Below, one piece after another: positions 1 through 64,000 of a DNA stretch of 64,000 bases; the stretch's first letter is position 1; each line of letters begins with the position of its first letter. Made by a program: the position numbers and the translations under genes. Location: NCBI GenBank assembly GCA_002700365.1, contig PADB01000009.1, forward strand, positions 222,387 through 286,386. The letters run 5' to 3'. The notes under the pieces were generated by a model. The model searched no databases, was not told the origin of the DNA, and was given only the letters and a program-made list of their open reading frames with translations. The DNA comes from Kordiimonas sp. Its GTDB lineage: Bacteria > Pseudomonadota > Alphaproteobacteria > Sphingomonadales > Emcibacteraceae.

Positions 1-123
1 CAATATACGATTATCGGGACAATTATCATTTGCGGGTCCAGCCTGTTTATTGCCTGGCGACAGGCCATCAAACAGCGCCGCAGCACCTCCGTCCCCCCCG
101 ACGAACAGGTCAACAAATCCTAA
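1..123 (+). CDS. C-terminal end of a DMT (EamA-type) membrane transporter, partial
   Basis: The window opens inside a reading frame that runs without a stop to the TAA at 121-123, giving about 40 residues. They form one hydrophobic helix (TIIGTIIICGSSLFIAW) followed by a basic, polar tail. This is the usual look of the tenth helix and cytoplasmic tail of drug/metabolite transporter (EamA/RhaT) proteins, where a glycine-rich helix ends in an aromatic-Arg-x segment. The substrate cannot be inferred, and the start lies upstream of the window. Another multi-spanning membrane protein is possible because only one helix is visible. Confidence 0.5.
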   Translation, partial: QYTIIGTIIICGSSLFIAWRQAIKQRRSTSVPPDEQVNKS

Positions 124-179
124 TCCCTGTGTCTGTTCTTATGCCACCCGTTCTTATGACATCAGCCAAATGGCCCGCG

Positions 180-641
180 TCATTCGGACAAACTGCGCCT
201 GTCACCACGTAAGAACTTTTCTGCCCGCTCCATATGGTCTGGTGTCATGTGTTCGCGGACCATAGCAATGGTCGCCATCAATACGGACAAATCATCCCCG
301 TAACCCACGACCGCCATAAAGTCCGGTATCAAATCGGTAGGGATTACAAAATATGCCAGCGCCCCCATTAACAAGGCCTTGGCTTTAAAGGGTGTTTTTG
401 GATCTACCGCACAATAATAGCCTGCGACTAAATCTTTCGCGAACGGCAATCGTCCCGCCAACTTGCGTACTTTGCGTCCGAACCCGGCCTTGACGATACG
501 TTCATTACGCCCCCATTGCTGCGGGTTAATGAAACGACGGCTACGTGCCAGAAGTGTCTCGTCTGTCTTTGCATCCTTTCGACGCTTGGAATCACTCTGT
601 GGCTGCGGGTCACTTGGTTGAGAACGAAAAATCGACATCAT
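180..641 (-). CDS. DUF1232 (YkvA-family) small membrane protein
   Basis: 153 residues. A basic, polar N-terminal half is followed by the DUF1232 core: DLVAGYYCAVDPKTPFKAKA, then a hydrophobic hairpin containing YFVIPTDLIPDF and GYGDDLSVL. The IPxDxIPD and GxxDD signatures identify the family, whose biochemical role is unknown. The start has an AGGGG ribosome site just upstream; a second ATG follows directly, so the start is uncertain by one codon. It is the last gene of a three-gene minus-strand operon, 11 bp after the pterin dehydratase gene. Confidence 0.85.
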   Translation of the reverse strand: MMSIFRSQPSDPQPQSDSKRRKDAKTDETLLARSRRFINPQQWGRNERIVKAGFGRKVRKLAGRLPFAKDLVAGYYCAVDPKTPFKAKALLMGALAYFVIPTDLIPDFMAVVGYGDDLSVLMATIAMVREHMTPDHMERAEKFLRGDRRSLSE

Positions 642-652
642 TTATGCCCCTT

Positions 653-955
653 TTAGGTCGCCTCTTTATCCATAACCAGCCTGTCCATAATTTGTGCCAT
701 TTCTTGGTCCAGCAACGTCACCCCACCCGCGTCATGAGTGCGCAATGTCACCTCCACTTTATTATAAACGTTAAACCATTCAGGATGGTGATCCATACGT
801 TCTGCCTGCATCGCAACCTGGGTCATAAAACCAAAGGCCTGTATGAAATCATCAAAAACAAATGACCGTTGCAACGCCTGACCATCATCAGACAATGTCC
901 ATGCAGGCAATATTTCCCGTACGGCCCCAAGGGCCTCTGCAGATAGTTTATCCAT
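653..955 (-). CDS. phhB: 4a-hydroxytetrahydrobiopterin dehydratase (PCD/DCoH family)
   Basis: 100 residues beginning [10 protein letters not shown]. The family dehydrates 4a-hydroxytetrahydropterin so that the cofactor of aromatic amino acid hydroxylases can be recycled; some bacterial members are proposed to act in molybdopterin metabolism. The key segment is visible: [19 protein letters not shown], with the paired histidines and Pro-Glu-Trp of the active site, followed by [12 protein letters not shown] longer frame begins further upstream, but the ATG at 955 is chosen because it overlaps the 3' end of the sirtuin gene by 8 bp and gives the normal family length. No phenylalanine hydroxylase is in the window. 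Confidence 0.9.
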
Positions 956-1673
956 GCTTCTCCCTCTCTGAACGAAGTAATTGATTGACATAATGGGGAA
1001 CAATTTCCGTTGCCGGGCCATAGTATTGTATATCGAACGGGGAATTGCCCTGTGACGGTTCCAAATTCAGCTCTACTGTTTGCGCCCGGCCCTGCTCTTG
1101 AACGGCCGCCGCAAACCCCGCTGCCGGGTACACGGTTCCCGATGTTCCGATCGAAATAAAAAGATCGCACTGGGCCAACATCATCTGAATTTCCGGCATA
1201 TGGTGGGGCATCTCTCCAAACCAAACGATATGCGGCCGCAATCGCCCAATCTCACCGCATGTGGGGCATTTGTCTTGCCGGGTCGCGTTGCCCGCCCAGT
1301 CATGCACCCCGCCACAAGCCATGCATCGCATTTGATTCAAACATCCATGCATGTGCCACAGGTTGCGGCTCCCCGCCGCCTCATGCAGGCCATCCACATT
1401 CTGTGTAATAATGTCCACCTGCCCGTCAAATGCGCTCTCCAATCGGGCCAGCGCAAGATGGGCTGCATTCGGCTGTGCCTTCTCTGCCGCACGGCGGCGC
1501 ATATTGTAAAAATCCAGCACAACATCAGGACGCGCGGCAAAAGCTTCGAGCGTGGCTAATTCCATCAGGTCATATTTTTCCCACAAACCGCCGCCATCGC
1601 GATACGTCTCAAGACCTGATTCTGCAGAAATTCCTGCCCCTGTCAGAATCACGATACGTTCCCCTGACCTCAC
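948..1673 (-). CDS. cobB: NAD-dependent protein deacylase, sirtuin class III (CobB-like)
   Basis: 241 residues, normal for a bacterial sirtuin. It removes acyl groups from lysines using NAD+, releasing nicotinamide and O-acyl-ADP-ribose. Visible motifs are the NAD-binding [10 protein letters not shown] (residues 12-21), [13 protein letters not shown], the catalytic histidine in WHMHG, and a zinc site made by CMAC and CPTC. The YNMRRR stretch carries the Tyr-x-x-Arg pair that marks desuccinylase-competent class III enzymes such as E. coli CobB, so desuccinylation or demalonylation is likely as well as deacetylation. The start is GTG, with GAGG 8 nt upstream. First gene of the operon with the pterin dehydratase and DUF1232 genes. 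Confidence 0.93.
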
Positions 1674-1930
1674 CCTCTTGTCCTCAAATTCCTGAAAGCT
1701 CTGGTCTTCATTCTACGGCTCAACTCTTCTTATCCACCCTGACGTCCGGCCCGCTCCAGTACATGTTCCGCGTCACGTCATTATGCAAATGAGTCACTCT
1801 TTTCTCACAAGTTATTCTCTCATGCGGCGCACATCATGTGAAGGCAAAACCATGAATTACCTATTCACTTTATGCAGGCCTTAGGCCATGATACGCGCGC
1901 TAAAGTAATAACGATGACTGTGGAAATTAC

Positions 1931-2422
1931 ATGATTAAAGTACTGTTTGTCTGTATGGGAAATATTTGTCGTTCCCCGACCGCAGAAGCTGTCTTTCGGC
2001 ACCATGTACGCCAGGCCGGGCTGGAAGAAGGCTGGGGAAAGACGATCTATATTGATTCCGCAGGCACCCACGGCTTTCACATTGGTGCCCCCCCCGACAA
2101 ACGAAGTCAGGCTGTTGCCCGCCGCCGTGGTGTTGATTTATCCCCCATCCGCAGTCGCCAATTGGAAGCTCAGGACTTTACCGATTTCGATTACATTTTA
2201 GCCATGGACCGCGACAATCTGGAAGAGATGCAGGCCCGCTGCTCTGCCGATCATCATACAAGGCTTGATCTGCTTCTTAATCATGCCCCGCATCTTTATG
2301 GCATTTCAGAAGTCCCCGACCCCTATTACGGGCCGGAAGATGGCTTTGACAGGGTCTATGATGTTATCGAACAGGGTAGCCTCGGCCTGCTTGACCACAT
2401 CAGAGCCCGCCACCAGTTCTGA
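1931..2422 (+). CDS. Low-molecular-weight protein-tyrosine-phosphatase family protein
   Basis: 163 residues. The N-terminal phosphate-binding loop CMGNICRSPTAE (Cys8, Arg14) is the C-x5-R-S/T signature of the family, and the general-acid aspartate is in VPDPYYG. These cytosolic enzymes dephosphorylate phosphotyrosine; in surface-polysaccharide loci they often act on Wzc-type tyrosine kinases. No Wzc kinase is visible here: the Wzz protein at 23957 lacks a kinase domain. The gene stands alone in a 257-bp upstream and 126-bp downstream gap. Arsenate reductases share the fold, but the DPY motif favours the phosphatase. Confidence 0.92.
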   Translation: MIKVLFVCMGNICRSPTAEAVFRHHVRQAGLEEGWGKTIYIDSAGTHGFHIGAPPDKRSQAVARRRGVDLSPIRSRQLEAQDFTDFDYILAMDRDNLEEMQARCSADHHTRLDLLLNHAPHLYGISEVPDPYYGPEDGFDRVYDVIEQGSLGLLDHIRARHQF

Positions 2423-2548
2423 ATTCATCAAAATTTCATCATAAAGTCACGAAAAGACCCATCGGTTTCTCTTGATTTTCTGACCTAAGATGCCAATATC
2501 ACTTAAGAATGAGTTTTGTTCTAATCCAAAGAAAGAGGATGTAACACT

Positions 2549-3268
2549 ATGGCAGAGGATTTCAAATCCCAGTACGCCACACTCTCCACAGGTCGCACTG
2601 CAGCAGAAGTCGATGCTGGCTTACGTAGCTACATGCTAACTGTGTATAACTACATGGCCTCTGCCATGTTACTGACTGGCATGGTTGCTTTTGCCACTGC
2701 ACAAAGCGATGCCATGATGGCGGCTATTTTCAATACACCGCTGCAGTGGGTGGTCATGTTGGCCCCACTGGGTGTTGTCTTTTTCTTATCAGCACGCCTT
2801 AATCATATGAGCGCCAAGGCCGCACAGGTCACCTTTTGGATTTATGCTGGCCTGATGGGACTGTCGCTGGCTTATATTTTCCGGGTTTATACGGGTGTTA
2901 GCATCACACGGGTCTTCTTCATTACCGCCGTTGCCTTTGGCGGCCTAAGCCTCTATGGCTACACAACGAAGAAGAACCTGTCCGGCATGGGGTCTTTCCT
3001 GATTATGGGACTGATCGGCCTGATTGTGGCCAGTGTCGTCAATATCTTCCTCGCCTCCAGTGCCATGCAGTTTGCCATTTCTGTGATCGGCGTGTTGATT
3101 TTTGCCGGGCTTACAGCCTATGACACACAACAGATCAAAGAAATGTATCTGGAAAGTGATGGCAATGATGTCATGACGAAAAAGTCCATCCTCGGGGCCC
3201 TGCGCCTTTATCTGGACTTCCTGAATATGTTCATGTTCCTGCTGCAACTGCTCGGCAATCGCGAATAA
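2549..3268 (+). CDS. Bax inhibitor-1 / YccA-type integral membrane protein
   Basis: 239 residues with seven predicted hydrophobic helices from about residue 28 to the end. The family signature near the C-terminus is present: LTAYDTQQIKEMY, then LYLDFLNMFMFLLQLLGNRE, with the buried acidic pair that in BI-1 homologues (for example Bacillus BsYetJ) gates a pH-sensitive calcium leak. E. coli YccA of the same family interacts with FtsH. It is located in the inner membrane. A strong ribosome site (AGAGGATG) precedes the ATG. The gene is monocistronic and ends in a strong terminator at 3292. Confidence 0.93.
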   Translation: MAEDFKSQYATLSTGRTAAEVDAGLRSYMLTVYNYMASAMLLTGMVAFATAQSDAMMAAIFNTPLQWVVMLAPLGVVFFLSARLNHMSAKAAQVTFWIYAGLMGLSLAYIFRVYTGVSITRVFFITAVAFGGLSLYGYTTKKNLSGMGSFLIMGLIGLIVASVVNIFLASSAMQFAISVIGVLIFAGLTAYDTQQIKEMYLESDGNDVMTKKSILGALRLYLDFLNMFMFLLQLLGNRE

Positions 3269-3291
3269 CGCGCAGCAAACACCAATGTTAC

Positions 3292-3326
3292 AAGAAAGCG
3301 GCTCCCCCCCGGAGCCGCTTTCTTAT
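3292..3326 (+). terminator. Rho-independent terminator after the Bax-inhibitor-1 gene
   Basis: A perfect 14-bp inverted repeat (3292-3305 with 3311-3324) has a 5-nt C loop. The stem ends in A/T pairs, so a T-rich flank is present on both strands. It lies 24 bp after the stop codon at 3268 and 25 bp from the end of the convergent gene at 3351, so it probably serves both. Confidence 0.88.
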
Positions 3327-3350
3327 GACCTGCACCTCCCAGCACACGGC

Positions 3351-3890
3351 CTAATATCTGTATAATATTTCCATGCCAAAATATTTTGGGCGCAGCCGCA
3401 TTTCCCGCCACAGCAGACTGGGGTCTAAACGTCTTAATCTTTGATTTTCCCAATAGTCCAGATCTTGCGATAGACCATAAACAGACAAAACAGCCCCGTC
3501 CTCCGGTAAGGACACATTAGATAACGATGTAATGACCGATAACGACACCACCCTCCCCGCCCGTGACGCCTGCCCCACATAAGGACTTTGCACAACATAA
3601 GGATCGCGCACGCCTTCAACCCGGTCATCCCCATAGAGCCAGTTAGGCGGCAAGGGGGACCACACAGGTACAGGGGCGGCCGCATCAAATAACGGACGTT
3701 CCGGCGGTTTACTCACCCCTCCCATCGAAAGATCGGGGCGCGCCTCAATTGTCTGCTGTAATGAACTCTCTGACGCAGAGGCCGCCTCCGCTGCAAAGCT
3801 GGCTATTGATATTTGCGTTACACTGCCTACACACAACACGGCCAGAATAATAGGCATAACGTCAAAGGGGGTAGTCCACAGTTTCCTCAT
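3351..3890 (-). CDS. Hypothetical exported protein
   Basis: 179 residues; I do not recognise a family. After a short basic start there is one hydrophobic segment (about residues 9-31) ending in small residues, which looks like a signal peptide or anchor. The rest is rich in Pro, Ser and Val with short beta-like stretches (VVSLSVITSLSNVSLP) and ends in an Arg/Leu-rich stretch with ...MEILYRY. No cysteine or catalytic motif stands out. It is probably periplasmic. It is convergent with the Bax-inhibitor gene and separated from the small gene upstream by 44 bp. Confidence 0.55.
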   Translation of the reverse strand: MRKLWTTPFDVMPIILAVLCVGSVTQISIASFAAEAASASESSLQQTIEARPDLSMGGVSKPPERPLFDAAAPVPVWSPLPPNWLYGDDRVEGVRDPYVVQSPYVGQASRAGRVVSLSVITSLSNVSLPEDGAVLSVYGLSQDLDYWENQRLRRLDPSLLWREMRLRPKYFGMEILYRY

Positions 3891-3934
3891 GAAAACAGTA
3901 TATCAGATATCAATGATTTAACAAAAGTACTGCT

Positions 3935-4126
3935 CTATGAATTCCCGCGTTCCAATGTACATATCTCATGGCGTAAAGCGGCTTTTAGATCCATTTGATA
4001 ACCAGACAAAATAGACAGAAGCTCATCGCGGCTCAGGCGGATTTCCGTCTCCTCAATCAACCGCAGCTCCACATCGGTCACGCTATCGCACTCTGCGGCA
4101 ATTTCCAGAATTTTCCACAATCGCAT
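3935..4126 (-). CDS. Hypothetical small protein (63 aa)
   Basis: 63 residues, acidic and helical, starting MRLWKILEIAAECDS; no family recognised. It is kept because AAGGG stands 6 nt before the ATG, composition is protein-like (alternating Leu/Ile/Glu/Arg, no low-complexity), and the gene lies on the same strand just upstream of the exported protein at 3351. It could be a small regulator or simply a lineage-specific gene. There is no independent support beyond the ribosome site and composition. Confidence 0.45.
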   Translation of the reverse strand: MRLWKILEIAAECDSVTDVELRLIEETEIRLSRDELLSILSGYQMDLKAALRHEICTLERGNS

Positions 4127-4334
4127 ACAGGACCCTTTCTGCAGTCCTCACCCGTTTCAGTCCCTGACAGGGCATGGCATTAACCAGGGCCTGTGCCAAG
4201 GGTCCGATTATTTTACCACAGCATGATATAAAAGGTGGAAATATCCGGCAAAAATCGTTATGACCTACGACAGTTGGCAAGTTGTTTTACGCTTGCCCCG
4301 CCAGGTTCAGCCCATGGAACCCCATATGGCCTTG

Positions 4335-4411
<77 letters not shown>

Positions 4412-4510
4412 TTTATTTACGACCATAACGCTAGCTAGACCGGACTATCCCGCTGCATCCTCATTTTGGTCTTGCATCTTAGCCCGCTATTGAGTTCCCG
4501 ATAACAGCCT

Positions 4511-4873
4511 TCAATTGCCCTGCAGCAGTATCCGGTTGACCAATATCCCAAAATACAGTCTATAAATTACAGACATCAAAATGTGTCTTCGTATCCTTCT
4601 TACAGGTGTATATGACTTTTTCCCCAACCCTTCCGCATAACCAGCCTCACAGTACACTCCCGAATTATCATACGTGAGCCATGCAATGACATCTTTCGCA
4701 AGCGTTGGCGACATAACGACGTCTCTCGGGATAACCCCCAATCTTTCCATCAATGACCACACCAAAGTGTCAGAAATTCGATACTTATCATATTGCCGGA
4801 AATCTATATCCGTATAGTTCCCAACTGTTGGTTCTGTGCCGCGTATGGCTGTTTTGCAAACTGGACAATTCAA
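4511..4873 (-). CDS. Hypothetical protein with N-terminal CxxC, possibly truncated
   Basis: 120 residues beginning MNCPVCKTAIRG. The opening CPVC resembles the first half of a zinc knuckle seen at the N-terminus of some SAM-dependent methyltransferases in polysaccharide loci, but no methyltransferase core follows. The protein ends in a basic/hydrophobic stretch (RRIRRHILMSVIYRLYFGI). It begins 25 bp after the capsule-type glycosyltransferase gene and is probably co-transcribed with it. It may be a remnant of a longer gene cut near the tRNA-Arg junction, or a genuine small protein. Function unknown. Confidence 0.5.
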   Translation of the reverse strand: MNCPVCKTAIRGTEPTVGNYTDIDFRQYDKYRISDTLVWSLMERLGVIPRDVVMSPTLAKDVIAWLTYDNSGVYCEAGYAEGLGKKSYTPVRRIRRHILMSVIYRLYFGILVNRILLQGN

Positions 4874-4898
4874 CGTCTTTCCCCCAAATCATTTACTA

Positions 4899-6251
4899 TC
4901 ATGCGTTCGAATTATTATCCGCAACCACATCGGCAAAGGCCGCCGTCACCTGGGCCAGGTTTTCGTCTTCAACTACAAACGGAGCCGTAATCGGATCACC
5001 GATGACCCCTGCATAACTGTTGGTGCGCAAATAGGCGATAACCTGCCCCGGGGCCAGCATAACCGCCTTCTTGTCAGTCCCCGCCTGCGACACATCAACT
5101 TCTTGCGGTGCTCTATGTAAATTCGGGTTAAATACGCTAACAATGGGCAGCCCACTACAGTATCCTGCCTTTCCCGCCATAAGTGCCTCGATCGCCACCG
5201 TCCCGGACACCGAATAAAAAACGTCTGCCTTATTGAAAATCGCCTCCATTCCCTCGTTATGAGAAAAAGCATAGACATTGTCTGTTTCACGGATGAAATC
5301 CATCAGTGCTTCGCTCAATTCATACTTAGCCTTAGGATTAGGCTTAATCGCCAGTGACCATCCCTCTGGCAAGCCTGAATATAACGTCTTAATATTACTC
5401 AATTGGTCATTATGGGGATGCCCCCAGACATCAATATTCGCCTCCGGCTGCATTTGTAGGGGCACCACAAGTATCTTTGACCAATCCTTAATGTCATCGC
5501 TGGCAGAGGCCAGTTCCTCTTCCCACCGTTGCTTCCAAACTTTCAGCCGGCCTTCAATATCCATCTTTTGTCGCAGAGACGGTGTGTTATATCGCTCTCC
5601 ACTCCAGCGGGATAACAGCGAGAATCCCAGATTCTTATAAAAACGATATTTCTCTGAAAATGACTTTTTTTTCTTCACAGCAGAGGCCATATAATCCGGC
5701 TGCACACGACGGGAGACAATATTATGCTCAACCTGCTGATCCCCACGGACGATGACACAATCCTTCCTTTCTATATAAGGCTGTAATGAATCATATAAAT
5801 AAAATGAAAAACGCCCCGACGGATAACGACATGATGTGGGGTGCAGATAAAGAATATTCTGTCGGCGGCACAATTCAACCGTCATCAGTTCATGAAAAAG
5901 GGTTGTTTCACCAAAAACAAAATCCGGGCCTACATACGTCAGAATGTCGCTAATTTTCTGCAGATAGTAGGAATAATGGCGATCCGTATTATTATAAAAA
6001 TAAACACTGCGGTCCATTGCCGACAGCCGTTGAAAGAACACGTCCTCGCCTACTATAGCATTGTTCGCTACTGTCAGGTCATGTTCAGATGGCAAGAATA
6101 TCTGATGGACAGTGCCATGCTTTGGATAAAACAGTCTGTTCTGCACAATCCAGTGAACATCATGCCCCTGCGCGATCAAACGTTTGGCAATTTCATCCCA
6201 GAATAGGGTTTTGAACTTGTTTTCAACAAAAAGGATTTTTTTTTGGTACAT
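4899..6251 (-). CDS. Capsule-polysaccharide-biosynthesis-type GT-B glycosyltransferase
   Basis: About 450 residues from MYQKKILFVENK. The N-terminal half looks like a Rossmann-type domain (ILFVENKFKTLFWDEIAKRL). The C-terminal half shows the nucleotide-sugar features of the capsule synthesis (KpsS/KpsC-like) family: VPLQMQPEANIDVWGHP, LAIKPNPKAKYEL, then SGTVAIEALMAGKAGYCSG. Family members transfer sugars such as Kdo to capsule chains or lipid acceptors; the substrate here is unknown, and CMP-pseudaminic acid is a possible donor given the neighbours. The frame can extend 25 codons upstream, but that extension looks unlike the family. The gene lies inside the tRNA-bounded segment and is divergent from the broken pseH copy. 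Confidence 0.75.
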   Translation of the reverse strand: MYQKKILFVENKFKTLFWDEIAKRLIAQGHDVHWIVQNRLFYPKHGTVHQIFLPSEHDLTVANNAIVGEDVFFQRLSAMDRSVYFYNNTDRHYSYYLQKISDILTYVGPDFVFGETTLFHELMTVELCRRQNILYLHPTSCRYPSGRFSFYLYDSLQPYIERKDCVIVRGDQQVEHNIVSRRVQPDYMASAVKKKKSFSEKYRFYKNLGFSLLSRWSGERYNTPSLRQKMDIEGRLKVWKQRWEEELASASDDIKDWSKILVVPLQMQPEANIDVWGHPHNDQLSNIKTLYSGLPEGWSLAIKPNPKAKYELSEALMDFIRETDNVYAFSHNEGMEAIFNKADVFYSVSGTVAIEALMAGKAGYCSGLPIVSVFNPNLHRAPQEVDVSQAGTDKKAVMLAPGQVIAYLRTNSYAGVIGDPITAPFVVEDENLAQVTAAFADVVADNNSNA

Positions 6252-6480
6252 TGAATATCTGTAAAATAAAAAAAGCTGTGCGAGCGCGAAAGGATTGTAT
6301 ATAGCCACCTTCCATACCCTACCCAAGCTTCACTCTATTCTCTCATATCATAAAAAAAGATTATCATTCACAAACAATCCTAAAGTAGATCTTCAAGGTA
6401 ATCCACCTTCAAAAACAAAGTGTTGTTTCTGCTATGGCCCGACATACATAGAACACATAAACTCTTGGTGATAACCAGAC

Positions 6481-6642
6481 ATGCCCTTAAATCATATTTA
6501 TACCGATTTTACCCTCCGTCCCCTGACCGGCGATGACCAGCAGATGGTGTTGGATTGGCGCAATCAGGAAAATGTCCGCAAATACATGTATAACGATCAG
6601 GTCATCACGCTGGCCGATCATGCTTATAGTGTTGTGTTGTGA
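6481..6642 (+). pseudogene. Truncated copy of pseH (first 48 codons only)
   Basis: The ATG-initiated frame (53 codons plus stop) matches the start of the intact pseH at 10313 through codon 48, with about 128 of 144 bases identical, then departs abruptly and stops within five codons. It keeps the GNAT opening (DFTLRPLTGDDQQMVLDW) but lacks the acetyl-CoA site, so it cannot be an active acetyltransferase. Codons 14-38 have only one difference, while the flanks differ more, mostly at synonymous positions. Sequence upstream of the ATG is unlike that before the intact gene. This is a relic of gene duplication or of recombination with a diverged allele. Confidence 0.85.
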
Positions 6643-7070
6643 GTGAGTCTGAACGGCACTAAAAAAAGAAAGACGTGTGCTAAAGCATTTTCCGTAAAGA
6701 AACTTAAGAATGACCACAAGATGTGTGCTGTACTACAAATCTTCGATTTTTCGTTTTACACATCTTGGCAAGAGCGACGCGGCGCTCTCCCATTGCATCT
6801 CTCTGGCTGCTGTCGAAATTTGACTAGTAACATTATACCTGTTACTAACTGTGCAGAGTTTGGCAAAAGCCCTCTATTGAGATAATTTTCCGAGAAAATA
6901 TCTGCCTGCTAACGGCAATGTGTGAGAGCGCCCTTTATTCTCACCTCTTTCAGCAAAGTTTAACTTTAAGTTTTTGCGCCTATTCTGGCTTTTAATACGC
7001 CCCTTACGCTGTGTAGGAAGGCGTTGTGTTTGTGCATCACTATAAAATGCACCAAAAATAAGGACATACT
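6643..7070 (+). other. AT-rich gap after the pseH relic
   Basis: 428 bp, clearly richer in A and T than the flanking pse genes. A frame of 80 codons at 6643-6885 has no ribosome site and unusual composition, so I do not call it. Near the downstream end are an imperfect hairpin around 6997-7024 (ACGCC...GGCGT) and the inverted repeat at 7032-7052. The gap probably carries the promoter of the DUF1611-racemase pair and otherwise marks the junction of inserted DNA. Confidence 0.5.
7032..7052 (+). promoter_or_regulatory. Inverted repeat before the DUF1611 gene
   Basis: GTGCAT and ATGCAC, separated by 9 nt containing TATAAA, form a 6-bp inverted repeat. It ends 18 nt before the ATG at 7071 and just upstream of the AAGGA ribosome site. 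A TATAAA between operator-like arms would fit a repressor-controlled promoter, but no good -35 box is in register, so this is tentative. Confidence 0.3.
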
Positions 7071-8201
7071 ATGCCTAATGTCGATTTCCCCAAAAAACTT
7101 CTTCAAGACAGACCAACCCTGCACCCCACAGCTATTGTTTACTGCGAAAAAAACTTTGGTCGTATAGACGGGAAAACCGCTAATGGACTTGTTCGTTATT
7201 CCGAGCGATACAAAATCCTTTCCGTTATTGACAGCGACAAGGCTGGCCTGAATTCCGGTGAGGTTCTGGATGATATAATAAATGATATACCGATTTATCG
7301 CGACCTAGATGATGCTATTACACATGCTGGCGAAGTCCCTGATTATCTTATCTACGGTGTGGCCCCTGTAAGTGGGATGTTATCAAATAACGAACGTGCA
7401 CTTATGCTAAAGGCCATAAGCCTTGGAATAAATATTGTAAATGGTCTTCATGAGTTTCTAAATGATGATCCGGAGTTTATAGAGGCCAGCAAAGCAAATA
7501 ATGTTACGATCCTTGACATCCGAAAACCTCGTTGCAGAAAAGAATTGCGGGTGTTTACTGGCCGCATTAAAGAAGTTACCTGCCCACGCATTGCTGTGCT
7601 TGGGACGGATTGCGCCATTGGCAAACGTACGACGGCAACCATACTCACCAAAGCCCTTGAGGATTACGGTATAAATGCGGTGATGGTCGGCACTGGCCAA
7701 ACCGGATTAATTCAAGGTGCCCGCTATGGCGTTGCCCTTGATGCTATCGCATCTAATTTTTGTGCAGGAGAGGTAGAAGCAGAAGTTGTCCGAGCTTTTG
7801 AAAACGAAAATCCAGATATAATTATTGTTGAGGGGCAAAGCTCCCTCAGTCATCCGGCTTTTTCTAGCTCTGCGTTTCTTCTAAGAGGGAGCTGTCCAAA
7901 TGGCGTGGTGCTTCAACATGCACCCAAACGAGCGCATCGTTGTGATTTTGAGCACATGCCAATGCCAGAACCATCTGATGAGATTAAGCTTATAGAGACC
8001 TTTTCAGATACGAAAGTTATTGGCCTTACAATCAACCACGAATTCATGAGTGAAGATGAAATAGACGCCTGTATTACACAGTATGAAGAGGAGCTTGAAA
8101 TTCCTGCCACTGATGCCTTAACACGCTCTTCCGAACATCTTGTAGGGATGGTCTTATCCGCATTCCCTGGACTAAGGAAAAACCTACCTGTGGCAATATG
8201 A
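7071..8201 (+). CDS. DUF1611 (DgcN-like) P-loop family enzyme, candidate D-amino acid N-acetyltransferase
   Basis: 376 residues. The N-terminal part (about 1-160) looks Rossmann-like; the C-terminal part is the DUF1611 P-loop domain, with GTDCAIGKRTT at residues 178-188, GTGQTGLIQGARYGVALDA, and IIVEGQSSLSHPAF. A DUF1611 member, DgcN, has been described as a D-glutamate N-acetyltransferase in marine bacteria; by that analogy this protein may N-acylate a D-amino acid. The stop overlaps the next gene's ATG by 4 bp, so it is translationally coupled to a PLP racemase, which supports the D-amino acid idea. Base composition is more AT-rich than the pse genes, a sign of transfer. The substrate is inferred, not shown. 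Confidence 0.8.
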   Translation: MPNVDFPKKLLQDRPTLHPTAIVYCEKNFGRIDGKTANGLVRYSERYKILSVIDSDKAGLNSGEVLDDIINDIPIYRDLDDAITHAGEVPDYLIYGVAPVSGMLSNNERALMLKAISLGINIVNGLHEFLNDDPEFIEASKANNVTILDIRKPRCRKELRVFTGRIKEVTCPRIAVLGTDCAIGKRTTATILTKALEDYGINAVMVGTGQTGLIQGARYGVALDAIASNFCAGEVEAEVVRAFENENPDIIIVEGQSSLSHPAFSSSAFLLRGSCPNGVVLQHAPKRAHRCDFEHMPMPEPSDEIKLIETFSDTKVIGLTINHEFMSEDEIDACITQYEEELEIPATDALTRSSEHLVGMVLSAFPGLRKNLPVAI

Positions 8202-9259
8202 TAAATGCCCCACGGCTAGATATAAATCTAGATAAAATCCATGATAATGCGCGTATATTAGTCGAACGTTTGGCCGATAAAAATATTTCGGTTACTGGTG
8301 TTACGAAGGCTACACTTGGGTCATTAAAAATAGCAGAAGCATTGCTCCATGCAGGTGTCAGTACCCTCGGGGACTCTCGCATTGAAAATATTAAGTCGAT
8401 GCGCCATGCACACGATAAGGTTCAAATTTCACTTATTCGCTCCCCCATGCTCAGTCAAGCCAAACAAGTCGTTCACTATTCAGACGTCAGTCATAACACC
8501 GAGCTTGAAGTTATTGGCGCACTATCCGCAGAAGCACAGAAGCAAAAGCGCGTTCATGGCGTAATATTGATGGTCGAACTAGGTGATTTACGCGAAGGCA
8601 TTATGCCTTGTGATATGGAGAGCATGGTGCGTGAGACACTAAAATTCTCCAATATTGCATTTAAAGGCATCGGCACAAACTTAGCCTGTCGCAGCGGGGT
8701 TTCCCCTGATGCAACCAATATGAATGAGTTGTCAACTCTCGCAGATACGCTCGATACGACCTTTGGCTTTGTTATGGAAACCATTTCTGGTGGTAACTCT
8801 AGTAACCTTGGCTGGGCACTTAGTGACGTGGATACAGGGCGTATAAACAATCTTCGGTTAGGTGAAGCCATTCTTCTTGGCTGTGACCCGTTAAACCGAG
8901 AACCAATTGAGGGTTTGCACATTGATGCCATTACTCTAAGCGCTGAAGTGATAGAGGTAAAAATAAAACCATCGAAACCCCGGGGCGACATTGCAGAAAC
9001 AGCATTTGGAACTGTTAAAACAAGCAAGGATAACGGGCTTATTTCTCAGGCCTTATTAGCTGCTGGGGAACAAGATATAGACCCTAATGGCTTGCTACCA
9101 CCTGATTGTATGGAAATTATAGGCGCAAGTAGCGACCATCTTATTTTGAATGCGGGCAGTCAACAATTACCAATTGGCAGTGAGATAAAATTCATACCCA
9201 ACTACAGTGCCTTACTTCGCGCAATGACATCTCCCTTTGTTTCAAAAGTTATAGAATAG
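8198..9259 (+). CDS. PLP-dependent alanine/ornithine racemase-family protein
   Basis: 353 residues, fold type III (alanine racemase N-terminal barrel). The PLP lysine is Lys37 in SVTGVTKATLG. The pattern DSRIENIKSM, then LMVELGDLREGIMPCD, GIGTNLACRSG and ISGGNSSNLG matches the ornithine racemase (Orr)/YhfX branch rather than classical Alr. It should interconvert the L and D forms of an amino acid; the substrate cannot be read from sequence. The gene overlaps the DUF1611 gene by 4 bp, so the two probably act in sequence: racemise, then modify the D isomer. AT-rich like its partner. It ends about 70 bp before the tRNA-like repeat. Confidence 0.85.
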   Translation: MINAPRLDINLDKIHDNARILVERLADKNISVTGVTKATLGSLKIAEALLHAGVSTLGDSRIENIKSMRHAHDKVQISLIRSPMLSQAKQVVHYSDVSHNTELEVIGALSAEAQKQKRVHGVILMVELGDLREGIMPCDMESMVRETLKFSNIAFKGIGTNLACRSGVSPDATNMNELSTLADTLDTTFGFVMETISGGNSSNLGWALSDVDTGRINNLRLGEAILLGCDPLNREPIEGLHIDAITLSAEVIEVKIKPSKPRGDIAETAFGTVKTSKDNGLISQALLAAGEQDIDPNGLLPPDCMEIIGASSDHLILNAGSQQLPIGSEIKFIPNYSALLRAMTSPFVSKVIE

Positions 9260-9330
9260 AAAATGAAAATCTTCTTTCAGAGTAATATGGACGTAATTTT
9301 TTTATTCCAAGCGATCAAAATAGAATAGAA

Positions 9331-9363
9331 GGTTTGAAGTTAGTCCTGTTGGGTGCGCCATTT
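9331..9363 (+). repeat. Candidate attachment site: duplicated tRNA-Arg 3' end (right copy)
   Basis: GGTTTGAA, a 5-nt insertion, TCCTGT, then TGGGTGCGCCATTT matches the tRNA-Arg T-arm and acceptor end at 4387-4414 with three substitutions. The last 13 bp (9351-9363) are identical, including CCA and three following bases. The rest of the tRNA is absent, so it is not a gene. It lies between the racemase gene and the 3' end of the HAD gene and would be the far boundary of a roughly 5-kb insertion; no integrase is found inside. Confidence 0.55.
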
Positions 9364-9369
9364 TTCAAG

Positions 9370-10218
9370 CTATTCACGTTCTTGTGGCCGATATCCTTCT
9401 GCGCGAGCAATGCGACCTATTATGCCCTTAACTAAGATTTCCATCTGCGAGTTTTCTGAATAATCGGCCGGAGCAACAAAATTAACTCGCCCATCCGAAA
9501 TCAATCTATGGATCTTACCTAAGGAACGCGTATCACGTTCAGGGTCATAAACCGCAATTGAATGACCGCCATAATGTGTTGTCATTTTCATCGCTGGAAT
9601 ATCAGTATCCCCGTCACCGATGAACATCATACGCGAAAATGGGATTGGCCTCTCATTTTCGGGCATATACACATTGATATCATCATTATTCCACGCATTA
9701 TTAATGCCTTTATTGATACGGAACAGGAACTGTGTTTTCGTTGTATAATTAATCGCAAGCCCAGGCCACTCTGCTTCATCTTTCTCATTGTAAATATAGC
9801 AGGACGCAAAAACCTTCTTAAACTCCTTACAAATTTTACTGCCCTCGATCATTTCCTGCGTTCCGGACGACAGTATATAATGCTCCAGATCAAGGCCCCG
9901 CTCACAAGCAAACTCGTTTAGCCTTTGAAACCAAGATGTCTGTCCCATTAACCCATCAAATAATTCTGAAGATTCCCCATGCTCCCGCAATTTCTCTTTT
10001 GTGACTGCAATATCTCTCTCTTTGGCCTTCTTTAGCATCAATTGCATGTACACAAGTACTTCATCAGCATCATTTTCTTTGGTTAATTTTTTTACCTCGC
10101 CCCAAAAATCTGTAACATCAATGTCCAACGCTGGCAGAAAACTGTTCTCCTGAATATTTCCTCGGGCTAGTGTACCATCGTAATCATAAATTAATGCTGT
10201 CCGTTTAAGTTCACTCAT
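9370..10218 (-). CDS. HAD-superfamily phosphatase-like protein
   Basis: 282 residues. HAD motifs are complete: nucleophile motif YDYDGTLARG (Asp12, Asp14), motif II serine in LSSGTQEMIEG, and motif IV GDGDTDIPAMK. The long helical insertion between motifs I and II gives a C1-type cap, as in phosphoserine-phosphatase-like (subfamily IB) enzymes. It should be a cytosolic phosphomonoesterase; the substrate is unknown. The known CMP-pseudaminic acid route does not need a phosphatase, so it may serve a modified sugar or be unrelated. It is divergent from pseH with 94 bp between, and immediately outside the tRNA-like repeat. Confidence 0.8.
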   Translation of the reverse strand: MSELKRTALIYDYDGTLARGNIQENSFLPALDIDVTDFWGEVKKLTKENDADEVLVYMQLMLKKAKERDIAVTKEKLREHGESSELFDGLMGQTSWFQRLNEFACERGLDLEHYILSSGTQEMIEGSKICKEFKKVFASCYIYNEKDEAEWPGLAINYTTKTQFLFRINKGINNAWNNDDINVYMPENERPIPFSRMMFIGDGDTDIPAMKMTTHYGGHSIAVYDPERDTRSLGKIHRLISDGRVNFVAPADYSENSQMEILVKGIIGRIARAEGYRPQERE

Positions 10219-10312
10219 TTAGTTTCCCCAATTTCTAAACATAGAAAAATATGATAGACTTTTATTCTTTCTTACAGAAAACAATATAACCATCTATGCT
10301 AAAAAATCAGGC

Positions 10313-10876
10313 ATGTCCTTAAATCACACATATATCGATTTCACCCTGCGCCCCCTGACCGGCGATGACCAGCAGATGGTGCTGGATTGGCGCAATCAGG
10401 AAAATGTCCGCAAATACATGTATAACGACCGGGTCATCACACCGGGCGAACATGCCCGCTGGATTGAGGCCACCTTGCAGGCTGACAATCGCGCCTATTT
10501 CATTTTCCAACATCAGGGCCGCCCCATCGGCCTGGTGGGCTTTTACGATATTGACCCGGTCCATCGCCGCGCCGACTGGGCCTTCTATCTGGGCGAAGGC
10601 GACGTGCGCAAGGGCAGTGGGGCCGTGATGGAATATCTGGCGCTCAACTATGCCTTTGACGAATTGTCCCTGCATAAGCTTTGTTGTGAAGTCTTCACAT
10701 TCAATGCCGGTGTTATAAAAATGCACAAGCGCTTCGGTTTTGTCGAAGAAGGCCATCGTGTCGGCCATTTCTTCAAGGACGGTGAATTTCAGGATATTGT
10801 CGAACTGGCCCTGTTTGCGGACCATTGGGCTACTGATCGCGACCAGCAATATAAAAACCTGTTTGCCCCCGCTTGA
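10313..10876 (+). CDS. pseH: UDP-4-amino-4,6-dideoxy-N-acetyl-beta-L-altrosamine N-acetyltransferase
   Basis: 187 residues, GNAT fold. It carries out the third step of CMP-pseudaminic acid synthesis, acetylating the 4-amino group of the PseC product with acetyl-CoA. The opening DFTLRPLTGDDQQMVLDW, NQENVRKYMYND, GLVGFYDIDPVHRRADW and the end segment HKLCCEVFTFNAGVIKMHK followed by RFGF are typical PseH. It stands apart from pseB-C-F-G-I, on the other strand, with its own start after an AT-rich gap shared with the HAD gene. Its first 48 codons are duplicated at 6481. With the five genes at 11785-16843 it completes the pathway. Confidence 0.92.
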   Translation: MSLNHTYIDFTLRPLTGDDQQMVLDWRNQENVRKYMYNDRVITPGEHARWIEATLQADNRAYFIFQHQGRPIGLVGFYDIDPVHRRADWAFYLGEGDVRKGSGAVMEYLALNYAFDELSLHKLCCEVFTFNAGVIKMHKRFGFVEEGHRVGHFFKDGEFQDIVELALFADHWATDRDQQYKNLFAPA

Positions 10877-11008
10877 ATTCCTGCATAACTTCCCATATTT
10901 ACCTTAACAAAAGTACGGGCCTCTCCCGCAAAAATACCTACTCTTACATATGTGATCCAGAATTTCTCACGCTGTGTAAAGTCAGGTCAATTCCGAAAGG
11001 TAAATACA

Positions 11009-11737
11009 ATGGAAATGCGAATGACACAGGTGCATGAAGTCATTGACCTTGCCCCCCATATGCGCAGAATAGTGTTAATGGGCGAAGAACTGTCAAGCTT
11101 CCCCACTGACATGGAAAGTGCTCATGTGAAAGTCATTGTGCCGCGGCCCGGGCAGGAAAAGCCAGAGCTTGCCCCTCATTCTGGCATGAAGAAATACATG
11201 CGTTCCTATACCATACGTCATTTTGACAAAAACTGGCATTTACTGACCCTGGATTTTGTCGTCAACCGCCATGAGGGTCTGTGCACCAATTGGGCCAAGA
11301 ACGCAAAGGTAGGTGATTTCCTCGGCATTGCAGGTCCCGGCCCCGTCAAACATAAAGACTTTAATGCCGATTGGCATCTGCTGCTGGGGGATATAACCGC
11401 CTTCCCCGCGATAGCCGCCACTCTGGAAAGGTTACCTCAAACCGCACGGGGAGCTATTTATATTCACGTGCCGTCCGCAGAAGACAAACAGGAACTGACG
11501 CTCCCTGACAATATGAATTTACACTGGCTCATCAATGACGATAATTCACAGAACATCCTGCTGGAATGCCTGAAAAATGCCGAGGTTCTTGAAGGTAAGC
11601 CTGCCGTCTTTATCGCCGCCGAAGGGGCCCATGTGCAAGCGATGCTAGGATACCTGAAGTCGGCCCCTTACTACGATAAAGAACTGACATATACGTCTGG
11701 CTATTGGAACGCCGCCCGCAAACCCCGCAAAAGCTAG
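11009..11737 (+). CDS. Siderophore-interacting-protein (SIP/ViuB)-like FAD-binding reductase
   Basis: About 242 residues from the ATG at 11009, chosen because AAAGG lies upstream and the family normally starts near here; a GTG 19 codons earlier is possible. Features are the FAD-binding RSYTIR motif, then VNRHEGLCTNWAKNAKVGD and GIAGPGP, and a C-terminal SIP domain (LLLGDITAFPAIAATLERLP) that binds NAD(P)H. Such cytosolic flavoproteins reduce ferric siderophores to release iron. No siderophore receptor or synthesis gene is adjacent; the gene sits between pseH and the convergent pse operon, and the reason is not clear. Confidence 0.85.
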   Translation: MEMRMTQVHEVIDLAPHMRRIVLMGEELSSFPTDMESAHVKVIVPRPGQEKPELAPHSGMKKYMRSYTIRHFDKNWHLLTLDFVVNRHEGLCTNWAKNAKVGDFLGIAGPGPVKHKDFNADWHLLLGDITAFPAIAATLERLPQTARGAIYIHVPSAEDKQELTLPDNMNLHWLINDDNSQNILLECLKNAEVLEGKPAVFIAAEGAHVQAMLGYLKSAPYYDKELTYTSGYWNAARKPRKS

Positions 11738-11784
11738 TTCTTCATAATGTCCGGCATAACCACCACCCCGTCTTGTCGGGCGGC

Positions 11785-12837
11785 CTATTCCACCATCTCG
11801 AAACTCAGCGCCGTGCCTTTCGCCGCATCCACCACCATTTTCCGCCCCAATAGTGCCTCATAATGCCTGGGGGCCAAGCCGTAACCCGGACGAATGCTGC
11901 GCATATTCTCAGACGTCAGCACATCACCCTTTTTTACATCCTCAACAATATAAAGCGACCGGCGGAATTTGATATTGCCCCGCTCTTTTTCGCTGCGTTC
12001 ATAGTTCACCCGGCCCAAGGCCTGCCAGGCTGTTTTACTGTCAGTCACCAGCTCCTCTAATTCTGAAGGCTCCAGAGAAAAACTGTCATCGGGACCGCCC
12101 GCTGAACGGTCCAATGTAAAATGCTTTTCAATCAGGCACGCGCCCAAGGCCACAGAGGTCACCGCCGTCACATTATCAATGGTGTGGTCCGACAACCCGA
12201 CCAATACATCATGTTTTTGGGCGATGTCCTGTAACATACGCAGATTGTAATCCTCTGGTTCTGCGGGATAGGCACTGACGCAATGCAGTATCACCAGATC
12301 CTTGCATCCCCCATCGCGGGCGGCGGCGATGACTTCGGCAATTTCCTCTTCACTGGTCATGCCGGTGGAAATAATCATCGGCTTACCCGTTCCGGCCGTA
12401 TAGCGCACCAATGGCAGATCCACTGCCTCAAATGATGCAATTTTATAGGCCGGGGCGTTCAGGTCTTCCAGCATATCCACGGCACTAAAATCAAAGGGCG
12501 AACTGAAGATGGTCAGGTCCAGTGCCCGCGCCTTATCAAACAGCGGTTTGTGCCAGTCCCACGGCATATGCGCCCATTCATACAGCTTATACAGGCTTTT
12601 TCCGTCCCACAGACCGCCTTCAATACGAAACTCCGGCGCGTCAGACGGGATGGTAATCGTATCCGCCGTATAGGATTGCAGCTTCACGGCATCGACCCCC
12701 GCCTTTTTCGCCGCCAGTAGAATGTCTACCGCACGGTTAAAATCGCCATTATGGTTGGCCGACAGCTCCGCAATGATATAGGGCGCATGGTCCGCACCAA
12801 TAGCCCGGCCGTTAATCGATATTTGTTGCTGTCCCAT
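11785..12837 (-). CDS. pseI: Pseudaminic acid synthase
   Basis: 350 residues from MGQQQISINGRAIG; start chosen for the AAGGGAGG ribosome site 4-5 nt upstream. NeuB family: condenses 2,4-diacetamido-2,4,6-trideoxy-L-altrose with phosphoenolpyruvate to give pseudaminic acid. Visible are AELSANHNGDF, DAVKLQSYTADT, TIFSSPFDFSAVDML, LHCVSAYPA and GLSDHT in the TIM barrel. The C-terminal antifreeze-like SAF domain (GNIKFRRSLYIVEDVKKGD, NMRSIRPGYGL) covers the active site. Last gene of the pseB-C-F-G-I operon, 10 bp after pseG. SLYIVEDVKKG and the NHNGD motif favour PseI over sialic or legionaminic acid synthases, as do the neighbours. Confidence 0.95.
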   Translation of the reverse strand: MGQQQISINGRAIGADHAPYIIAELSANHNGDFNRAVDILLAAKKAGVDAVKLQSYTADTITIPSDAPEFRIEGGLWDGKSLYKLYEWAHMPWDWHKPLFDKARALDLTIFSSPFDFSAVDMLEDLNAPAYKIASFEAVDLPLVRYTAGTGKPMIISTGMTSEEEIAEVIAAARDGGCKDLVILHCVSAYPAEPEDYNLRMLQDIAQKHDVLVGLSDHTIDNVTAVTSVALGACLIEKHFTLDRSAGGPDDSFSLEPSELEELVTDSKTAWQALGRVNYERSEKERGNIKFRRSLYIVEDVKKGDVLTSENMRSIRPGYGLAPRHYEALLGRKMVVDAAKGTALSFEMVE

Positions 12838-12847
12838 ATTGCCTCCC

Positions 12848-13990
12848 TTACGAAGTCCCGGCAATTTGCGCCATGACTATTTCCGTCATTTTGACCGCGC
12901 CATCCCCTTTACAAAGGCTGGCAGAAACCGCCGTCATTTTCCGCAATGCCGTCATGTCATTCAACAGCAGCATAATATACTCATGCGCAAGATTTTCCAT
13001 GGCAAGCTCGCTAACAGGCCCCGCACTGACCACCGCCCCTGCACTTTCCAGTAATGCGCAAGCTGCCTTTTGATTCTCTGCCAGCACCAGATTTATTGCC
13101 GGCAGGCCCAGGGCACATCGCTCCCACGATGTACTGCCCGCCGCACCGATACATAAATCGGCCGCGGACATAAGCTCTGCCATATTATCCACACCAACAC
13201 ACAAATCTATCGCCATCGATGATTGTTGGCAGTACGCCTCCACATGCTGCAAATGCGGCGATTTTGCCCCCATGATAACCGTCACTTTCACATCCGCCGT
13301 CAGCGAACATAGCTCCAAAGCCTCTAGCGTCAATCCGGTGGCATTGTGAATATCCATTCCGCCCATGGTAACCAGAATATGCCCAACCTGTTGCAGCCCT
13401 TCCCGGCGCGCCAGACTTTTTGCCCGCCACTCGGCAAACTCAGGGCGCAGCAAGGCATAATCGGCACCGATACAAAGCTGGCAGTCTTCAGGAACAAGCC
13501 CCGCATATAAATGCGGGTCTTTTAGGGCTGTCTGGTCCAGTAGAATGTCGCAGGCATGTGCCCGGTCATTCAGGTCATCAATGACCATCACCACATAGCC
13601 CTGATCCCGGAACGGCACCTCCCAGCGGGCATCAATACCGTAATGGTCAACCACAATCGCTTTAATGGGGCCATATCTTGTGATTTTCTCCAGACAATCG
13701 GCGGTCTCCGCTTGATCGCGTTGCCACCCCGCCACCAGCCAGTGCTGATGTCCCAAATCGTCCTCATCTGCTGCTGTTTCCGCGATGTCTTGCATAGAGA
13801 CAGCCGGCAATATATGCGTGTCATATCCCTTATCTGCTATGATGTCAGAAATATGTCCCGGCAAATCACGACAGATAAAATGGCATATCGCCCCCCGCTC
13901 ACGCAATGCTGCCGCCAGCGTCAGGCAGCGCATCACATGGCCTGTCCCCATATCAATGCTGCTATCCACCCGGAAAACTATAGTGCTCAC
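12848..13990 (-). CDS. pseG: UDP-2,4-diacetamido-2,4,6-trideoxy-beta-L-altropyranose hydrolase
   Basis: 380 residues, GT-B-like fold. It hydrolyses the UDP-sugar made by PseH, releasing UDP and the free altrose derivative used by PseI. The opening FRVDSSIDMGTGHVMRCLTL has the glycine-rich GTGHVMR loop and catalytic-histidine region of PseG. Further on are VVDHYGIDARWE, VTMGGMDIHN, and IGAAGSTSWERCALGLPAIN, the UDP-binding segment. It starts with GTG overlapping the pseF stop by 4 bp (GTGA). Slightly longer than some PseG proteins, but without a fused acetyltransferase domain, consistent with a separate pseH. Confidence 0.94.
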   Translation of the reverse strand: MSTIVFRVDSSIDMGTGHVMRCLTLAAALRERGAICHFICRDLPGHISDIIADKGYDTHILPAVSMQDIAETAADEDDLGHQHWLVAGWQRDQAETADCLEKITRYGPIKAIVVDHYGIDARWEVPFRDQGYVVMVIDDLNDRAHACDILLDQTALKDPHLYAGLVPEDCQLCIGADYALLRPEFAEWRAKSLARREGLQQVGHILVTMGGMDIHNATGLTLEALELCSLTADVKVTVIMGAKSPHLQHVEAYCQQSSMAIDLCVGVDNMAELMSAADLCIGAAGSTSWERCALGLPAINLVLAENQKAACALLESAGAVVSAGPVSELAMENLAHEYIMLLLNDMTALRKMTAVSASLCKGDGAVKMTEIVMAQIAGTS

Positions 13991-14684
13991 GATAACATGC
14001 CCTGTTTGCGCAGAACCTCGTACATAACTTCCGCGCGTTGCCAGTCTTCGGGCGTATCCACATCCTGCACAAAATGGCGGGGCAAGATCACCGGGATAGA
14101 ATGCGGCGCAAACAGCTCCTGCTCATCACAAAAGGCTTTCGCTGTTCCCCAATAAAATTGCCCGGCATCGTGATACGCCTCTTCCAGTTCTTGTGATCGG
14201 GTCTGGCGATGCTCAGGATATAAGGCTTCAACACGCCCTTGTGCATTAACCCGCACGGCCCGTTGAACAGGAAATGGAAAGCTGGTCACAGAAAAAGCAT
14301 ATGATGCTTGTTGTGACTCTAATAAGGCTAAGCCCTCTGCCAAATATTTTGACTGCGCAAACGGGGCCGTCGCATAAAGGCAGCAAACATATTCCGGACT
14401 CTCCCCTTGTGCCTGCATCTGCTCTATGGCATGGCGTATCACGGGCACGGTTCCCGTATAATCATCTGACAGGTCTACCGGGCGCATAAACGGCACCTCT
14501 GCGCCACTCTCCCGTGCTACCTGCGCGATTTTCTCATCGTCTGTTGAGACCACCACCCGGTCGATACCTGTCGTCCGTAAAGCCGCATCAATACTGTACT
14601 TGATCATGGGCTGGCCGCAAAAGTCGCGGATATTCTTGCCCGGAATACGCTTACTGCCACCGCGTGCAGGAATAATGGCGATAT

Positions 14685-14688
<4 letters not shown>
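13987..14688 (-). CDS. pseF: Pseudaminic acid cytidylyltransferase
   Basis: 233 residues, CMP-sugar synthetase fold. It activates pseudaminic acid with CTP to CMP-pseudaminic acid, the donor for glycosyltransferases. The nucleotide loop IIPARGGSKRIPGKNI opens the protein; VVVSTDDEKIAQVARESGAE and MRPVDLSDDYTGTVPVIRHA follow; near the end the metal-binding QDVDTPEDW is present. The ATG overlaps the pseC stop by 4 bp and its own stop overlaps pseG. NeuA and PtmB are related, but order and neighbours make PseF the natural choice. Confidence 0.94.
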
Positions 14689-16864
<2,176 letters not shown>

Positions 16865-16908
16865 TTACCCCGGCACATCGCAGGTAAAAATATGAATATG
16901 TAGGCCGC

Positions 16909-16936
16909 ATTATAAGAGTGCACAACTTTCTGTCTA
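16909..16936 (-). promoter_or_regulatory. Sigma-70-type promoter of the pse operon
   Basis: On the minus strand, TAGACA (16936-16931), a 16-bp spacer and a perfect TATAAT (16914-16909) match the vegetative consensus closely. It points at pseB, whose ATG is at 16843. The -10 box overlaps one arm of an inverted repeat, so it could be repressible. Confidence 0.65.
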
Positions 16937-16961
16937 TATACTATATTGCACAACTCTTATA
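16911..16961. promoter_or_regulatory. Inverted plus direct repeats between pseB and the GT4 gene
   Basis: TATAAGAGT (16911-16919) and ACTCTTATA (16953-16961) form a 9-bp inverted repeat 33 bp apart. TGCACAACT occurs twice in direct orientation (16919-16927 and 16947-16955), spaced 28 bp. The left arm covers the -10 box of the pse promoter. This looks like a regulator-binding region for the divergent pair, but no regulator gene is adjacent. Confidence 0.45.
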
Positions 16962-17031
16962 GTTATGCTTAATGCACCATATAAACAAAAGAAATCTACA
17001 AATATAAACTACAACCCATAAGCAGAATATC

Positions 17032-18162
17032 GTGAAAATACTACAAGTCAGCAAGTACTACCCCCCCTTCTTTGGCGGGCTGGAAAAAGTCGTTTATGAC
17101 ATCTGTGAAGCAATAAATACGGACACAGTGTCTTGCGATGTGCTTTGTTCCCATCACGAGAATTTACAACCATCATCCAATGAGAGTGACAGAGGCTATA
17201 CGGTTTACCGTCAAAAAACCTACGGCAAGGCCTTATCCACAGCCTTCAGCCCCGGTATGCTGTACCGCCTATGGAAAATTTCACCTGATTACGACATTAT
17301 TCACATACATCTACCAAATCCCATGGCGAATCTTGCCGCCTTTTTTATTCGCGGCAACGCTAAAATCGTGGCGCACTGGCATTGCGATGCAGACCTTACC
17401 GGCCTCAAAAAATGGATCGCACGCCTCTATAACCCCATACAGGACCGACTGCTGGCCCGTGCCAGAACCATTATTACGACCTCACCTAAACTCAAGGCAG
17501 AATCCATTTATCTGCAAAACCATCAGGAAAAGACCGAAGTTGTCCCCATTGGTATCAACCCGCGCGAATTCCTCATTAATGATGACGAAGTTGCCAGCAT
17601 TCGCAAAACGTATGCAGGTAAAAAGATCATGTTCAGTCTTGGCCGATTGGTCACCTATAAGGGCTTTGATGCCCTCATCCAGGCGGCCACGCAAGTCAAT
17701 GATGATATCGTCTTCCTCATCGGCGGCATTGGTCCTGAACATGATAATCTGCAAAGCCTGATTACGGAACATAATGTGCAGGACAAGGTCATCCTGCTAG
17801 GCAAAGTCCCTTTCAGCTCAATTGGCAATTATTACAAGGCCTGTGACGCGTTCTGTTTTCCATCCGTCAGTTGTTCAGAAGCCTTTGGGGTTGTGCAAAT
17901 CGAAGCTATGAGCTTTGGCAAGCCCATTATCGGCACCAAGGTCAAACAGTCCGGCGTTGACTGGGTCAATGTAGATGGGGAAACTGGATACAACATCAAG
18001 CCACGACAGATCGACGATATTGCGAGTGCCATAAATCGGCTCATGACAGATGCCAATCTCTATAAAACATTTTCAGAAAATGCCGCGCAGCGTTTTCATA
18101 ATGAGTTTACGCTTGCCAAGTCCATAAATAGTCTGTCAGATATCTATCAACAGACTATTTAG
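17032..18162 (+). CDS. Family 4 glycosyltransferase (GT-B)
   Basis: 376 residues, GTG start. The N-terminal acceptor domain begins KILQVSKYYPPFFGGLE, a classic GT4 opening with the glycine-rich loop. The donor domain has ITTSPKLKAES, VVPIGINPREF, FSLGRLVTYKGFD, and the E-x7-E motif in SEAFGVVQIEAMSFGKPII that binds the nucleotide sugar. A retaining cytosolic or membrane-edge transferase adding one sugar of the surface repeat unit; donor and acceptor unknown. It is divergent from the pse operon and its last 8 bp overlap the convergent acyltransferase gene. Confidence 0.88.
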   Translation: MKILQVSKYYPPFFGGLEKVVYDICEAINTDTVSCDVLCSHHENLQPSSNESDRGYTVYRQKTYGKALSTAFSPGMLYRLWKISPDYDIIHIHLPNPMANLAAFFIRGNAKIVAHWHCDADLTGLKKWIARLYNPIQDRLLARARTIITTSPKLKAESIYLQNHQEKTEVVPIGINPREFLINDDEVASIRKTYAGKKIMFSLGRLVTYKGFDALIQAATQVNDDIVFLIGGIGPEHDNLQSLITEHNVQDKVILLGKVPFSSIGNYYKACDAFCFPSVSCSEAFGVVQIEAMSFGKPIIGTKVKQSGVDWVNVDGETGYNIKPRQIDDIASAINRLMTDANLYKTFSENAAQRFHNEFTLAKSINSLSDIYQQTI

Positions 18163-18898
18163 TTACGCGCAGTTTCTGCCGAAGTTCCTCCTCAGAAATC
18201 GCGTATTTCTCACAAAACGTCTCTAACGACAGCATGCGCGAAACCAAGGGAGCTGCCGTGACCAACCCTTGTTCATTAATATCTTTAGATATAATCGCAC
18301 CAGCGCCAATATTTACCTCGTCGGCAATCTTCACGCCGGGATTAAACAAACAAGCGCTACCCACATAGCAACCTTCGCCAATCTCGATATCTCCCATCAC
18401 CATGACACGTAGCTTACCTTTATCCAAATGGCAAAACCCGTGAGTCCAGAATTGTGAAGAACGGCCGCCTACAACCACATTCGCGCCCAAGGAAATATTA
18501 CATGCAAGATCCAGATAATGGTGTCCTGTAATCTGAGACCAATCAGACATGATCAAAGTCGATGGCACCTCTTTTTTAAAAACCCGTCCCCGCTTGATTT
18601 TATTAAAATTACCAATCAATGCGTCTGATTTAAGAAGCAAATTTAAATTACCTGATAAGACATTAAAATGCCCAATGCGGGCATCTTTCAACCTCACCTC
18701 ATTGCAAGCAATAACATTACCAACACCTATCCGGGATTTTCCCTGAGAGGTAATCTGGCCTTTAAAGTAAAAAAACGGCCCAGCCCTAAAACTGCCCTCA
18801 ATATTGTGACCACATAAACTTAGCAACCACCCCTTCCAGGATGGTAGACAAAATAGCGTAATTAAATTATGTAAGAATATGCTGAACGCGCGACGCAT
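18155..18898 (-). CDS. Left-handed beta-helix (hexapeptide-repeat) acyltransferase
   Basis: 247 residues. After a hydrophobic N-terminal region (about 1-40), two stretches of hexapeptide-type repeats are visible: ...IGVGNVIACNEVRLKDARIG... and GDIEIGEGCYVGSACLFNPG followed by VNIGAGAIISKDI. These form the beta-helix of LbH acyltransferases (O- or N-acetylation of sugars with acyl-CoA). An exposed-loop histidine that could be catalytic is in HGFCH. Last gene of the wzz-asn-wzy-wzx-phyH operon and probably decorates the repeat unit. It is more divergent than serine or virginiamycin acetyltransferases, so the acceptor is unknown. Confidence 0.72.
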   Translation of the reverse strand: MRRAFSIFLHNLITLFCLPSWKGWLLSLCGHNIEGSFRAGPFFYFKGQITSQGKSRIGVGNVIACNEVRLKDARIGHFNVLSGNLNLLLKSDALIGNFNKIKRGRVFKKEVPSTLIMSDWSQITGHHYLDLACNISLGANVVVGGRSSQFWTHGFCHLDKGKLRVMVMGDIEIGEGCYVGSACLFNPGVKIADEVNIGAGAIISKDINEQGLVTAAPLVSRMLSLETFCEKYAISEEELRQKLRVTK

Positions 18899-18905
18899 TT
18901 ATTCT

Positions 18906-19739
18906 CTAGCCCACTACATATTCTAATTGCAGGATCACCCGCGCACGCTTTGGATACTGACCTTTATGATAGGCAAAGGTATCCTCGAAAAACCCTTCGC
19001 CTTTGCGTCCCATCATGCTTTTTACCCGATCGCCATATCGGTCAGCAGCTTGTTCATCAGACAATCTTCTATTGAAGAACTTATAAGCTGTCCCTTCCCG
19101 GTGTGTCGCTTCTATTAACACATGTGGACCGCTTTCCGTATCTACCTCTGTCAAATAAAAAAACACCTTCAACATTTCATACGCATCAATATCATAGTGG
19201 AAACCGTAATCGTGATGTTCAGGCTTACCCGCCGTAGGTAATGTCACCCAAATCTGGGAACTGTGTAAAACAGGACTGGATTTAAAATATCCTTCAACAA
19301 CACTCAGGATTGTTTTATCTACAGACAAGCTTTTAACAATTTCGTTATTCTCATGCGGGTTCATCAGGGACAACACACGCAATGACGGATCATCACTTTC
19401 CAACGAAAATGGAACTTTCCTAACTGCATCACGATTAGGACTAAATTGCTGCCTCTGACAATAATTCAAAATTTCGTCAACAGCATCAACGGCAATTCTT
19501 AAACCTGCTGCATATCCTTTTTCTCGAACATTTTGCAGTAAGGCATCGTCCCCATGGTCCTTTTCCAAATATGGGCTTGCTGCACTCTCAGATGACCGCG
19601 GTATATTCCGGGAAACAGGCTCTGATGACGCTGTCTTACGCATCCACGGATGCCGCCCACAAAAGCGTATCTTTTTCTCGTGAAGGCTTAATCGCGGATT
19701 CATCGATTCTCGTAATATTTCTAATGCCTGAATAGTCAT
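18906..19739 (-). CDS. PhyH-like Fe(II)/2-oxoglutarate dioxygenase-family protein
   Basis: 277 residues. The double-stranded beta-helix core lies at about 105-270. Iron ligands are His181 and Asp183 in GFHYDID; the distal histidine is probably His213 in LIEATHREG, after the SGP turn that corresponds to the usual NGP turn. This is the phytanoyl-CoA dioxygenase pattern. Members hydroxylate or desaturate small molecules and some lipid- or sugar-linked substrates. It lies between the flippase and acyltransferase genes, so glycan or lipid-carrier modification is the likeliest role; this is inference from position. The first 60 residues are not part of the fold and look poorly ordered. Confidence 0.72.
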   Translation of the reverse strand: MTIQALEILRESMNPRLSLHEKKIRFCGRHPWMRKTASSEPVSRNIPRSSESAASPYLEKDHGDDALLQNVREKGYAAGLRIAVDAVDEILNYCQRQQFSPNRDAVRKVPFSLESDDPSLRVLSLMNPHENNEIVKSLSVDKTILSVVEGYFKSSPVLHSSQIWVTLPTAGKPEHHDYGFHYDIDAYEMLKVFFYLTEVDTESGPHVLIEATHREGTAYKFFNRRLSDEQAADRYGDRVKSMMGRKGEGFFEDTFAYHKGQYPKRARVILQLEYVVG

Positions 19740-19784
19740 TACGTTATTTTCTCACTCCAGAAGAATTTCACACACGTAGATGTA

Positions 19785-21056
19785 TCAAAAGAACGCAATC
19801 AATATGAGAACCAAGGTAAATATCAGAATATTAAGGACGAAAAAACCTTTAAGATAGACACCCACTCTTCTCAAAATCTCACAATGCGCAAATGTTACCA
19901 ACCCTGCTGATACAATATGGACCTTAACAAATGATACAATATCAGCCTGAACATTAAAGAACATGCTCCAGATCAAGAAGCCCACCAAGAGCAGCAAGAA
20001 TATTCCACCATCTATCAGAAAAGTCTTAAGGGCAAGCTTCTCCCGGTAAATCAGCAATTCAGTCATCGCAATTGCAATCCAGAAAAACGCAAATATGGAC
20101 GACCATAAATACAGATCATCAGGCACGAGGGCGGTATATCCCTCAAGCAAAACAGCATAACCTGATAATATTGCCGGGATCAGGGCATACCCCACACCCA
20201 GAGCAAGCAACGAAATAATAATAATGCGGCAGAACAGGCGGTCTGCCGGCCTTGGCTCTGCGCTATAAATCTGTTGGTACCATATCACATTAAGGAACTG
20301 ATATAGCACCACGGGTATTGAAGCCAGACGGAAGAAAAAGGCATATTCCCCCAATTGGCCCGCGCCAAACAGCGGCACCCCTAACAAGCGTACTGATGAC
20401 ACAAACGCCAGAACAAAAAGTCCCAGGACCAGGTTCGGCACGGAAAAGGCATAAACGGTTTTCTGAACACTCCAGCTATGCTGGCGGACCGAACCAATAT
20501 CCAGTCGCATTCCCAACCAGATAAGCAAAACGGGCAGGCCAATCACCAAAATGATAATGACATTCGTCAACGTCATGTTGGTGGCGCCATATCCCCACGC
20601 CCCCGCAAGCAGCAGCAAAAAGAACATATATGACCCGGACATACTGGATAATACCGGATGTGACTTTGCCGCATATTCAACCGACATAACGCGCTGGAAA
20701 CAAGAATACAGCACTAGCAACAAGACAAGCCCGCCGAACACGACATTTGAAAACAGCGCAGCCACACTCACTGCAAGGAGAAATAAAGACACCCCGCCTA
20801 AGTGAATATAGACACCGGCTATATTCTGCTTTTTGTCTTCCGTAATAAGGAATTGCGGGATCGCTGACGAAATCCCCAGATTTAATAAAACAGCCCCTAT
20901 TGCAGCATAGGCCAAAGCACCTTCAACAAGCCCGTAATCTGATACGGTAAGAACATTCGATAACAGCAGGGGGCCAAGCAGCACGGCACTTTTCGACAGT
21001 CCAAAAGACAAAGCCGAAAAACTGTAACGCTGTAATAAACGTATTTGTTTAATCAC
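19785..21056 (-). CDS. Wzx-type oligosaccharide flippase
   Basis: 423 residues with about twelve hydrophobic helices over the whole length, starting with the amphipathic RLLQRYSFSALSFGLSKSA typical of MATE/MVF-type polysaccharide flippases (Wzx). It should turn the undecaprenyl-linked repeat unit across the inner membrane for the adjacent polymerase. The start overlaps the end of the Wzy gene by 4 bp, and it is followed by phyH. Sequence identity to named Wzx proteins is always low, so the call rests on topology, length and neighbours. Confidence 0.78.
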   Translation of the reverse strand: MIKQIRLLQRYSFSALSFGLSKSAVLLGPLLLSNVLTVSDYGLVEGALAYAAIGAVLLNLGISSAIPQFLITEDKKQNIAGVYIHLGGVSLFLLAVSVAALFSNVVFGGLVLLLVLYSCFQRVMSVEYAAKSHPVLSSMSGSYMFFLLLLAGAWGYGATNMTLTNVIIILVIGLPVLLIWLGMRLDIGSVRQHSWSVQKTVYAFSVPNLVLGLFVLAFVSSVRLLGVPLFGAGQLGEYAFFFRLASIPVVLYQFLNVIWYQQIYSAEPRPADRLFCRIIIISLLALGVGYALIPAILSGYAVLLEGYTALVPDDLYLWSSIFAFFWIAIAMTELLIYREKLALKTFLIDGGIFLLLLVGFLIWSMFFNVQADIVSFVKVHIVSAGLVTFAHCEILRRVGVYLKGFFVLNILIFTLVLILIAFF

Positions 21057-22198
21057 CTTGACCTGTCCGCAGCAGTGTATCCGACTTTGTCTCTTTCACG
21101 CTTTGCCATCCATTCTGATAGCAACACATACATAAAGAAGAATGAACTCATCCGCCCATAGAAGAACATATTCACATTGCCGGCGATAAAGATCAAAACA
21201 GCGTAAAACCAGAACTCTCGGTCCAGTCCCGCCCGGACCAGTGGGATCAGCAATAACAACAGAAGAAAGGCGCCACCTTCTAATAAGGTATATATGACGG
21301 CGCTTTCTGTGGGTGCCCCATCGCTATAACTTGCCCAATCGCCAGAATTACCAAAAATAAGATAGAGAAGGTCGTAAGTCAGATAATACTGAATAGAGGT
21401 AATCCAATAAAACGCGCGCGCGGCATTGGTATTATCCGTCACATCAACACCACTGGCGATACGATCCATTGAAATCTGCTCGACGGGAAAAAACAACAGG
21501 AAGGCCAGTATTGGCCCTCCCAGCTTCAACAATATTGTTTTAAAATTGTCATTATGAAGACTGTTATACAGCACAATAACCAGACAAAGCCCCATCGCGG
21601 TTCTGCTCTGTGTTGTGATAGACGCCAACAGACATAACACCGGGAACACGTTATTTTTGCGCGTAATAATCGCCGCTAGAATACAGAACTTCCCTAGCGT
21701 CAAAGGCCCATAAAAACTCGCTTTGGCCCTGAATAAATCGCCCCCGCCCGCAAATAGCTTTTCGTCCAGAACGGATCCCTCTTTTTCCAAGACGAATAAA
21801 TAGCTCTCCGTCACGAATTCGAATACCGCCAGCAATAAAACAATGGGAATTAAAACACGCAGCGCTTTTTCGACAACATTCACACCATGTTGCTGTTCGA
21901 AAGAGACAACGACCAATGCCAAAAGGGCCGAAACATACAGAATGTAATGATCAAATCCATTCCATATCAGCGCATAACAGCACGCCGCTGCAGTAATTAA
22001 GAACATTACATAAAGAAGGGCATATTTATTATAGCGCCCTCCCGAAGCATAAGAAATGAAAACCAGGATCAAGAAAATGGCGGCATAAGAAGCCGTACTG
22101 GCCGCGCTAAACACCGTATCGGCAAAAGAGGACAAAAGAACAACGAACGCGAGAAAACCGTATATAACGTACGTCATTATTTTATTGAGGCCAGCCAT
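21053..22198 (-). CDS. Wzy-type O-antigen/capsule polymerase
   Basis: 381 residues, nearly all hydrophobic, with ten or more helices and one longer periplasmic loop around residues 125-170 and another near 245-290 (EQISMDRIASGVDVTDNTNA, the region following the helix at about 220-238). The LTLGKFCILAAII...SRTAMGL segment resembles the O-antigen ligase/polymerase (Wzy_C) core, where an arginine in the loop acts. It would join repeat units on the periplasmic side. It sits between the asparagine-synthase-like and flippase genes. A ligase (WaaL) has the same topology, but the company of Wzx and Wzz favours polymerase. Confidence 0.75.
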   Translation of the reverse strand: MAGLNKIMTYVIYGFLAFVVLLSSFADTVFSAASTASYAAIFLILVFISYASGGRYNKYALLYVMFLITAAACCYALIWNGFDHYILYVSALLALVVVSFEQQHGVNVVEKALRVLIPIVLLLAVFEFVTESYLFVLEKEGSVLDEKLFAGGGDLFRAKASFYGPLTLGKFCILAAIITRKNNVFPVLCLLASITTQSRTAMGLCLVIVLYNSLHNDNFKTILLKLGGPILAFLLFFPVEQISMDRIASGVDVTDNTNAARAFYWITSIQYYLTYDLLYLIFGNSGDWASYSDGAPTESAVIYTLLEGGAFLLLLLLIPLVRAGLDREFWFYAVLIFIAGNVNMFFYGRMSSFFFMYVLLSEWMAKRERDKVGYTAADRSR

Positions 22199-22214
22199 TA
22201 CAAGATTACCCCTC

Positions 22215-23957
22215 TCACAATGAAACGACTTGCCGCATAATCAGATGAACGAAAAGCAGGTTTAGGACCGTCTGCGCCAAACTGTTATCTTCTGGCCGCC
22301 ACTTTCCATGCTTCCCACGAATAATATCGCGCAGGTCGGGCAACTTGTATTTTAAAGCAAAGTCACTTTCAAAGAATTCCGCATCCGCCAGTAATTCTTC
22401 CAGCGGCCCTTTCAGCCCCCCATTTAAGAACAGATAATTCGTTCTACAAACCGCCTTGTCCCGATAGATAAGGTCGAAATCAAGGTCATCCTCATAGGCC
22501 TTGCGCAACAGGTACTTATTGACCTTAATTTTCTTAGACGAATGCGATGCCCGGCCATATGTATGGCGCGTTGCTATTGAAAACGGTATCTGTGCTGAAA
22601 ATCTGGATAAGTCACGATCATAAAACGGCATTTCGCAGTTGATACCGCTAGTTCTGGACACGCCAACCATATATTCAATGTCGAATAAATACTGCCGACG
22701 CCAGTTTTTCTGCACCAGATGGTTATAAACCCCCCGCTGCTCATGGCAGAATGACGGCATCAGACTCTCGGCAATCTCGTCCAGTTCCTGCTCATATTCT
22801 TGAACGTCATGCAGAAAGTCAAAATCATGGGCATGGAAAGACCTTTTCGCCAGGAAACGACCCGGCCGGTCCAGTTCAGCCGCCAATCCCCACAATCTTT
22901 GACGCTTATTTGCCGCGCCGCTTTTTTTCTGCCCACGCACATAAGCTGCAATCGGAGAAAATAAATGATGAAATGGCCGTCCCTTACTAAAAAAGGACCA
23001 ATATATAAGATCTATACGTGACAATGCTGGCGTATGCAGACGCGTATCCTGCCCCGCAAAAACTGTGTTAACATCGCCAGATTTTGTCGCCTTTTGTAGC
23101 AATTCACTAATAAAGACAGACCCCAGATACGGTGAACTTGAACGCGCAAGATACTCCCGAAGGTTTATTTCCTTATTGGGGTCAACAATGTGGTGCACAA
23201 ACTCCATACCCAGGCTGCCACAAACCTTCTGGGCATCCCGCCACTCTGTTTCTTCTGCCCCTTCAATGGAAAAATGCAGACCTTTGACATCCTGAAGCCT
23301 CAGATCCTTTACCAAGGCAATGGACATCACCTGGGAATCCAATCCACCGGAAACGAAAACTGCATTACCACTTTCTGCAATACGCCGCTCATGCGCCTTT
23401 GTGATTTCATCACGCAATTGGGACGCAAGCATCTCTTCTGACGACTTTATAACGGCGTTTGGTAATTCGAAGTTATCCTGAACCGTCTCTGACTTGTTAT
23501 CTGCGGTGATGCGAACAACAGCCCCATTAGGTACAGACTTGACGTTCTCAAAATAGGTGGACGGGTTCTTGGGATATTCAAAATACAGGAACTGAAAACA
23601 GCTCCGCTCATCTACCCCTTTAGCATAGGCCGATAACTCAAACAGATTATCAGACAGGTAAACAACCCCATCCGATATGACATAATATAACGGCCATGTC
23701 CCTGAATACTCACGACCGATATACAGTTCCCCTGTATCTTTATTCAGGCATAGGGCAACGAAAGACGCACACTCATCCCCAACAAACTTCTTAAAATCTG
23801 ATATGGTCGCGACTGCCTTGAACCGGTCCATCAGATTTTTATTCTGCCCATGCAGGATAAAGCAATGACCCTTTTCTTCCCTCTGTACCAGCTGCCCTGT
23901 AACCGGTTCATTCAGGAAGTGGCATTGCCCGCCTGTAATATCGACAGATAACAGCAT
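22215..23957 (-). CDS. Asparagine synthase-like protein without the glutaminase cysteine
   Basis: 580 residues from MLLSVDITGG; this ATG is chosen because it overlaps the stop of the upstream gene as TAATG. It has an N-terminal Ntn-like domain and a C-terminal synthetase domain with the ATP pyrophosphatase loop VSGGLDSQVMSIAL (about residues 202-215). In true asparagine synthase B the residue after the initiator Met is the nucleophilic Cys; here it is Leu, so glutamine hydrolysis by that route is absent. Homologues in O-antigen loci (WbpS type) are proposed to amidate uronic acids. With the window's UDP-glucuronate genes, an amidated sugar or an amino acid-sugar amide is plausible. Nitrogen might come from ammonia. 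Confidence 0.8.
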   Translation of the reverse strand: MLLSVDITGGQCHFLNEPVTGQLVQREEKGHCFILHGQNKNLMDRFKAVATISDFKKFVGDECASFVALCLNKDTGELYIGREYSGTWPLYYVISDGVVYLSDNLFELSAYAKGVDERSCFQFLYFEYPKNPSTYFENVKSVPNGAVVRITADNKSETVQDNFELPNAVIKSSEEMLASQLRDEITKAHERRIAESGNAVFVSGGLDSQVMSIALVKDLRLQDVKGLHFSIEGAEETEWRDAQKVCGSLGMEFVHHIVDPNKEINLREYLARSSSPYLGSVFISELLQKATKSGDVNTVFAGQDTRLHTPALSRIDLIYWSFFSKGRPFHHLFSPIAAYVRGQKKSGAANKRQRLWGLAAELDRPGRFLAKRSFHAHDFDFLHDVQEYEQELDEIAESLMPSFCHEQRGVYNHLVQKNWRRQYLFDIEYMVGVSRTSGINCEMPFYDRDLSRFSAQIPFSIATRHTYGRASHSSKKIKVNKYLLRKAYEDDLDFDLIYRDKAVCRTNYLFLNGGLKGPLEELLADAEFFESDFALKYKLPDLRDIIRGKHGKWRPEDNSLAQTVLNLLFVHLIMRQVVSL

Positions 23958-24913
23958 TATCGGCGTTCTCTCGACAGCGCCAATACCAGAACCATCATAC
24001 AAATAAAGACGAAAGAACCGATTACTGATAAGCCAACAATGGTCCCTCGGCGGGGCTTTATTTTCTTCTCAGCCGCAATTGCGGGGTCAACCGTCTCAAA
24101 GAAGTACTCGTCACGAACATTGGCCAGTACTTCAACCTTCATATTCTGCTCAATCAACTGGGACAACGCCATCCGTACTTCCGGATTGCGGGTTTCTGCC
24201 AGTTTCTCTTCCAGATAAGAAATACTGCGCTCAGCCTCTCCCACGTCACGGGCTTTTAAAAGTTGATTGATTTCCGCAACCATCAAACTGGCCCACTTCT
24301 GCGCATGAACCGGGGAGATAAAATCAACAGTCACGTCAACCATGGAGGTCTTCTTGTCCTGATTGACTGACAGAATTTCCATGAACTCTTCGTAAGCTTC
24401 CTGACGCGACGGCTTAGGCGTTTTGGGGAAATCCGCTTCTCTTACCCATTCTTTCTTCTCTGCGTCATAAACATCGCCATCCAGAACAAGTTCTTTTTTA
24501 TTCCAATCCCACCCTTTACCGGCGAATAAAGGAACAAGAACGTCATGTTTCTCAATAAAATTCCCCACAAACTCCCGTGACCGCATTACTTCCATCGCAT
24601 AGGTCACTGGCGTCACAGCCCCGTCCCCTATACTGACGCCTGCCAATTGGGCAAAGCCGCCCAACTCACCGCCAAGTTTAGATGCCAGCCCTTTCGAACT
24701 TTCTTCGGAAGGCGCGAGGCGCACATGAGAACGGTAAATATTGGGCATCAGCAAAGTCACAATAATTGTCCCGATCGCCACCAAAGAGACAAAAGCTGTA
24801 ATAGTCAACTTTTTATGCCACAGGATGCTAAACATCTCACCCAACGAGATCACGTAATCAGAGTCAGACACCCTTGTTCGCAACTCAGTCATTTCTTTTT
24901 CAACCTCATTCAT
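23957..24913 (-). CDS. Wzz-type polysaccharide chain-length regulator
   Basis: About 318 residues from MNEVEKEMTELR; upstream Met codons give longer but implausible N-termini. Two membrane helices bracket a long periplasmic region: one at about residues 34-55 followed by YRSHVRLAPSEE, and one near the C-terminus after a Pro-rich KKIKPRRG. The helix pair with coiled periplasmic part (VGEAERSISYLEEKL) is the Wzz/PCP fold. It controls how long the Wzy polymer grows. No cytoplasmic tyrosine-kinase domain is attached, so it is a PCP-1-like protein. First gene of the minus-strand polymer operon; divergent from the FKBP gene with a 283-bp gap. Confidence 0.82.
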   Translation of the reverse strand: MNEVEKEMTELRTRVSDSDYVISLGEMFSILWHKKLTITAFVSLVAIGTIIVTLLMPNIYRSHVRLAPSEESSKGLASKLGGELGGFAQLAGVSIGDGAVTPVTYAMEVMRSREFVGNFIEKHDVLVPLFAGKGWDWNKKELVLDGDVYDAEKKEWVREADFPKTPKPSRQEAYEEFMEILSVNQDKKTSMVDVTVDFISPVHAQKWASLMVAEINQLLKARDVGEAERSISYLEEKLAETRNPEVRMALSQLIEQNMKVEVLANVRDEYFFETVDPAIAAEKKIKPRRGTIVGLSVIGSFVFICMMVLVLALSRERR

Positions 24914-25196
24914 TGGCCTAACTTTCCTTGTGGCTGACATTGTGCGGCACCATATCATAGCCTTCACTAAAGAAAAGGCCAAACAATGCATCATCCGTAT
25001 TAAGGCATTGCAACACCACAATATAATTTTCCCCGCGACAAACGCCGCCTTACCCCTTAGGGTAGGGGCAAAGGGATTCTTGTTATTTTCAGCACATCGG
25101 CATTGCCGTGGCCATTATTTTTCTTTTAAATCCCACCGGGCCTGTAATGGAAATGACTGTTGACTATTAACTGTCGACCCAAAGACGGAGTTTATA

Positions 25197-25637
25197 ATGA
25201 CACAAGTAACCACTGGCATGACCGTTCATGTCCATTACACAGGTCGCCTAGAAAGCGGTGATGAATTTGACAGCTCACGCGAGCGCGAACCGCTGACAGT
25301 GACACTGGGCGCCGGCCAGGTTATCCCTGGCTTCGAAGCTGCCCTGCTGGAAATGAGCGTAGGCGATACCAAAACCGTTAATATTCCTGTCGATCAGGCC
25401 TATGGCCCCCGTCAGGATCAATTGCTGCACAAAGTCCCTCTTACAGAGTTACCACCGGATCCTGCCCCACAAATCGGCATGCCGCTGCTGGCGCAAACAC
25501 CCGATGGCCAGCAAATTCGCCTGGAAATTGTCGAACTGGATGACGAGCATGCTGTATTGGATGCCAACCATCCTCTGGCGGGCAAGGCCTTAATTTTTGA
25601 TCTGGAATTGGTCAGTATTGTTGAAAATCAGGACTAA
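25197..25637 (+). CDS. FKBP-type peptidyl-prolyl isomerase (SlyD/FkpB-like)
   Basis: 146 residues. The FKBP core HVHYTGRLESGDEFDSSRER and GAGQVIPGFEAALLEMSVGD is intact, including the prolyl-isomerase pocket. An insert-in-flap domain (about residues 65-120) carries chaperone activity in SlyD/FkpB-like members. It lacks the histidine-rich metal tail of E. coli SlyD. A cytosolic folding helper. GGAG stands 7 nt before the ATG, and the gene is closed by a terminator at 25665. Not obviously tied to the glycan genes. Confidence 0.93.
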   Translation: MTQVTTGMTVHVHYTGRLESGDEFDSSREREPLTVTLGAGQVIPGFEAALLEMSVGDTKTVNIPVDQAYGPRQDQLLHKVPLTELPPDPAPQIGMPLLAQTPDGQQIRLEIVELDDEHAVLDANHPLAGKALIFDLELVSIVENQD

Positions 25638-25664
25638 GTCCCCTGATCTGACAACATCAGTATA

Positions 25665-25688
25665 AAGAGGGCCACCTGGCCCTCTTTT
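25665..25688 (+). terminator. Rho-independent terminator after the FKBP gene
   Basis: A 10-bp perfect stem (25665-25674 with 25677-25686), a tight 2-nt loop in the written pairing (probably 4 nt in reality), then a T-rich run. It ends 29 bp before the ATG of the SRAP gene, so the two are separate transcripts. Confidence 0.85.
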
Positions 25689-25717
25689 CATTTCTTCTTC
25701 TTAAGCCGGGTTATGCC

Positions 25718-26422
25718 ATGTGTGGTCGTTATGCCCTCGTTGATGATTTGAAAAAGGTCCTTGCCGGCCTGCCCGTCGACATGGTCCCGGACCTGCCCGC
25801 TTGTTACAATCTGGCCCCCGGCATGCCCATCCCCGTGCTGATCTATAATCGTCAACAACAATTGACCACAGACCTAATGCAATGGGGGCTGGTACCCCAC
25901 TGGTCAAAGGACCTGGCCCAGGCACCCAAGCCCATTAATGCCCGGTCCGAGACCGCCGCGCAAAAGCCCGCCTTTCGTGGCCCCTGGCGACAACACCGCG
26001 GCCTGGTCCCCGCCAGCGGCTTTTACGAATGGCAAAACCGCCGCGCCACCGGCAAACAGCCCCATTTCATTTCCCGCCATGATAAACAACCGCTTTTTTT
26101 CGCGGCCCTTTGGGATGAATGGGCGGCGCCTAGCGGGGAAATACTACTCAGCTGCACCATCCTCACCTGCCCTGCCAATCAAACGCTAAAGCCACTGCAT
26201 GCCCGCATGCCGGTCATGATCACGCCGGATCAGTTTGACAGCTGGCTGTCCCCCGCTGCCCGGCCCAAACATCTACAGGCCATGATGCGCCCCGCAGACG
26301 ACGACATTCTTCAGGCCCGCCCCGTCAGCACTTACGTCAATAATGTCCGCCATGACGACCCCGGCTGTCTGGCGCAACCCGAGCCTACAATTCCTTTTCC
26401 GGAACAGGGTTCCTTGTTCTAA
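25718..26422 (+). CDS. SOS response-associated peptidase (SRAP/YedK/HMCES family)
   Basis: 234 residues. SRAP proteins form a stable link between Cys2 and abasic sites in single-stranded DNA, protecting them. Cys2 is present in MCGRYAL. The other active-site parts are also seen: PINARSETA (Asn), RGLVPASGFYEW (Glu) and LHARMPVMI (His). Length is normal. Cytosolic, acting on replication-fork DNA. The gene is monocistronic, followed by an AT-rich 219-bp gap. No LexA-type box is evident upstream. Confidence 0.93.
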   Translation: MCGRYALVDDLKKVLAGLPVDMVPDLPACYNLAPGMPIPVLIYNRQQQLTTDLMQWGLVPHWSKDLAQAPKPINARSETAAQKPAFRGPWRQHRGLVPASGFYEWQNRRATGKQPHFISRHDKQPLFFAALWDEWAAPSGEILLSCTILTCPANQTLKPLHARMPVMITPDQFDSWLSPAARPKHLQAMMRPADDDILQARPVSTYVNNVRHDDPGCLAQPEPTIPFPEQGSLF

Positions 26423-26641
26423 TAAACCACCAACCCACTGTATTTAAATAAAATTTTTCGAAAATTTTTGTTCATACAATATTCATTTTCGCTTTGTTAT
26501 TGTCACTACAATAGACACAAAAATGCCATATTTTGAGGCAAGCATGTCTGCATAACAAAATGTGGCGAGGGAACGATCTAACTGCAATTACGGTAGCAAC
26601 CGGAAAAACATGAACAGGCAGTAGAGAACACAAAGGACGAT

Positions 26642-27196
26642 ATGATGACAAAAAAACAACTGATGATCGCCTTGATGGCGGGCACCTTCCTGACAACGGC
26701 CCCAATGCTGGCCAACGCGTCAGAACTGGAAAACGAAGTCGAGGTTGAAGTCGAGAACGAAATCGAAGACGATCTGGATGACGATGTCGAACTTGATGAA
26801 GAAACCCGTGAAGAATTAAAGCAAATCCGCGAAGAAGCCCGCGAAAAGGCGAAAGAGGCCCGCGAGGAAGCACGCAAAACCGCCAAAGAGGCACGTGAAG
26901 ACGCACGTGAGGCTGCAAAGGACGCCCGTGAAGAAGCGCGTGAGGCCGCTAAAGAAGCACGTGAAGAGGCGCGTGAAGCTGCTAAAGAAGCGCGCGAGGA
27001 AGCACGCGAGGCCGGCACTGAAGAAGCCCGCGAGGCTGCAAAAGAGGCCGCTGAAGAAGCACGCGAAGCTGCAAAAGAGGCCGCTGAAGAAGCACGTGAG
27101 GCCGCAAAGGAAGCCGCTGAAGAAGCCCGCGAAGCTGCAAAGGAAGCCGCCGAAGAAGCACGTGAAGCGGCACAAGAAGCTGCCGAAGACGCATAA
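26642..27196 (+). CDS. Exported alanine/glutamate-rich hendecad-repeat protein
   Basis: 184 residues, no family recognised. Residues 1-26 are a clear signal peptide ending LANA. Residues 28-55 are strongly acidic (E/D/V). Residues 64-181 consist almost entirely of 11-residue repeats of the type EEAREAAKEAR or EEAREAAKEAA: five copies (64-118), an 8-residue break EEAREAGT (119-126), then five copies (127-181). Such hendecads form long straight helices, either right-handed coiled coils or lipid-face amphipathic helices. It is probably periplasmic. The 219-bp upstream gap is AT-rich with a repeated A4T5 tract near 26450. Next gene downstream, 87 bp later, is an outer-membrane barrel. I infer a structural or envelope role only. 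Confidence 0.85.
   Translation: MMTKKQLMIALMAGTFLTTAPMLANASELENEVEVEVENEIEDDLDDDVELDEETREELKQIREEAREKAKEAREEARKTAKEAREDAREAAKDAREEAREAAKEAREEAREAAKEAREEAREAGTEEAREAAKEAAEEAREAAKEAAEEAREAAKEAAEEAREAAKEAAEEAREAAQEAAEDA
26831..27184 (+). repeat. 33-bp coding tandem repeats, two blocks of five
   Basis: The DNA behind the hendecads repeats every 33 bp: block A 26831-26995, a 24-bp break 26996-27019, and block B 27020-27184. Copies differ at third positions (GAA/GAG, CGT/CGC, GCA/GCT/GCC), so the protein pattern is better kept than the DNA. Block A ends each unit in Arg, block B in Ala. Confidence 0.85.
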
Positions 27197-27283
27197 AACA
27201 ACACAATACACAACACAGGCGGGGCCCCTCAATCATGTGGTGCCCCGCCTACCCATAAGGAACGCCCCCATAAGGAACTCCCC

Positions 27284-28192
27284 ATGAAAAAAACACTTTT
27301 TGCAACTGCTGCCCTGATGACCTGTGGCATTGCCTCCCCTGCCCTGGCGGCTGATGACAATTCCCCACTGACCCTGTCACTTGAAATCGGCGCAGAATAT
27401 GATGATAACGTCACGGTTGATGCCAACGATCAAACCAGTCAACAGGGTGATGCCATCGCCACACTGGATGGTGAAATCGGATACCGTTTTAATCTGACTA
27501 ATGATGTCAGCCTCAATGCTAATTACAGCCTGTCCCAAAGCTGGCATGAAGACCTCAGCAATTTTGATATGCAGATCCACACGCCGTCACTGGGCCTGAA
27601 AGCCAAGATGGGGGGACTGGATCTCGGCCTGAACTATCTTTATAGCCATACACGCCTTGATGATGACAGCTTCCTGGACATTCACAGCGTCCGCCCCAGC
27701 GTTGGCGGACTTGTCACAAATAAAGTTTATGTCATTGGGGCTTATGAATATCAGGATAAGGATTTCGCCGGGCAAACCGCCCGTGATGCCAAGCAGCATG
27801 CCGGCTCCGTCAAGGCTATCTATATTCTGGGCAAAGGCCAGACCATCAATGCCGGTTACAAACTGGTAAAGGAAGATGCCACAGCCGCTGAATTTGATTA
27901 CTGGGGCCATTATTTCAATATCGGCCTGAAAACCCCGCTGCCATTGGCCAATATTGATGCCACTTTCCGTGCAAAATACCGGTACTACTGGCGCAATTAC
28001 ACCGGCATAACACCACTGATTGGCGAAGAACGTTCAGACAATCGTCACCGTCTGCGCACCTCACTGGAAGTGCCGTTCGCCAACAGCATGACGGCCACAT
28101 TGCATTATGAATTCACCCACGCCATTTCCAATCTGGCCAGCGTTGACTATGACAGCCATGTGGTTGGCCTACGCCTTGGCTGGGAACTATAA
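27284..28192 (+). CDS. Outer-membrane beta-barrel protein (unassigned)
   Basis: 302 residues. The signal peptide ends in SPALAAD (about residue 23). The rest alternates hydrophobic and polar residues in about 14 strands (for example LTLSLEIGAEYDDNVTVD, LNANYSLSQSW, TFRAKYRYYW) and finishes in ...HVVGLRLGWEL; the strands are aromatic-rich as in outer-membrane barrels. The opening strand with YDDNV resembles barrels of the surface-lipoprotein-assembly/DUF560 or DUF481 kind, but I cannot fix a family. A strong terminator follows. It may be co-transcribed with the hendecad protein. Confidence 0.8.
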   Translation: MKKTLFATAALMTCGIASPALAADDNSPLTLSLEIGAEYDDNVTVDANDQTSQQGDAIATLDGEIGYRFNLTNDVSLNANYSLSQSWHEDLSNFDMQIHTPSLGLKAKMGGLDLGLNYLYSHTRLDDDSFLDIHSVRPSVGGLVTNKVYVIGAYEYQDKDFAGQTARDAKQHAGSVKAIYILGKGQTINAGYKLVKEDATAAEFDYWGHYFNIGLKTPLPLANIDATFRAKYRYYWRNYTGITPLIGEERSDNRHRLRTSLEVPFANSMTATLHYEFTHAISNLASVDYDSHVVGLRLGWEL

Positions 28193-28226
28193 TGTAACTG
28201 AAACACCCTTTTCCATTTCCCGAGAC

Positions 28227-28261
28227 AAAAATAGCGGCAGATTTATTCTGCCGCTATTTTT
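28227..28261 (+). terminator. Rho-independent terminator after the barrel gene
   Basis: A perfect 15-bp stem (28227-28241 with 28247-28261) with a 5-nt loop, A5 on one side and T5 on the other, so it works on either strand. It closes the hendecad/barrel unit. Confidence 0.92.
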
Positions 28262-28336
28262 GTAATCGTTGTTATTTTACTTGTGGGCATACCCCGGCTG
28301 CGCTACTGACAGGGCAGACAACAGCAAGGACAGCGC

Positions 28337-29545
28337 ATGAGCAAAGAATTCGACATTATCGTCATTGGGGCCGGAGCCGCCGGGATGATGTGCGCCCTCA
28401 CGGCGGGCAATCGTGGTCGCCGGGTCCTGCTGCTGGACCATGCTGACAAGGTGGGAAAGAAGATTATTATCTCTGGCGGTGGACGCTGTAACTTCACCAA
28501 TATCGATACCCGTGCCGATCGCTTCCTGTCTGAAAACCGTCATTTCTGTAAATCGGCGCTCAGCCGTTATACCCCGCGCAACATTATCGAACTGCTGGAA
28601 AAGCACAACATTGCCTATCACGAAAAAAAGCTGGGTCAGCTTTTCTGTGATGACAGTGCCGAACAGGTGGTCGACATGCTGGTGCAAGAATGTGATGCAG
28701 CCGGCGTCAAGACACAGCTGGACACCACCATTGAGACCATCAGCCACAGCAACGGCCGCCACCATCTGGACGGCCATCAGGGCAAGGCCGGTGGCAAAGA
28801 ACGCTACAGCGCCGAAAAGCTCGTCATCGCCACAGGGGGCCTATCCGTTCCCAAACTTGGTGCCACTAATTTCGCCTATGAACAGGCCCGCAAATTCGGC
28901 CTCAATATTATCCCTTGTCGCCCGGCACTGGTCCCCCTGACCTTCACGGATAATGACCTGGGCTTCATGCGTAGTCTTAGTGGTATTTCTATTGATTGCA
29001 CTGTCAGATGCCACAAAACCACCTTCCGTGAAAATCTGCTTTTCACCCACCGTGGCCTTAGCGGCCCCGCCATCCTGCAAATTTCATCTTACTGGCAACA
29101 TATGGACAGTTTGCATATTGACCTGCTGCCCGACATGCATTTGGATGCTGTTACCGAATGGCTTATAAATGCGAAAACGCAACGCCCCAAGGCGGAACTT
29201 AAAACCATCATCGCAGAAAAGCTCCCCACACGTTTTGCATTGGGGCTGGTGGAACGTAAGTTTGACAACCGGGTTATGGCTGAACAATCCAACAAAAACC
29301 TGAAGGCTGTCGCGGCCTTCCTGAAAAACTGGGCACTGGTGCCTACAGGGACAGAAGGCTACCGCATTGCCGAAGTCACCGTCGGTGGCATTGATACCGC
29401 TGACCTGTCTTCAAAAACCATGGAAGCGAAAATACAGCCAGGGCTGTATTTTATTGGCGAATGCGTAGATGTCACAGGATGGCTGGGGGGCTATAATTTC
29501 CAATGGGCCTGGGCCAGCGGCTATGCAGCAGGCCATGCTGTCTAG
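28337..29545 (+). CDS. NAD(P)/FAD-dependent oxidoreductase (HI0933/YhiN/BaiN family)
   Basis: 402 residues. The FAD-binding Rossmann motif is IIVIGAGAAGMMCALTAG (residues 6-23). IISGGGRCNFTN, VIATGGLSVPKLGAT and the end segment PGLYFIGECVDVTGWLGGYN are signatures of the family, whose members include BaiN (bile-acid reductase) and rdsA-like proteins; most, including E. coli YhiN, have no known substrate. Cytosolic flavoprotein of full length. AAGGA precedes the ATG. It stands alone, with the histidine kinase gene convergent downstream. Confidence 0.9.
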   Translation: MSKEFDIIVIGAGAAGMMCALTAGNRGRRVLLLDHADKVGKKIIISGGGRCNFTNIDTRADRFLSENRHFCKSALSRYTPRNIIELLEKHNIAYHEKKLGQLFCDDSAEQVVDMLVQECDAAGVKTQLDTTIETISHSNGRHHLDGHQGKAGGKERYSAEKLVIATGGLSVPKLGATNFAYEQARKFGLNIIPCRPALVPLTFTDNDLGFMRSLSGISIDCTVRCHKTTFRENLLFTHRGLSGPAILQISSYWQHMDSLHIDLLPDMHLDAVTEWLINAKTQRPKAELKTIIAEKLPTRFALGLVERKFDNRVMAEQSNKNLKAVAAFLKNWALVPTGTEGYRIAEVTVGGIDTADLSSKTMEAKIQPGLYFIGECVDVTGWLGGYNFQWAWASGYAAGHAV

Positions 29546-29606
29546 CCCCACCTCATTACGATAATGGTTCGACACCCTCACCTTATTACTTACACGTCAC
29601 AGACTG

Positions 29607-31505
29607 CTAAAGACTGCGTTTTTTCGGGAAAGTAATCGTCACGGCCGTCCCTTCGCCCAACGTACTTTCCACCGAAAGGGTCCCTTGATGCGCCTCCATA
29701 TAACGTGCGCATAAAGGCAATCCTAGGCCTGTACCCTGAAGACTTCGGGTATAAGAAGATTCTACTTGTTCAAAAGGCCGCAGAGCCTTCTTGATCCCCT
29801 CCTCATCCATGCCAATACCCTGATCCTGCACGCGCAATGACACACCCCCATCCGATGTGACCGACCCGGTCACCCGAATACCGGCCACTACGGGGCTATA
29901 TTTCACGGCATTACTAAGTAAGTTCAATAATATCTGTTTCACTAAACGGGGATCCGCATATAAATACGGTAAATCATCCGGCATTTCGATATCGATACCC
30001 GTAACATCATCACCCGTCCTTTGGCGCAGCAATCGTAAGCATGCTTCCGTGACTTCTTGCAGGTCGCATTTTTCTTCATGCATTTCCAGCTTACCGGCAT
30101 CCACCTTTGTCAAATCCAGAAGATCATTAATAATTTCCAGCAAATGACTGCCACTTTCGTGGATATCACTGGCATAATCGCTGTATTTGTCGATAGCTTC
30201 AGGCCCGTTTAATTGATCCCGGATCATGGATGAAAAACCGATAATCGCATTTAACGGTGTCCGCAATTCATGGCTCATATTGGCGAGAAATGTTGATTTA
30301 GCCTTATTCGCGACTTCGGCTCTTTCCTTAGCCACTTGTAATTCCTGCGTTCGGACTTTGACTTCTTCCTCCAGGGCCTGCCGGACACTATTAATCTCCG
30401 TGTCCACCCGCCCCAATATGCGGGAGAATCCCATGTACAATACAGCCCCACCGGCGATCACGAGCAACATGGAAATGATTAATGATCGCTCCAAAGACAC
30501 ATGCGATCTCTCTTCATCAAGCAGCAACAACATTTGCCCGACGGCTCGATTGTGGATATCCGTCACCGGCATGGTCACGGTACTAAAACTTTTATCGCCA
30601 AGAATAATGCCATGCACATGCGCATCAGCCTGCAGGGCCTGCTGCTCGGCCAGTCTGCTAATACTCTGTGCAGAAATCGGTACGCTCTTATCAAAGAAGA
30701 CCACATGCTCCGGCAACAAATTCCATTGGGGAACACCGCCCAAATGATGCGTATAGTCTTCCCATTTAGCGCGATCCACCACATCTTTATGCAGTAACAA
30801 CAGCAAAGGCGATTTCATTGCATGGCTCAATGGTTGCAGTACTTTATTGACGTCCTTACCTAATTCAAGATAGCCAATAAGCTGTCCGTCAACATACCAG
30901 GGCTGTACTACCCGCAAAGTCAGCGATGTAATACCGCCCATTTCAACACCTGCACTGACATGACCTGTCTCACGCGCAAGATCAAAAGTCCGGCGCGTAA
31001 TCTGGTCACCGAAACGTTCAGGTATATGGCCCCGGAGGAATGTTTTTCCTGATAAATCAATGAAATAAAAATGGGTAATATCGTGTTCACGACGCAACCA
31101 ATTCATTAATTCCAGTGTTGCCTCGTATAAATTCTGCCGTTGGCCTTGTTGATATAACGCTCTAAATTCTTCATTTTGCGCCACAACGGAAAGCACTGTG
31201 GATAAAAGATCCACATTACTATCAATTTCACGGTCATAGAGACGTTGCAGGCTTGACCGGGCTTCTACCAAGGCATGTTCATGCAATGCCTTTTCCGAAT
31301 AATATGTTTGGCCCATGAAAATACCGACGACAAAGGTCAACATCACTGCAAACGGCACTAAGATCCTGTTTTTAATATCTTTATTTGATGCACTAAACAA
31401 AACTCTATAGCGCACACGGCCACGTCTTAACCATCGTGGCGGAGACCGTCTATCAACCTTTTCTTTCTTCATATCGTACGGACACTCAATCGAAATACGC
31501 GGCAT
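29607..31505 (-). CDS. Membrane-bound sensor histidine kinase with Cache-like sensor
   Basis: Up to 632 residues; an alternative ATG at 31472 gives 621. Order: basic cytoplasmic start, helix at about 50-68, periplasmic double-Cache-like region (about 70-335, with [20 protein letters not shown] and [20 protein letters not shown]), second helix near 345-362, coiled linker, then HisKA with [20 protein letters not shown] (phospho-histidine). The ATPase domain follows, with N box [13 protein letters not shown]1 [11 protein letters not shown] and G2 GTGLGLPL. It would detect a periplasmic ligand. No response regulator is adjacent, so it is an orphan kinase. No receiver domain is fused. Confidence 0.9.
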
Positions 31506-31632
31506 ACTATCAACAATTGTCTCATTATAAGACAGTCTCTCTTAACAAGCCTTTAAAAGTCCACAGAACAACCCGGTCAGGCTATACTATTATGCAAAAC
31601 TCTGTTTTCGTGATGTGAGGCTCTTTTCAAAC

Positions 31633-32670
31633 ATGTCCTATCGTCTGAAACCACAAATTCTAAACGATCCGTTCCAAGATCCTGTCCTTTACATGCCGTT
31701 TCAATTTGAAAAGCGCGCATTGCTTTGCGATCTGGGCACAATTGATCTTCTATCCCCCGCTCAATTAAGACAAATATCAGATATTTTTATTTCCCACACA
31801 CATATGGACCATTTTGCTGGTTTTGATCTGCTGCTAAGGGGCTTGCTGCGCCAAAATATGCGCCTCTCCTTTTACGGGCCATCAGGATTGCGCGAACACA
31901 TCAGCCACCACCTCAAAGGCTATAGCTGGAATTTAGCAGAACCCGGCCCCGGCGGGCTGGAAATTCGTGTCCATGAAATTGTCTCTGCACGTCAATACCG
32001 TTGCCAAAAATTTCGTTTTCATAATCGTTTTGACCCTGGCCCCACGACTTCCGTCACAATTCAAAACGGTCTTATTTTATCCGATCTGGATATCACCGTA
32101 CGCATGGCTATTCTTGACCATAAGTTACCATGCCTAGCCTACCGCATCGAAGAAAGCCCACAATATCATATCCAAAAAGATCGTCTTGTCGAACAGGGGC
32201 TTTTACCGGGACGATGGCTGAATACTTTTCGCCGGGCCCTACATGACCAACAGCCTGGTGACGTCTTGCTGCCCATCGCCGATGGCCCATCACCCCCGAT
32301 GCAGACTCTCAAAACCATAAAGGACGACTTTACCCTATGTCAGCCGGGAAAAGTCTATGCCTATGTTGTGGATTGCCAGTTCAATCAACAGAATATTGAC
32401 CGGCTGCTGCCCTTGATACACAAAGCAGATACACTGTTTATCGAAGCGGGGTTCCGACAGCAGGATGCAGACATTGCGTGGGAACGATATCACCTGACAA
32501 CAGAGCAGGCTGGCTTTCTGGCAGGACAAGCCCGTGTGGGGAAGGTGGAACCCCTGCATTTCTCCCATCGGTATATCGATCAGAAAGACGCCCTCATCGC
32601 CGAAGTCAATGCGGCCTTCGCCGCCAGCTTGGATGGTCGATTGATTTTATCCCCTCCACCATCTGATTGA
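31633..32670 (+). CDS. Ribonuclease Z-like metallo-beta-lactamase hydrolase
   Basis: 345 residues from MSYRLKPQILND; a GTG six codons earlier is possible. The zinc motif is FISHTHMDHFAGFD (H-x-H-x-D-H); further ligands are probably His in LDHKLPCLAYR and the C-terminal HFSHRY. The arrangement matches the alphaproteobacterial RNase Z-type branch of the ELAC/CPSF family. True RNase Z trims tRNA 3' trailers, but these distant homologues are unproven and both tRNAs here encode CCA. Divergent from the kinase, monocistronic. Confidence 0.8.
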   Translation: MSYRLKPQILNDPFQDPVLYMPFQFEKRALLCDLGTIDLLSPAQLRQISDIFISHTHMDHFAGFDLLLRGLLRQNMRLSFYGPSGLREHISHHLKGYSWNLAEPGPGGLEIRVHEIVSARQYRCQKFRFHNRFDPGPTTSVTIQNGLILSDLDITVRMAILDHKLPCLAYRIEESPQYHIQKDRLVEQGLLPGRWLNTFRRALHDQQPGDVLLPIADGPSPPMQTLKTIKDDFTLCQPGKVYAYVVDCQFNQQNIDRLLPLIHKADTLFIEAGFRQQDADIAWERYHLTTEQAGFLAGQARVGKVEPLHFSHRYIDQKDALIAEVNAAFAASLDGRLILSPPPSD

Positions 32671-32819
32671 TGCTCACTTATTGAAAATAGCCATTGGCCC
32701 GACCATTAGTATGAAGCTACTGATACAGGGCCATAAGCCATATAAGACCCTGCCGCGTCCAAAATCATTACTTTTTACACAGCAAGCACTCCGGACTGCC
32801 AGACACACTGTTTACATAG

Positions 32820-32846
32820 AAAAAGCGAGGAATAACCCCGCTTTTC
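32820..32846 (-). terminator. Rho-independent terminator of gcrA
   Basis: AAAAGCG pairs with CGCTTTT around an inner AGG/CCC with one mismatch and a 5-nt loop. On the minus strand it ends in a T run, 33 bp after the gcrA stop codon. It may also stop reading from the MBL gene. Confidence 0.7.
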
Positions 32847-32878
32847 CCACACTGTTATCACAGATTCTCTAATAGAAT

Positions 32879-33310
32879 TTATTTAACCGGAGTTGCCGAA
32901 ATACGGCCCCGGTTTGTCCGCCGTTCACGCCGGGGGGTCTGCGCCTGATAGGCTTCTGCGCAATGGGCCGCGCAGTAAGGCATCCCCGGCTGTGAAGGTT
33001 TTCCGCAAAAATGGAAGTCTTCGTCACCCGGATGACCGATGGGCCATTTGCACATACGTTCCGTCAGGTCCAACAATGACACCTTGTCGGTCTCTTTTTT
33101 CTTTTCTGTACGACTTTTAGCGGGCTTTTTCGCCTTACGACGGTCAGACTTCACAGGGGATGGGCGCGACGATAGTCCCATACGGTGAGCTTTACCAATC
33201 ACGGCATTACGGGTCACCCCTTCTGCCAGCTCCGCAGCAATCTGGCTGGCACTTAGACCTTTATCCCAAAGCTCTTTCAAAAGTGCCACACGTTCTTCGG
33301 TCCACGCCAT
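32879..33310 (-). CDS. gcrA: GcrA cell cycle regulator
   Basis: 143 residues. The N-terminal helix-turn-helix MAWTEERVALLKELWDKGLS and SQIAAELAEGVTRNAVIGKA, then HRMGLSSR, is the hallmark of GcrA. A basic linker (KSDRRKAKKPAKSR) joins the C-terminal domain CKWPIGHPGDEDFHFCGKP and MPYCAAHC, which binds sigma-70 domain 2. In Caulobacter GcrA activates division and DNA-replication genes, preferring promoters methylated by CcrM at GANTC. It marks the genome as alphaproteobacterial. Monocistronic, with its own terminator. Confidence 0.96.
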   Translation of the reverse strand: MAWTEERVALLKELWDKGLSASQIAAELAEGVTRNAVIGKAHRMGLSSRPSPVKSDRRKAKKPAKSRTEKKKETDKVSLLDLTERMCKWPIGHPGDEDFHFCGKPSQPGMPYCAAHCAEAYQAQTPRRERRTNRGRISATPVK

Positions 33311-33500
33311 AGTGTATCCTTAAAATGGTTATTCTGCCTCGACAGCACATATGCCCCTTGCCTATCAGGACAGGCCCCTTACGTCAAGATATCAGCACTT
33401 GAACCCAACATCTTCCCCATGATAGAAGCCATATTTCAGCCCATCGGAATAGAAATGGTTCTCTTTCCTGCATCGGCAGCATTAAACATCAGGACGGCGC

Positions 33501-34310
33501 ATGAAAAACGATTCTCCCCTACATCCTTATGGCCAAAAGCGCATTGGGCGGATCAATGTGCAGGGAATCTGGACGCTCTACCTTAAAGAGGTCATGCGAT
33601 TTTTCAAAGTTTTCATGCAGACCATTATGGCCCCGACCATCACGACGTTCTTATTCATGACCGTCTTTACAGTGGCACTTGGGCGTGACCGGTATGTGGG
33701 TGAATTATCCTTTCAGATGTTTTTGGCTCCGGGGCTCATCATGATGGCCATTGTGCAAAATGCTTTTGCCAACACCTCCTCATCTATGATGGCCGCCAAA
33801 ATGCAGGGAAATATTACCGATATTCTACTGGCCCCTTTAGGGCCTACTGAAATCATTCTCGGCTTTGCGCTAGGCGGTATTACCCGCGGTCTGCTTGTGG
33901 GCAGCTTTATCGGTCTTACCATGCTCATGTTTGTCGATCTGGCTATCCACCATGTCTGGGCCGTTCTCTATTACAGCATTGCGGCGTCTTTACTCTTATC
34001 GCTCATGGGGATACTCACAGGCGTCTGGGCAGAAAAATTTGATCAAAGTGCCGGCATCAACAATTTTATCATTGTGCCATTATCATTTTTATCCGGCACA
34101 TTTTATTCCATTCATGCCCTGCCCGGAATCTGGTATTCTCTGAGCCAATTAAATCCGTTTTTTTACGTCATAGATGGATTTCGCTATGGATTAACCGGGC
34201 AATCTGACGCACCGTTACTGACGGGTGTCATCTTGCTGGGGATTCTAAATATCGCGCTTTGGCTTTGCTGTTATTACATTCTTAAATCAGGTTATAAACT
34301 AAGGACTTAG
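33501..34310 (+). CDS. ABC-2-type transporter permease
   Basis: 269 residues with six hydrophobic helices and the ABC-2 signature region SFLSGTFYSIHALPGIWYSL then LNPFFYVIDGFRYGLTG. The N-terminal cytoplasmic segment LYLKEVMRFFKVFMQTIMAP is typical of YadH/NodJ-like exporters of polysaccharides, lipids or drugs. No ATPase gene is next to it, which is unusual because YadG-type partners normally sit upstream; the ATPase must be elsewhere. AGGA precedes the ATG. Expected in the inner membrane. Confidence 0.88.
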   Translation: MKNDSPLHPYGQKRIGRINVQGIWTLYLKEVMRFFKVFMQTIMAPTITTFLFMTVFTVALGRDRYVGELSFQMFLAPGLIMMAIVQNAFANTSSSMMAAKMQGNITDILLAPLGPTEIILGFALGGITRGLLVGSFIGLTMLMFVDLAIHHVWAVLYYSIAASLLLSLMGILTGVWAEKFDQSAGINNFIIVPLSFLSGTFYSIHALPGIWYSLSQLNPFFYVIDGFRYGLTGQSDAPLLTGVILLGILNIALWLCCYYILKSGYKLRT

Positions 34311-34420
34311 ATTAACCTACGCCACGATTATTGACAGAAAACGCCCTTACATAGATACTCACCGGCTTTTCAGGGGGGCATCCCCTCCCTGCGGCGTTGA
34401 TTTCAATAGAGATAGTAAAG

Positions 34421-35668
34421 ATGAAAAACAGCCAGCCCGACAATCCAGATGAAAGCCTTATCCCTGCGGTAATGCCCACATATGCCCGTGCTGACATTGC
34501 CTTTGAAAAAGGCGAAGGGGTCTATCTCTATGACACCACTGGCCGCAAATACCTTGATTTCGGTAGTGGGGTTGCTGTGAATAACTTTGGCTTTTCCCAT
34601 CCCCATCTGGTGAGCGCCTTGAAAGAACAGGCGGACAAGCTCTGGCATACATCTAATCTATATCGTATCCCCGGGCAGGAAAAATTGGCAAAGCGTCTTA
34701 CGTCGCGGACATTCGCCGATACAGTCTTTTTTACGAACTCCGGTGCCGAAGCCATGGAATGTGCGATTAAGATCGCGCGGAACTATCAATATTCCAATGG
34801 GAAACCGGAACGTTATCGTATCATCACTTTTGACGGCTGCTTCCACGGACGGACATTAACGACCATTGCCGCCTCCGGCGAAGAAAAACTGGTTAAAAGT
34901 TTTGGGCCTCAGGTCGATGGTTTCGACCATGCCCCATTCCCGGTACAACGCGCAGAGGTAGAAAAGCTTATCACCTCTGAGACGGCCGCGATCGCAATTG
35001 AGCCTGTACAGGGTGAAGGTGGTATTCGTCCTGTCACCCCGGAATGTCTACAAGTATTACGTGACTTGGCCGATGAACATGACCTCTTGCTTATTTTTGA
35101 TGAAGTCCAGTGCGGCATGGGCCGCAGCGGCGCCTTTTTTGCCCATCAATTAACTGATGTAACACCGGACGTCATGGCAATCGCCAAAGGCATTGGCGGT
35201 GGTTTTCCTTTAGGTGCTTGCCTCGCCACAGAAAAAGCCGCAGCGGGCATGACAGCAGGCACCCATGGTTCCACCTATGGCGGCAATCCGCTCGCCACAG
35301 CCGTTGGCAATGCAGTACTTGATCTGATCGAAGAGGACGGTTTCCTGAAAAACGTCCAGGACATATCCGATGCCTTGCGCATTGCTTTGGTCAAATTACG
35401 CTCCAACCATCCCGAAAGCATCGAACTCGTCCGTGGCCAAGGCCTGATGCTGGGCTTAAAACTGACCTATCCCCCCGCGGAATTAGTAGCCGAAGCCCTG
35501 AAAGAAGGGCTATTATTAGTCGCCGCGGCAGATAACACCGTCCGTTTATTGCCCCCATTGATTATTACCAAAGAACATGTGACAGAAGCAGCCGATATTC
35601 TTTCCAAGGTCCTGACCACAATAGAAAGAAAACATGCGGCGGCACAAATTGACAGTGAAGAAGAGTAA
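34421..35668 (+). CDS. argD: Acetylornithine aminotransferase
   Basis: 415 residues from MKNSQPDNPD; the ATG at 34421 has AGAG upstream, whereas the TTG 8 codons earlier has none. Class III PLP aminotransferase: FTNSGAEAMECAIKIAR, TFDGCFHGRTL, IFDEVQCGMGRSG and the PLP lysine in AIAKGIGGGFPLGA. It converts N-acetylglutamate semialdehyde to N-acetylornithine, or succinyl-diaminopimelate in the lysine route. It leads the argD-argF-hslO operon, 5 bp before argF, which fits arginine synthesis. Confidence 0.94.
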   Translation: MKNSQPDNPDESLIPAVMPTYARADIAFEKGEGVYLYDTTGRKYLDFGSGVAVNNFGFSHPHLVSALKEQADKLWHTSNLYRIPGQEKLAKRLTSRTFADTVFFTNSGAEAMECAIKIARNYQYSNGKPERYRIITFDGCFHGRTLTTIAASGEEKLVKSFGPQVDGFDHAPFPVQRAEVEKLITSETAAIAIEPVQGEGGIRPVTPECLQVLRDLADEHDLLLIFDEVQCGMGRSGAFFAHQLTDVTPDVMAIAKGIGGGFPLGACLATEKAAAGMTAGTHGSTYGGNPLATAVGNAVLDLIEEDGFLKNVQDISDALRIALVKLRSNHPESIELVRGQGLMLGLKLTYPPAELVAEALKEGLLLVAAADNTVRLLPPLIITKEHVTEAADILSKVLTTIERKHAAAQIDSEEE

Positions 35669-35673
35669 GGGTC

Positions 35674-36621
35674 ATGACCACTCACAATGCGGTCCCGAAA
35701 TATAATCATTTTCTTGATCTCAGCGACCTTACGACCGAACAGGCACAAAGTATCATTGCCAACGCCAAACGCTTAAAGGCGGAAATCCAGGGTAGGCCCC
35801 ATGGGACCGTCCACCCAGAACGTCCCTTACAAGACATCACACTGGCCATGATCTTTGAAAAACCGTCCACCCGCACCCGTGTGTCCTTTGAAATGGCTAT
35901 TCACCAATTAGGGGGGAATAGTCTGGTTCTGCAGGGGGGAGACACCCAGTTAGGACGGGGGGAAACTGTTGCGGATACCTCTCGCGTTTTATCACGTTTT
36001 GTTGATGCAATCATGCTTCGCGCGCGGGAGCATGATGCCTTGCTGGAAATGGCACGGACAGGTTCTGTCCCCGTCATCAATGCCCTGACAAACTGGTCGC
36101 ATCCCTGTCAAATTATGGCCGATGTCCTGACCTATGAAGAACATCGCGGCAGCATAAAGGATAAAATCGTGGCTTGGTCAGGGGATGGCAATAATGTTGC
36201 CGTTTCATGGATTCATGCGGCTGTTCTTTTTGAATGCGAATTGCGTCTTGCTTGCCCGCCCGAATATCTACCCCCGCAAGAAGCTCTGGACTGGGCTGAA
36301 GCACGTGGCGGCCGCATTACCGTCACGCAGGATCCCTCTGCAGCCGCCAAAGACTGTGATCTGATGATAACCGACACCTGGGTTTCAATGGGCGATACCA
36401 ATGCCGAAGAACGGCTGTCAACTTTGGCCCCATATCAGGTCAATGAAGCCCTTATGGCTTTAGCAAAAGACGATGCCCTGTTTATGCACTGTCTGCCCGC
36501 TCACCGCGAAGAGGAAGTCACCACCGGGGTTATTGACGGCCCCCAGTCCGTGATTTGGGATGAAGCAGAAAATCGTCTTCATGCACAAAAAGCCATATTG
36601 ATGTGGTGTTTAGGAAAATAA
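35674..36621 (+). CDS. argF: Ornithine carbamoyltransferase, anabolic
   Basis: 315 residues. It makes citrulline from ornithine and carbamoyl phosphate. The carbamoyl-phosphate loop FEKPSTRTRVSFE, the HPCQIMAD motif, and the ornithine-binding FMHCLPAHREEEV are all intact; DTWVSMGD lies between. Cytosolic trimer expected. Spaced 5 bp from argD and 4 bp from hslO, so the three are one operon. Confidence 0.96.
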   Translation: MTTHNAVPKYNHFLDLSDLTTEQAQSIIANAKRLKAEIQGRPHGTVHPERPLQDITLAMIFEKPSTRTRVSFEMAIHQLGGNSLVLQGGDTQLGRGETVADTSRVLSRFVDAIMLRAREHDALLEMARTGSVPVINALTNWSHPCQIMADVLTYEEHRGSIKDKIVAWSGDGNNVAVSWIHAAVLFECELRLACPPEYLPPQEALDWAEARGGRITVTQDPSAAAKDCDLMITDTWVSMGDTNAEERLSTLAPYQVNEALMALAKDDALFMHCLPAHREEEVTTGVIDGPQSVIWDEAENRLHAQKAILMWCLGK

Positions 36622-36625
36622 CATT

Positions 36626-37567
36626 ATGAGCACGGCGACTCCTTCCCCCACCGCGCCTGTTTACAGTAATCATTGTCTCCCATTTCAAGTAGAAGGTATG
36701 AATGTCAAAGGACGCCTTGTCCGTCTGGCGTCCACACTTGATACTATTCTGACGCAACATCAATATCCCGCAATCGTCAACAGACTGATGGGAGAGCTGC
36801 TATCGTTATCTGCCCTTCTGGGGGGCATGATGAAATTTGATGGCATAATGACGGTCCAAATTAAGGGGGACGGCCCGATCTCCTTTATTGTTTGTGATTA
36901 CGCCACCAGCGGCAATGGCGAAGGCGTACTGCGTTGCCATGCCCAGTTTGATGAACAAGCTCTGTCTGACTTAAACGATGATGGCGATAGCCTTGCCGCC
37001 TTGTTAGGTAAAGGGTACATGGCCATCACACTAGATCAGGGCCAGCATATGGATCGTTATCAGGGGATTGTCGAACTACAGGCAACGTCCGTCACCGATA
37101 CCGCAGTTGAATATTTCAAAACATCGGAACAATTACCGACCCTGCTCAAACTCTCCTGTGCGCAAGACACTGACGGACGATGGATTGCGGGGGCAATGAT
37201 CGTTCAACATCTGGCACAAAGCAGCGACGATGAAATAGAAAGCTATCTGCGGCATGACGACCCGCGTGAACAATGGCAACGGGCCACAGCCCTGTTTGAA
37301 AGTCTAACCATCGACGAATTGATTGATCCGCAACTCAGCCTGCAGGACCTCGCCTTCCGGCTATATCACGAGGACGGCGTCCGGGCGTTCACCCCAACAG
37401 GGCTCGTCAACGGCTGTCGTTGCTCTGCGGATAAATTGCGGCAGGTCTTATCTAATTTCACAGCAACAGACCTGAAAGAAATGGCCAATGAAGACGGTGT
37501 CATTATCATGACATGTCATTTCTGTGAAACAGACCACCAATTTGAACTGAACAAACTCATTAATTAA
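36626..37567 (+). CDS. hslO: Hsp33 redox-regulated chaperonin
   Basis: 313 residues. The holdase core is followed by the C-terminal zinc switch: NGCRCSADKLRQVL (CxC) and MTCHFCETDHQF (CxxC). Under oxidative stress the four cysteines form disulfides, zinc leaves and the protein binds unfolding clients. Core marks include PVQ-like LIDPQLSLQDLAFRLYHEDG. It follows argF by 4 bp, an arrangement common in Alphaproteobacteria. The last 4 bp overlap convergent argE. Confidence 0.95.
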   Translation: MSTATPSPTAPVYSNHCLPFQVEGMNVKGRLVRLASTLDTILTQHQYPAIVNRLMGELLSLSALLGGMMKFDGIMTVQIKGDGPISFIVCDYATSGNGEGVLRCHAQFDEQALSDLNDDGDSLAALLGKGYMAITLDQGQHMDRYQGIVELQATSVTDTAVEYFKTSEQLPTLLKLSCAQDTDGRWIAGAMIVQHLAQSSDDEIESYLRHDDPREQWQRATALFESLTIDELIDPQLSLQDLAFRLYHEDGVRAFTPTGLVNGCRCSADKLRQVLSNFTATDLKEMANEDGVIIMTCHFCETDHQFELNKLIN

Positions 37568-38763
37568 TTCTCCTGTTCCTGCATCACATCACATAGCCGT
37601 TGCAGGAAATCATCACAGACCTGTAATTGAGATTGTTCGATATATTCATTAGGACGATGGGCCTGCTGAATGCTGCCGGGGCCACATACAACTGTTGGCA
37701 CGCCCCCGTTCTCCTGAAATATACCCGCCTCTGTACCATAAGAAACAACCTCCGTTTCATTACGTCCAGCCAGGGCCAAAACTAATGTCTCTGCGGATGA
37801 TCCCGTCTGTGCCACTAATGGCGGTACATACGCCACCTGTTCTGTAGTCACATCAAAGATCCCTTCACCATCGCGGTTCATACGCGGACGGATATTCTGA
37901 TCGATAAATGCCTCCACCCTGTCCGATATTTCACGCTCTGGCATCCCCGGCAAACAACGATATTCCCAATCAAATTCGCAGGAAGACGGCGTAATATTAA
38001 CCGCGACACCTCCTGTCATTCGCCCGACATGCACTGTTGTATACGGCGGCACAAAACTGCTGTTTTCGTCCGCATTCTGGCGATATTCATCTGCCAAACC
38101 ACTTAAGAACGCCACGATCTCTGCCCCGTAATGAAGCGCGTTGACGCCGCGGTCTGTGCTGGAATGCGCCTCACGTCCTGACAGGCTAGTGTGAAAAGCA
38201 CAAATACCTTTGTGGGCATTCACAACTTTCATAGATGTCGGCTCCCCCACAATACAGGCCCGTGGACGAGGCGACCTCTCTGCCACATAGTCTACCAATG
38301 AATGCACACCTGTACAGCCGACCTCCTCATCATAAGAAAGGGCCAAATGCAGCGGTTCAGATAATGGCCGTGACAGAAATGCGGGCACCATTGCCAGGGC
38401 ACAGGCAATAAATCCTTTCATGTCGCTAGTACCGCGCCCATATAGACGCCCTTTTCCTTCATCATTTTCACCGGACGTCAGGGAAAAAGGATCAGTAGCC
38501 CATGTCTGCCCGTCTACCGGAACCACATCTGTGTGCCCGGATAAAATGATACCTGCCTGATCGGCCGGGCCGATCGTTGCAAATAAATTAGCTTTGGCCT
38601 GCTCTTCATCATAAAAAATACGAAAAGGAATATCGTAACGGCCTAAATAATCGGCTACAAAATCAATCAGTTCCAGATTCGAACGCCAGCTTGTCGTATC
38701 AAAGGACACCAACTTTTCCAGCATCTGCACGCTATTGTATTTTTTAGGGGATTGGCCGCGCAT
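37564..38763 (-). CDS. argE: Acetylornithine deacetylase
   Basis: 399 residues, M20 metallopeptidase family. The metal-binding SGHTDVVPVDGQTW, YGRGTSDMKGF and the catalytic glutamates in SYDEEVGCTGVHS are present; HKGICAFHTSLSGREAHSS marks the lid/dimerisation domain. It hydrolyses N-acetylornithine to ornithine. Convergent with argF-hslO and separately transcribed. A DapE or other M20 amidase is possible, but proximity to argD/argF supports ArgE. An inverted repeat 21 bp upstream of the ATG may be its operator. Confidence 0.9.
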   Translation of the reverse strand: MRGQSPKKYNSVQMLEKLVSFDTTSWRSNLELIDFVADYLGRYDIPFRIFYDEEQAKANLFATIGPADQAGIILSGHTDVVPVDGQTWATDPFSLTSGENDEGKGRLYGRGTSDMKGFIACALAMVPAFLSRPLSEPLHLALSYDEEVGCTGVHSLVDYVAERSPRPRACIVGEPTSMKVVNAHKGICAFHTSLSGREAHSSTDRGVNALHYGAEIVAFLSGLADEYRQNADENSSFVPPYTTVHVGRMTGGVAVNITPSSCEFDWEYRCLPGMPEREISDRVEAFIDQNIRPRMNRDGEGIFDVTTEQVAYVPPLVAQTGSSAETLVLALAGRNETEVVSYGTEAGIFQENGGVPTVVCGPGSIQQAHRPNEYIEQSQLQVCDDFLQRLCDVMQEQEN

Positions 38764-38783
38764 GTTTTCACCTTACTGATCGT

Positions 38784-38799
38784 ATAATATAAATATTAT
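38784..38799. promoter_or_regulatory. AT-rich palindrome between argE and the efflux genes
   Basis: ATAATAT-AA-ATATTAT, a 7-bp inverted repeat with 2-bp centre, lies 21 bp from the argE ATG and about 134 bp from the efflux gene. A TATAAT-like box is part of it. This could be a -10 region, an operator or chance in AT-rich DNA. Confidence 0.3.
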
Positions 38800-38932
38800 G
38801 TTTATTATTTATCGCATAAAGACTCAGCTGCTACTGTTCCTCTATAGACTGAACACAGACAAAACATCCCTGTGTTCTCTCTAAATAGGTTATAACTCAA
38901 ATAAGGGCTGATGCAGTTAAAAAGGGCGACAC

Positions 38933-40216
38933 GTGTTGAAACAACTTTTTTTTACATTACCCAAAAGCCTAATGATATGGGTCTGGCGACATGTTCCATT
39001 ACCCTTTCTTCTCATTGGCGGGGCCGTGCTCCTTTCTATATTACTGGTTATTTTTGCCCCTACGATCACACCAAAACCTCAGGCAGAGAAAGTCTGGGCA
39101 ATCCGCGCCCAAGCCATCTCCCCGGGCCCCGTCCAGCCTGATATCGAACAATACGGAGAACTGCGCTCCGGTCGCACAATCGACTTACGTAGCTATGTCA
39201 CGGGGGAGATTATCCATGCCTCTGACAAAATGCAGGAAGGCAGCATCGTCAAAACAGGAGATGTTCTGGTCCGCATTGACCCTTTTGACTATGAAAAAAA
39301 TCTGATTGAACGCCGCTCACAGCTTCAGGAAGCACAGGCAACCTATACTGAACTGGAGGCACAAGCCAAGGCCGAAGCCAAACTGCTCGCTGTTGATAAG
39401 ACACAGTTAGATCTAATTAAAAAAGACTATAACCGCGCGCAGACTTTACGTAAAAGCGGTACTGTTTCGGAAAAGTTTCTGGATAATGCGCAGACAGCCT
39501 ATAATCAGCAAATTCAGCAATTTACCAACCGCGAAACGCAGCTCAAAATCCTGCAAGCCCGTCTACTGAAACAAAAGGCCACAACACAAAGACTGGCCGC
39601 TGCCCGGGATAGGGCTGAACGTGATCTGCAACGTAGCGTCATTAAGGCCCCCTTCGACGGTTTCTTAAGCGACGTTACCGCAGAACAGCACAAACGGGTC
39701 GGTGCTAATGAAAAAATTGCACGCCTGGCTGATGTCTCCCGCCTTGAGGTCCGTTTCACCCTGACCAATGACCAATATAGTCGCCTGCAGGACAGTGGTG
39801 AAAGTCTAACCGGTCGCCCTGTGATCGTTTATTGGGATATCGGCGGCAATACAAAAAGCTATGAAGCAATTTTAGAACGTGTTGGCGGTCAAATTGACCC
39901 CCGTACTGGCGGCATTGATGCCTATGCCCGCCTGACACCACAACCTCTAACCACAACATTACGGCCCGGTGCTTTTGTGCGCGTCAGCCTTAAAGACCGC
40001 CTTTATGACAATGCACTGATAGTCCCACTAAATACCGTCTATGAAAAAAGTTATGTCTTTGTTGTAAAAGACGGCAGGCTTTCGCGCTTACCTGTCACAA
40101 TATTGGGGCAAAGCGGAGATAACTGGATCATTCAGGGCAATTTCAATCCCGGCGATATACTGATGACCGAACGCCTTTCCGAAGCCGGCGATGGCATACG
40201 CGTTGAGGTGCGCTGA
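38933..40216 (+). CDS. RND efflux periplasmic adaptor (membrane fusion protein)
   Basis: 427 residues, GTG start with AGGG 6 nt upstream. One N-terminal membrane helix (about 22-42) anchors it. A lipoyl half (SYVTGEIIHASDKMQEGSIV) follows, then a long alpha-helical hairpin (about 125-225) with many Ala, Gln and Arg, then the second lipoyl half SVIKAPFDGFLSD and beta-barrel domains. It links the inner-membrane pump, encoded 1 bp later (TGATG overlap), to a TolC-type channel not found here. Substrates unknown. Confidence 0.92.
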   Translation: MLKQLFFTLPKSLMIWVWRHVPLPFLLIGGAVLLSILLVIFAPTITPKPQAEKVWAIRAQAISPGPVQPDIEQYGELRSGRTIDLRSYVTGEIIHASDKMQEGSIVKTGDVLVRIDPFDYEKNLIERRSQLQEAQATYTELEAQAKAEAKLLAVDKTQLDLIKKDYNRAQTLRKSGTVSEKFLDNAQTAYNQQIQQFTNRETQLKILQARLLKQKATTQRLAAARDRAERDLQRSVIKAPFDGFLSDVTAEQHKRVGANEKIARLADVSRLEVRFTLTNDQYSRLQDSGESLTGRPVIVYWDIGGNTKSYEAILERVGGQIDPRTGGIDAYARLTPQPLTTTLRPGAFVRVSLKDRLYDNALIVPLNTVYEKSYVFVVKDGRLSRLPVTILGQSGDNWIIQGNFNPGDILMTERLSEAGDGIRVEVR

Positions 40217-43200
40217 TGTTTGGAAATTTGATATCTATCTTTGCCCGCCATCGTAATGCCGCCAATCTACTCATGGCGATCCTCATTATCGCCGGGGCCT
40301 TTTCCATGTCCAAATTAAACCGGCAGCTTATGCCGGACATCGCCATGGATATGATATTGGTTTCTGTTGCTTGGCCCGGGGCCAGCCCCGAAGATGTCGC
40401 GGCCAATATAGTCGAAGCGGTAGAAATAGAAGTCAGATTTATGGACGGCGTGGATCAGGTTAGTGCCATCGCAACAGAAGGCGCTGCACTAGTCTATATC
40501 GAATACGAACAAGGGCATGATATGTCCAAGGCCCTCACCGATACGCAGGCGGCTATTGGGCGTATTATCACCTTACCGGAAGATTCTGAGAAACCGGTCA
40601 TTTCTCTGGTGGAACGTTATGACCCTGTTTCCAAACTGCTGATATCCGGTCCTTTCCCGGAAGAATCCCTCACAAAAATTGCCCGATCCATACGTGATGA
40701 TCTTCTCAATAGTGGTTTGGCAAAAGTCGACCTGATGGGAGTGCGCGAACCGGAAATATGGGTGGAAATCCCCGAGGCCCGCCTGCGTGCCTTGGGTCTA
40801 AGTATAGAAGATGTGTCCCGCGCGATTGGCCTTAGCAGCTTGAACCTACCTTCTGGAAACCTTGAAGGACGCATTAGCCGTCAAATTCGCAGCAACGGAT
40901 TGGCGGAAAGTGCTGCCGATGTCGGTAATATCGAAATCATCTCCCGGACAAACGGGGCCAAGGTCTATCTGCGCGACATTGCCAACATCACCGAAACGTA
41001 TGACGATGAAATGCCTACCCTCTTTCATAACGGCAATCCGGCAATCCAACTGGATATCAAACGTCAAAAGCAGGACGACAGTATTACATCAGCCAGAATA
41101 ATTAAGGATTATATTACCACGGCACGCAAAACCTTACCGGCCTCAATTACCATGGTTCAGTATGATATCATCGCCAATCTTGTCTCCGAACGTATTTCAC
41201 TGCTGACAAAGAATGGTATCGGCGGTCTTATGATTGTTGTATCCATTCTTTATCTGTTTCTGAACGTCAGACTGGCGTTCTGGGTTGCTATGGGCATCCC
41301 TATTTCCATTATGGGGGCCATGGGCATCATGCTGATTACCGGACAATCTATTAATATGATTTCCATGATCGGCCTTCTGATGGCCTTGGGGATTATTGTT
41401 GATGACGCTATCGTCGTCGGAGAGCATACGGCATCCCGCTATGAACAGGGCTATTCTCTGCAAGATGCCATTGAAATCGGCAGCCACCGGATGCTCGCCC
41501 CGGTCTTCGCCGCGTCGTTGACGACAATTTCCGCCTTCGCGCCGCTCTTGCTGGTCAAAGACTTTATCGGTCAAATTATTGAACCATTACCTATCGCGGT
41601 CATGATCGTCATCGTGGTCTCCCTGATTGAATGTTTCCTGATCCTCCCGGGGCATCTACGTCATGGTCTGGGTGGCCCCAAAGCCAAAGAACCCGGCTTT
41701 AAGGTGCGATTTAATGAACGTTTTCAGCATTTTCGTAACAACCGCTTTCGGCAATGGGTGGAAAATGCCTATAACAGGCGATACGTCACGCTATGCGCCG
41801 CAATTGCCATGTTGATTTTATCCGGCGCGTTTCTCGGCGGGGGCTATGTTGGGTTTAATTTCCTCCCCGGTGCGGAACAATCCATTATCCAGGGCAATGT
41901 TATCTTTGCCACCGGTTCTGAACGCGCCAAAACGGAACAGATGCTCGAAGAACTCAGCCGCGCGGCTATTGCCGCCGAAACCAAACTGACAAACGGAGAA
42001 CAAAAGCTCATACGCGTTGGTGTCGCCCATGTAGGGGAAACGATCACCCGTAGTGCCACGGATCGCCTGACCGGTGACCATGTCGGCAGCTACCGCCTCG
42101 AACTCATCCCGTCTGAAGAACGTGATATCCGCAATAATGTGTTCCTCAATGCCTGGAACGAGGAAATCCGTGAAATGCCGGGATTAGACAAATTAGTCCT
42201 GGAAGACCCCAGCCGCATTGGTTCCCCTAATACAGATATTGATATTCGTCTGCGCGGATCTGATAACAATGTCGTAAAAAAAGCCGCCTTGGAAGTACAG
42301 GAACTTATCGCCCGTTTTGACGGGGCCGAAAGTATTGAAGATGACCTGCCGTATGGTAAGGAAGAAATGGCCCTGAAATTAACTGCACGCGGCCATGCTA
42401 TGGGCATGACCACCACGTCAGTTGCCCGTCAAGTCCGCAATGCGTTTGAAGGGGCCATCGCAAAACGCTTTCCCCGTCAGGAAGATGAGGTGCTGGTCCG
42501 TGTCATGCTTCCCGAAGAAGAGCGTACCGCCAGCCGTCTGCAAAGTCTGATGTTAAGAACACCTACAGGACAAGAAATTCCCCTGCCCGAAGTCGTGGAT
42601 ATTATTGAACAACCGGGTTTCGCCCGTATCCGCCGTCAGGATGGTCGCAAAGAAGTTTCTGTCAAAGCCAATGTAGATAATACGGTCTCAACCGCAGGCG
42701 TCATCATAGCAGCCCTACCCGAAGCGGGATTGGATGCTATTACAGAAAAATATAACATTGATTATACCTTCCGTGGACGCGCCGAAGAACAGGCCAATGC
42801 GTTTAGCGATTTCCGCATTGGTCTCATCGTTGCCTTATCCGCCATCTATATCATTCTGGCATGGGTTTTCGCCAGCTATACCCGCCCAATTGTTGTGATG
42901 GCCGTCATCCCCTTCGGCCTGATCGGCGCTGTTTTTGGTCATTTCATTATGGACTTTAATTTATCAATTCTCAGCGTCTTCAGTTTACTGGGCCTGACGG
43001 GTATTCTTGTCAATGATTCTATCATTCTGGTGACCACCATTGATGACCATATTAAAAACGGCCAAAAACTGAAAGAGGCCATCATCAACGGTACTGTCTC
43101 ACGTCTGCGGCCTGTCTTGATTACCTCACTAACCACCATTGGCGGGCTTTGTCCGCTCATGTTTGAACGCAGCACACAGGCGCAATTCCTGATTCCTGTT

Positions 43201-43362
43201 GCCATCACCATTGTCTTCGGTTTGGCCACAGCCACTTTTCTAGTGCTGTTGGTCATTCCCGCGCTTTTGGGCATTATTGATGATATTCAGCAATGGGACC
43301 GCCGCCGTCTTGGTAAAGATCAAACTGAAAAGACATCTGAACAGCCTGCAGAATCGTCATAA
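40216..43362 (+). CDS. RND family efflux transporter, inner-membrane pump
   Basis: 1048 residues, the typical 12-helix RND layout with two large periplasmic loops. Signature NRQLMPDIAMDMILVSVAWP near the start; the proton-relay aspartates are in MALGIIVDDAIVVGEH; the second half has FSLLGLTGILVNDSIILV. It exports drugs, detergents or other amphiphiles using proton entry. It belongs to the broad AcrB/HAE branch rather than the metal-exporting CusA branch, since no methionine-rich metal motif is seen. Translationally coupled to the adaptor. Confidence 0.94.
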   Translation: MFGNLISIFARHRNAANLLMAILIIAGAFSMSKLNRQLMPDIAMDMILVSVAWPGASPEDVAANIVEAVEIEVRFMDGVDQVSAIATEGAALVYIEYEQGHDMSKALTDTQAAIGRIITLPEDSEKPVISLVERYDPVSKLLISGPFPEESLTKIARSIRDDLLNSGLAKVDLMGVREPEIWVEIPEARLRALGLSIEDVSRAIGLSSLNLPSGNLEGRISRQIRSNGLAESAADVGNIEIISRTNGAKVYLRDIANITETYDDEMPTLFHNGNPAIQLDIKRQKQDDSITSARIIKDYITTARKTLPASITMVQYDIIANLVSERISLLTKNGIGGLMIVVSILYLFLNVRLAFWVAMGIPISIMGAMGIMLITGQSINMISMIGLLMALGIIVDDAIVVGEHTASRYEQGYSLQDAIEIGSHRMLAPVFAASLTTISAFAPLLLVKDFIGQIIEPLPIAVMIVIVVSLIECFLILPGHLRHGLGGPKAKEPGFKVRFNERFQHFRNNRFRQWVENAYNRRYVTLCAAIAMLILSGAFLGGGYVGFNFLPGAEQSIIQGNVIFATGSERAKTEQMLEELSRAAIAAETKLTNGEQKLIRVGVAHVGETITRSATDRLTGDHVGSYRLELIPSEERDIRNNVFLNAWNEEIREMPGLDKLVLEDPSRIGSPNTDIDIRLRGSDNNVVKKAALEVQELIARFDGAESIEDDLPYGKEEMALKLTARGHAMGMTTTSVARQVRNAFEGAIAKRFPRQEDEVLVRVMLPEEERTASRLQSLMLRTPTGQEIPLPEVVDIIEQPGFARIRRQDGRKEVSVKANVDNTVSTAGVIIAALPEAGLDAITEKYNIDYTFRGRAEEQANAFSDFRIGLIVALSAIYIILAWVFASYTRPIVVMAVIPFGLIGAVFGHFIMDFNLSILSVFSLLGLTGILVNDSIILVTTIDDHIKNGQKLKEAIINGTVSRLRPVLITSLTTIGGLCPLMFERSTQAQFLIPVAITIVFGLATATFLVLLVIPALLGIIDDIQQWDRRRLGKDQTEKTSEQPAESS

Positions 43363-43405
43363 AAAGGTAAGCCCTGATCTCTGACCGCACAGCAATGGCA
43401 TGAAT

Positions 43406-44857
43406 TTATTGACGCCAGAACCATGGCGTTAACATCACCAGGATCGCAAATAACTCTAGCCGCCCCAAAAGCATGGCAAAGGTAATAATCCACTTGGACA
43501 CGTCCGGCAGCGACTGAAATGTTCCTGCCGGGCCTATGGTCGGCCCCAGAGCCGGCCCCACATTGGCAATGGCCGTGGCCGCCGCTGAAATCGCCGTGAT
43601 AAAGTCCAAACCTGTCATCGCCAAGGCAAAGGCGATCACCACAAAACTTACGACAAATAAGAACAAAAAAGACACCACAGAAGAACTGACCGCTTCCTTG
43701 ATAGGCATCCCGTTATAACGGGCAATGAAAATACCGCTGGGTTGTATCATTTTCCTGAGTTGTACATTTAACAAAGCTCCCAGTACCTGAAAGCGGAAAA
43801 TCTTGATGCCGCAAGATGTGGACCCCGCGCACCCGCCGATCAACATGATAAAGAAGAATGCAGATACCGCAAACGGTCCCCACAAACCGTAATCTGTTGT
43901 GGCAAACCCGGTACCGGTCATAATGGAAACCACATTGAAACTGGCATAACGCAACGCGGTCCATAGATCATAATCACTACGCTGCCACAACAATATGGTC
44001 ATAAATAACACTAACGCCATGGCCATGGTCAAAAAGGCCCGCACCTGTGAATCACGAATAATCGGACGACCGTCCCGTGCAGAGGCTGCCTTTAGATATA
44101 AAACGAATGGCAAGCTGCCCACAATCATGAACACAACCACCAGATAATCAATCAACGCACTATCAAAAGAACCAATTGATCCATCCGATGTGGAATAGCC
44201 CCCTGTCGCAATAGTCGTCAGGGCATGCACCAATGCTTCAAATGGGGTCATGCCGGCCAGCCAAAGGCTGATACCGCATAACAAAGTCAATACTATATAG
44301 GTAATGGAAATCGCGGCGGCTAATTGCGGGGCGCGGGCATATAATTTTTCTGACACATCAAAAGATTCCGTTCGGAATAACTGCATCCCCCCGATCTTTA
44401 GCATGGGAAAAATCGAAATCGCCATCAAAACGACCCCCACCCCGCCAAACCATTGAAGCAAGGCCCGCCACAATAATATTCCCGGCGGAGCGCCATCCAG
44501 CCCCGTAATGACAGTGGAACCCGTTGTTGTCACGCCCGACATTGCCTCGAACAACGCATCCGTATAGCTCATACGTAGTTCGGAAAATACAAAAGGGAAT
44601 GCCCCAAAAGCCGGAATCACAACCCACGCCGACACGGTCAGGATAAAAGCCTGCTGGGTCGACAGACTTTCAATCCGGCCCTGATTAGCAAAGACCAGAC
44701 AGCCGCCACTAAAAATAGCGACGCCTGCGGACACCATAAAAACCTGCCAATCGGGGTTTTCCACTGCGGCATCCACCAGCGCAGGAAAAAACATCCCCAA
44801 TCCCAGAACGATCAGAAAAAAACCATTGATGTATAATACAGGACGATAATCAATCAC
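43406..44857 (-). CDS. trkH: TrkH-family potassium uptake protein
   Basis: About 483 residues from the GTG at 44857, giving MIDYRPVLYINGFF, the usual family start; a TTG 16 codons earlier is also open. Selectivity-filter-like loops of the four repeats appear as FEAMSGVTTTGSTVITG, ALTTIATGGYSTSD, MTGTGFATTDYGLW and AIANVGPALGPTIG. It passes K+ across the inner membrane with TrkA as regulator; no trkA is present here. Fourth in the metZ-apaG-folE-trkH run on the minus strand. Confidence 0.92.
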   Translation of the reverse strand: MIDYRPVLYINGFFLIVLGLGMFFPALVDAAVENPDWQVFMVSAGVAIFSGGCLVFANQGRIESLSTQQAFILTVSAWVVIPAFGAFPFVFSELRMSYTDALFEAMSGVTTTGSTVITGLDGAPPGILLWRALLQWFGGVGVVLMAISIFPMLKIGGMQLFRTESFDVSEKLYARAPQLAAAISITYIVLTLLCGISLWLAGMTPFEALVHALTTIATGGYSTSDGSIGSFDSALIDYLVVVFMIVGSLPFVLYLKAASARDGRPIIRDSQVRAFLTMAMALVLFMTILLWQRSDYDLWTALRYASFNVVSIMTGTGFATTDYGLWGPFAVSAFFFIMLIGGCAGSTSCGIKIFRFQVLGALLNVQLRKMIQPSGIFIARYNGMPIKEAVSSSVVSFLFLFVVSFVVIAFALAMTGLDFITAISAAATAIANVGPALGPTIGPAGTFQSLPDVSKWIITFAMLLGRLELFAILVMLTPWFWRQ

Positions 44858-44927
44858 GCCTGAAGCCAGCCCCTTATGCCCATAACTTAACAGCTTTCTT
44901 GGCAAGCAGGCCCAAGGCTGTCAAGTC

Positions 44928-45557
44928 CTAGCCTACAAAATGCGGTGATGAGAACTGCGTTGTTCCCACGGTTGCTAAGAACTCGCGCCGTGTCTTTTCA
45001 TCATCACGGAACGCACCCAGTAAACGACTTGTCACCATACTAACCCCATGTTTATGGACGCCGCGTGTGGTCATACAATGATGAGTTGCTTCAATATAAA
45101 CCGCAACCCCTTTGGGCTGCAATACATCCAGAATACAGTCCGCAATCTGTGCTGTCATTTTTTCTTGCACCTGCAAACGTTTTGCATAGGCCTCAACAAC
45201 CCGGGCCAATTTGCTAATGCCGACCACACGGTTGCTCGGCAGATAGCCCACATGGGCGCGCCCAATAATCGGTGCTAAATGATGCTCGCAGTGGGATTCA
45301 AATGGAATATCTTTCAACACCACCATTTCATCATATCCAGCTACTTCTTCGAACGTCCGGGAAAGATAATCAACCGGGTCCATTTTATAGCCCGCAAAAT
45401 ATTCTTCGAAGGCGCGCGCCACACGGGCTGGTGTATCCAATAAGCCTTCACGGTCTGGATCATCCCCGGCCCATTGCAACAGGGTACGGACAGCCGCCTC
45501 TGCTTCTTCCCTATCCGGACGCACCACCGCAGCCTCTTGCTTTTGTACTGCTTTCAC
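44928..45557 (-). CDS. folE: GTP cyclohydrolase I
   Basis: 209 residues, GTG start with AGGAG 9 nt upstream. First step of folate and pterin synthesis: GTP to 7,8-dihydroneopterin triphosphate. Zinc ligands are the cysteine and histidine in [11 protein letters not shown] and the later Cys in [30 protein letters not shown] is the typical central motif. Cytosolic decamer in the family. With the pterin dehydratase at 653 it is the only other pterin gene in the window. Confidence 0.95.
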
Positions 45558-45599
45558 AACAATTTCTCCTGAAAACCCTGTTTTTCATTTTTTATTTTT

Positions 45600-46010
45600 C
45601 TAATGAACAATTCGCTCATCATAAGGACTATCAAGCGAGAAGGTGGGTATACCCACTTCAAGACTCACCCCGTCCTCATCTACCATATAGTATGCACCAG
45701 TCATAAAACCAGAGGGCGTACTCAACGGGGCACCGCTTGTATATTCAAAACGGCCACCTGGCACGATGGTCGGTTGCTCACCAACAACGCCATCTCCCTG
45801 CACTTCTTGCACCCGTCCCTGGCCATCAATAATTTTCCAATAGCGCGACTGTAACGTGACAGCGCGCTCCCCCTGATTTTCAATCAATACCTTGTACGCC
45901 CACACGAAACGCTCTTCCTCTGGCCCTGATTGTTCCTCTAGATAAAAGGGTTCAACCTGCACCTTAATCTGATGTGTTGTTTGTTCGTATGGTTTTTTGT
46001 TTTTGCTCAT
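45600..46010 (-). CDS. apaG: Co2+/Mg2+ efflux protein ApaG
   Basis: 136 residues, immunoglobulin-like beta fold. Visible family marks are VQVEPFYLEEQS, FVWAYKVLIENQGERAVTLQ, SRYWKIIDGQGRVQEVQGDG with the GxGxxG-like loop, and APLSTPSGFMTGAYYMVDED. Mutants in Salmonella and E. coli are affected in cobalt resistance and the CorA pathway, but the exact biochemistry is open. It lies 6 bp after metZ and 42 bp before folE. Confidence 0.93.
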   Translation of the reverse strand: MSKNKKPYEQTTHQIKVQVEPFYLEEQSGPEEERFVWAYKVLIENQGERAVTLQSRYWKIIDGQGRVQEVQGDGVVGEQPTIVPGGRFEYTSGAPLSTPSGFMTGAYYMVDEDGVSLEVGIPTFSLDSPYDERIVH

Positions 46011-46016
46011 AATGCT

Positions 46017-47231
46017 CTATTTTACGGCTCTTTCAACAGCCTGGATCATATCTTCGATCAGGTCATCCGGATGCTCAAGACCAACAGAAAGCCGCAGCAT
46101 GCCTTCTGTTATACCCAGCTCTAGTCGCGCTTCCGGAGCAACGCTCTGGTGTGTGGTGCTGGCCGGATGTGTCATTAGACTTTTTGCATCCCCCACATTA
46201 TTTGAAATATCAATTATGTCCAAGGCATTCAGTAAACGAAATGCCGCCTCACGGCCGCCATCTACTTCCAGCGCGATGACACTACCGCCCATGCTCATTT
46301 GCTTCATGGCCAAATCATATTGTGGGAAATCTTTACGTCCCGGGTAACTCACCCGCGTAAACACACCCAAATCTGCCAGCGCATCAGCCACCCGCGCTGC
46401 GTTATTGCACATACGCTCCACACGCATATCCAGTGTTTCCAGACCTTTTAACAAAACCCACGCATTAAAAGGACTTAATGTCGGCCCGGTATTACGCATA
46501 AAAGGCAGCAACGTTTCTTCCAGAAAACTTTCCGAAGACAAGACACAACCACCCAGACAACGGCCCTGACCATCAATATGCTTTGTCGCCGAATAAACAA
46601 CAACATCGGCACCCATTTCCATGGGCTTCTGCAGATAAGGCGTAGCAAACACATTGTCTACAACGACAGTAATGTCATTTTCATGGGCAATGTCACTCAC
46701 TGCTTGCAAATCAACCACATCCAGCGTCGGGTTAGCCGGTGTCTCCAAAAAGAAAGCCGTTGTATTGGGACGAACGGCTTCTTTCCAGGCCGTCACATCA
46801 CGGGCGTCAATTAATGTCGTTTCCACACCAAAACGGGGCAGTAATGTCTCCACAACATAACGGCATGACCCAAACAGGGCCCTGCCACTCACCACATGAT
46901 CCCCTGCCTTTACTTGTGATAACATGGCGGCGGTCACTGCCGCCATGCCGCTGGCCGTTGAACGGGCGGCTTCTGCACCTTCAATCAACGCCATACGGTC
47001 TTCAAACATGGCTAATGTAGGATTACGCAGCCGGGAATAGGTATAACCATCCTGTTCACCGGTGAAACGGGCCGCCGCATCCTCTGCACAGTCATAGGCA
47101 AAGCCAGACGACATAAACATGGCCTCATTCGTTTCCCCCAGCTCACTACGATATGTGCCACCGCGCACCAATTGCGTCTGTAATCGCCATTGGCTCGTTT
47201 TTTTGCGGTCCTGACCAGTCGTCCGTTTCAT
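46017..47231 (-). CDS. metZ: O-succinylhomoserine sulfhydrylase
   Basis: 404 residues, Cys/Met-metabolism PLP family. It makes homocysteine from O-succinylhomoserine and sulfide. The PLP lysine is in VVYSATKHIDGQGR; the phosphate-binding ARSTASGMAAVTAA and YTYSRLRNPT are intact; LETPANPTLDVVDL and SLMTHPASTTHQSV are typical. The alternative O-acetylhomoserine enzyme (MetY) is larger, so MetZ is preferred. Lead gene of metZ-apaG; no clear SAM riboswitch lies in the 84 bp upstream. Confidence 0.93.
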   Translation of the reverse strand: MKRTTGQDRKKTSQWRLQTQLVRGGTYRSELGETNEAMFMSSGFAYDCAEDAAARFTGEQDGYTYSRLRNPTLAMFEDRMALIEGAEAARSTASGMAAVTAAMLSQVKAGDHVVSGRALFGSCRYVVETLLPRFGVETTLIDARDVTAWKEAVRPNTTAFFLETPANPTLDVVDLQAVSDIAHENDITVVVDNVFATPYLQKPMEMGADVVVYSATKHIDGQGRCLGGCVLSSESFLEETLLPFMRNTGPTLSPFNAWVLLKGLETLDMRVERMCNNAARVADALADLGVFTRVSYPGRKDFPQYDLAMKQMSMGGSVIALEVDGGREAAFRLLNALDIIDISNNVGDAKSLMTHPASTTHQSVAPEARLELGITEGMLRLSVGLEHPDDLIEDMIQAVERAVK

Positions 47232-47315
47232 ATTTTATGTAACCTTCACCTAACAAAATATCTCTTGTCTTGGTAAACAGTTGCCTGCGCCCCGTCAAGC
47301 ATGGACAGAACGCCT

Positions 47316-48281
47316 TTAACCGGAACATGTCCCCCCGCCCAGCACACAAAACCGGGCGCAATGGGGATGATTTAATGCCACCTCCATTTCTGCGGACCTC
47401 AGGTCCGTGCCCAGATCAAATGCTGGCGCATAGGGCATCAAGGTACAGGCGACAACGGATATGTTTTTTGCACCACGGCGGCGCACCACCATACGTGACG
47501 TGGCACACATCATCTCTGATGGTGATACCCCCAAAATTTTCCAACAGGACGTGGTAATCTCGGCAACTGGTCGTGTTTCATCCATTTCCGGAAATAATAA
47601 AAGATCATGGGGATCATGGGCCTGCAAATCCCAGCTCTGTGCTGCAAATAAGCCCGCAAACCCCGCACGGATAACCTCTTCACTTTCTTCCGTAAATGTT
47701 CTGCCGGCAATATGCACTGCAAAACCATGCGATAGAAGCCAGTCTACTCCCTGCAAGGCAACGACCCAACTTCCCGGGCCGCGTTCTTGCTCATGCCCCT
47801 CTACCGTGTAATGGTCCAGCGACACCCGAAACACCAGTTTCGCACCATTCCCCCCCCCTTTTTCATGGTATTGGCGTTTTAATGCCAATAATTCATCGCG
47901 ATGTTGCCACATAGGCTTCATCGCATTGGTCAAAACCAATAATCGAAACCCCTGCGCCAAACAATCTGACAATATCGCCATAATATCCGGGTTCATAAAC
48001 GGCTCGCCACCCGTCACTCCAATCTCATGGGTTGGCAAATTGCGCGATTTAATTTCGGCAAGGCACGCCTGCACATCGCCCCGTGTTAAATAGGCCAGAC
48101 GGTCATTGCGCGGAGACGATTCAATATAACAATGGGCACAGGTCAAATTACATAATGTACCTGTATTCAACCATAACATCTCTAATCCACGAAAGGACAC
48201 AGAGGCACGCGGCTCTCCCGTCGCGGTGATATGGGGGTCACTGAACTTTTTCGGAAAGATAGACTGCGCGATTTCATCCAT
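47316..48281 (-). CDS. Radical SAM protein with extra C-terminal cysteines
   Basis: 321 residues. The radical-SAM cluster motif is in GTLCNLTCAHCYIESSP (C-x3-C-x2-C), followed by the GGEP motif VTGGEPFMNPD and NAMKPMW. Near the C-terminus, CTLMPYAP and HPHCARFCVLGGGTCSG supply further cysteines that could hold an auxiliary iron-sulfur cluster, as in SPASM or Twitch proteins. The reaction is unknown. It is 100 bp downstream of the FemAB-like gene on the same strand, and 84 bp upstream of metZ. No short peptide substrate gene is visible alongside. Confidence 0.85.
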   Translation of the reverse strand: MDEIAQSIFPKKFSDPHITATGEPRASVSFRGLEMLWLNTGTLCNLTCAHCYIESSPRNDRLAYLTRGDVQACLAEIKSRNLPTHEIGVTGGEPFMNPDIMAILSDCLAQGFRLLVLTNAMKPMWQHRDELLALKRQYHEKGGGNGAKLVFRVSLDHYTVEGHEQERGPGSWVVALQGVDWLLSHGFAVHIAGRTFTEESEEVIRAGFAGLFAAQSWDLQAHDPHDLLLFPEMDETRPVAEITTSCWKILGVSPSEMMCATSRMVVRRRGAKNISVVACTLMPYAPAFDLGTDLRSAEMEVALNHPHCARFCVLGGGTCSG

Positions 48282-48381
48282 AGCCTTATCTTAAAGGCAG
48301 TCCCGGTGAAACAACAATCCCCTTCTTGTAAGGTCCGTCTCACAAGAACAAAAACAAAAGGATTATCACAGCCGGTATTTT

Positions 48382-49326
48382 CTAGGCGATTAGACGACGC
48401 AGTGCAGATAAATACCTATGACGAACGCCAAAAGTCCCTGCCTGTAATTCAATAACCTCTGTCGTCTTACTAAAACCAGTCTTGAATTTTTCCAGCCCTG
48501 ACCCGAATTGATCAGTCCCGCCAAAATTAAAGCACCACCGCCCTTCATCCCGCAAGGCCTGCATTGCCTCTGCCAGTACAAATTGCGCAGCACCATGTTC
48601 AAAACCCAGGTCATTCGCACCTTGCGTATGATTATATGCCCCTTCAGGGGCCAACAGGAATAGATTGGAAGCCACGACCTGATCTTCATATAAAGCCTGA
48701 AAAAGAACACCGGCCCCTGTTTCCAGTAATGACAGCAAAGGCCGCATATTCGCCCCTGTCGTGACGTCCTCGCCTCTCTCTAGGCGGCGCGACATAGAGG
48801 CATCAATAAGTTTTGCATGCTCTATGCAATCGTCCACACTTGCGCTCCGCCGGAGAACCAGTCCCGCACGACGCGCCTTACTCAGATTGGTTTTATGTCC
48901 TTTGCGCATTTTGACAAAGGGCTGTTCCGGCCGCAGGTCCAGCACATATTCACGACGTGTTTTTATATGTGAGAGTGGCCCCAATGCTGGCATTGTTGAA
49001 AGCCAGGACCCAAAAGTCAGCAGATTAATCTCTGTCAGCCACTCTTTACGCGCCCATTGCTGTAAAGCTTCCCACACCCCGTGTGAGGGGGCACAATTTG
49101 GCGCTGACGGAATTTCCAACCTTTTGTGTAACCGGCCTTCGCGCAGGATGCCCAAAAAAGAAATTTTTGAAGCACCTTCATTATACTCAAACACATAAGG
49201 AACCCCATTCTGCGTTGCCAAATAGGCCCCGTAAGCCCGACTTGCAAACGCGTTTGTGGGGGCCGCCATCTCTAAAGACTTTAATACATCCTGTTCCGGA
49301 TGTGCTATTGCGGCAAACATATTCAT
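48382..49326 (-). CDS. FemAB/GNAT-type acyl- or aminoacyltransferase
   Basis: 314 residues. The second half shows the peptidoglycan-bridge (FemAB)/Acetyltransf_6 GNAT pattern: FVKMRKGHKTNLSKARRAGL, LLETGAGVLFQALYEDQVVA, and FNFGGTDQFGSGLEKFKTGF. These proteins transfer amino acids from aminoacyl-tRNA, or other acyl groups, to cell-wall or sugar substrates. Some of this kind are found in polysaccharide and exosortase loci. It overlaps the toroid protein gene by 4 bp, so the two are translationally coupled. Cytosolic; acceptor unknown. Confidence 0.78.
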   Translation of the reverse strand: MNMFAAIAHPEQDVLKSLEMAAPTNAFASRAYGAYLATQNGVPYVFEYNEGASKISFLGILREGRLHKRLEIPSAPNCAPSHGVWEALQQWARKEWLTEINLLTFGSWLSTMPALGPLSHIKTRREYVLDLRPEQPFVKMRKGHKTNLSKARRAGLVLRRSASVDDCIEHAKLIDASMSRRLERGEDVTTGANMRPLLSLLETGAGVLFQALYEDQVVASNLFLLAPEGAYNHTQGANDLGFEHGAAQFVLAEAMQALRDEGRWCFNFGGTDQFGSGLEKFKTGFSKTTEVIELQAGTFGVRHRYLSALRRLIA

Positions 49327-50504
49327 CCTTGCGCCTTGCGCAATTCAATTTCTTTCATGTGGGAATCTGCAAAAAATTTCGGGGCCCAATTCAGATATTG
49401 ATAAATGCCATAATCTCCATCCACTGGAAAGGCACCCTTAATCCCACCGCGTTCGTCTAAATCCCCTTCCATTTTCTGGGTACGACGAACATAACTGTTG
49501 GCTTTAACACCAGCGTCAAAATAACGTGCTTCGCCAGTTAATTCATACAAATAAAACCAGCAATAGGCGACTTGTACAGAACCCGTGAGGCACACCCAGT
49601 CAACGGCCGGCGTCCAGTCTGCATACCACCGCCCGGCCAGATAGCCGTCATCTTTCAATTGTGCCAATAGGGCATCTGCCAGTTTTATTGCCGCTGCAAG
49701 ATAATCGTCCCGCTTCGTCAAACGGTAACCTTCAAGAATACCCCGCAGAACATAACCCAATGTATGGGTTAACGGAGCATCTGGCTGGTCCAGACAACAA
49801 TCAGCAAACCAGCCATTGGCCGCCTGCTTCGTCAGGGCCCAGTCCACATTTTTCTGCCCCGCCTCTGCGTAACCCGCATCCGGCACGACACGTGCTGCTT
49901 CGAATAAGCCCCACGAAACATGTGTCTCATAAGCCTTTTCTCCATTGGCGGCAAAGGGCGTTGGATGTTTACGCCAACAACCATCCTCATCCAGAGACTG
50001 GGCCAACCAGTCTGCTGCATCTCTCATGGCCGGGAGATATTCATCCCCAAAATGACGCACGCCATCGGCAAGCCCGATCAAAATTTGTCCCGTGTTAAAC
50101 GTCACAGGGACCACAGGTGTACTGTCAACTTTCCCACCCTGAAAACCGCCGCCGGGCAACTGAATTTTCACCATCCAGTCCAACATCTTCCGCGCACGCT
50201 CGCGAAAGTCATCCTGATGATAACCCTCCGCATATTTCAGAAATGTCGGGATAATGTACCCTGTGGTTTCAGGATACGATGATGCCCAACCGTTGATAAA
50301 ACTGAAGTCACGGGACACCCCGCCATCATGAGTTAATGAACAATCCTGCGCCCGTGCCATCCATTGCATCGCCGCATCAACAGCCTGCTCTAATGAATGA
50401 TCCCGCTGCGGCAACCCTTTATGGTCCTGACGAATTTCATTTTTTAATCGTTTCGGCAGGTTCTGGGCATGATAAAAAGATTTCAACGCATTGATTATAG
50501 TCAT
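49323..50504 (-). CDS. Six-hairpin (alpha/alpha toroid) glycosidase-like protein
   Basis: 393 residues, all-helical with repeated pairs such as AMQWMARAQDCSL, ARKMLDWMVKIQLPGGGFQG, DAADWLAQSLDEDGCW and NVDWALTKQAANGWFAD. The pattern W(L/M)...Q..DG.(W/F) every 45-60 residues is that of alpha/alpha-barrel enzymes (GH88/GH127-like hydrolases, epimerases and terpene-cyclase-like domains). Acidic candidates exist but I cannot assign catalytic residues. No signal peptide, so it should be cytosolic, which is odd for a polysaccharide hydrolase. First gene of the three-gene unit with FemAB-like and radical SAM proteins. Confidence 0.7.
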   Translation of the reverse strand: MTIINALKSFYHAQNLPKRLKNEIRQDHKGLPQRDHSLEQAVDAAMQWMARAQDCSLTHDGGVSRDFSFINGWASSYPETTGYIIPTFLKYAEGYHQDDFRERARKMLDWMVKIQLPGGGFQGGKVDSTPVVPVTFNTGQILIGLADGVRHFGDEYLPAMRDAADWLAQSLDEDGCWRKHPTPFAANGEKAYETHVSWGLFEAARVVPDAGYAEAGQKNVDWALTKQAANGWFADCCLDQPDAPLTHTLGYVLRGILEGYRLTKRDDYLAAAIKLADALLAQLKDDGYLAGRWYADWTPAVDWVCLTGSVQVAYCWFYLYELTGEARYFDAGVKANSYVRRTQKMEGDLDERGGIKGAFPVDGDYGIYQYLNWAPKFFADSHMKEIELRKAQG

Positions 50505-50761
50505 ATTTGTCAGTCTTCAGCTTGAGGTCCCTGTCCAGCAATACAGTACAGACAGCATACATTACGATCACAGTTTTCAGCTATAGCCTGCAATTGTGAA
50601 AATAAACTTAAATCACCCCCTGACAGAATTATTTTTTATGCTGCCCCAACCCATTGCGTATTTATCCCGGTCAGACCCGCATCAAAACTATTTTATATAT
50701 TTTTCTGGAACCTATGGGTGATCTGGGCTATGCAAAGACAGTTTTAAGGTCATAGACGTTA

Positions 50762-51247
50762 ATGAAAATCAAAACGCCATATCGGGATTATCGCCGTTTA
50801 GCGATCTCTGCCCCACAACAGAACAGCCGGTGCTTTCTTACCGTACTGCTGTTATTTGCGTTTTTCTTTAACATGGCTGCCTCAATCAGCAGCGCACATG
50901 CCACGGCAACGCTGGTTACTGGCACAGATAAAACCCCTTACAACACTAGTTCATCCTTGCAATTCACAGATAACAGCATGGTTATCTGTACCCCGCAGGG
51001 ATTAAAGCGGATCACATTTAACGCCGATGGCATTCCAGCCGAACAAAACAGGTCTTTTGACACCAGCCAGTGTCTTTTTTGCCTGCCGTTAAACCATGTA
51101 GACATGGCGGCAATTGATCTTAACGACCTTCTGACGCAGCCTGCATATTATGGTTCAGGCCCCAAACAAATGTGGCAGAATCAATCAGCCTTAAAAGCAG
51201 ATATCGCACGGCAAGCGAGCCCGCGCGCGCCTCCGCACACAGTCTAA
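50762..51247 (+). CDS. DUF2946-family exported protein next to a copper receptor
   Basis: 161 residues. A basic start and one hydrophobic segment (about 24-45, ending SSAHA) look like a signal peptide. Cysteine motifs VICTPQGLKRI and SQCLFCLPLNH match the DUF2946 pattern (C-x-P-x-G then C-x-x-C-x-P). DUF2946 genes often lie beside copper TonB receptors, as here. The cysteines suggest metal binding, but no role is proven. It may be co-transcribed with the receptor 134 bp downstream. Confidence 0.72.
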   Translation: MKIKTPYRDYRRLAISAPQQNSRCFLTVLLLFAFFFNMAASISSAHATATLVTGTDKTPYNTSSSLQFTDNSMVICTPQGLKRITFNADGIPAEQNRSFDTSQCLFCLPLNHVDMAAIDLNDLLTQPAYYGSGPKQMWQNQSALKADIARQASPRAPPHTV

Positions 51248-51381
51248 TTCCATACACCCTATAACGGCACTGCCTATTCTACCCTCCAACACGGTAAAGA
51301 CCGGGCGTCATATGCAGCATATCAGCCGCAACGTTATGGGATCTCTACACCATATCATTTTACTTTTTTATGAGGACCCAC

Positions 51382-53562
51382 ATGTCACACATGTCGCCCG
51401 CATCTTTACGTGTATCACTGAACGCCTCTCTGGCAACGCCACTTTCTGTCTCTCTGGCCTTTGCCCTGGCCGGGAATCTGGCTCTGACCGCCGTGATGCC
51501 TGCCCATGCTCAAACCACAATTGTCAGCCCGAAAAACAACCTTTCTGTTACAGAGATGGAAGAACTATATGTTTCCGGGCGGGTTGTTATTAATCCCACC
51601 TTGTCCACCGCAATCCCCAAAAATGCCAGCACCCGCCCCCCTGCGGACGGCGGGGATTTCCTGCGGTCGCTCCCCGGTATTGACGGCAGCCGCATGGGAG
51701 GACACGGCATTGACCCGGTCATTCGTGGGCAAAGCCGCAGCCAGCTAAATATCATCAATAATGGTGCCTACAGCTTTAATGGCTGCCCTAACCGGATGGA
51801 CCCGCCGACGAGCTATAGCGACATCCAAACCACCGACATCGTCATTGTTCAACGCGGTTATCAATCTGTCCAGCACGGCGCGGGTGGTTCAGGCGGCACC
51901 GTTATTTTTGAACATAAAGCCCCCACATTCAAAGAAGGAAAATCACTCAAGGCCCAGATCAGCGGCGGTCTGGAAAGCAACGGAGATATCTGGTCTCTGG
52001 CTGGTGATGTTGCTGGTGACATTGGCGTTGGTCATATTCGCGCCACTGGTCATTTGAAAGATGCCGAAAACTATGAAGATGGGCGCGGTGTAGACGTGCG
52101 CTCTGCCTTCAAACAATATGGGGGCAGTCTGGAAACTGGACTAAAGAATGAACAGAACAACGTGGTCATAGGTCTGGAGTATGACAGAATTGAAGACGCG
52201 TTATTTGCCGGAGCTGGCATGGATTCTCCTGAGTCAGAACGCCTGACTATTCGTGCCAAAGCTGAACATCAATTTGAAGATGCTGGTCTGGTCGAAGCCC
52301 TTCACCTTAATCTCTATCTTTCAGATATTGACCATGTCATGGATAATTTCTCCCTGCGTGATCGCATGATGATGTTCAGGCGTGCGGATACAGAAAGTCT
52401 GTCTTATGGTGGAAAACTGGTTGCCGATCTTGTTCATGATGATGTGAATTTTAATATCGGCACTGATATACAAATTCGGGAAATGGACGGCCTGCGCACT
52501 GGTAATAACATGACATCGAATATGGATATGTTCTATATCCAGTCCTTTATTATCCCTGATACAAAGATCGAACAGTTTGGCCTTTTTGTTGAAGGGACAA
52601 AACCAATAAGTGCCGACCTAAAGCTTAAATCCGGTCTGCGTTACGACTATGTCCACGCCTCTCTTGATAAAGCCCATCTACCCTCTACGATGATGACTTT
52701 CCGCAGTGCCAATGACCTCTATCAAAAATATTACGGTCAGACCGCTCGCAATCAGAATGAACATAATATAAGTGGTCTCTTCCGCCTTGAATACAGCTTA
52801 AGTAATAACGCCACGGCGTATCTGGGGATCAGCCGTTCTACCCGAACCGCCGATGCCACTGAACGGTCGATTGCCAGCGATATGGGCAATGCCCCTACCG
52901 CAAATAGAAGCTGGGTTGGTAATCCTGATCTTGCCCCGGAAAAGCATTATCAAATTGATGCTGGCTATGGCTTGCGCCAAAGCAACTGGTCTTTCTTGTT
53001 ATCAGCCTATTATGACCGTATCGATGACTACATCTTACGTGATACCGCCCGCGGACAAACAGGTGTTCTGGTCGCTGATGGTGCCAACATCTATCGCAAT
53101 ATTGATGCGACGCTTTGGGGTGTAGAACTGGAAGCCCAGATGAATCTACTGGAAAACCTCCTTATCAGCGGGAACGCGGCCTATACTTACGGACAAAATA
53201 AAGAATTGGATATTCCACTGGCACAAATTCCGCCACTAAGCGGTAAAGTCAGCCTCGCCTATACACAATCTGTGTGGGAATTAGGGGCGCATCTGCGTTG
53301 GGCCGTAAAACAAACCCGTGTGGACGCCGACGTGCTAACCGGCTCTGGCCGTGATACTGGCAAGACACCCGGTTACGCGGTCATAGACCTGTCCGGCAAA
53401 TATCAAGTCACTGAACAGGCTGTCATTCGTCTCGGCATCTCTAATCTGTTTGACAAAACCTACGCCAATCACCTCAACCGGGAAAACCTGAATGACGGCA
53501 GCGTTGTACAGGTGAACGAACCAGGGCGTGCTTTTTACCTAAAAATGCAATTTACGCTTTAA
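51382..53562 (+). CDS. TonB-dependent copper receptor (OprC/NosA family)
   Basis: 726 residues from the ATG at 51382, which has GAGGACC upstream (an ATG 4 codons earlier lies over that site). A signal peptide ends PAHA; the plug domain holds GGHGIDPVIRGQSRSQLNII and the very distinctive GCPNRMDPPTSY; IVIVQRGYQSVQHGAGGSGG then starts the barrel. The last strand GRAFYLKMQFTL ends in an aromatic-rich C-terminus. The CPNRMDPPTSY segment marks the OprC-type copper family, in which the Cys and Met there help bind copper. Partner TonB/ExbBD are not in the window. A terminator follows at 53683. Confidence 0.93.
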   Translation: MSHMSPASLRVSLNASLATPLSVSLAFALAGNLALTAVMPAHAQTTIVSPKNNLSVTEMEELYVSGRVVINPTLSTAIPKNASTRPPADGGDFLRSLPGIDGSRMGGHGIDPVIRGQSRSQLNIINNGAYSFNGCPNRMDPPTSYSDIQTTDIVIVQRGYQSVQHGAGGSGGTVIFEHKAPTFKEGKSLKAQISGGLESNGDIWSLAGDVAGDIGVGHIRATGHLKDAENYEDGRGVDVRSAFKQYGGSLETGLKNEQNNVVIGLEYDRIEDALFAGAGMDSPESERLTIRAKAEHQFEDAGLVEALHLNLYLSDIDHVMDNFSLRDRMMMFRRADTESLSYGGKLVADLVHDDVNFNIGTDIQIREMDGLRTGNNMTSNMDMFYIQSFIIPDTKIEQFGLFVEGTKPISADLKLKSGLRYDYVHASLDKAHLPSTMMTFRSANDLYQKYYGQTARNQNEHNISGLFRLEYSLSNNATAYLGISRSTRTADATERSIASDMGNAPTANRSWVGNPDLAPEKHYQIDAGYGLRQSNWSFLLSAYYDRIDDYILRDTARGQTGVLVADGANIYRNIDATLWGVELEAQMNLLENLLISGNAAYTYGQNKELDIPLAQIPPLSGKVSLAYTQSVWELGAHLRWAVKQTRVDADVLTGSGRDTGKTPGYAVIDLSGKYQVTEQAVIRLGISNLFDKTYANHLNRENLNDGSVVQVNEPGRAFYLKMQFTL

Positions 53563-53682
53563 AGGTTTCTTTCAACAACGTGATGGCCGGGCTTATACCT
53601 CAACGGAAAAAGAGCGCCCGGTCATCGCATCATCGGATCTAACTTTGGTCATCCATACGACCCCTCAATGATGACCCGACTC

Positions 53683-53713
53683 AGGCGTGCGTTATAATCG
53701 CACGCCTTTTTTC
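53683..53713 (+). terminator. Rho-independent terminator after the copper receptor
   Basis: AGGCGTGCG pairs perfectly with CGCACGCCT around a 7-nt loop and is followed by six T. It is 121 bp after the receptor stop codon and 75 bp before tRNA-Gly. Confidence 0.88.
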
Positions 53714-53787
53714 TTATTGCCATGTGCATGCTATTGAATCCCATGACAAAGTCAGGTAAAAGCCTAGTTCTTGTATGCACACCTTGC

Positions 53788-53861
53788 GCGGGTGTAGTTC
53801 AATGGTAGAACGAAAGCTTCCCAAGCTTTAGACGAGGGTTCGATTCCCTTCACCCGCTCCA
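53788..53861 (+). tRNA. tRNA-Gly (anticodon CCC)
   Basis: 74 nt including encoded CCA. Acceptor stem GCGGGTG pairs with CACCCGC; D-arm with GGT; anticodon arm AAAGC-TTCCCAA-GCTTT gives CCC, reading GGG; T-arm GAGGG-TTCGATT-CCCTT with one G-T pair; discriminator T. The stem is intact. Confidence 0.95.
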
Positions 53862-53887
53862 TCTCACCGAGAAATGGATAATTAACA

Positions 53888-53918
53888 GAAAAAGCCGCCC
53901 TGACGAAACAGAGCGGCT
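53888..53918 (-). terminator. Rho-independent terminator of the ugd unit
   Basis: On the minus strand AGCCGC and GCGGCT pair with a further imperfect CTG/CAG inside and a TTTCGT-containing loop, then a run of T. It lies 29 bp after the ugd stop codon. Confidence 0.82.
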
Positions 53919-53946
53919 CGCATTATTTGTAAATTCTAAAATGTGA

Positions 53947-55248
53947 TTAAGCACCGATCCGCGTGTAGGTAAAGCCCTGATGCACCAGATCGCTTTTAGC
54001 ATAAATATTCCGCAGATCGACAATCGCCGGCGTCTTCATCAACGCCTTTACGCGTTGCATATCCAAAGCGCGGAACTGATTCCATTCCGTCACAATCACC
54101 AATACATCTGCCCCCTCCATGATGTCATAGGCATTTTCACCATAAGTGACATCTGTCAGGTATTTCTCCGCTTCTTTCATGGATTCCGGATCATAGGCAT
54201 GAACAGTTGCACCATGTTGCTGCAAAACCGGAATGATGTCCAAACTCGGGCTTTCACGCATATCATCTGTATTCGGCTTGAACGCTAAGCCTAATAAAGC
54301 AATTTTCTTACCTTCGACATTCCCGCCACAGGCAGCGATAATACGCTCTGCCATTTGCACTTTGCGCTGGTCATTCACATTGACTGCGGCTTCTACAATT
54401 TGTAACGGCACATTTTGGCGCTCACCAGTTCGCAACAACGCCAGCGTATCTTTGGGGAAACAGCTTCCACCATAACCCGGTCCGGCATGTAAAAACTTAC
54501 CGCCAATACGCTTATCCAGCCCCATCCCGCGCGCGACATCCTGCACCTCCGCACCCACAGCTTCACACAGGTCAGCCATTTCATTGATAAAACTGATCTT
54601 TGTCGCAAGGAAGGCATTAGACGCATACTTAATTAATTCCGATGTCTCGCGGGACGTATGCACAATCGGCGTCTCATTAATATAGAGAGGACGATATAAT
54701 TCCCGCAGTACTTCAAAGGCACGCTCCGTCTTGGTGCCAATCACGATCCGGTCCGGGCGCATAAAATCTTCAATCGCAGCCCCCTCACGTAGAAACTCCG
54801 GGTTAGACGCAACATCAAAATCACAGTCGGGACGGCGATTGCGGATTAATTCTTCGATCTCCGCACAAGTGCCCACTGGCACTGTCGATTTGGTCACCAC
54901 AACCGTGTAACCATCAATCAGGTCGGCAATTTCCTCCGCCGCGGCGTAGACAAATGACAGGTCTGCATGTCCATCGCCCCGGCGGCTCGGTGTCCCAACC
55001 GCAATAAAGACTGCATCGGACTGGGGGACGGCCTCTGCCAGATCTGTCGTAAACGTCAACCGCCCTTCTTTGACGTTTTTTTCCACCAGGTTGTCCAGGC
55101 CCGGTTCATAAATGGGGATGTCGCCTTTTTTTAACGCATCTATTTTCGTCTGGTCTTTATCCACACAGATTATTTCGTGCCCGAATTCTGAAAAACATGT
55201 TCCAGATACCAATCCGACATAACCTGTACCAACAACTGTTACCCGCAT
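53947..55248 (-). CDS. ugd: UDP-glucose 6-dehydrogenase
   Basis: 433 residues. Oxidises UDP-glucose twice with NAD+ to UDP-glucuronate. NAD site VVGTGYVGLVSGTCFSEFGH at the start, then TKSTVPVGT, SNPEFLREGAAIEDFM, and the catalytic cysteine in GPGYGGSCFPKDT; FKPNTDDMRESPS is the last motif. It directly follows galU with 3 bp between and precedes a terminator. UDP-glucuronate is a capsule precursor and a possible substrate for the asparagine-synthase-like amidase. Confidence 0.96.
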   Translation of the reverse strand: MRVTVVGTGYVGLVSGTCFSEFGHEIICVDKDQTKIDALKKGDIPIYEPGLDNLVEKNVKEGRLTFTTDLAEAVPQSDAVFIAVGTPSRRGDGHADLSFVYAAAEEIADLIDGYTVVVTKSTVPVGTCAEIEELIRNRRPDCDFDVASNPEFLREGAAIEDFMRPDRIVIGTKTERAFEVLRELYRPLYINETPIVHTSRETSELIKYASNAFLATKISFINEMADLCEAVGAEVQDVARGMGLDKRIGGKFLHAGPGYGGSCFPKDTLALLRTGERQNVPLQIVEAAVNVNDQRKVQMAERIIAACGGNVEGKKIALLGLAFKPNTDDMRESPSLDIIPVLQQHGATVHAYDPESMKEAEKYLTDVTYGENAYDIMEGADVLVIVTEWNQFRALDMQRVKALMKTPAIVDLRNIYAKSDLVHQGFTYTRIGA

Positions 55249-55251
55249 AAC

Positions 55252-56139
55252 CTAATCCTTCCCCACGCCCAAACTCTGCATAAACTCGACAAGCGGCTCT
55301 CGCATTTCTGCACGTGCCAATCCAAAAGCAATATTTGCCTTCATATACCCAACCTTATCACCGCAATCAAACCGTGTTCCCGCGTAAGCAAAACCATAAA
55401 ATGGCTGCTGCCCCAATAACTGCGCCATGGCATCTGTTAATTGTATCTCCCCGCCAGCCCCGGTTTGTTTGCGCCCTAAAAATTCAAATATTTCCGGCAT
55501 GAGAATATATCTGCCAATTACCGATAATGTTGAAGGTGCCACTTTTGGATCCGGCTTTTCCACCAATCCTTTCACCTCAACCAGTTGGTCCTTTGACTCA
55601 CCGGGCTCTATAATACCGTAACGCGATGTCTGCGCCCGCGGCACATCCATAATGCCCACAATATTTGCCCCGCCACAGGCTTCATAGGCCTCCACCATCT
55701 GCTGCATACAGGGCACATCCGCCAAAACGAGGTCATCCGGCAATACAACCGCAAAAGGCTCATGGCCGATAAAATGTCTCGCACACCATACCGCATGGCC
55801 CAACCCTAAAGGCCGCTGTTGACGTGTATAAACAAAGTTACCTTCCGGTGGCAACGCGTCAACTAACGCTGAAAGGGGGCCTATCTTTCCCCGGCTTTCC
55901 AATGTCGCTTCCAATTCGTAAGCATGATCGAAATGATCCTCGAGAGCCGACTTATTACGTCCCGTCACAAAAATGATTTCTTCAATACCTGCCGCAAACA
56001 ACTCCTCCACCGCATATTGTATTAAGGGCCGATCAACGACCGTCAGCATTTCTTTCGGCATAGCTTTAGTTGCTGGCAAAAACCGGGTGCCTAACCCTGC
56101 AACGGGGATTACTGCTTTTTTAATGGCGCTTGTCATCAT
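55252..56139 (-). CDS. galU: UTP-glucose-1-phosphate uridylyltransferase
   Basis: About 295 residues from MMTSAIKKAV; this ATG is chosen for the AAAAAGG upstream, and a TTG five codons before is also open. It makes UDP-glucose. Nucleotide loop VAGLGTRFLPATKAMPKEML, then VDRPLIQYAVEEL, LGLGHAVWCA, VVLPDDLVL (metal Asp) and VEKPDP are all in place. Middle of pgi-galU-ugd. A phosphoglucomutase, needed to link pgi and galU, is not here. Confidence 0.95.
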   Translation of the reverse strand: MMTSAIKKAVIPVAGLGTRFLPATKAMPKEMLTVVDRPLIQYAVEELFAAGIEEIIFVTGRNKSALEDHFDHAYELEATLESRGKIGPLSALVDALPPEGNFVYTRQQRPLGLGHAVWCARHFIGHEPFAVVLPDDLVLADVPCMQQMVEAYEACGGANIVGIMDVPRAQTSRYGIIEPGESKDQLVEVKGLVEKPDPKVAPSTLSVIGRYILMPEIFEFLGRKQTGAGGEIQLTDAMAQLLGQQPFYGFAYAGTRFDCGDKVGYMKANIAFGLARAEMREPLVEFMQSLGVGKD

Positions 56140-56219
56140 ATCGGCCTTTTTCAACTGTCTTGCGGTCTGATCATTATGTTATGTATATGTACTCATTAAC
56201 GGACTGTTTTCTGTAATGG

Positions 56220-57503
56220 TTATAGCTGCCGCCGGCCCCATTCCATATATTGTAACGTCAATTTTTTACCTTCTTCGACGGCCGGTTGGTCAAAGGCATT
56301 CACGCCGTATAGATGCGCCCCAATAACCGTCTCCAGAATAAAATGCATAATAAGCCCGCCTAGACGTCGCTCATCTAATTCTTTGATTTTCAAATGCCGT
56401 ATGGGGCGACCATGGTTCGTAAGGGCTTCAATTGTTGCCCGCACTTCGGCGGCAACAAGATCCCCAACTGTCCGCCCCGCCATATAACCAAGCGATGGAT
56501 CAGACGCCAACATCGCATCAATCACCGGCCCAGCCCCCCCTGTATCTGAGGAAATAAATGTATAATATTTATCGTTAGGCCCATCTAAATAGAGCTGGAG
56601 CTGGCTGTGTTGATCTACGGGGCCCAGGGCACGAACTGGCGTCGTCCCCTTTGATTGCTTACCTACACTTTCCGCCCACAATTGCTGGTGCCAACGGGCA
56701 AACATCTCCAAACGGCAGTCATAGGGCATCATCACATTGATATTGCCCCCGTTTTTCTGCTCAGTGTGATAAATTGCCGCAGCCCCCAATACGGCAGGCA
56801 CCTCACAGGCCTCTTTGCTCTGAAGTGCATCCTGCAAAACGCTATTCGCACCTTCACGTACCGCCGCAACATCTAATCCGGCTAGGGCTGCGGGTAATAA
56901 CCCGACATTAGATAATATTGAATAGCGGCCACCGATTTCCGCGTCATGGTCCAAAATTGGCAGCCGCCAACGGTTTGCCAGTCGACGCAACGTGCTGTTG
57001 CCTGGTTGTACAATAATTGTAAATGCCTCAGATAATGACTGCCCGGCATTTAAATCACGATACGCCGCCATACAGGCCATTAATTGCGCCAGCGTTTCCG
57101 CTGTATTTCCGGACTTTGAAATCACTAAAAAATGCGTACGGCTGAGATCTAATTCCGCCAATAACGCATCCATCGTATAGGGACCTAAATTATCCGGGAA
57201 ATGGATGCGTGGCATGTGATGGTTATGATTGAATCGTTTCTCTTTCAGAGACACCAGCGCTTGCGCCCCTAAACTCGATCCCCCTGTACCCAGTACAACG
57301 ACATCACTGCTTTTAGCTATGATTTCATCTGCATAATTCTGAATTTCTTCCACTGACTGCCCTGGTGCCAATGGCTTTAAATAATTTGGCAGTGTCTTAT
57401 TTCCCGCCTTATCCTGAAGCAATTCGATCACTTCATAAGCCGAGGCAAGACATTGCCCTAAAGCGGGCAATTCCGTATTTATTAATCTTTGCGTATACAC
57501 CAT
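56220..57503 (-). CDS. pgi: Glucose-6-phosphate isomerase, short form
   Basis: 427 residues, shorter than the E. coli enzyme (549). It interconverts glucose-6-phosphate and fructose-6-phosphate. Motifs are VVLGTGGSSLGAQAL, VISKSGNTAETLAQL (phosphate-binding serine/threonine), GGRYSILSNVGLLPAAL, and the KGTTPVRALGPVDQHSQLQL segment with the active-site histidine. It leads pgi-galU-ugd. The shorter length is met in several alphaproteobacterial Pgi proteins with a reduced N-terminus, and the active parts are intact. Confidence 0.93.
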   Translation of the reverse strand: MVYTQRLINTELPALGQCLASAYEVIELLQDKAGNKTLPNYLKPLAPGQSVEEIQNYADEIIAKSSDVVVLGTGGSSLGAQALVSLKEKRFNHNHHMPRIHFPDNLGPYTMDALLAELDLSRTHFLVISKSGNTAETLAQLMACMAAYRDLNAGQSLSEAFTIIVQPGNSTLRRLANRWRLPILDHDAEIGGRYSILSNVGLLPAALAGLDVAAVREGANSVLQDALQSKEACEVPAVLGAAAIYHTEQKNGGNINVMMPYDCRLEMFARWHQQLWAESVGKQSKGTTPVRALGPVDQHSQLQLYLDGPNDKYYTFISSDTGGAGPVIDAMLASDPSLGYMAGRTVGDLVAAEVRATIEALTNHGRPIRHLKIKELDERRLGGLIMHFILETVIGAHLYGVNAFDQPAVEEGKKLTLQYMEWGRRQL

Positions 57504-57745
57504 ACAGCATATACCTTTATGCTAAATTGCTTAGAAAATTCAGACCTGAAATTATTATAATTTCCTGATCACGTATATTAATATGTTCTGTCGTGCCTGC
57601 ACTATGGCGATAGTTTCTGACATAAATATGAAACTAAAATATCATCTCTAGTTTTCTGCCCCCCTCTATGAGTGAACTGGACATGCCCAAAAAAACAGCT
57701 TAAAGAGTTATCAGTCACTCGGCCATTCTAAATTAAGAGACGGAC

Positions 57746-59224
57746 ATGCAACACAAGTGGGTCAGCCTGACCATTGCAATATTAATAATAGTCACTTCAA
57801 CTGTCTCTTATGCCGCCCCTTGGGCTGAACCAGGCGATCGTCAATTACGCAACGATATAGAGGTCCTGCGCCGTCACGGTCTTATTTCCGGTCCGACCAA
57901 CACCTGGCCGATGCCATGGAAACAGATTGCACGCCATCTGTCGAAAAATCCCGATACGCCTTTGCCTCTCTATGCTCAACAGGCCCTTGCCCGTGTCAAA
58001 AGTAAAATCCCCAGCCAACACAAACTACGCCGGATAAACTATAAAGCCTCCGTTAAGGCCACCACGCAGGCGGCTTTAATACGTGACTTTGGTAACCCTG
58101 CCCGCGATGACATTGATACTAGCTTATCTGCAGAAAAAATTGGTGGCAACTGGGCCGCACGGCTCCAAATCGGCTATCAGGACGGTAATGCCGGGGATCA
58201 TCTGGCCTTTGATGGAAGCTATCTGGCTTTCACCTTTGGCAATTGGGCCTTGAATGCCGGGTGGATTGACCGTTGGTGGGGGCCAGGGCGGCAGAATGCC
58301 TTGTTACTCGGCACCAATGCCAGACCAATGCCTGCCATTGAATTTATGCGCATGGAACCAAAAGCATTTCAGAGCAAATGGCTTAATTGGATTGGCCCTT
58401 GGGATCTTCGGGTTTTTGTGGCACGTCAGGAAGAAGACCGCTTTATTTCCCATCCATTGATTTTGGGCATGCGGGTAAGCTTCAGCCCTCTTAGAGGATT
58501 GGACATCGGTCTGGCACGCAGCCTACAGATATGCGGTGAGGGCAGACCCTGCGGTTTTAAGACATGGGGCAAAGGCCTCATCGGTTTCGGGGATATTGAT
58601 AACACTGGCACCTTGGAAGAACCCGGCAATCAATTGGCCAGCATTGATGTCGCCTATAGTCTCGGCCTGTTTTCCGATATTCACCTGAAAGTCTACAGTG
58701 AATTTACCGCCGAAGATGCCGGCGAAATTCTACCCGTACGTTGGGCCATGATGTATGGAGGCAGCCTTTTCGGCCCCTTTGGCCCCAATGGCGCCCAGTG
58801 GCGTCTCACGACAGAATATTCCGACACCACTTCTAAGGAAAGCGTATTTTACGGTCCCCGAAAAACAAACATTCTCTACGGGCATCATATATACAAAAAT
58901 GGCTATCGGTATAAAGGCCGCACAATCGGTCACAGTCTTGATACAGACACGCGCTTAATCAGCATCACCGGAACCTTATTTGCGGCGAACGGCTGGTCTT
59001 ATGGCCTGGGCTATCATCATGCGGATATTAATCTGGATAATGCGGGCTTTAACATTGTCAGCGTCAATGAAGAAGAATTTCATATTTTCGAAGCGGCGGC
59101 CACCGTCCTACTCCCGCTCGGAGATATTCGTCTGGAACTTCGTCACCAGACAGACAGCCCAAACACCCCTAATCGCTCAGACGGCAATACAGCCTTAGAA
59201 GTCAACTGGTCTAAACATTTTTAG
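57746..59224 (+). CDS. Capsule assembly Wzi family outer-membrane protein
   Basis: 492 residues with signal peptide ending SYAAPWA. The Wzi family opening EPGDRQLRNDIEVLRRHGLI, then DRWWGPGRQNALLLGTNARP and the aromatic strand repeats of a beta-barrel are visible. E. coli Wzi, an 18-strand barrel with an N-terminal helical bundle, acts as an outer-surface lectin that helps hold group 1 capsule. This supports a capsule role for the whole region. It is divergent from pgi with 242 bp between. Confidence 0.9.
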   Translation: MQHKWVSLTIAILIIVTSTVSYAAPWAEPGDRQLRNDIEVLRRHGLISGPTNTWPMPWKQIARHLSKNPDTPLPLYAQQALARVKSKIPSQHKLRRINYKASVKATTQAALIRDFGNPARDDIDTSLSAEKIGGNWAARLQIGYQDGNAGDHLAFDGSYLAFTFGNWALNAGWIDRWWGPGRQNALLLGTNARPMPAIEFMRMEPKAFQSKWLNWIGPWDLRVFVARQEEDRFISHPLILGMRVSFSPLRGLDIGLARSLQICGEGRPCGFKTWGKGLIGFGDIDNTGTLEEPGNQLASIDVAYSLGLFSDIHLKVYSEFTAEDAGEILPVRWAMMYGGSLFGPFGPNGAQWRLTTEYSDTTSKESVFYGPRKTNILYGHHIYKNGYRYKGRTIGHSLDTDTRLISITGTLFAANGWSYGLGYHHADINLDNAGFNIVSVNEEEFHIFEAAATVLLPLGDIRLELRHQTDSPNTPNRSDGNTALEVNWSKHF

Positions 59225-59321
59225 ATCGGACAACTTCAAACCTGCCCGTTAGGGCCATACCTGTATTCCTGATGCAGGGGCTTATAACATTCATCATCAC
59301 CACGCGCGGTGTAACTGCTCA

Positions 59322-59783
59322 TTACTCACTGTGGCCGTCTTCATCCGCACTGCGCACCACAAAAATTGAACAGGCCGCATGACGCACCACATGGGCTGCA
59401 TTGGGGCCAATGAAGTAATCTTTAAATTCCGGGTTATGTGAAGCCATTACCGTAAGGTCGATACCGTTCTCTTCAATATAATCGACAATACCACTGCCGA
59501 TGCTACCTTGCACCACCGCACCGGTCACGCTGATATCCTCGGGGACATGTTCTTCAACGAAAGACGTCAATTTCTCTTCGGCCTGAGCTATTAAATGCTC
59601 TGTCGACCAGTCTGCTGGCATGGGAGCTAAATAAGGTGAATACATTGGGATCGGATCAGGTACGACCGTTATGACATGTAATCTGCCCTCATTTTCCAAC
59701 GTCATTTTTAACGCTGTTGGCAGCGCTTTTTCCCATGACGCCTCCTGGGCTAGATCCACGGGTAATAATATCTGTTTATACAT
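59322..59783 (-). CDS. Universal stress protein (UspA family)
   Basis: 153 residues from MYKQILLPVDLAQEASWEKA; the longer frame upstream is rejected because GGGAG lies before the ATG at 59783 and the family starts here. The ending PNAAHVVRHAACSIFVVR is typical. The usual ATP loop (G-x2-G-x9-G-S/T) is replaced by ASHNPEFKDYFIGPNA, so it probably does not bind ATP like the UspFG type. Cytosolic; function unclear. Confidence 0.88.
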   Translation of the reverse strand: MYKQILLPVDLAQEASWEKALPTALKMTLENEGRLHVITVVPDPIPMYSPYLAPMPADWSTEHLIAQAEEKLTSFVEEHVPEDISVTGAVVQGSIGSGIVDYIEENGIDLTVMASHNPEFKDYFIGPNAAHVVRHAACSIFVVRSADEDGHSE

Positions 59784-59942
59784 GGCCGACACTCCCTGAA
59801 ATAACCTCTCATCACTGATGAGTCTGTCACAATCATCACCATAACACATTGATCTTACGCAATCTGTCAGCTTTTCCTATTATCAAATGATGGCTGCATT
59901 TTCAAAACGTGATACTATCATACATATCCTGCGAGGACGCCA

Positions 59943-60338
59943 ATGACTGAGACGAAATACAGCCTTCATACCAAAGAGCCTGCAAAACGCTCTTCTTTTC
60001 GTCTCCCCGAAGGCGAAAAAGGTACGGTTACACTGATTTATATTCTTTATCTTCTGGGGGTATTTCTACCGGCTTTTACATTGGTTGGCGTTGTATTGGC
60101 TTATATTAACAGGGCCGATGCTCCCGATTGGCTTTATAGCCATTACCGTTTTCAGATCCGCACTTTCTGGCTCAGTATATTATTGTTTTTCATTGGCAGC
60201 ATCCTGCTCATCATTGTGATCGGGCAATTGGTCTTGTTGTTCTGGTTTGTATGGGCCATGGTTCGTATTATTAAAGGCCTGACTCTTCTGTCACGTGATG
60301 AAGCGCACCCTAACCCTGATACCTATCTCTTTACCTGA
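59943..60338 (+). CDS. DUF4870-like small membrane protein
   Basis: 131 residues with three hydrophobic stretches after a polar start of about 28 residues. LLGVFLPAFTLVGVVLAYIN then DWLYSHYRFQIRTFW is typical of the DUF4870 membrane family; RIIKGL follows the last helix. No biochemical role known. GAGGACGCCA precedes the ATG. 21 bp before ppk2, so a two-gene unit. Confidence 0.78.
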   Translation: MTETKYSLHTKEPAKRSSFRLPEGEKGTVTLIYILYLLGVFLPAFTLVGVVLAYINRADAPDWLYSHYRFQIRTFWLSILLFFIGSILLIIVIGQLVLLFWFVWAMVRIIKGLTLLSRDEAHPNPDTYLFT

Positions 60339-60359
60339 TAAAAATAAAACTGGAACATC

Positions 60360-61163
60360 ATGTCACGTCATAAGCCCCCGTCTCTCCATGATCTGGACAT
60401 GTCAGCAAAGCTGGATTCCCTGTCTTATGAAGCCCGGCTAAAAGCCGTGCAAAACCGGTTGCGGGAAATTGAACTCGCCTACATGCATTCCACTGAACAG
60501 GCCATTATTGTGTTTGAAGGCTGGGATGCGGCCGGGAAAGGCGGCGTAATCCGTCGCCTTACAGCCTGTATGGACCCGCGTGGTTTCAAGGTCTGGCCGA
60601 TTGCCGCCCCGGATGAACACGAACGCCAACGACATTATCTTTATCGTTTTTGGCGCCGCCTGCCGGAACACGGCACCATCGCCATCTTTGATAGATCCTG
60701 GTATGGACGGGTGCTGGTAGAAAGGGTGAATATGGTCGCCCAGAAAGAAGAATGGAAAAGGGCTTATCGGGAAATCAATGAATTCGAACATCAGTTGCTA
60801 GATGATGGAGTACGTATCGTAAAAATCTTTCTGCATATCACAGCAGATAAGCAACTAGACCGCTTTCGTAAACGTATGGATAGCCCCTTAAAGCGTTGGA
60901 AGCTGACCTGCGAAGACATCGAAAATGCCGCGCGGCGCAAAGAATATACACAAGCCATAGAAGACATGCTGGAAAAGACCTCAACCCAGCGGGCACCATG
61001 GCATCTCATCGCCGCCAATAATAAAGCCTATACGCGCATCCATAGCTTGGAATTAATTGCCGATAAGCTTAGCGAGGGGATTATTTTTAATCATCGTAAT
61101 CTGGACCCCGAAGTAGCAGCATTAGCCAAAGAAAAGTTAGGCCTCATTCCATCCTCTCGCTAG
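60360..61163 (+). CDS. Polyphosphate kinase 2 (PPK2 family)
   Basis: 267 residues. It uses polyphosphate as the phosphate donor for nucleotides, or makes it in reverse. Walker A EGWDAAGKGGVIRRL, lid-region WPIAAPDEHERQRHYLYRFW and Walker B IFDRSWYGRVLVERV are complete. The one-domain form matches PPK2 class I or III. Cytosolic. It is the second gene after the DUF4870 protein; a 128-bp gap without a gene follows. Confidence 0.92.
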   Translation: MSRHKPPSLHDLDMSAKLDSLSYEARLKAVQNRLREIELAYMHSTEQAIIVFEGWDAAGKGGVIRRLTACMDPRGFKVWPIAAPDEHERQRHYLYRFWRRLPEHGTIAIFDRSWYGRVLVERVNMVAQKEEWKRAYREINEFEHQLLDDGVRIVKIFLHITADKQLDRFRKRMDSPLKRWKLTCEDIENAARRKEYTQAIEDMLEKTSTQRAPWHLIAANNKAYTRIHSLELIADKLSEGIIFNHRNLDPEVAALAKEKLGLIPSSR

Positions 61164-61291
61164 ACGTAACCATGGCTTGATCGCCAATAGCCATAATGCT
61201 TTGTTACTAAACATAATCGCGCGTAACACCCCTTCGTCCAGAGAGACACGCCGCAGTCCATTCTTCGTAATCTCACGTCACCCCAAAAGCC

Positions 61292-62419
61292 TTAAGCTGC
61301 ATTACCACTAAGATAATCACATAACAGCGGCGTTGCTGCATAACGCCCCACAGGATGAAAAGACAACCCCATACAGGCATTATGGAGATAACTAATCGCT
61401 TGTCCTTCTACAAAGGCCATCCCTCCCAATAATTCCAACGCCCGGGAAACAGTTCGTTCTATGGCACGCTGCACCGCAAAGCGCACCATGTAGCTATCCA
61501 TACATAATGCCTCGGTGGCCCGTTCCGTTGCCAGACGCATCGCTAACCCCTCCAATGCCGTCATGGCATTTTCCTGCTCAATTGCCAAGTTTACGCGCTC
61601 TCCAGGCTCCCCACGTGACGCCTGAAGAACCCGTTCCAACAAGGCGCTGGCTATCCCTAAATAGGACGCTGATGCCAATAATTGAAACCAGATCATCAAA
61701 TAGGTTTCCAGGTCGTTTAAAGCCCCAACATCATCTTTATGTTCATCGGCTAACAGCACCATTTCATCCGGCACATAAACATTTTTAAACAACAGCTCAT
61801 TGCTTTCCGTGCCGTTAAGGACAGGAATCTTCCAGTAAGACTGTGTTGACAAACCTTCCGTCGTAGCTGGCAGAACAATCATTGCACGGCGCCATCCCGT
61901 GCCGTCTGCAGTCGGCACATTAATTCCTGCAGTAAGAATATCCATGGACTCGCTTAAGGTGCAGGGCTTCTTGCTTCCATTCAGAATATAACCCCCTTCG
62001 CAACGTTCCACGGTCACCGCGGCTTTAAGAATATGACTACCCGGGCGACCTTCAGCAAAGCCCGACGCGATTAATGCCCCTGTCTCTGCAACACGGCAGA
62101 ACATTTTTTCTCCGACCGCCCCCCAAACATGAAATTTTGTAAATCCCGCCAAAGAAAAATTATGCATGACCAGTATGACCCCCAAAGACGGAGCCCTGCT
62201 GCCAATCGCCCTGTGAACACGGACCGCCTCTAACGGCCCTTTACCCATCCCCCCCAAACGTTCTGGTAACAATAACGCAGCACCGCCGGACTTTTTGAAT
62301 ATTTCAATGGCGGGATTGTCAGGACTTTCCAATTGCTCAAAGGCAATCTGTCGCAGTTCCTCATCTAATCCTGGCACCAGACGATCTAACGCCTCTCTCT
62401 CACGTTGCATAAAAGCCAT
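61292..62419 (-). CDS. Acyl-CoA dehydrogenase-like flavoprotein
   Basis: 375 residues from MAFMQRERE; the ATG at 62419 has GGAGG just before it, whereas the earlier TTG lies over that site. Shows the acyl-CoA dehydrogenase order: helical N-terminus (FEQLESPDNPAIEIFKKSG, LLPERLGGMGKGPLEA), FAD-binding beta region (GSHILKAAVTVERCEGGYIL, SKKPCTLSE), and C-terminal helices with LLGGMAFVEGQ. The usual catalytic glutamate is not obvious, so it could be a non-CoA member, as found in natural-product pathways. Single gene. Confidence 0.82.
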   Translation of the reverse strand: MAFMQREREALDRLVPGLDEELRQIAFEQLESPDNPAIEIFKKSGGAALLLPERLGGMGKGPLEAVRVHRAIGSRAPSLGVILVMHNFSLAGFTKFHVWGAVGEKMFCRVAETGALIASGFAEGRPGSHILKAAVTVERCEGGYILNGSKKPCTLSESMDILTAGINVPTADGTGWRRAMIVLPATTEGLSTQSYWKIPVLNGTESNELLFKNVYVPDEMVLLADEHKDDVGALNDLETYLMIWFQLLASASYLGIASALLERVLQASRGEPGERVNLAIEQENAMTALEGLAMRLATERATEALCMDSYMVRFAVQRAIERTVSRALELLGGMAFVEGQAISYLHNACMGLSFHPVGRYAATPLLCDYLSGNAA

Positions 62420-62737
62420 AATACCCTCCAAATACCCTCAATAGTTGTATAATTAAAGGCCAATTCACGTATTTGTCAATATAAATTCTACTTATGATTG
62501 TATATTTATTTCGAGAACACGTTAAAGAAGATCATCTTCATATGGAGAAAGCATTCAGGCTGAAGAATACACATCACAATAAAGAGCATGATTATATGCG
62601 CGTTCCCTTAGATTTATGAGAATATGCGCCATAATAGATGACGCCAGATAAAGACGCTCACCTATCAATAAGGTTCAAGGCCATATTAGAAAATGTCTCT
62701 CTTTCCCGCGACAGCCAGAAATGGTTCATACATCAAT
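62420..62737. other. AT-rich gap between the acyl-CoA dehydrogenase and REP-type genes
   Basis: 318 bp, AT-rich, with no convincing gene on either strand. One short near-palindrome, GAAGAT-C-ATCTTC at 62527-62539, is the only symmetric site I see. It probably holds the dehydrogenase promoter on the minus strand and the 3' end region of the transposase-like gene. Confidence 0.4.
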
Positions 62738-63601
62738 TTAGGCATTTACCGCTTTTTCATATCGGCTAACCGCACGACTGACCGTGCTATAATGGACGCC
62801 AAAAGCATCGGCAATTTCATATAATGTATAATCACCAGACAGGTATGCCGCCGCCATAGCCTCGCGTCTGTTCTTATGCTGTTGCTGATACCATACTAAC
62901 GGATGAGCAGGTGTCGGGGCGGCGATATCTTCAATTTTACGGGGCTCCCCCGTCTGTGTGTAATTTTTCAGCATTGCCGTGACATATTCAGGTGTTGCCA
63001 AAAATAGCTGATGATGACGCGCGTTCGCCAAGGACGCCTCCAGATGTTGGTGGTCCACTTCTCTCACCGCATCCCGCAAAGCCTTTCGCGCCTTGCTTTT
63101 CTTTTTGCCGAAGGGCCACAACCCTTCATCGCACGCCAAACCGCCAGGGCAGTCTTTCCCCTTCACACTTAACCAGCGAAAACTGCCCCAAAGCCAGTCA
63201 TCAGGACGTTGTGCCAGACGGTGACGCACGGGCAGCCATGCAAAATAGCAAATCAGGTCCTGCAGGTAGGCCTCCCGTTCAACGACCAATGCCTTGAACC
63301 GGCCTTGAAAGCGCGGCCCTGTCTTAGCGTATTTGCGGTTTATTTTTTGGGTATACAGACCGTTTAACTGCCGCATACCACGGGATAAGTTCGCGTCCTT
63401 CGTCTCGATTAATAAATGATACCCCTTGGGCATCAGGACGAAACCTAAGCAATGCCATTGGAAACGTTGACAAACATCGTGTAACGTCTTCAGGAATAAT
63501 GTGCCATCCGCCGTATCCGCAAACAAAGCTTCTCCCGGCTGGGGTTTGGCACTTATTTCGTACAGTGCGCCAGGAAATTCTATTCTAAGGGGTCGGGCCA
63601 T
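62738..63601 (-). CDS. REP-associated tyrosine transposase-like protein, degenerate HUH, with C-terminal HTH
   Basis: 287 residues. The N-terminal half is the IS200-like Y1 transposase fold: MARPLRIEFPGALYEIS, GFVLMPKGYHLLIET, LSRGMRQLNGLYTQKINR, and GPRFQGRFKALVVERE, in the order of RAYT proteins. The HUH metal motif (usually HxH in MPNHxHLL) reads GYH at residues 60-62, so one histidine is gone. The C-terminal part (about 255-287) is a helix-turn-helix (LYEIADAFGVHYSTVSRAVS). A single gene without recognised REP repeats or terminal inverted repeats in the flanks. It is likely domesticated for DNA binding. Confidence 0.85.
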   Translation of the reverse strand: MARPLRIEFPGALYEISAKPQPGEALFADTADGTLFLKTLHDVCQRFQWHCLGFVLMPKGYHLLIETKDANLSRGMRQLNGLYTQKINRKYAKTGPRFQGRFKALVVEREAYLQDLICYFAWLPVRHRLAQRPDDWLWGSFRWLSVKGKDCPGGLACDEGLWPFGKKKSKARKALRDAVREVDHQHLEASLANARHHQLFLATPEYVTAMLKNYTQTGEPRKIEDIAAPTPAHPLVWYQQQHKNRREAMAAAYLSGDYTLYEIADAFGVHYSTVSRAVSRYEKAVNA

Positions 63602-63681
63602 GGCATCAGCTTAAGCAATCCCCACCGGACATGCAAGATCTGCCCCCGATAAATCCGCAGTTTTAATGATGTCTGAATAGA

Positions 63682-64000
63682 TTAATCCCGCACACTACTA
63701 TGGGGGCCCATACGTAATCCCCCACGATGACGCTTCATATTTAATACGCGGCCCATAACAAGCAAACGCTGTTCATCGGGCAAACCCTTCGCGGTCTCCA
63801 AAAGATAGAAATAAACAGTCCGATGCACTTCTGTCCCTAACAGACTGTAATTTTCTATTTGCGATATAATGGCGTCCTCGTCTAATTCGTCAGCAGCAAG
63901 CATCTCATAAATTTTACGTTGCACATCGTGCTTTTCCATACGCTGCTGATGAATACTACGATGGAACGCCGTGAGCTTCTTCATCAATACCGCTTGGTCG
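63682..64000 (-). CDS. Spy/CpxP-like metal-resistance protein, cut by the window edge
   Basis: The frame is open to the window end on the minus strand, so the start lies outside; a TTG at 63987 is not convincing. Visible are an Arg/His-rich helix (FHRSIHQQRMEKHDVQRKI), an acidic segment, and GLPDEQRLLVMGRVLNMKRH. The LxxEQR turn and helical hairpin are typical of the Spy/CpxP and heavy-metal-resistance group, which are periplasmic chaperone or sensor proteins. No signal peptide can be seen because the start is missing. An alternative is an unrelated all-helical protein. Confidence 0.5.
   Translation of the reverse strand, partial: DQAVLMKKLTAFHRSIHQQRMEKHDVQRKIYEMLAADELDEDAIISQIENYSLLGTEVHRTVYFYLLETAKGLPDEQRLLVMGRVLNMKRHRGGLRMGPHSSVRD

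Follow-up and report, generated by a model that had tools for sequence, protein, structure and literature searches.

Among described DUF1611 proteins, DgcN is regarded as a D-glutamate N-acetyltransferase; in the sources consulted here, this function rests on the title of PDB entry 7xrj, the NCBIfam model NF041892 and secondary mentions. Another described system is the pair AblA and AblB, which make N-epsilon-acetyl-beta-lysine, an osmolyte, and on which growth in high salt depends (PMC1224877, PMC12776343). In addition, pseudaminic acid derivatives of Campylobacter carry N-acetylglutamine, and the genes for this decoration were not known in 2010 (PMC3068675).

We analyzed a 64,000-nucleotide stretch of a Kordiimonas sp. 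contig (PADB01000009.1; the whole stretch is hereafter called the window), in which a DUF1611 gene is followed by a gene for an Orr-like racemase (Table 1). An earlier note on this DNA had proposed that the two products form an N-acyl-D-amino acid module within a pseudaminic acid locus. The idea of a coupled racemase and acyltransferase was strengthened by strict pairing of the genes, their overlap, homology to 7xrj and a racemase swap in one relative, whereas the pseudaminic acid setting was not supported.

Table 1. Features of the window, numbered from its first nucleotide
Feature	Position	Strand	Remarks
Upstream region of the pair	6945-7070	+	promoter-like matches at chance frequency
DUF1611 protein gene	7071-8201	+	376 aa; ORF and Pfam
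ATGA stop-start overlap	8198-8201	+	likely translational coupling
Orr-like fold-type-III PLP racemase gene	8198-9259	+	353 aa; ORF and Pfam/NCBIfam
Genes for PseH, PseI, PseG, PseF, PseC and PseB	10313-16843		all over NCBIfam cut-offs
AsnB-type amidotransferase-like ORF	22215-24002	-	by eye

The DUF1611 protein and its racemase partner

The first protein matched both Pfam families PF17396 (E 3.7e-25; 88.5 bits, gathering threshold 22.6) and PF07755 (E 1.4e-70; 237 bits, threshold 25). It consists of a Rossmann-like N-terminal domain and a BioD/SIMIBI-like P-loop domain, with the Walker A motif GTDCAIGKRTT at residues 178-188. Structure models had mean pLDDT values of 88 and 92, and the fold of the DUF1611 protein matched 2obn, 2g0t and DgcN (7xrj) and, more weakly, dethiobiotin synthetase, MeaB, ATP-citrate lyase and MurD. 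We propose that this protein is an N-acyltransferase of a D-amino acid. A different reading is that it is a BioD-like ATP-dependent ligase or kinase, which uses the D-amino acid in some other way. The P-loop with an intact Walker A lysine, the VEGQ motif, the weaker fold matches and the many clade-specific positions described below would all suit such an enzyme. However, DgcN, which its PDB title calls an N-acetyltransferase and which has the same P-loop, is among the best full-length relatives, and we consider a ligase or kinase very unlikely.

Identity to DgcN-type proteins was 24-36%, and the score against the DgcN equivalog model NF041892 (170 bits) was under its cut-off of 480. The two types have core residues in common (K35, T36, G178-T-D, G184-K185, D224, E254-G-Q, H283, R287, N322 and D348), whereas ~38 positions that are constant in the module clade are different or gapped in the DgcN type. 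Position 169 is Arg in all sampled DgcN-type proteins and Val in the module clade, and Glu26, Glu234 and Glu324 are particular to the latter. If these residues line the pocket, they could mean a basic substrate instead of glutamate, although this is a guess. In a quick version of the phylogenetic tree, the module proteins formed a single clade (SH-aLRT 99), distinct from those of the DgcN type (39 sequences from related genomes) and on a long branch relative to DgcN; nested in this clade was L103, a plasmid sequence that has a long branch and no racemase. Judged from the distant link to DgcN and the clade-specific positions, the type of reaction could differ as well.

The second protein matched PF01168 (E 2.6e-21), and its best NCBIfam match was ornithine racemase Orr (NF040742), which was full-length (E 6e-105) but, at 351 bits, under the cut-off of 480. 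The PF01168 barrel and the PLP lysine place it among the fold-type-III PLP racemases, and its fold resembles alanine racemases (Foldseek TM 0.7-0.8). Lys37 is the PLP lysine and aligns with that of the alanine racemase 4y2w. Both K37 and Y336 were invariant across 28-32 orthologs; Y336 may be the second-base tyrosine of the C-terminal domain, although no PF00842 match was obtained. Thus, the family names given in the earlier note, DUF1611 and Orr-like racemase, agree with Pfam, NCBIfam and fold matches, whereas filing the proteins as DgcN or Orr does not, as both are under the curated cut-offs. Fold-type-III PLP racemases work on free amino acids, that is, they need a free amine, and racemization must therefore precede N-acylation.

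Conservation and spread of the gene pair

The ATG of the racemase gene shares 4 bp with the TGA of the DUF1611 gene, which makes translational coupling of the two likely. The earlier note had pointed out this overlap, and it was confirmed in the window and extended to relatives, where 36 of 38 junctions (37/39 with the window included) have a 1-8 bp overlap between the racemase start and the DUF1611 stop. This count covers several phyla and ORF starts that were called mechanically in the relatives, and it omits one locus with a displaced racemase (L041). As the overlap is kept at nearly all junctions in relatives from several phyla, it is not due to chance.

A scan of genome contigs detected nine close DUF1611 relatives (59-72% identity) in Verrucomicrobiota, Nitrospinota and Gamma-, Alpha- and Deltaproteobacteria, and in all nine a racemase homolog comes next. 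Among 385 evenly sampled alphaproteobacterial genomes (other groups were sampled less), both genes occurred in the same 15 genomes and neither in any other at the thresholds used, with E-values calculated per genome. Further loci were found in other proteobacterial and Verrucomicrobiota samples and on plasmids of Vibrio and roseobacters, so that a total of 41 loci, including the window, were compared. Gene order was fixed, and each complete locus with an Orr-like partner had the two genes side by side in the same orientation. Among the carriers with names, most are marine or saline. The two genes form a self-contained module that has spread horizontally among unrelated, mostly marine bacteria.

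One genome of the window's own family (G006) has no Orr-like gene at all. Its DUF1611 gene is followed, in the partner's place, by an Alr/Bsr-type racemase gene, one of eight PF01168 genes in this genome, among which other alanine racemase genes are present. This swap is a replacement that preserves the racemase step. The replacement racemase appears, by eye, to bear a signal peptide, and this would fit a periplasmic source of the D-amino acid better than a cytoplasmic one, which counts against the scheme proposed below.

A phage origin of the module was also considered and rejected: a scan of viral contigs gave no relative, and the only phage genes found were distant DUF1611 genes in large phages of Erwinia and Dickeya (records H31-H50, ~263-267 kb; 24-29% identity, annotated as hypothetical). 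A role in anti-phage defense was dismissed after PADLOC gave no match. A search of papers accessible without subscription found none that connects DUF1611 proteins to a racemase.

Neighboring genes and possible functions

The Pse proteins encoded next to the pair (Table 1) are genuine, and the distance from the pair is ~1 kb to pseH and ~2.5 kb to the PseI-B operon. Together with the N-acetylglutamine derivatives that exist in Campylobacter (PMC3068675), this position is what speaks for the suggestion that the pair supplies an N-acetyl-D-amino acid decorating pseudaminic acid or another surface glycan. When other DUF1611-clade loci were surveyed for such a linkage, none of 40 had pse genes within the stretch read (upper 95% bound 7%). 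The survey also covered 25 carrier genomes. PseI was over the cut-off in only five of these, including the window's, which leaves 20 without a match at that level, and in the other four positive genomes PseI and the pair were on different contigs. In the window itself, the genes flanking the pair on both sides are on the opposite, minus strand, so the pair is a separate transcription unit and not a member of the pse operon; its GC content is 0.44, compared with 0.50-0.55 in the pse core and 0.49 in the window. Scans for promoters and terminators gave matches only at chance level, and no stress-type promoter was identified upstream of the pair. Across loci, no ligase or glycosyltransferase recurred as a partner of the pair. 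The proposed decoration of pseudaminic acid thus failed in this comparison; glycan decoration by the pair appears extremely improbable, and its position beside the pse genes looks accidental.

The window also contains a surface polysaccharide locus, in which the AsnB-like ORF adjoins Wzz-, Wzy- and flippase-like ORFs; its product may add acetamidino or amide groups to the glycan.

A different type of neighbor was observed in other module loci. Of the 41 module loci, 10 had GroESL or HflKC genes within ~9 kb of the pair, compared with none of 39 DgcN-type control loci (Fisher p 0.001; 0.002 when one genus was entered only once and 0.004 when plasmid-collection records were excluded). The controls in this comparison come from a single order of Alphaproteobacteria, so that taxon and plasmid effects are only partly controlled for. 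GroEL/GroES genes were near the pair in L036, L060, L067, L069, L070 and L102, and HflK/HflC genes in L094, L100, L101 and L151. The occurrence of GroEL alone exceeded that expected from three copies per 4 Mb (p ~2e-5). About three quarters of the module loci had no chaperonin or HflKC gene nearby. In L151, hflC, a gene for a secreted repeat protein, the DUF1611 gene and the racemase gene are consecutive on one strand; a Vibrio parahaemolyticus plasmid has NhaA between the pair and hflKC, and on a V. europaeus plasmid GroESL is found with two Hsp20 genes near the pair. A DnaK-like match in L094, which probably represents the HscA of an isc operon, was left out of the stress count. Ectoine synthase was over the cut-off in only 2/36 carrier genomes, an observation without a matched control to which we give no weight.

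On the basis of these data, we propose the following scheme. The racemase would interconvert the L- and D-forms of an amino acid, and the DUF1611 protein would then N-acylate the D-form, thereby pulling the reversible racemization forward. The inert N-acyl-D-amino acid would stay in the cell. Acetyl-CoA as acyl donor, a substrate that is perhaps a basic amino acid such as ornithine or lysine, the sequence of the two steps and the role in stress are our inferences. Racemization followed by acylation would drain the L-form, which implies a biosynthetic or sequestering logic and would be unneeded for catabolism. The product would most likely serve as a solute that protects against salt or protein-folding stress, with the same logic as in AblA and AblB; we judge this use likeliest because the carriers are mostly marine and stress genes are among the neighbors. 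We regard it as an even call whether the racemase indeed makes a D-amino acid that the DUF1611 protein N-acylates to a stress-protective solute. More tentatively, the two genes may encode a mobile route to an N-acyl-D-amino acid that belongs to a new class of compatible solutes or protectants, located among the stress genes of marine bacteria, a possibility to which we lean less than to its opposite.

The earlier note had named a catabolic role as the alternative. In such a role, which may include detoxification, D-amino acids that are toxic or come from the environment would be acetylated by the DUF1611 protein, and the racemase would convert some of them back to the L-form; the pair would then be an alternative to DgcN-DgcA. 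It is consistent with homology to DgcN, whose pathway is catabolic, with the apparently secreted partner racemase of G006 and with the mobility of the pair, which a D-amino acid sink would suit. However, a PLP racemase can no longer act once the amine is acetylated, and acetylation before its step would be unneeded. In addition, no transporter, catabolic gene, deacylase or regulator recurred at a fixed place beside the pair (recurring ABC transporter and response-regulator genes, members of large generic families at varied distances, were left uncounted), and no third gene was conserved across all loci. A homolog of DgcA, the catabolic partner of DgcN, was present in 30/39 DgcN-type control loci, mostly directly downstream, and in 0/41 module loci. 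Catabolism thus found no support in the gene neighborhoods and seems unlikely.

Several other genes were located next to the pair in particular lineages. Directly upstream of it in many alphaproteobacterial loci are genes for a 117-aa membrane protein with an FSWGGWxT motif and a secreted protein of ~255 aa with GWEC..GF repeats (L099, 7704-8865; L101, 7630-8827; L151, 1227-2021, secreted protein; also L067-L070 and L095-L097). These two proteins gave no confident Pfam or NCBIfam family and recur in some lineages only. A GspS-beta-like pilotin lipoprotein (T2SSS_2) is encoded just after the racemase on three Vibrio plasmids (L098, L100 and L102). In a locus from Verrucomicrobiota (L147, 12042-13802), a YcaO-like gene, recognized by eye, starts right after the racemase gene, and a peptidase S51 (cyanophycinase/PepE-like) gene is beside the pair in two distant organisms (L039, 5196-5942; L057, 7189-7935).

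It might be argued from HflKC, the secreted repeat protein, the small membrane protein and the GspS-like lipoprotein, which adjoin the pair in several loci, that a free or acylated D-amino acid edits peptidoglycan or serves as a signal when envelope quality control such as that by HflKC is needed. However, these neighbors vary by lineage and are absent from most loci, and no peptidoglycan gene recurs, which makes an envelope role distinctly improbable.

A compact, mobile route of two enzymes that would make an N-acyl-D-amino acid and lock it up, and that is preserved in several phyla, points to a metabolite for which nobody has yet searched; metabolomics by ordinary methods could detect it in a carrier strain. 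D-amino acids in sea water are a large and poorly explained pool.

Comparison with known systems

The structurally characterized proteins closest to the module DUF1611 protein are 2obn of Anabaena and 2g0t of Thermotoga (31-32% identity, TM ~0.75-0.8 by query length), which are structures without assigned function. DgcN has the same two-domain fold, Walker A motif and core residues and is likewise coupled with an enzyme that changes the handedness of an amino acid. However, the partner of DgcN is the enolase-type DgcA and that of the module protein is a PLP racemase, and the module protein is further set apart by its separate, long-branch clade, its score (170 versus 480 bits), Val169 and Glu26, Glu234 and Glu324. 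Identity of the module with the DgcN-DgcA system was rejected, given the separate clade and the lack of DgcA near all module loci, and with a different clade and a different partner the module DUF1611 proteins should not be named DgcN. The racemase is similar to Orr in its full-length match to NF040742 and its conserved PLP lysine, but differs in score (351 bits versus 480), and no ornithine degradation genes were recognized nearby. AblA-AblB is alike in plan only, as a two-gene operon of an amino acid isomerase and an N-acetyltransferase (PMC1224877), whereas its enzymes, a lysine aminomutase and another type of acetyltransferase, are unrelated to those of the module as proteins and in their chemistry.
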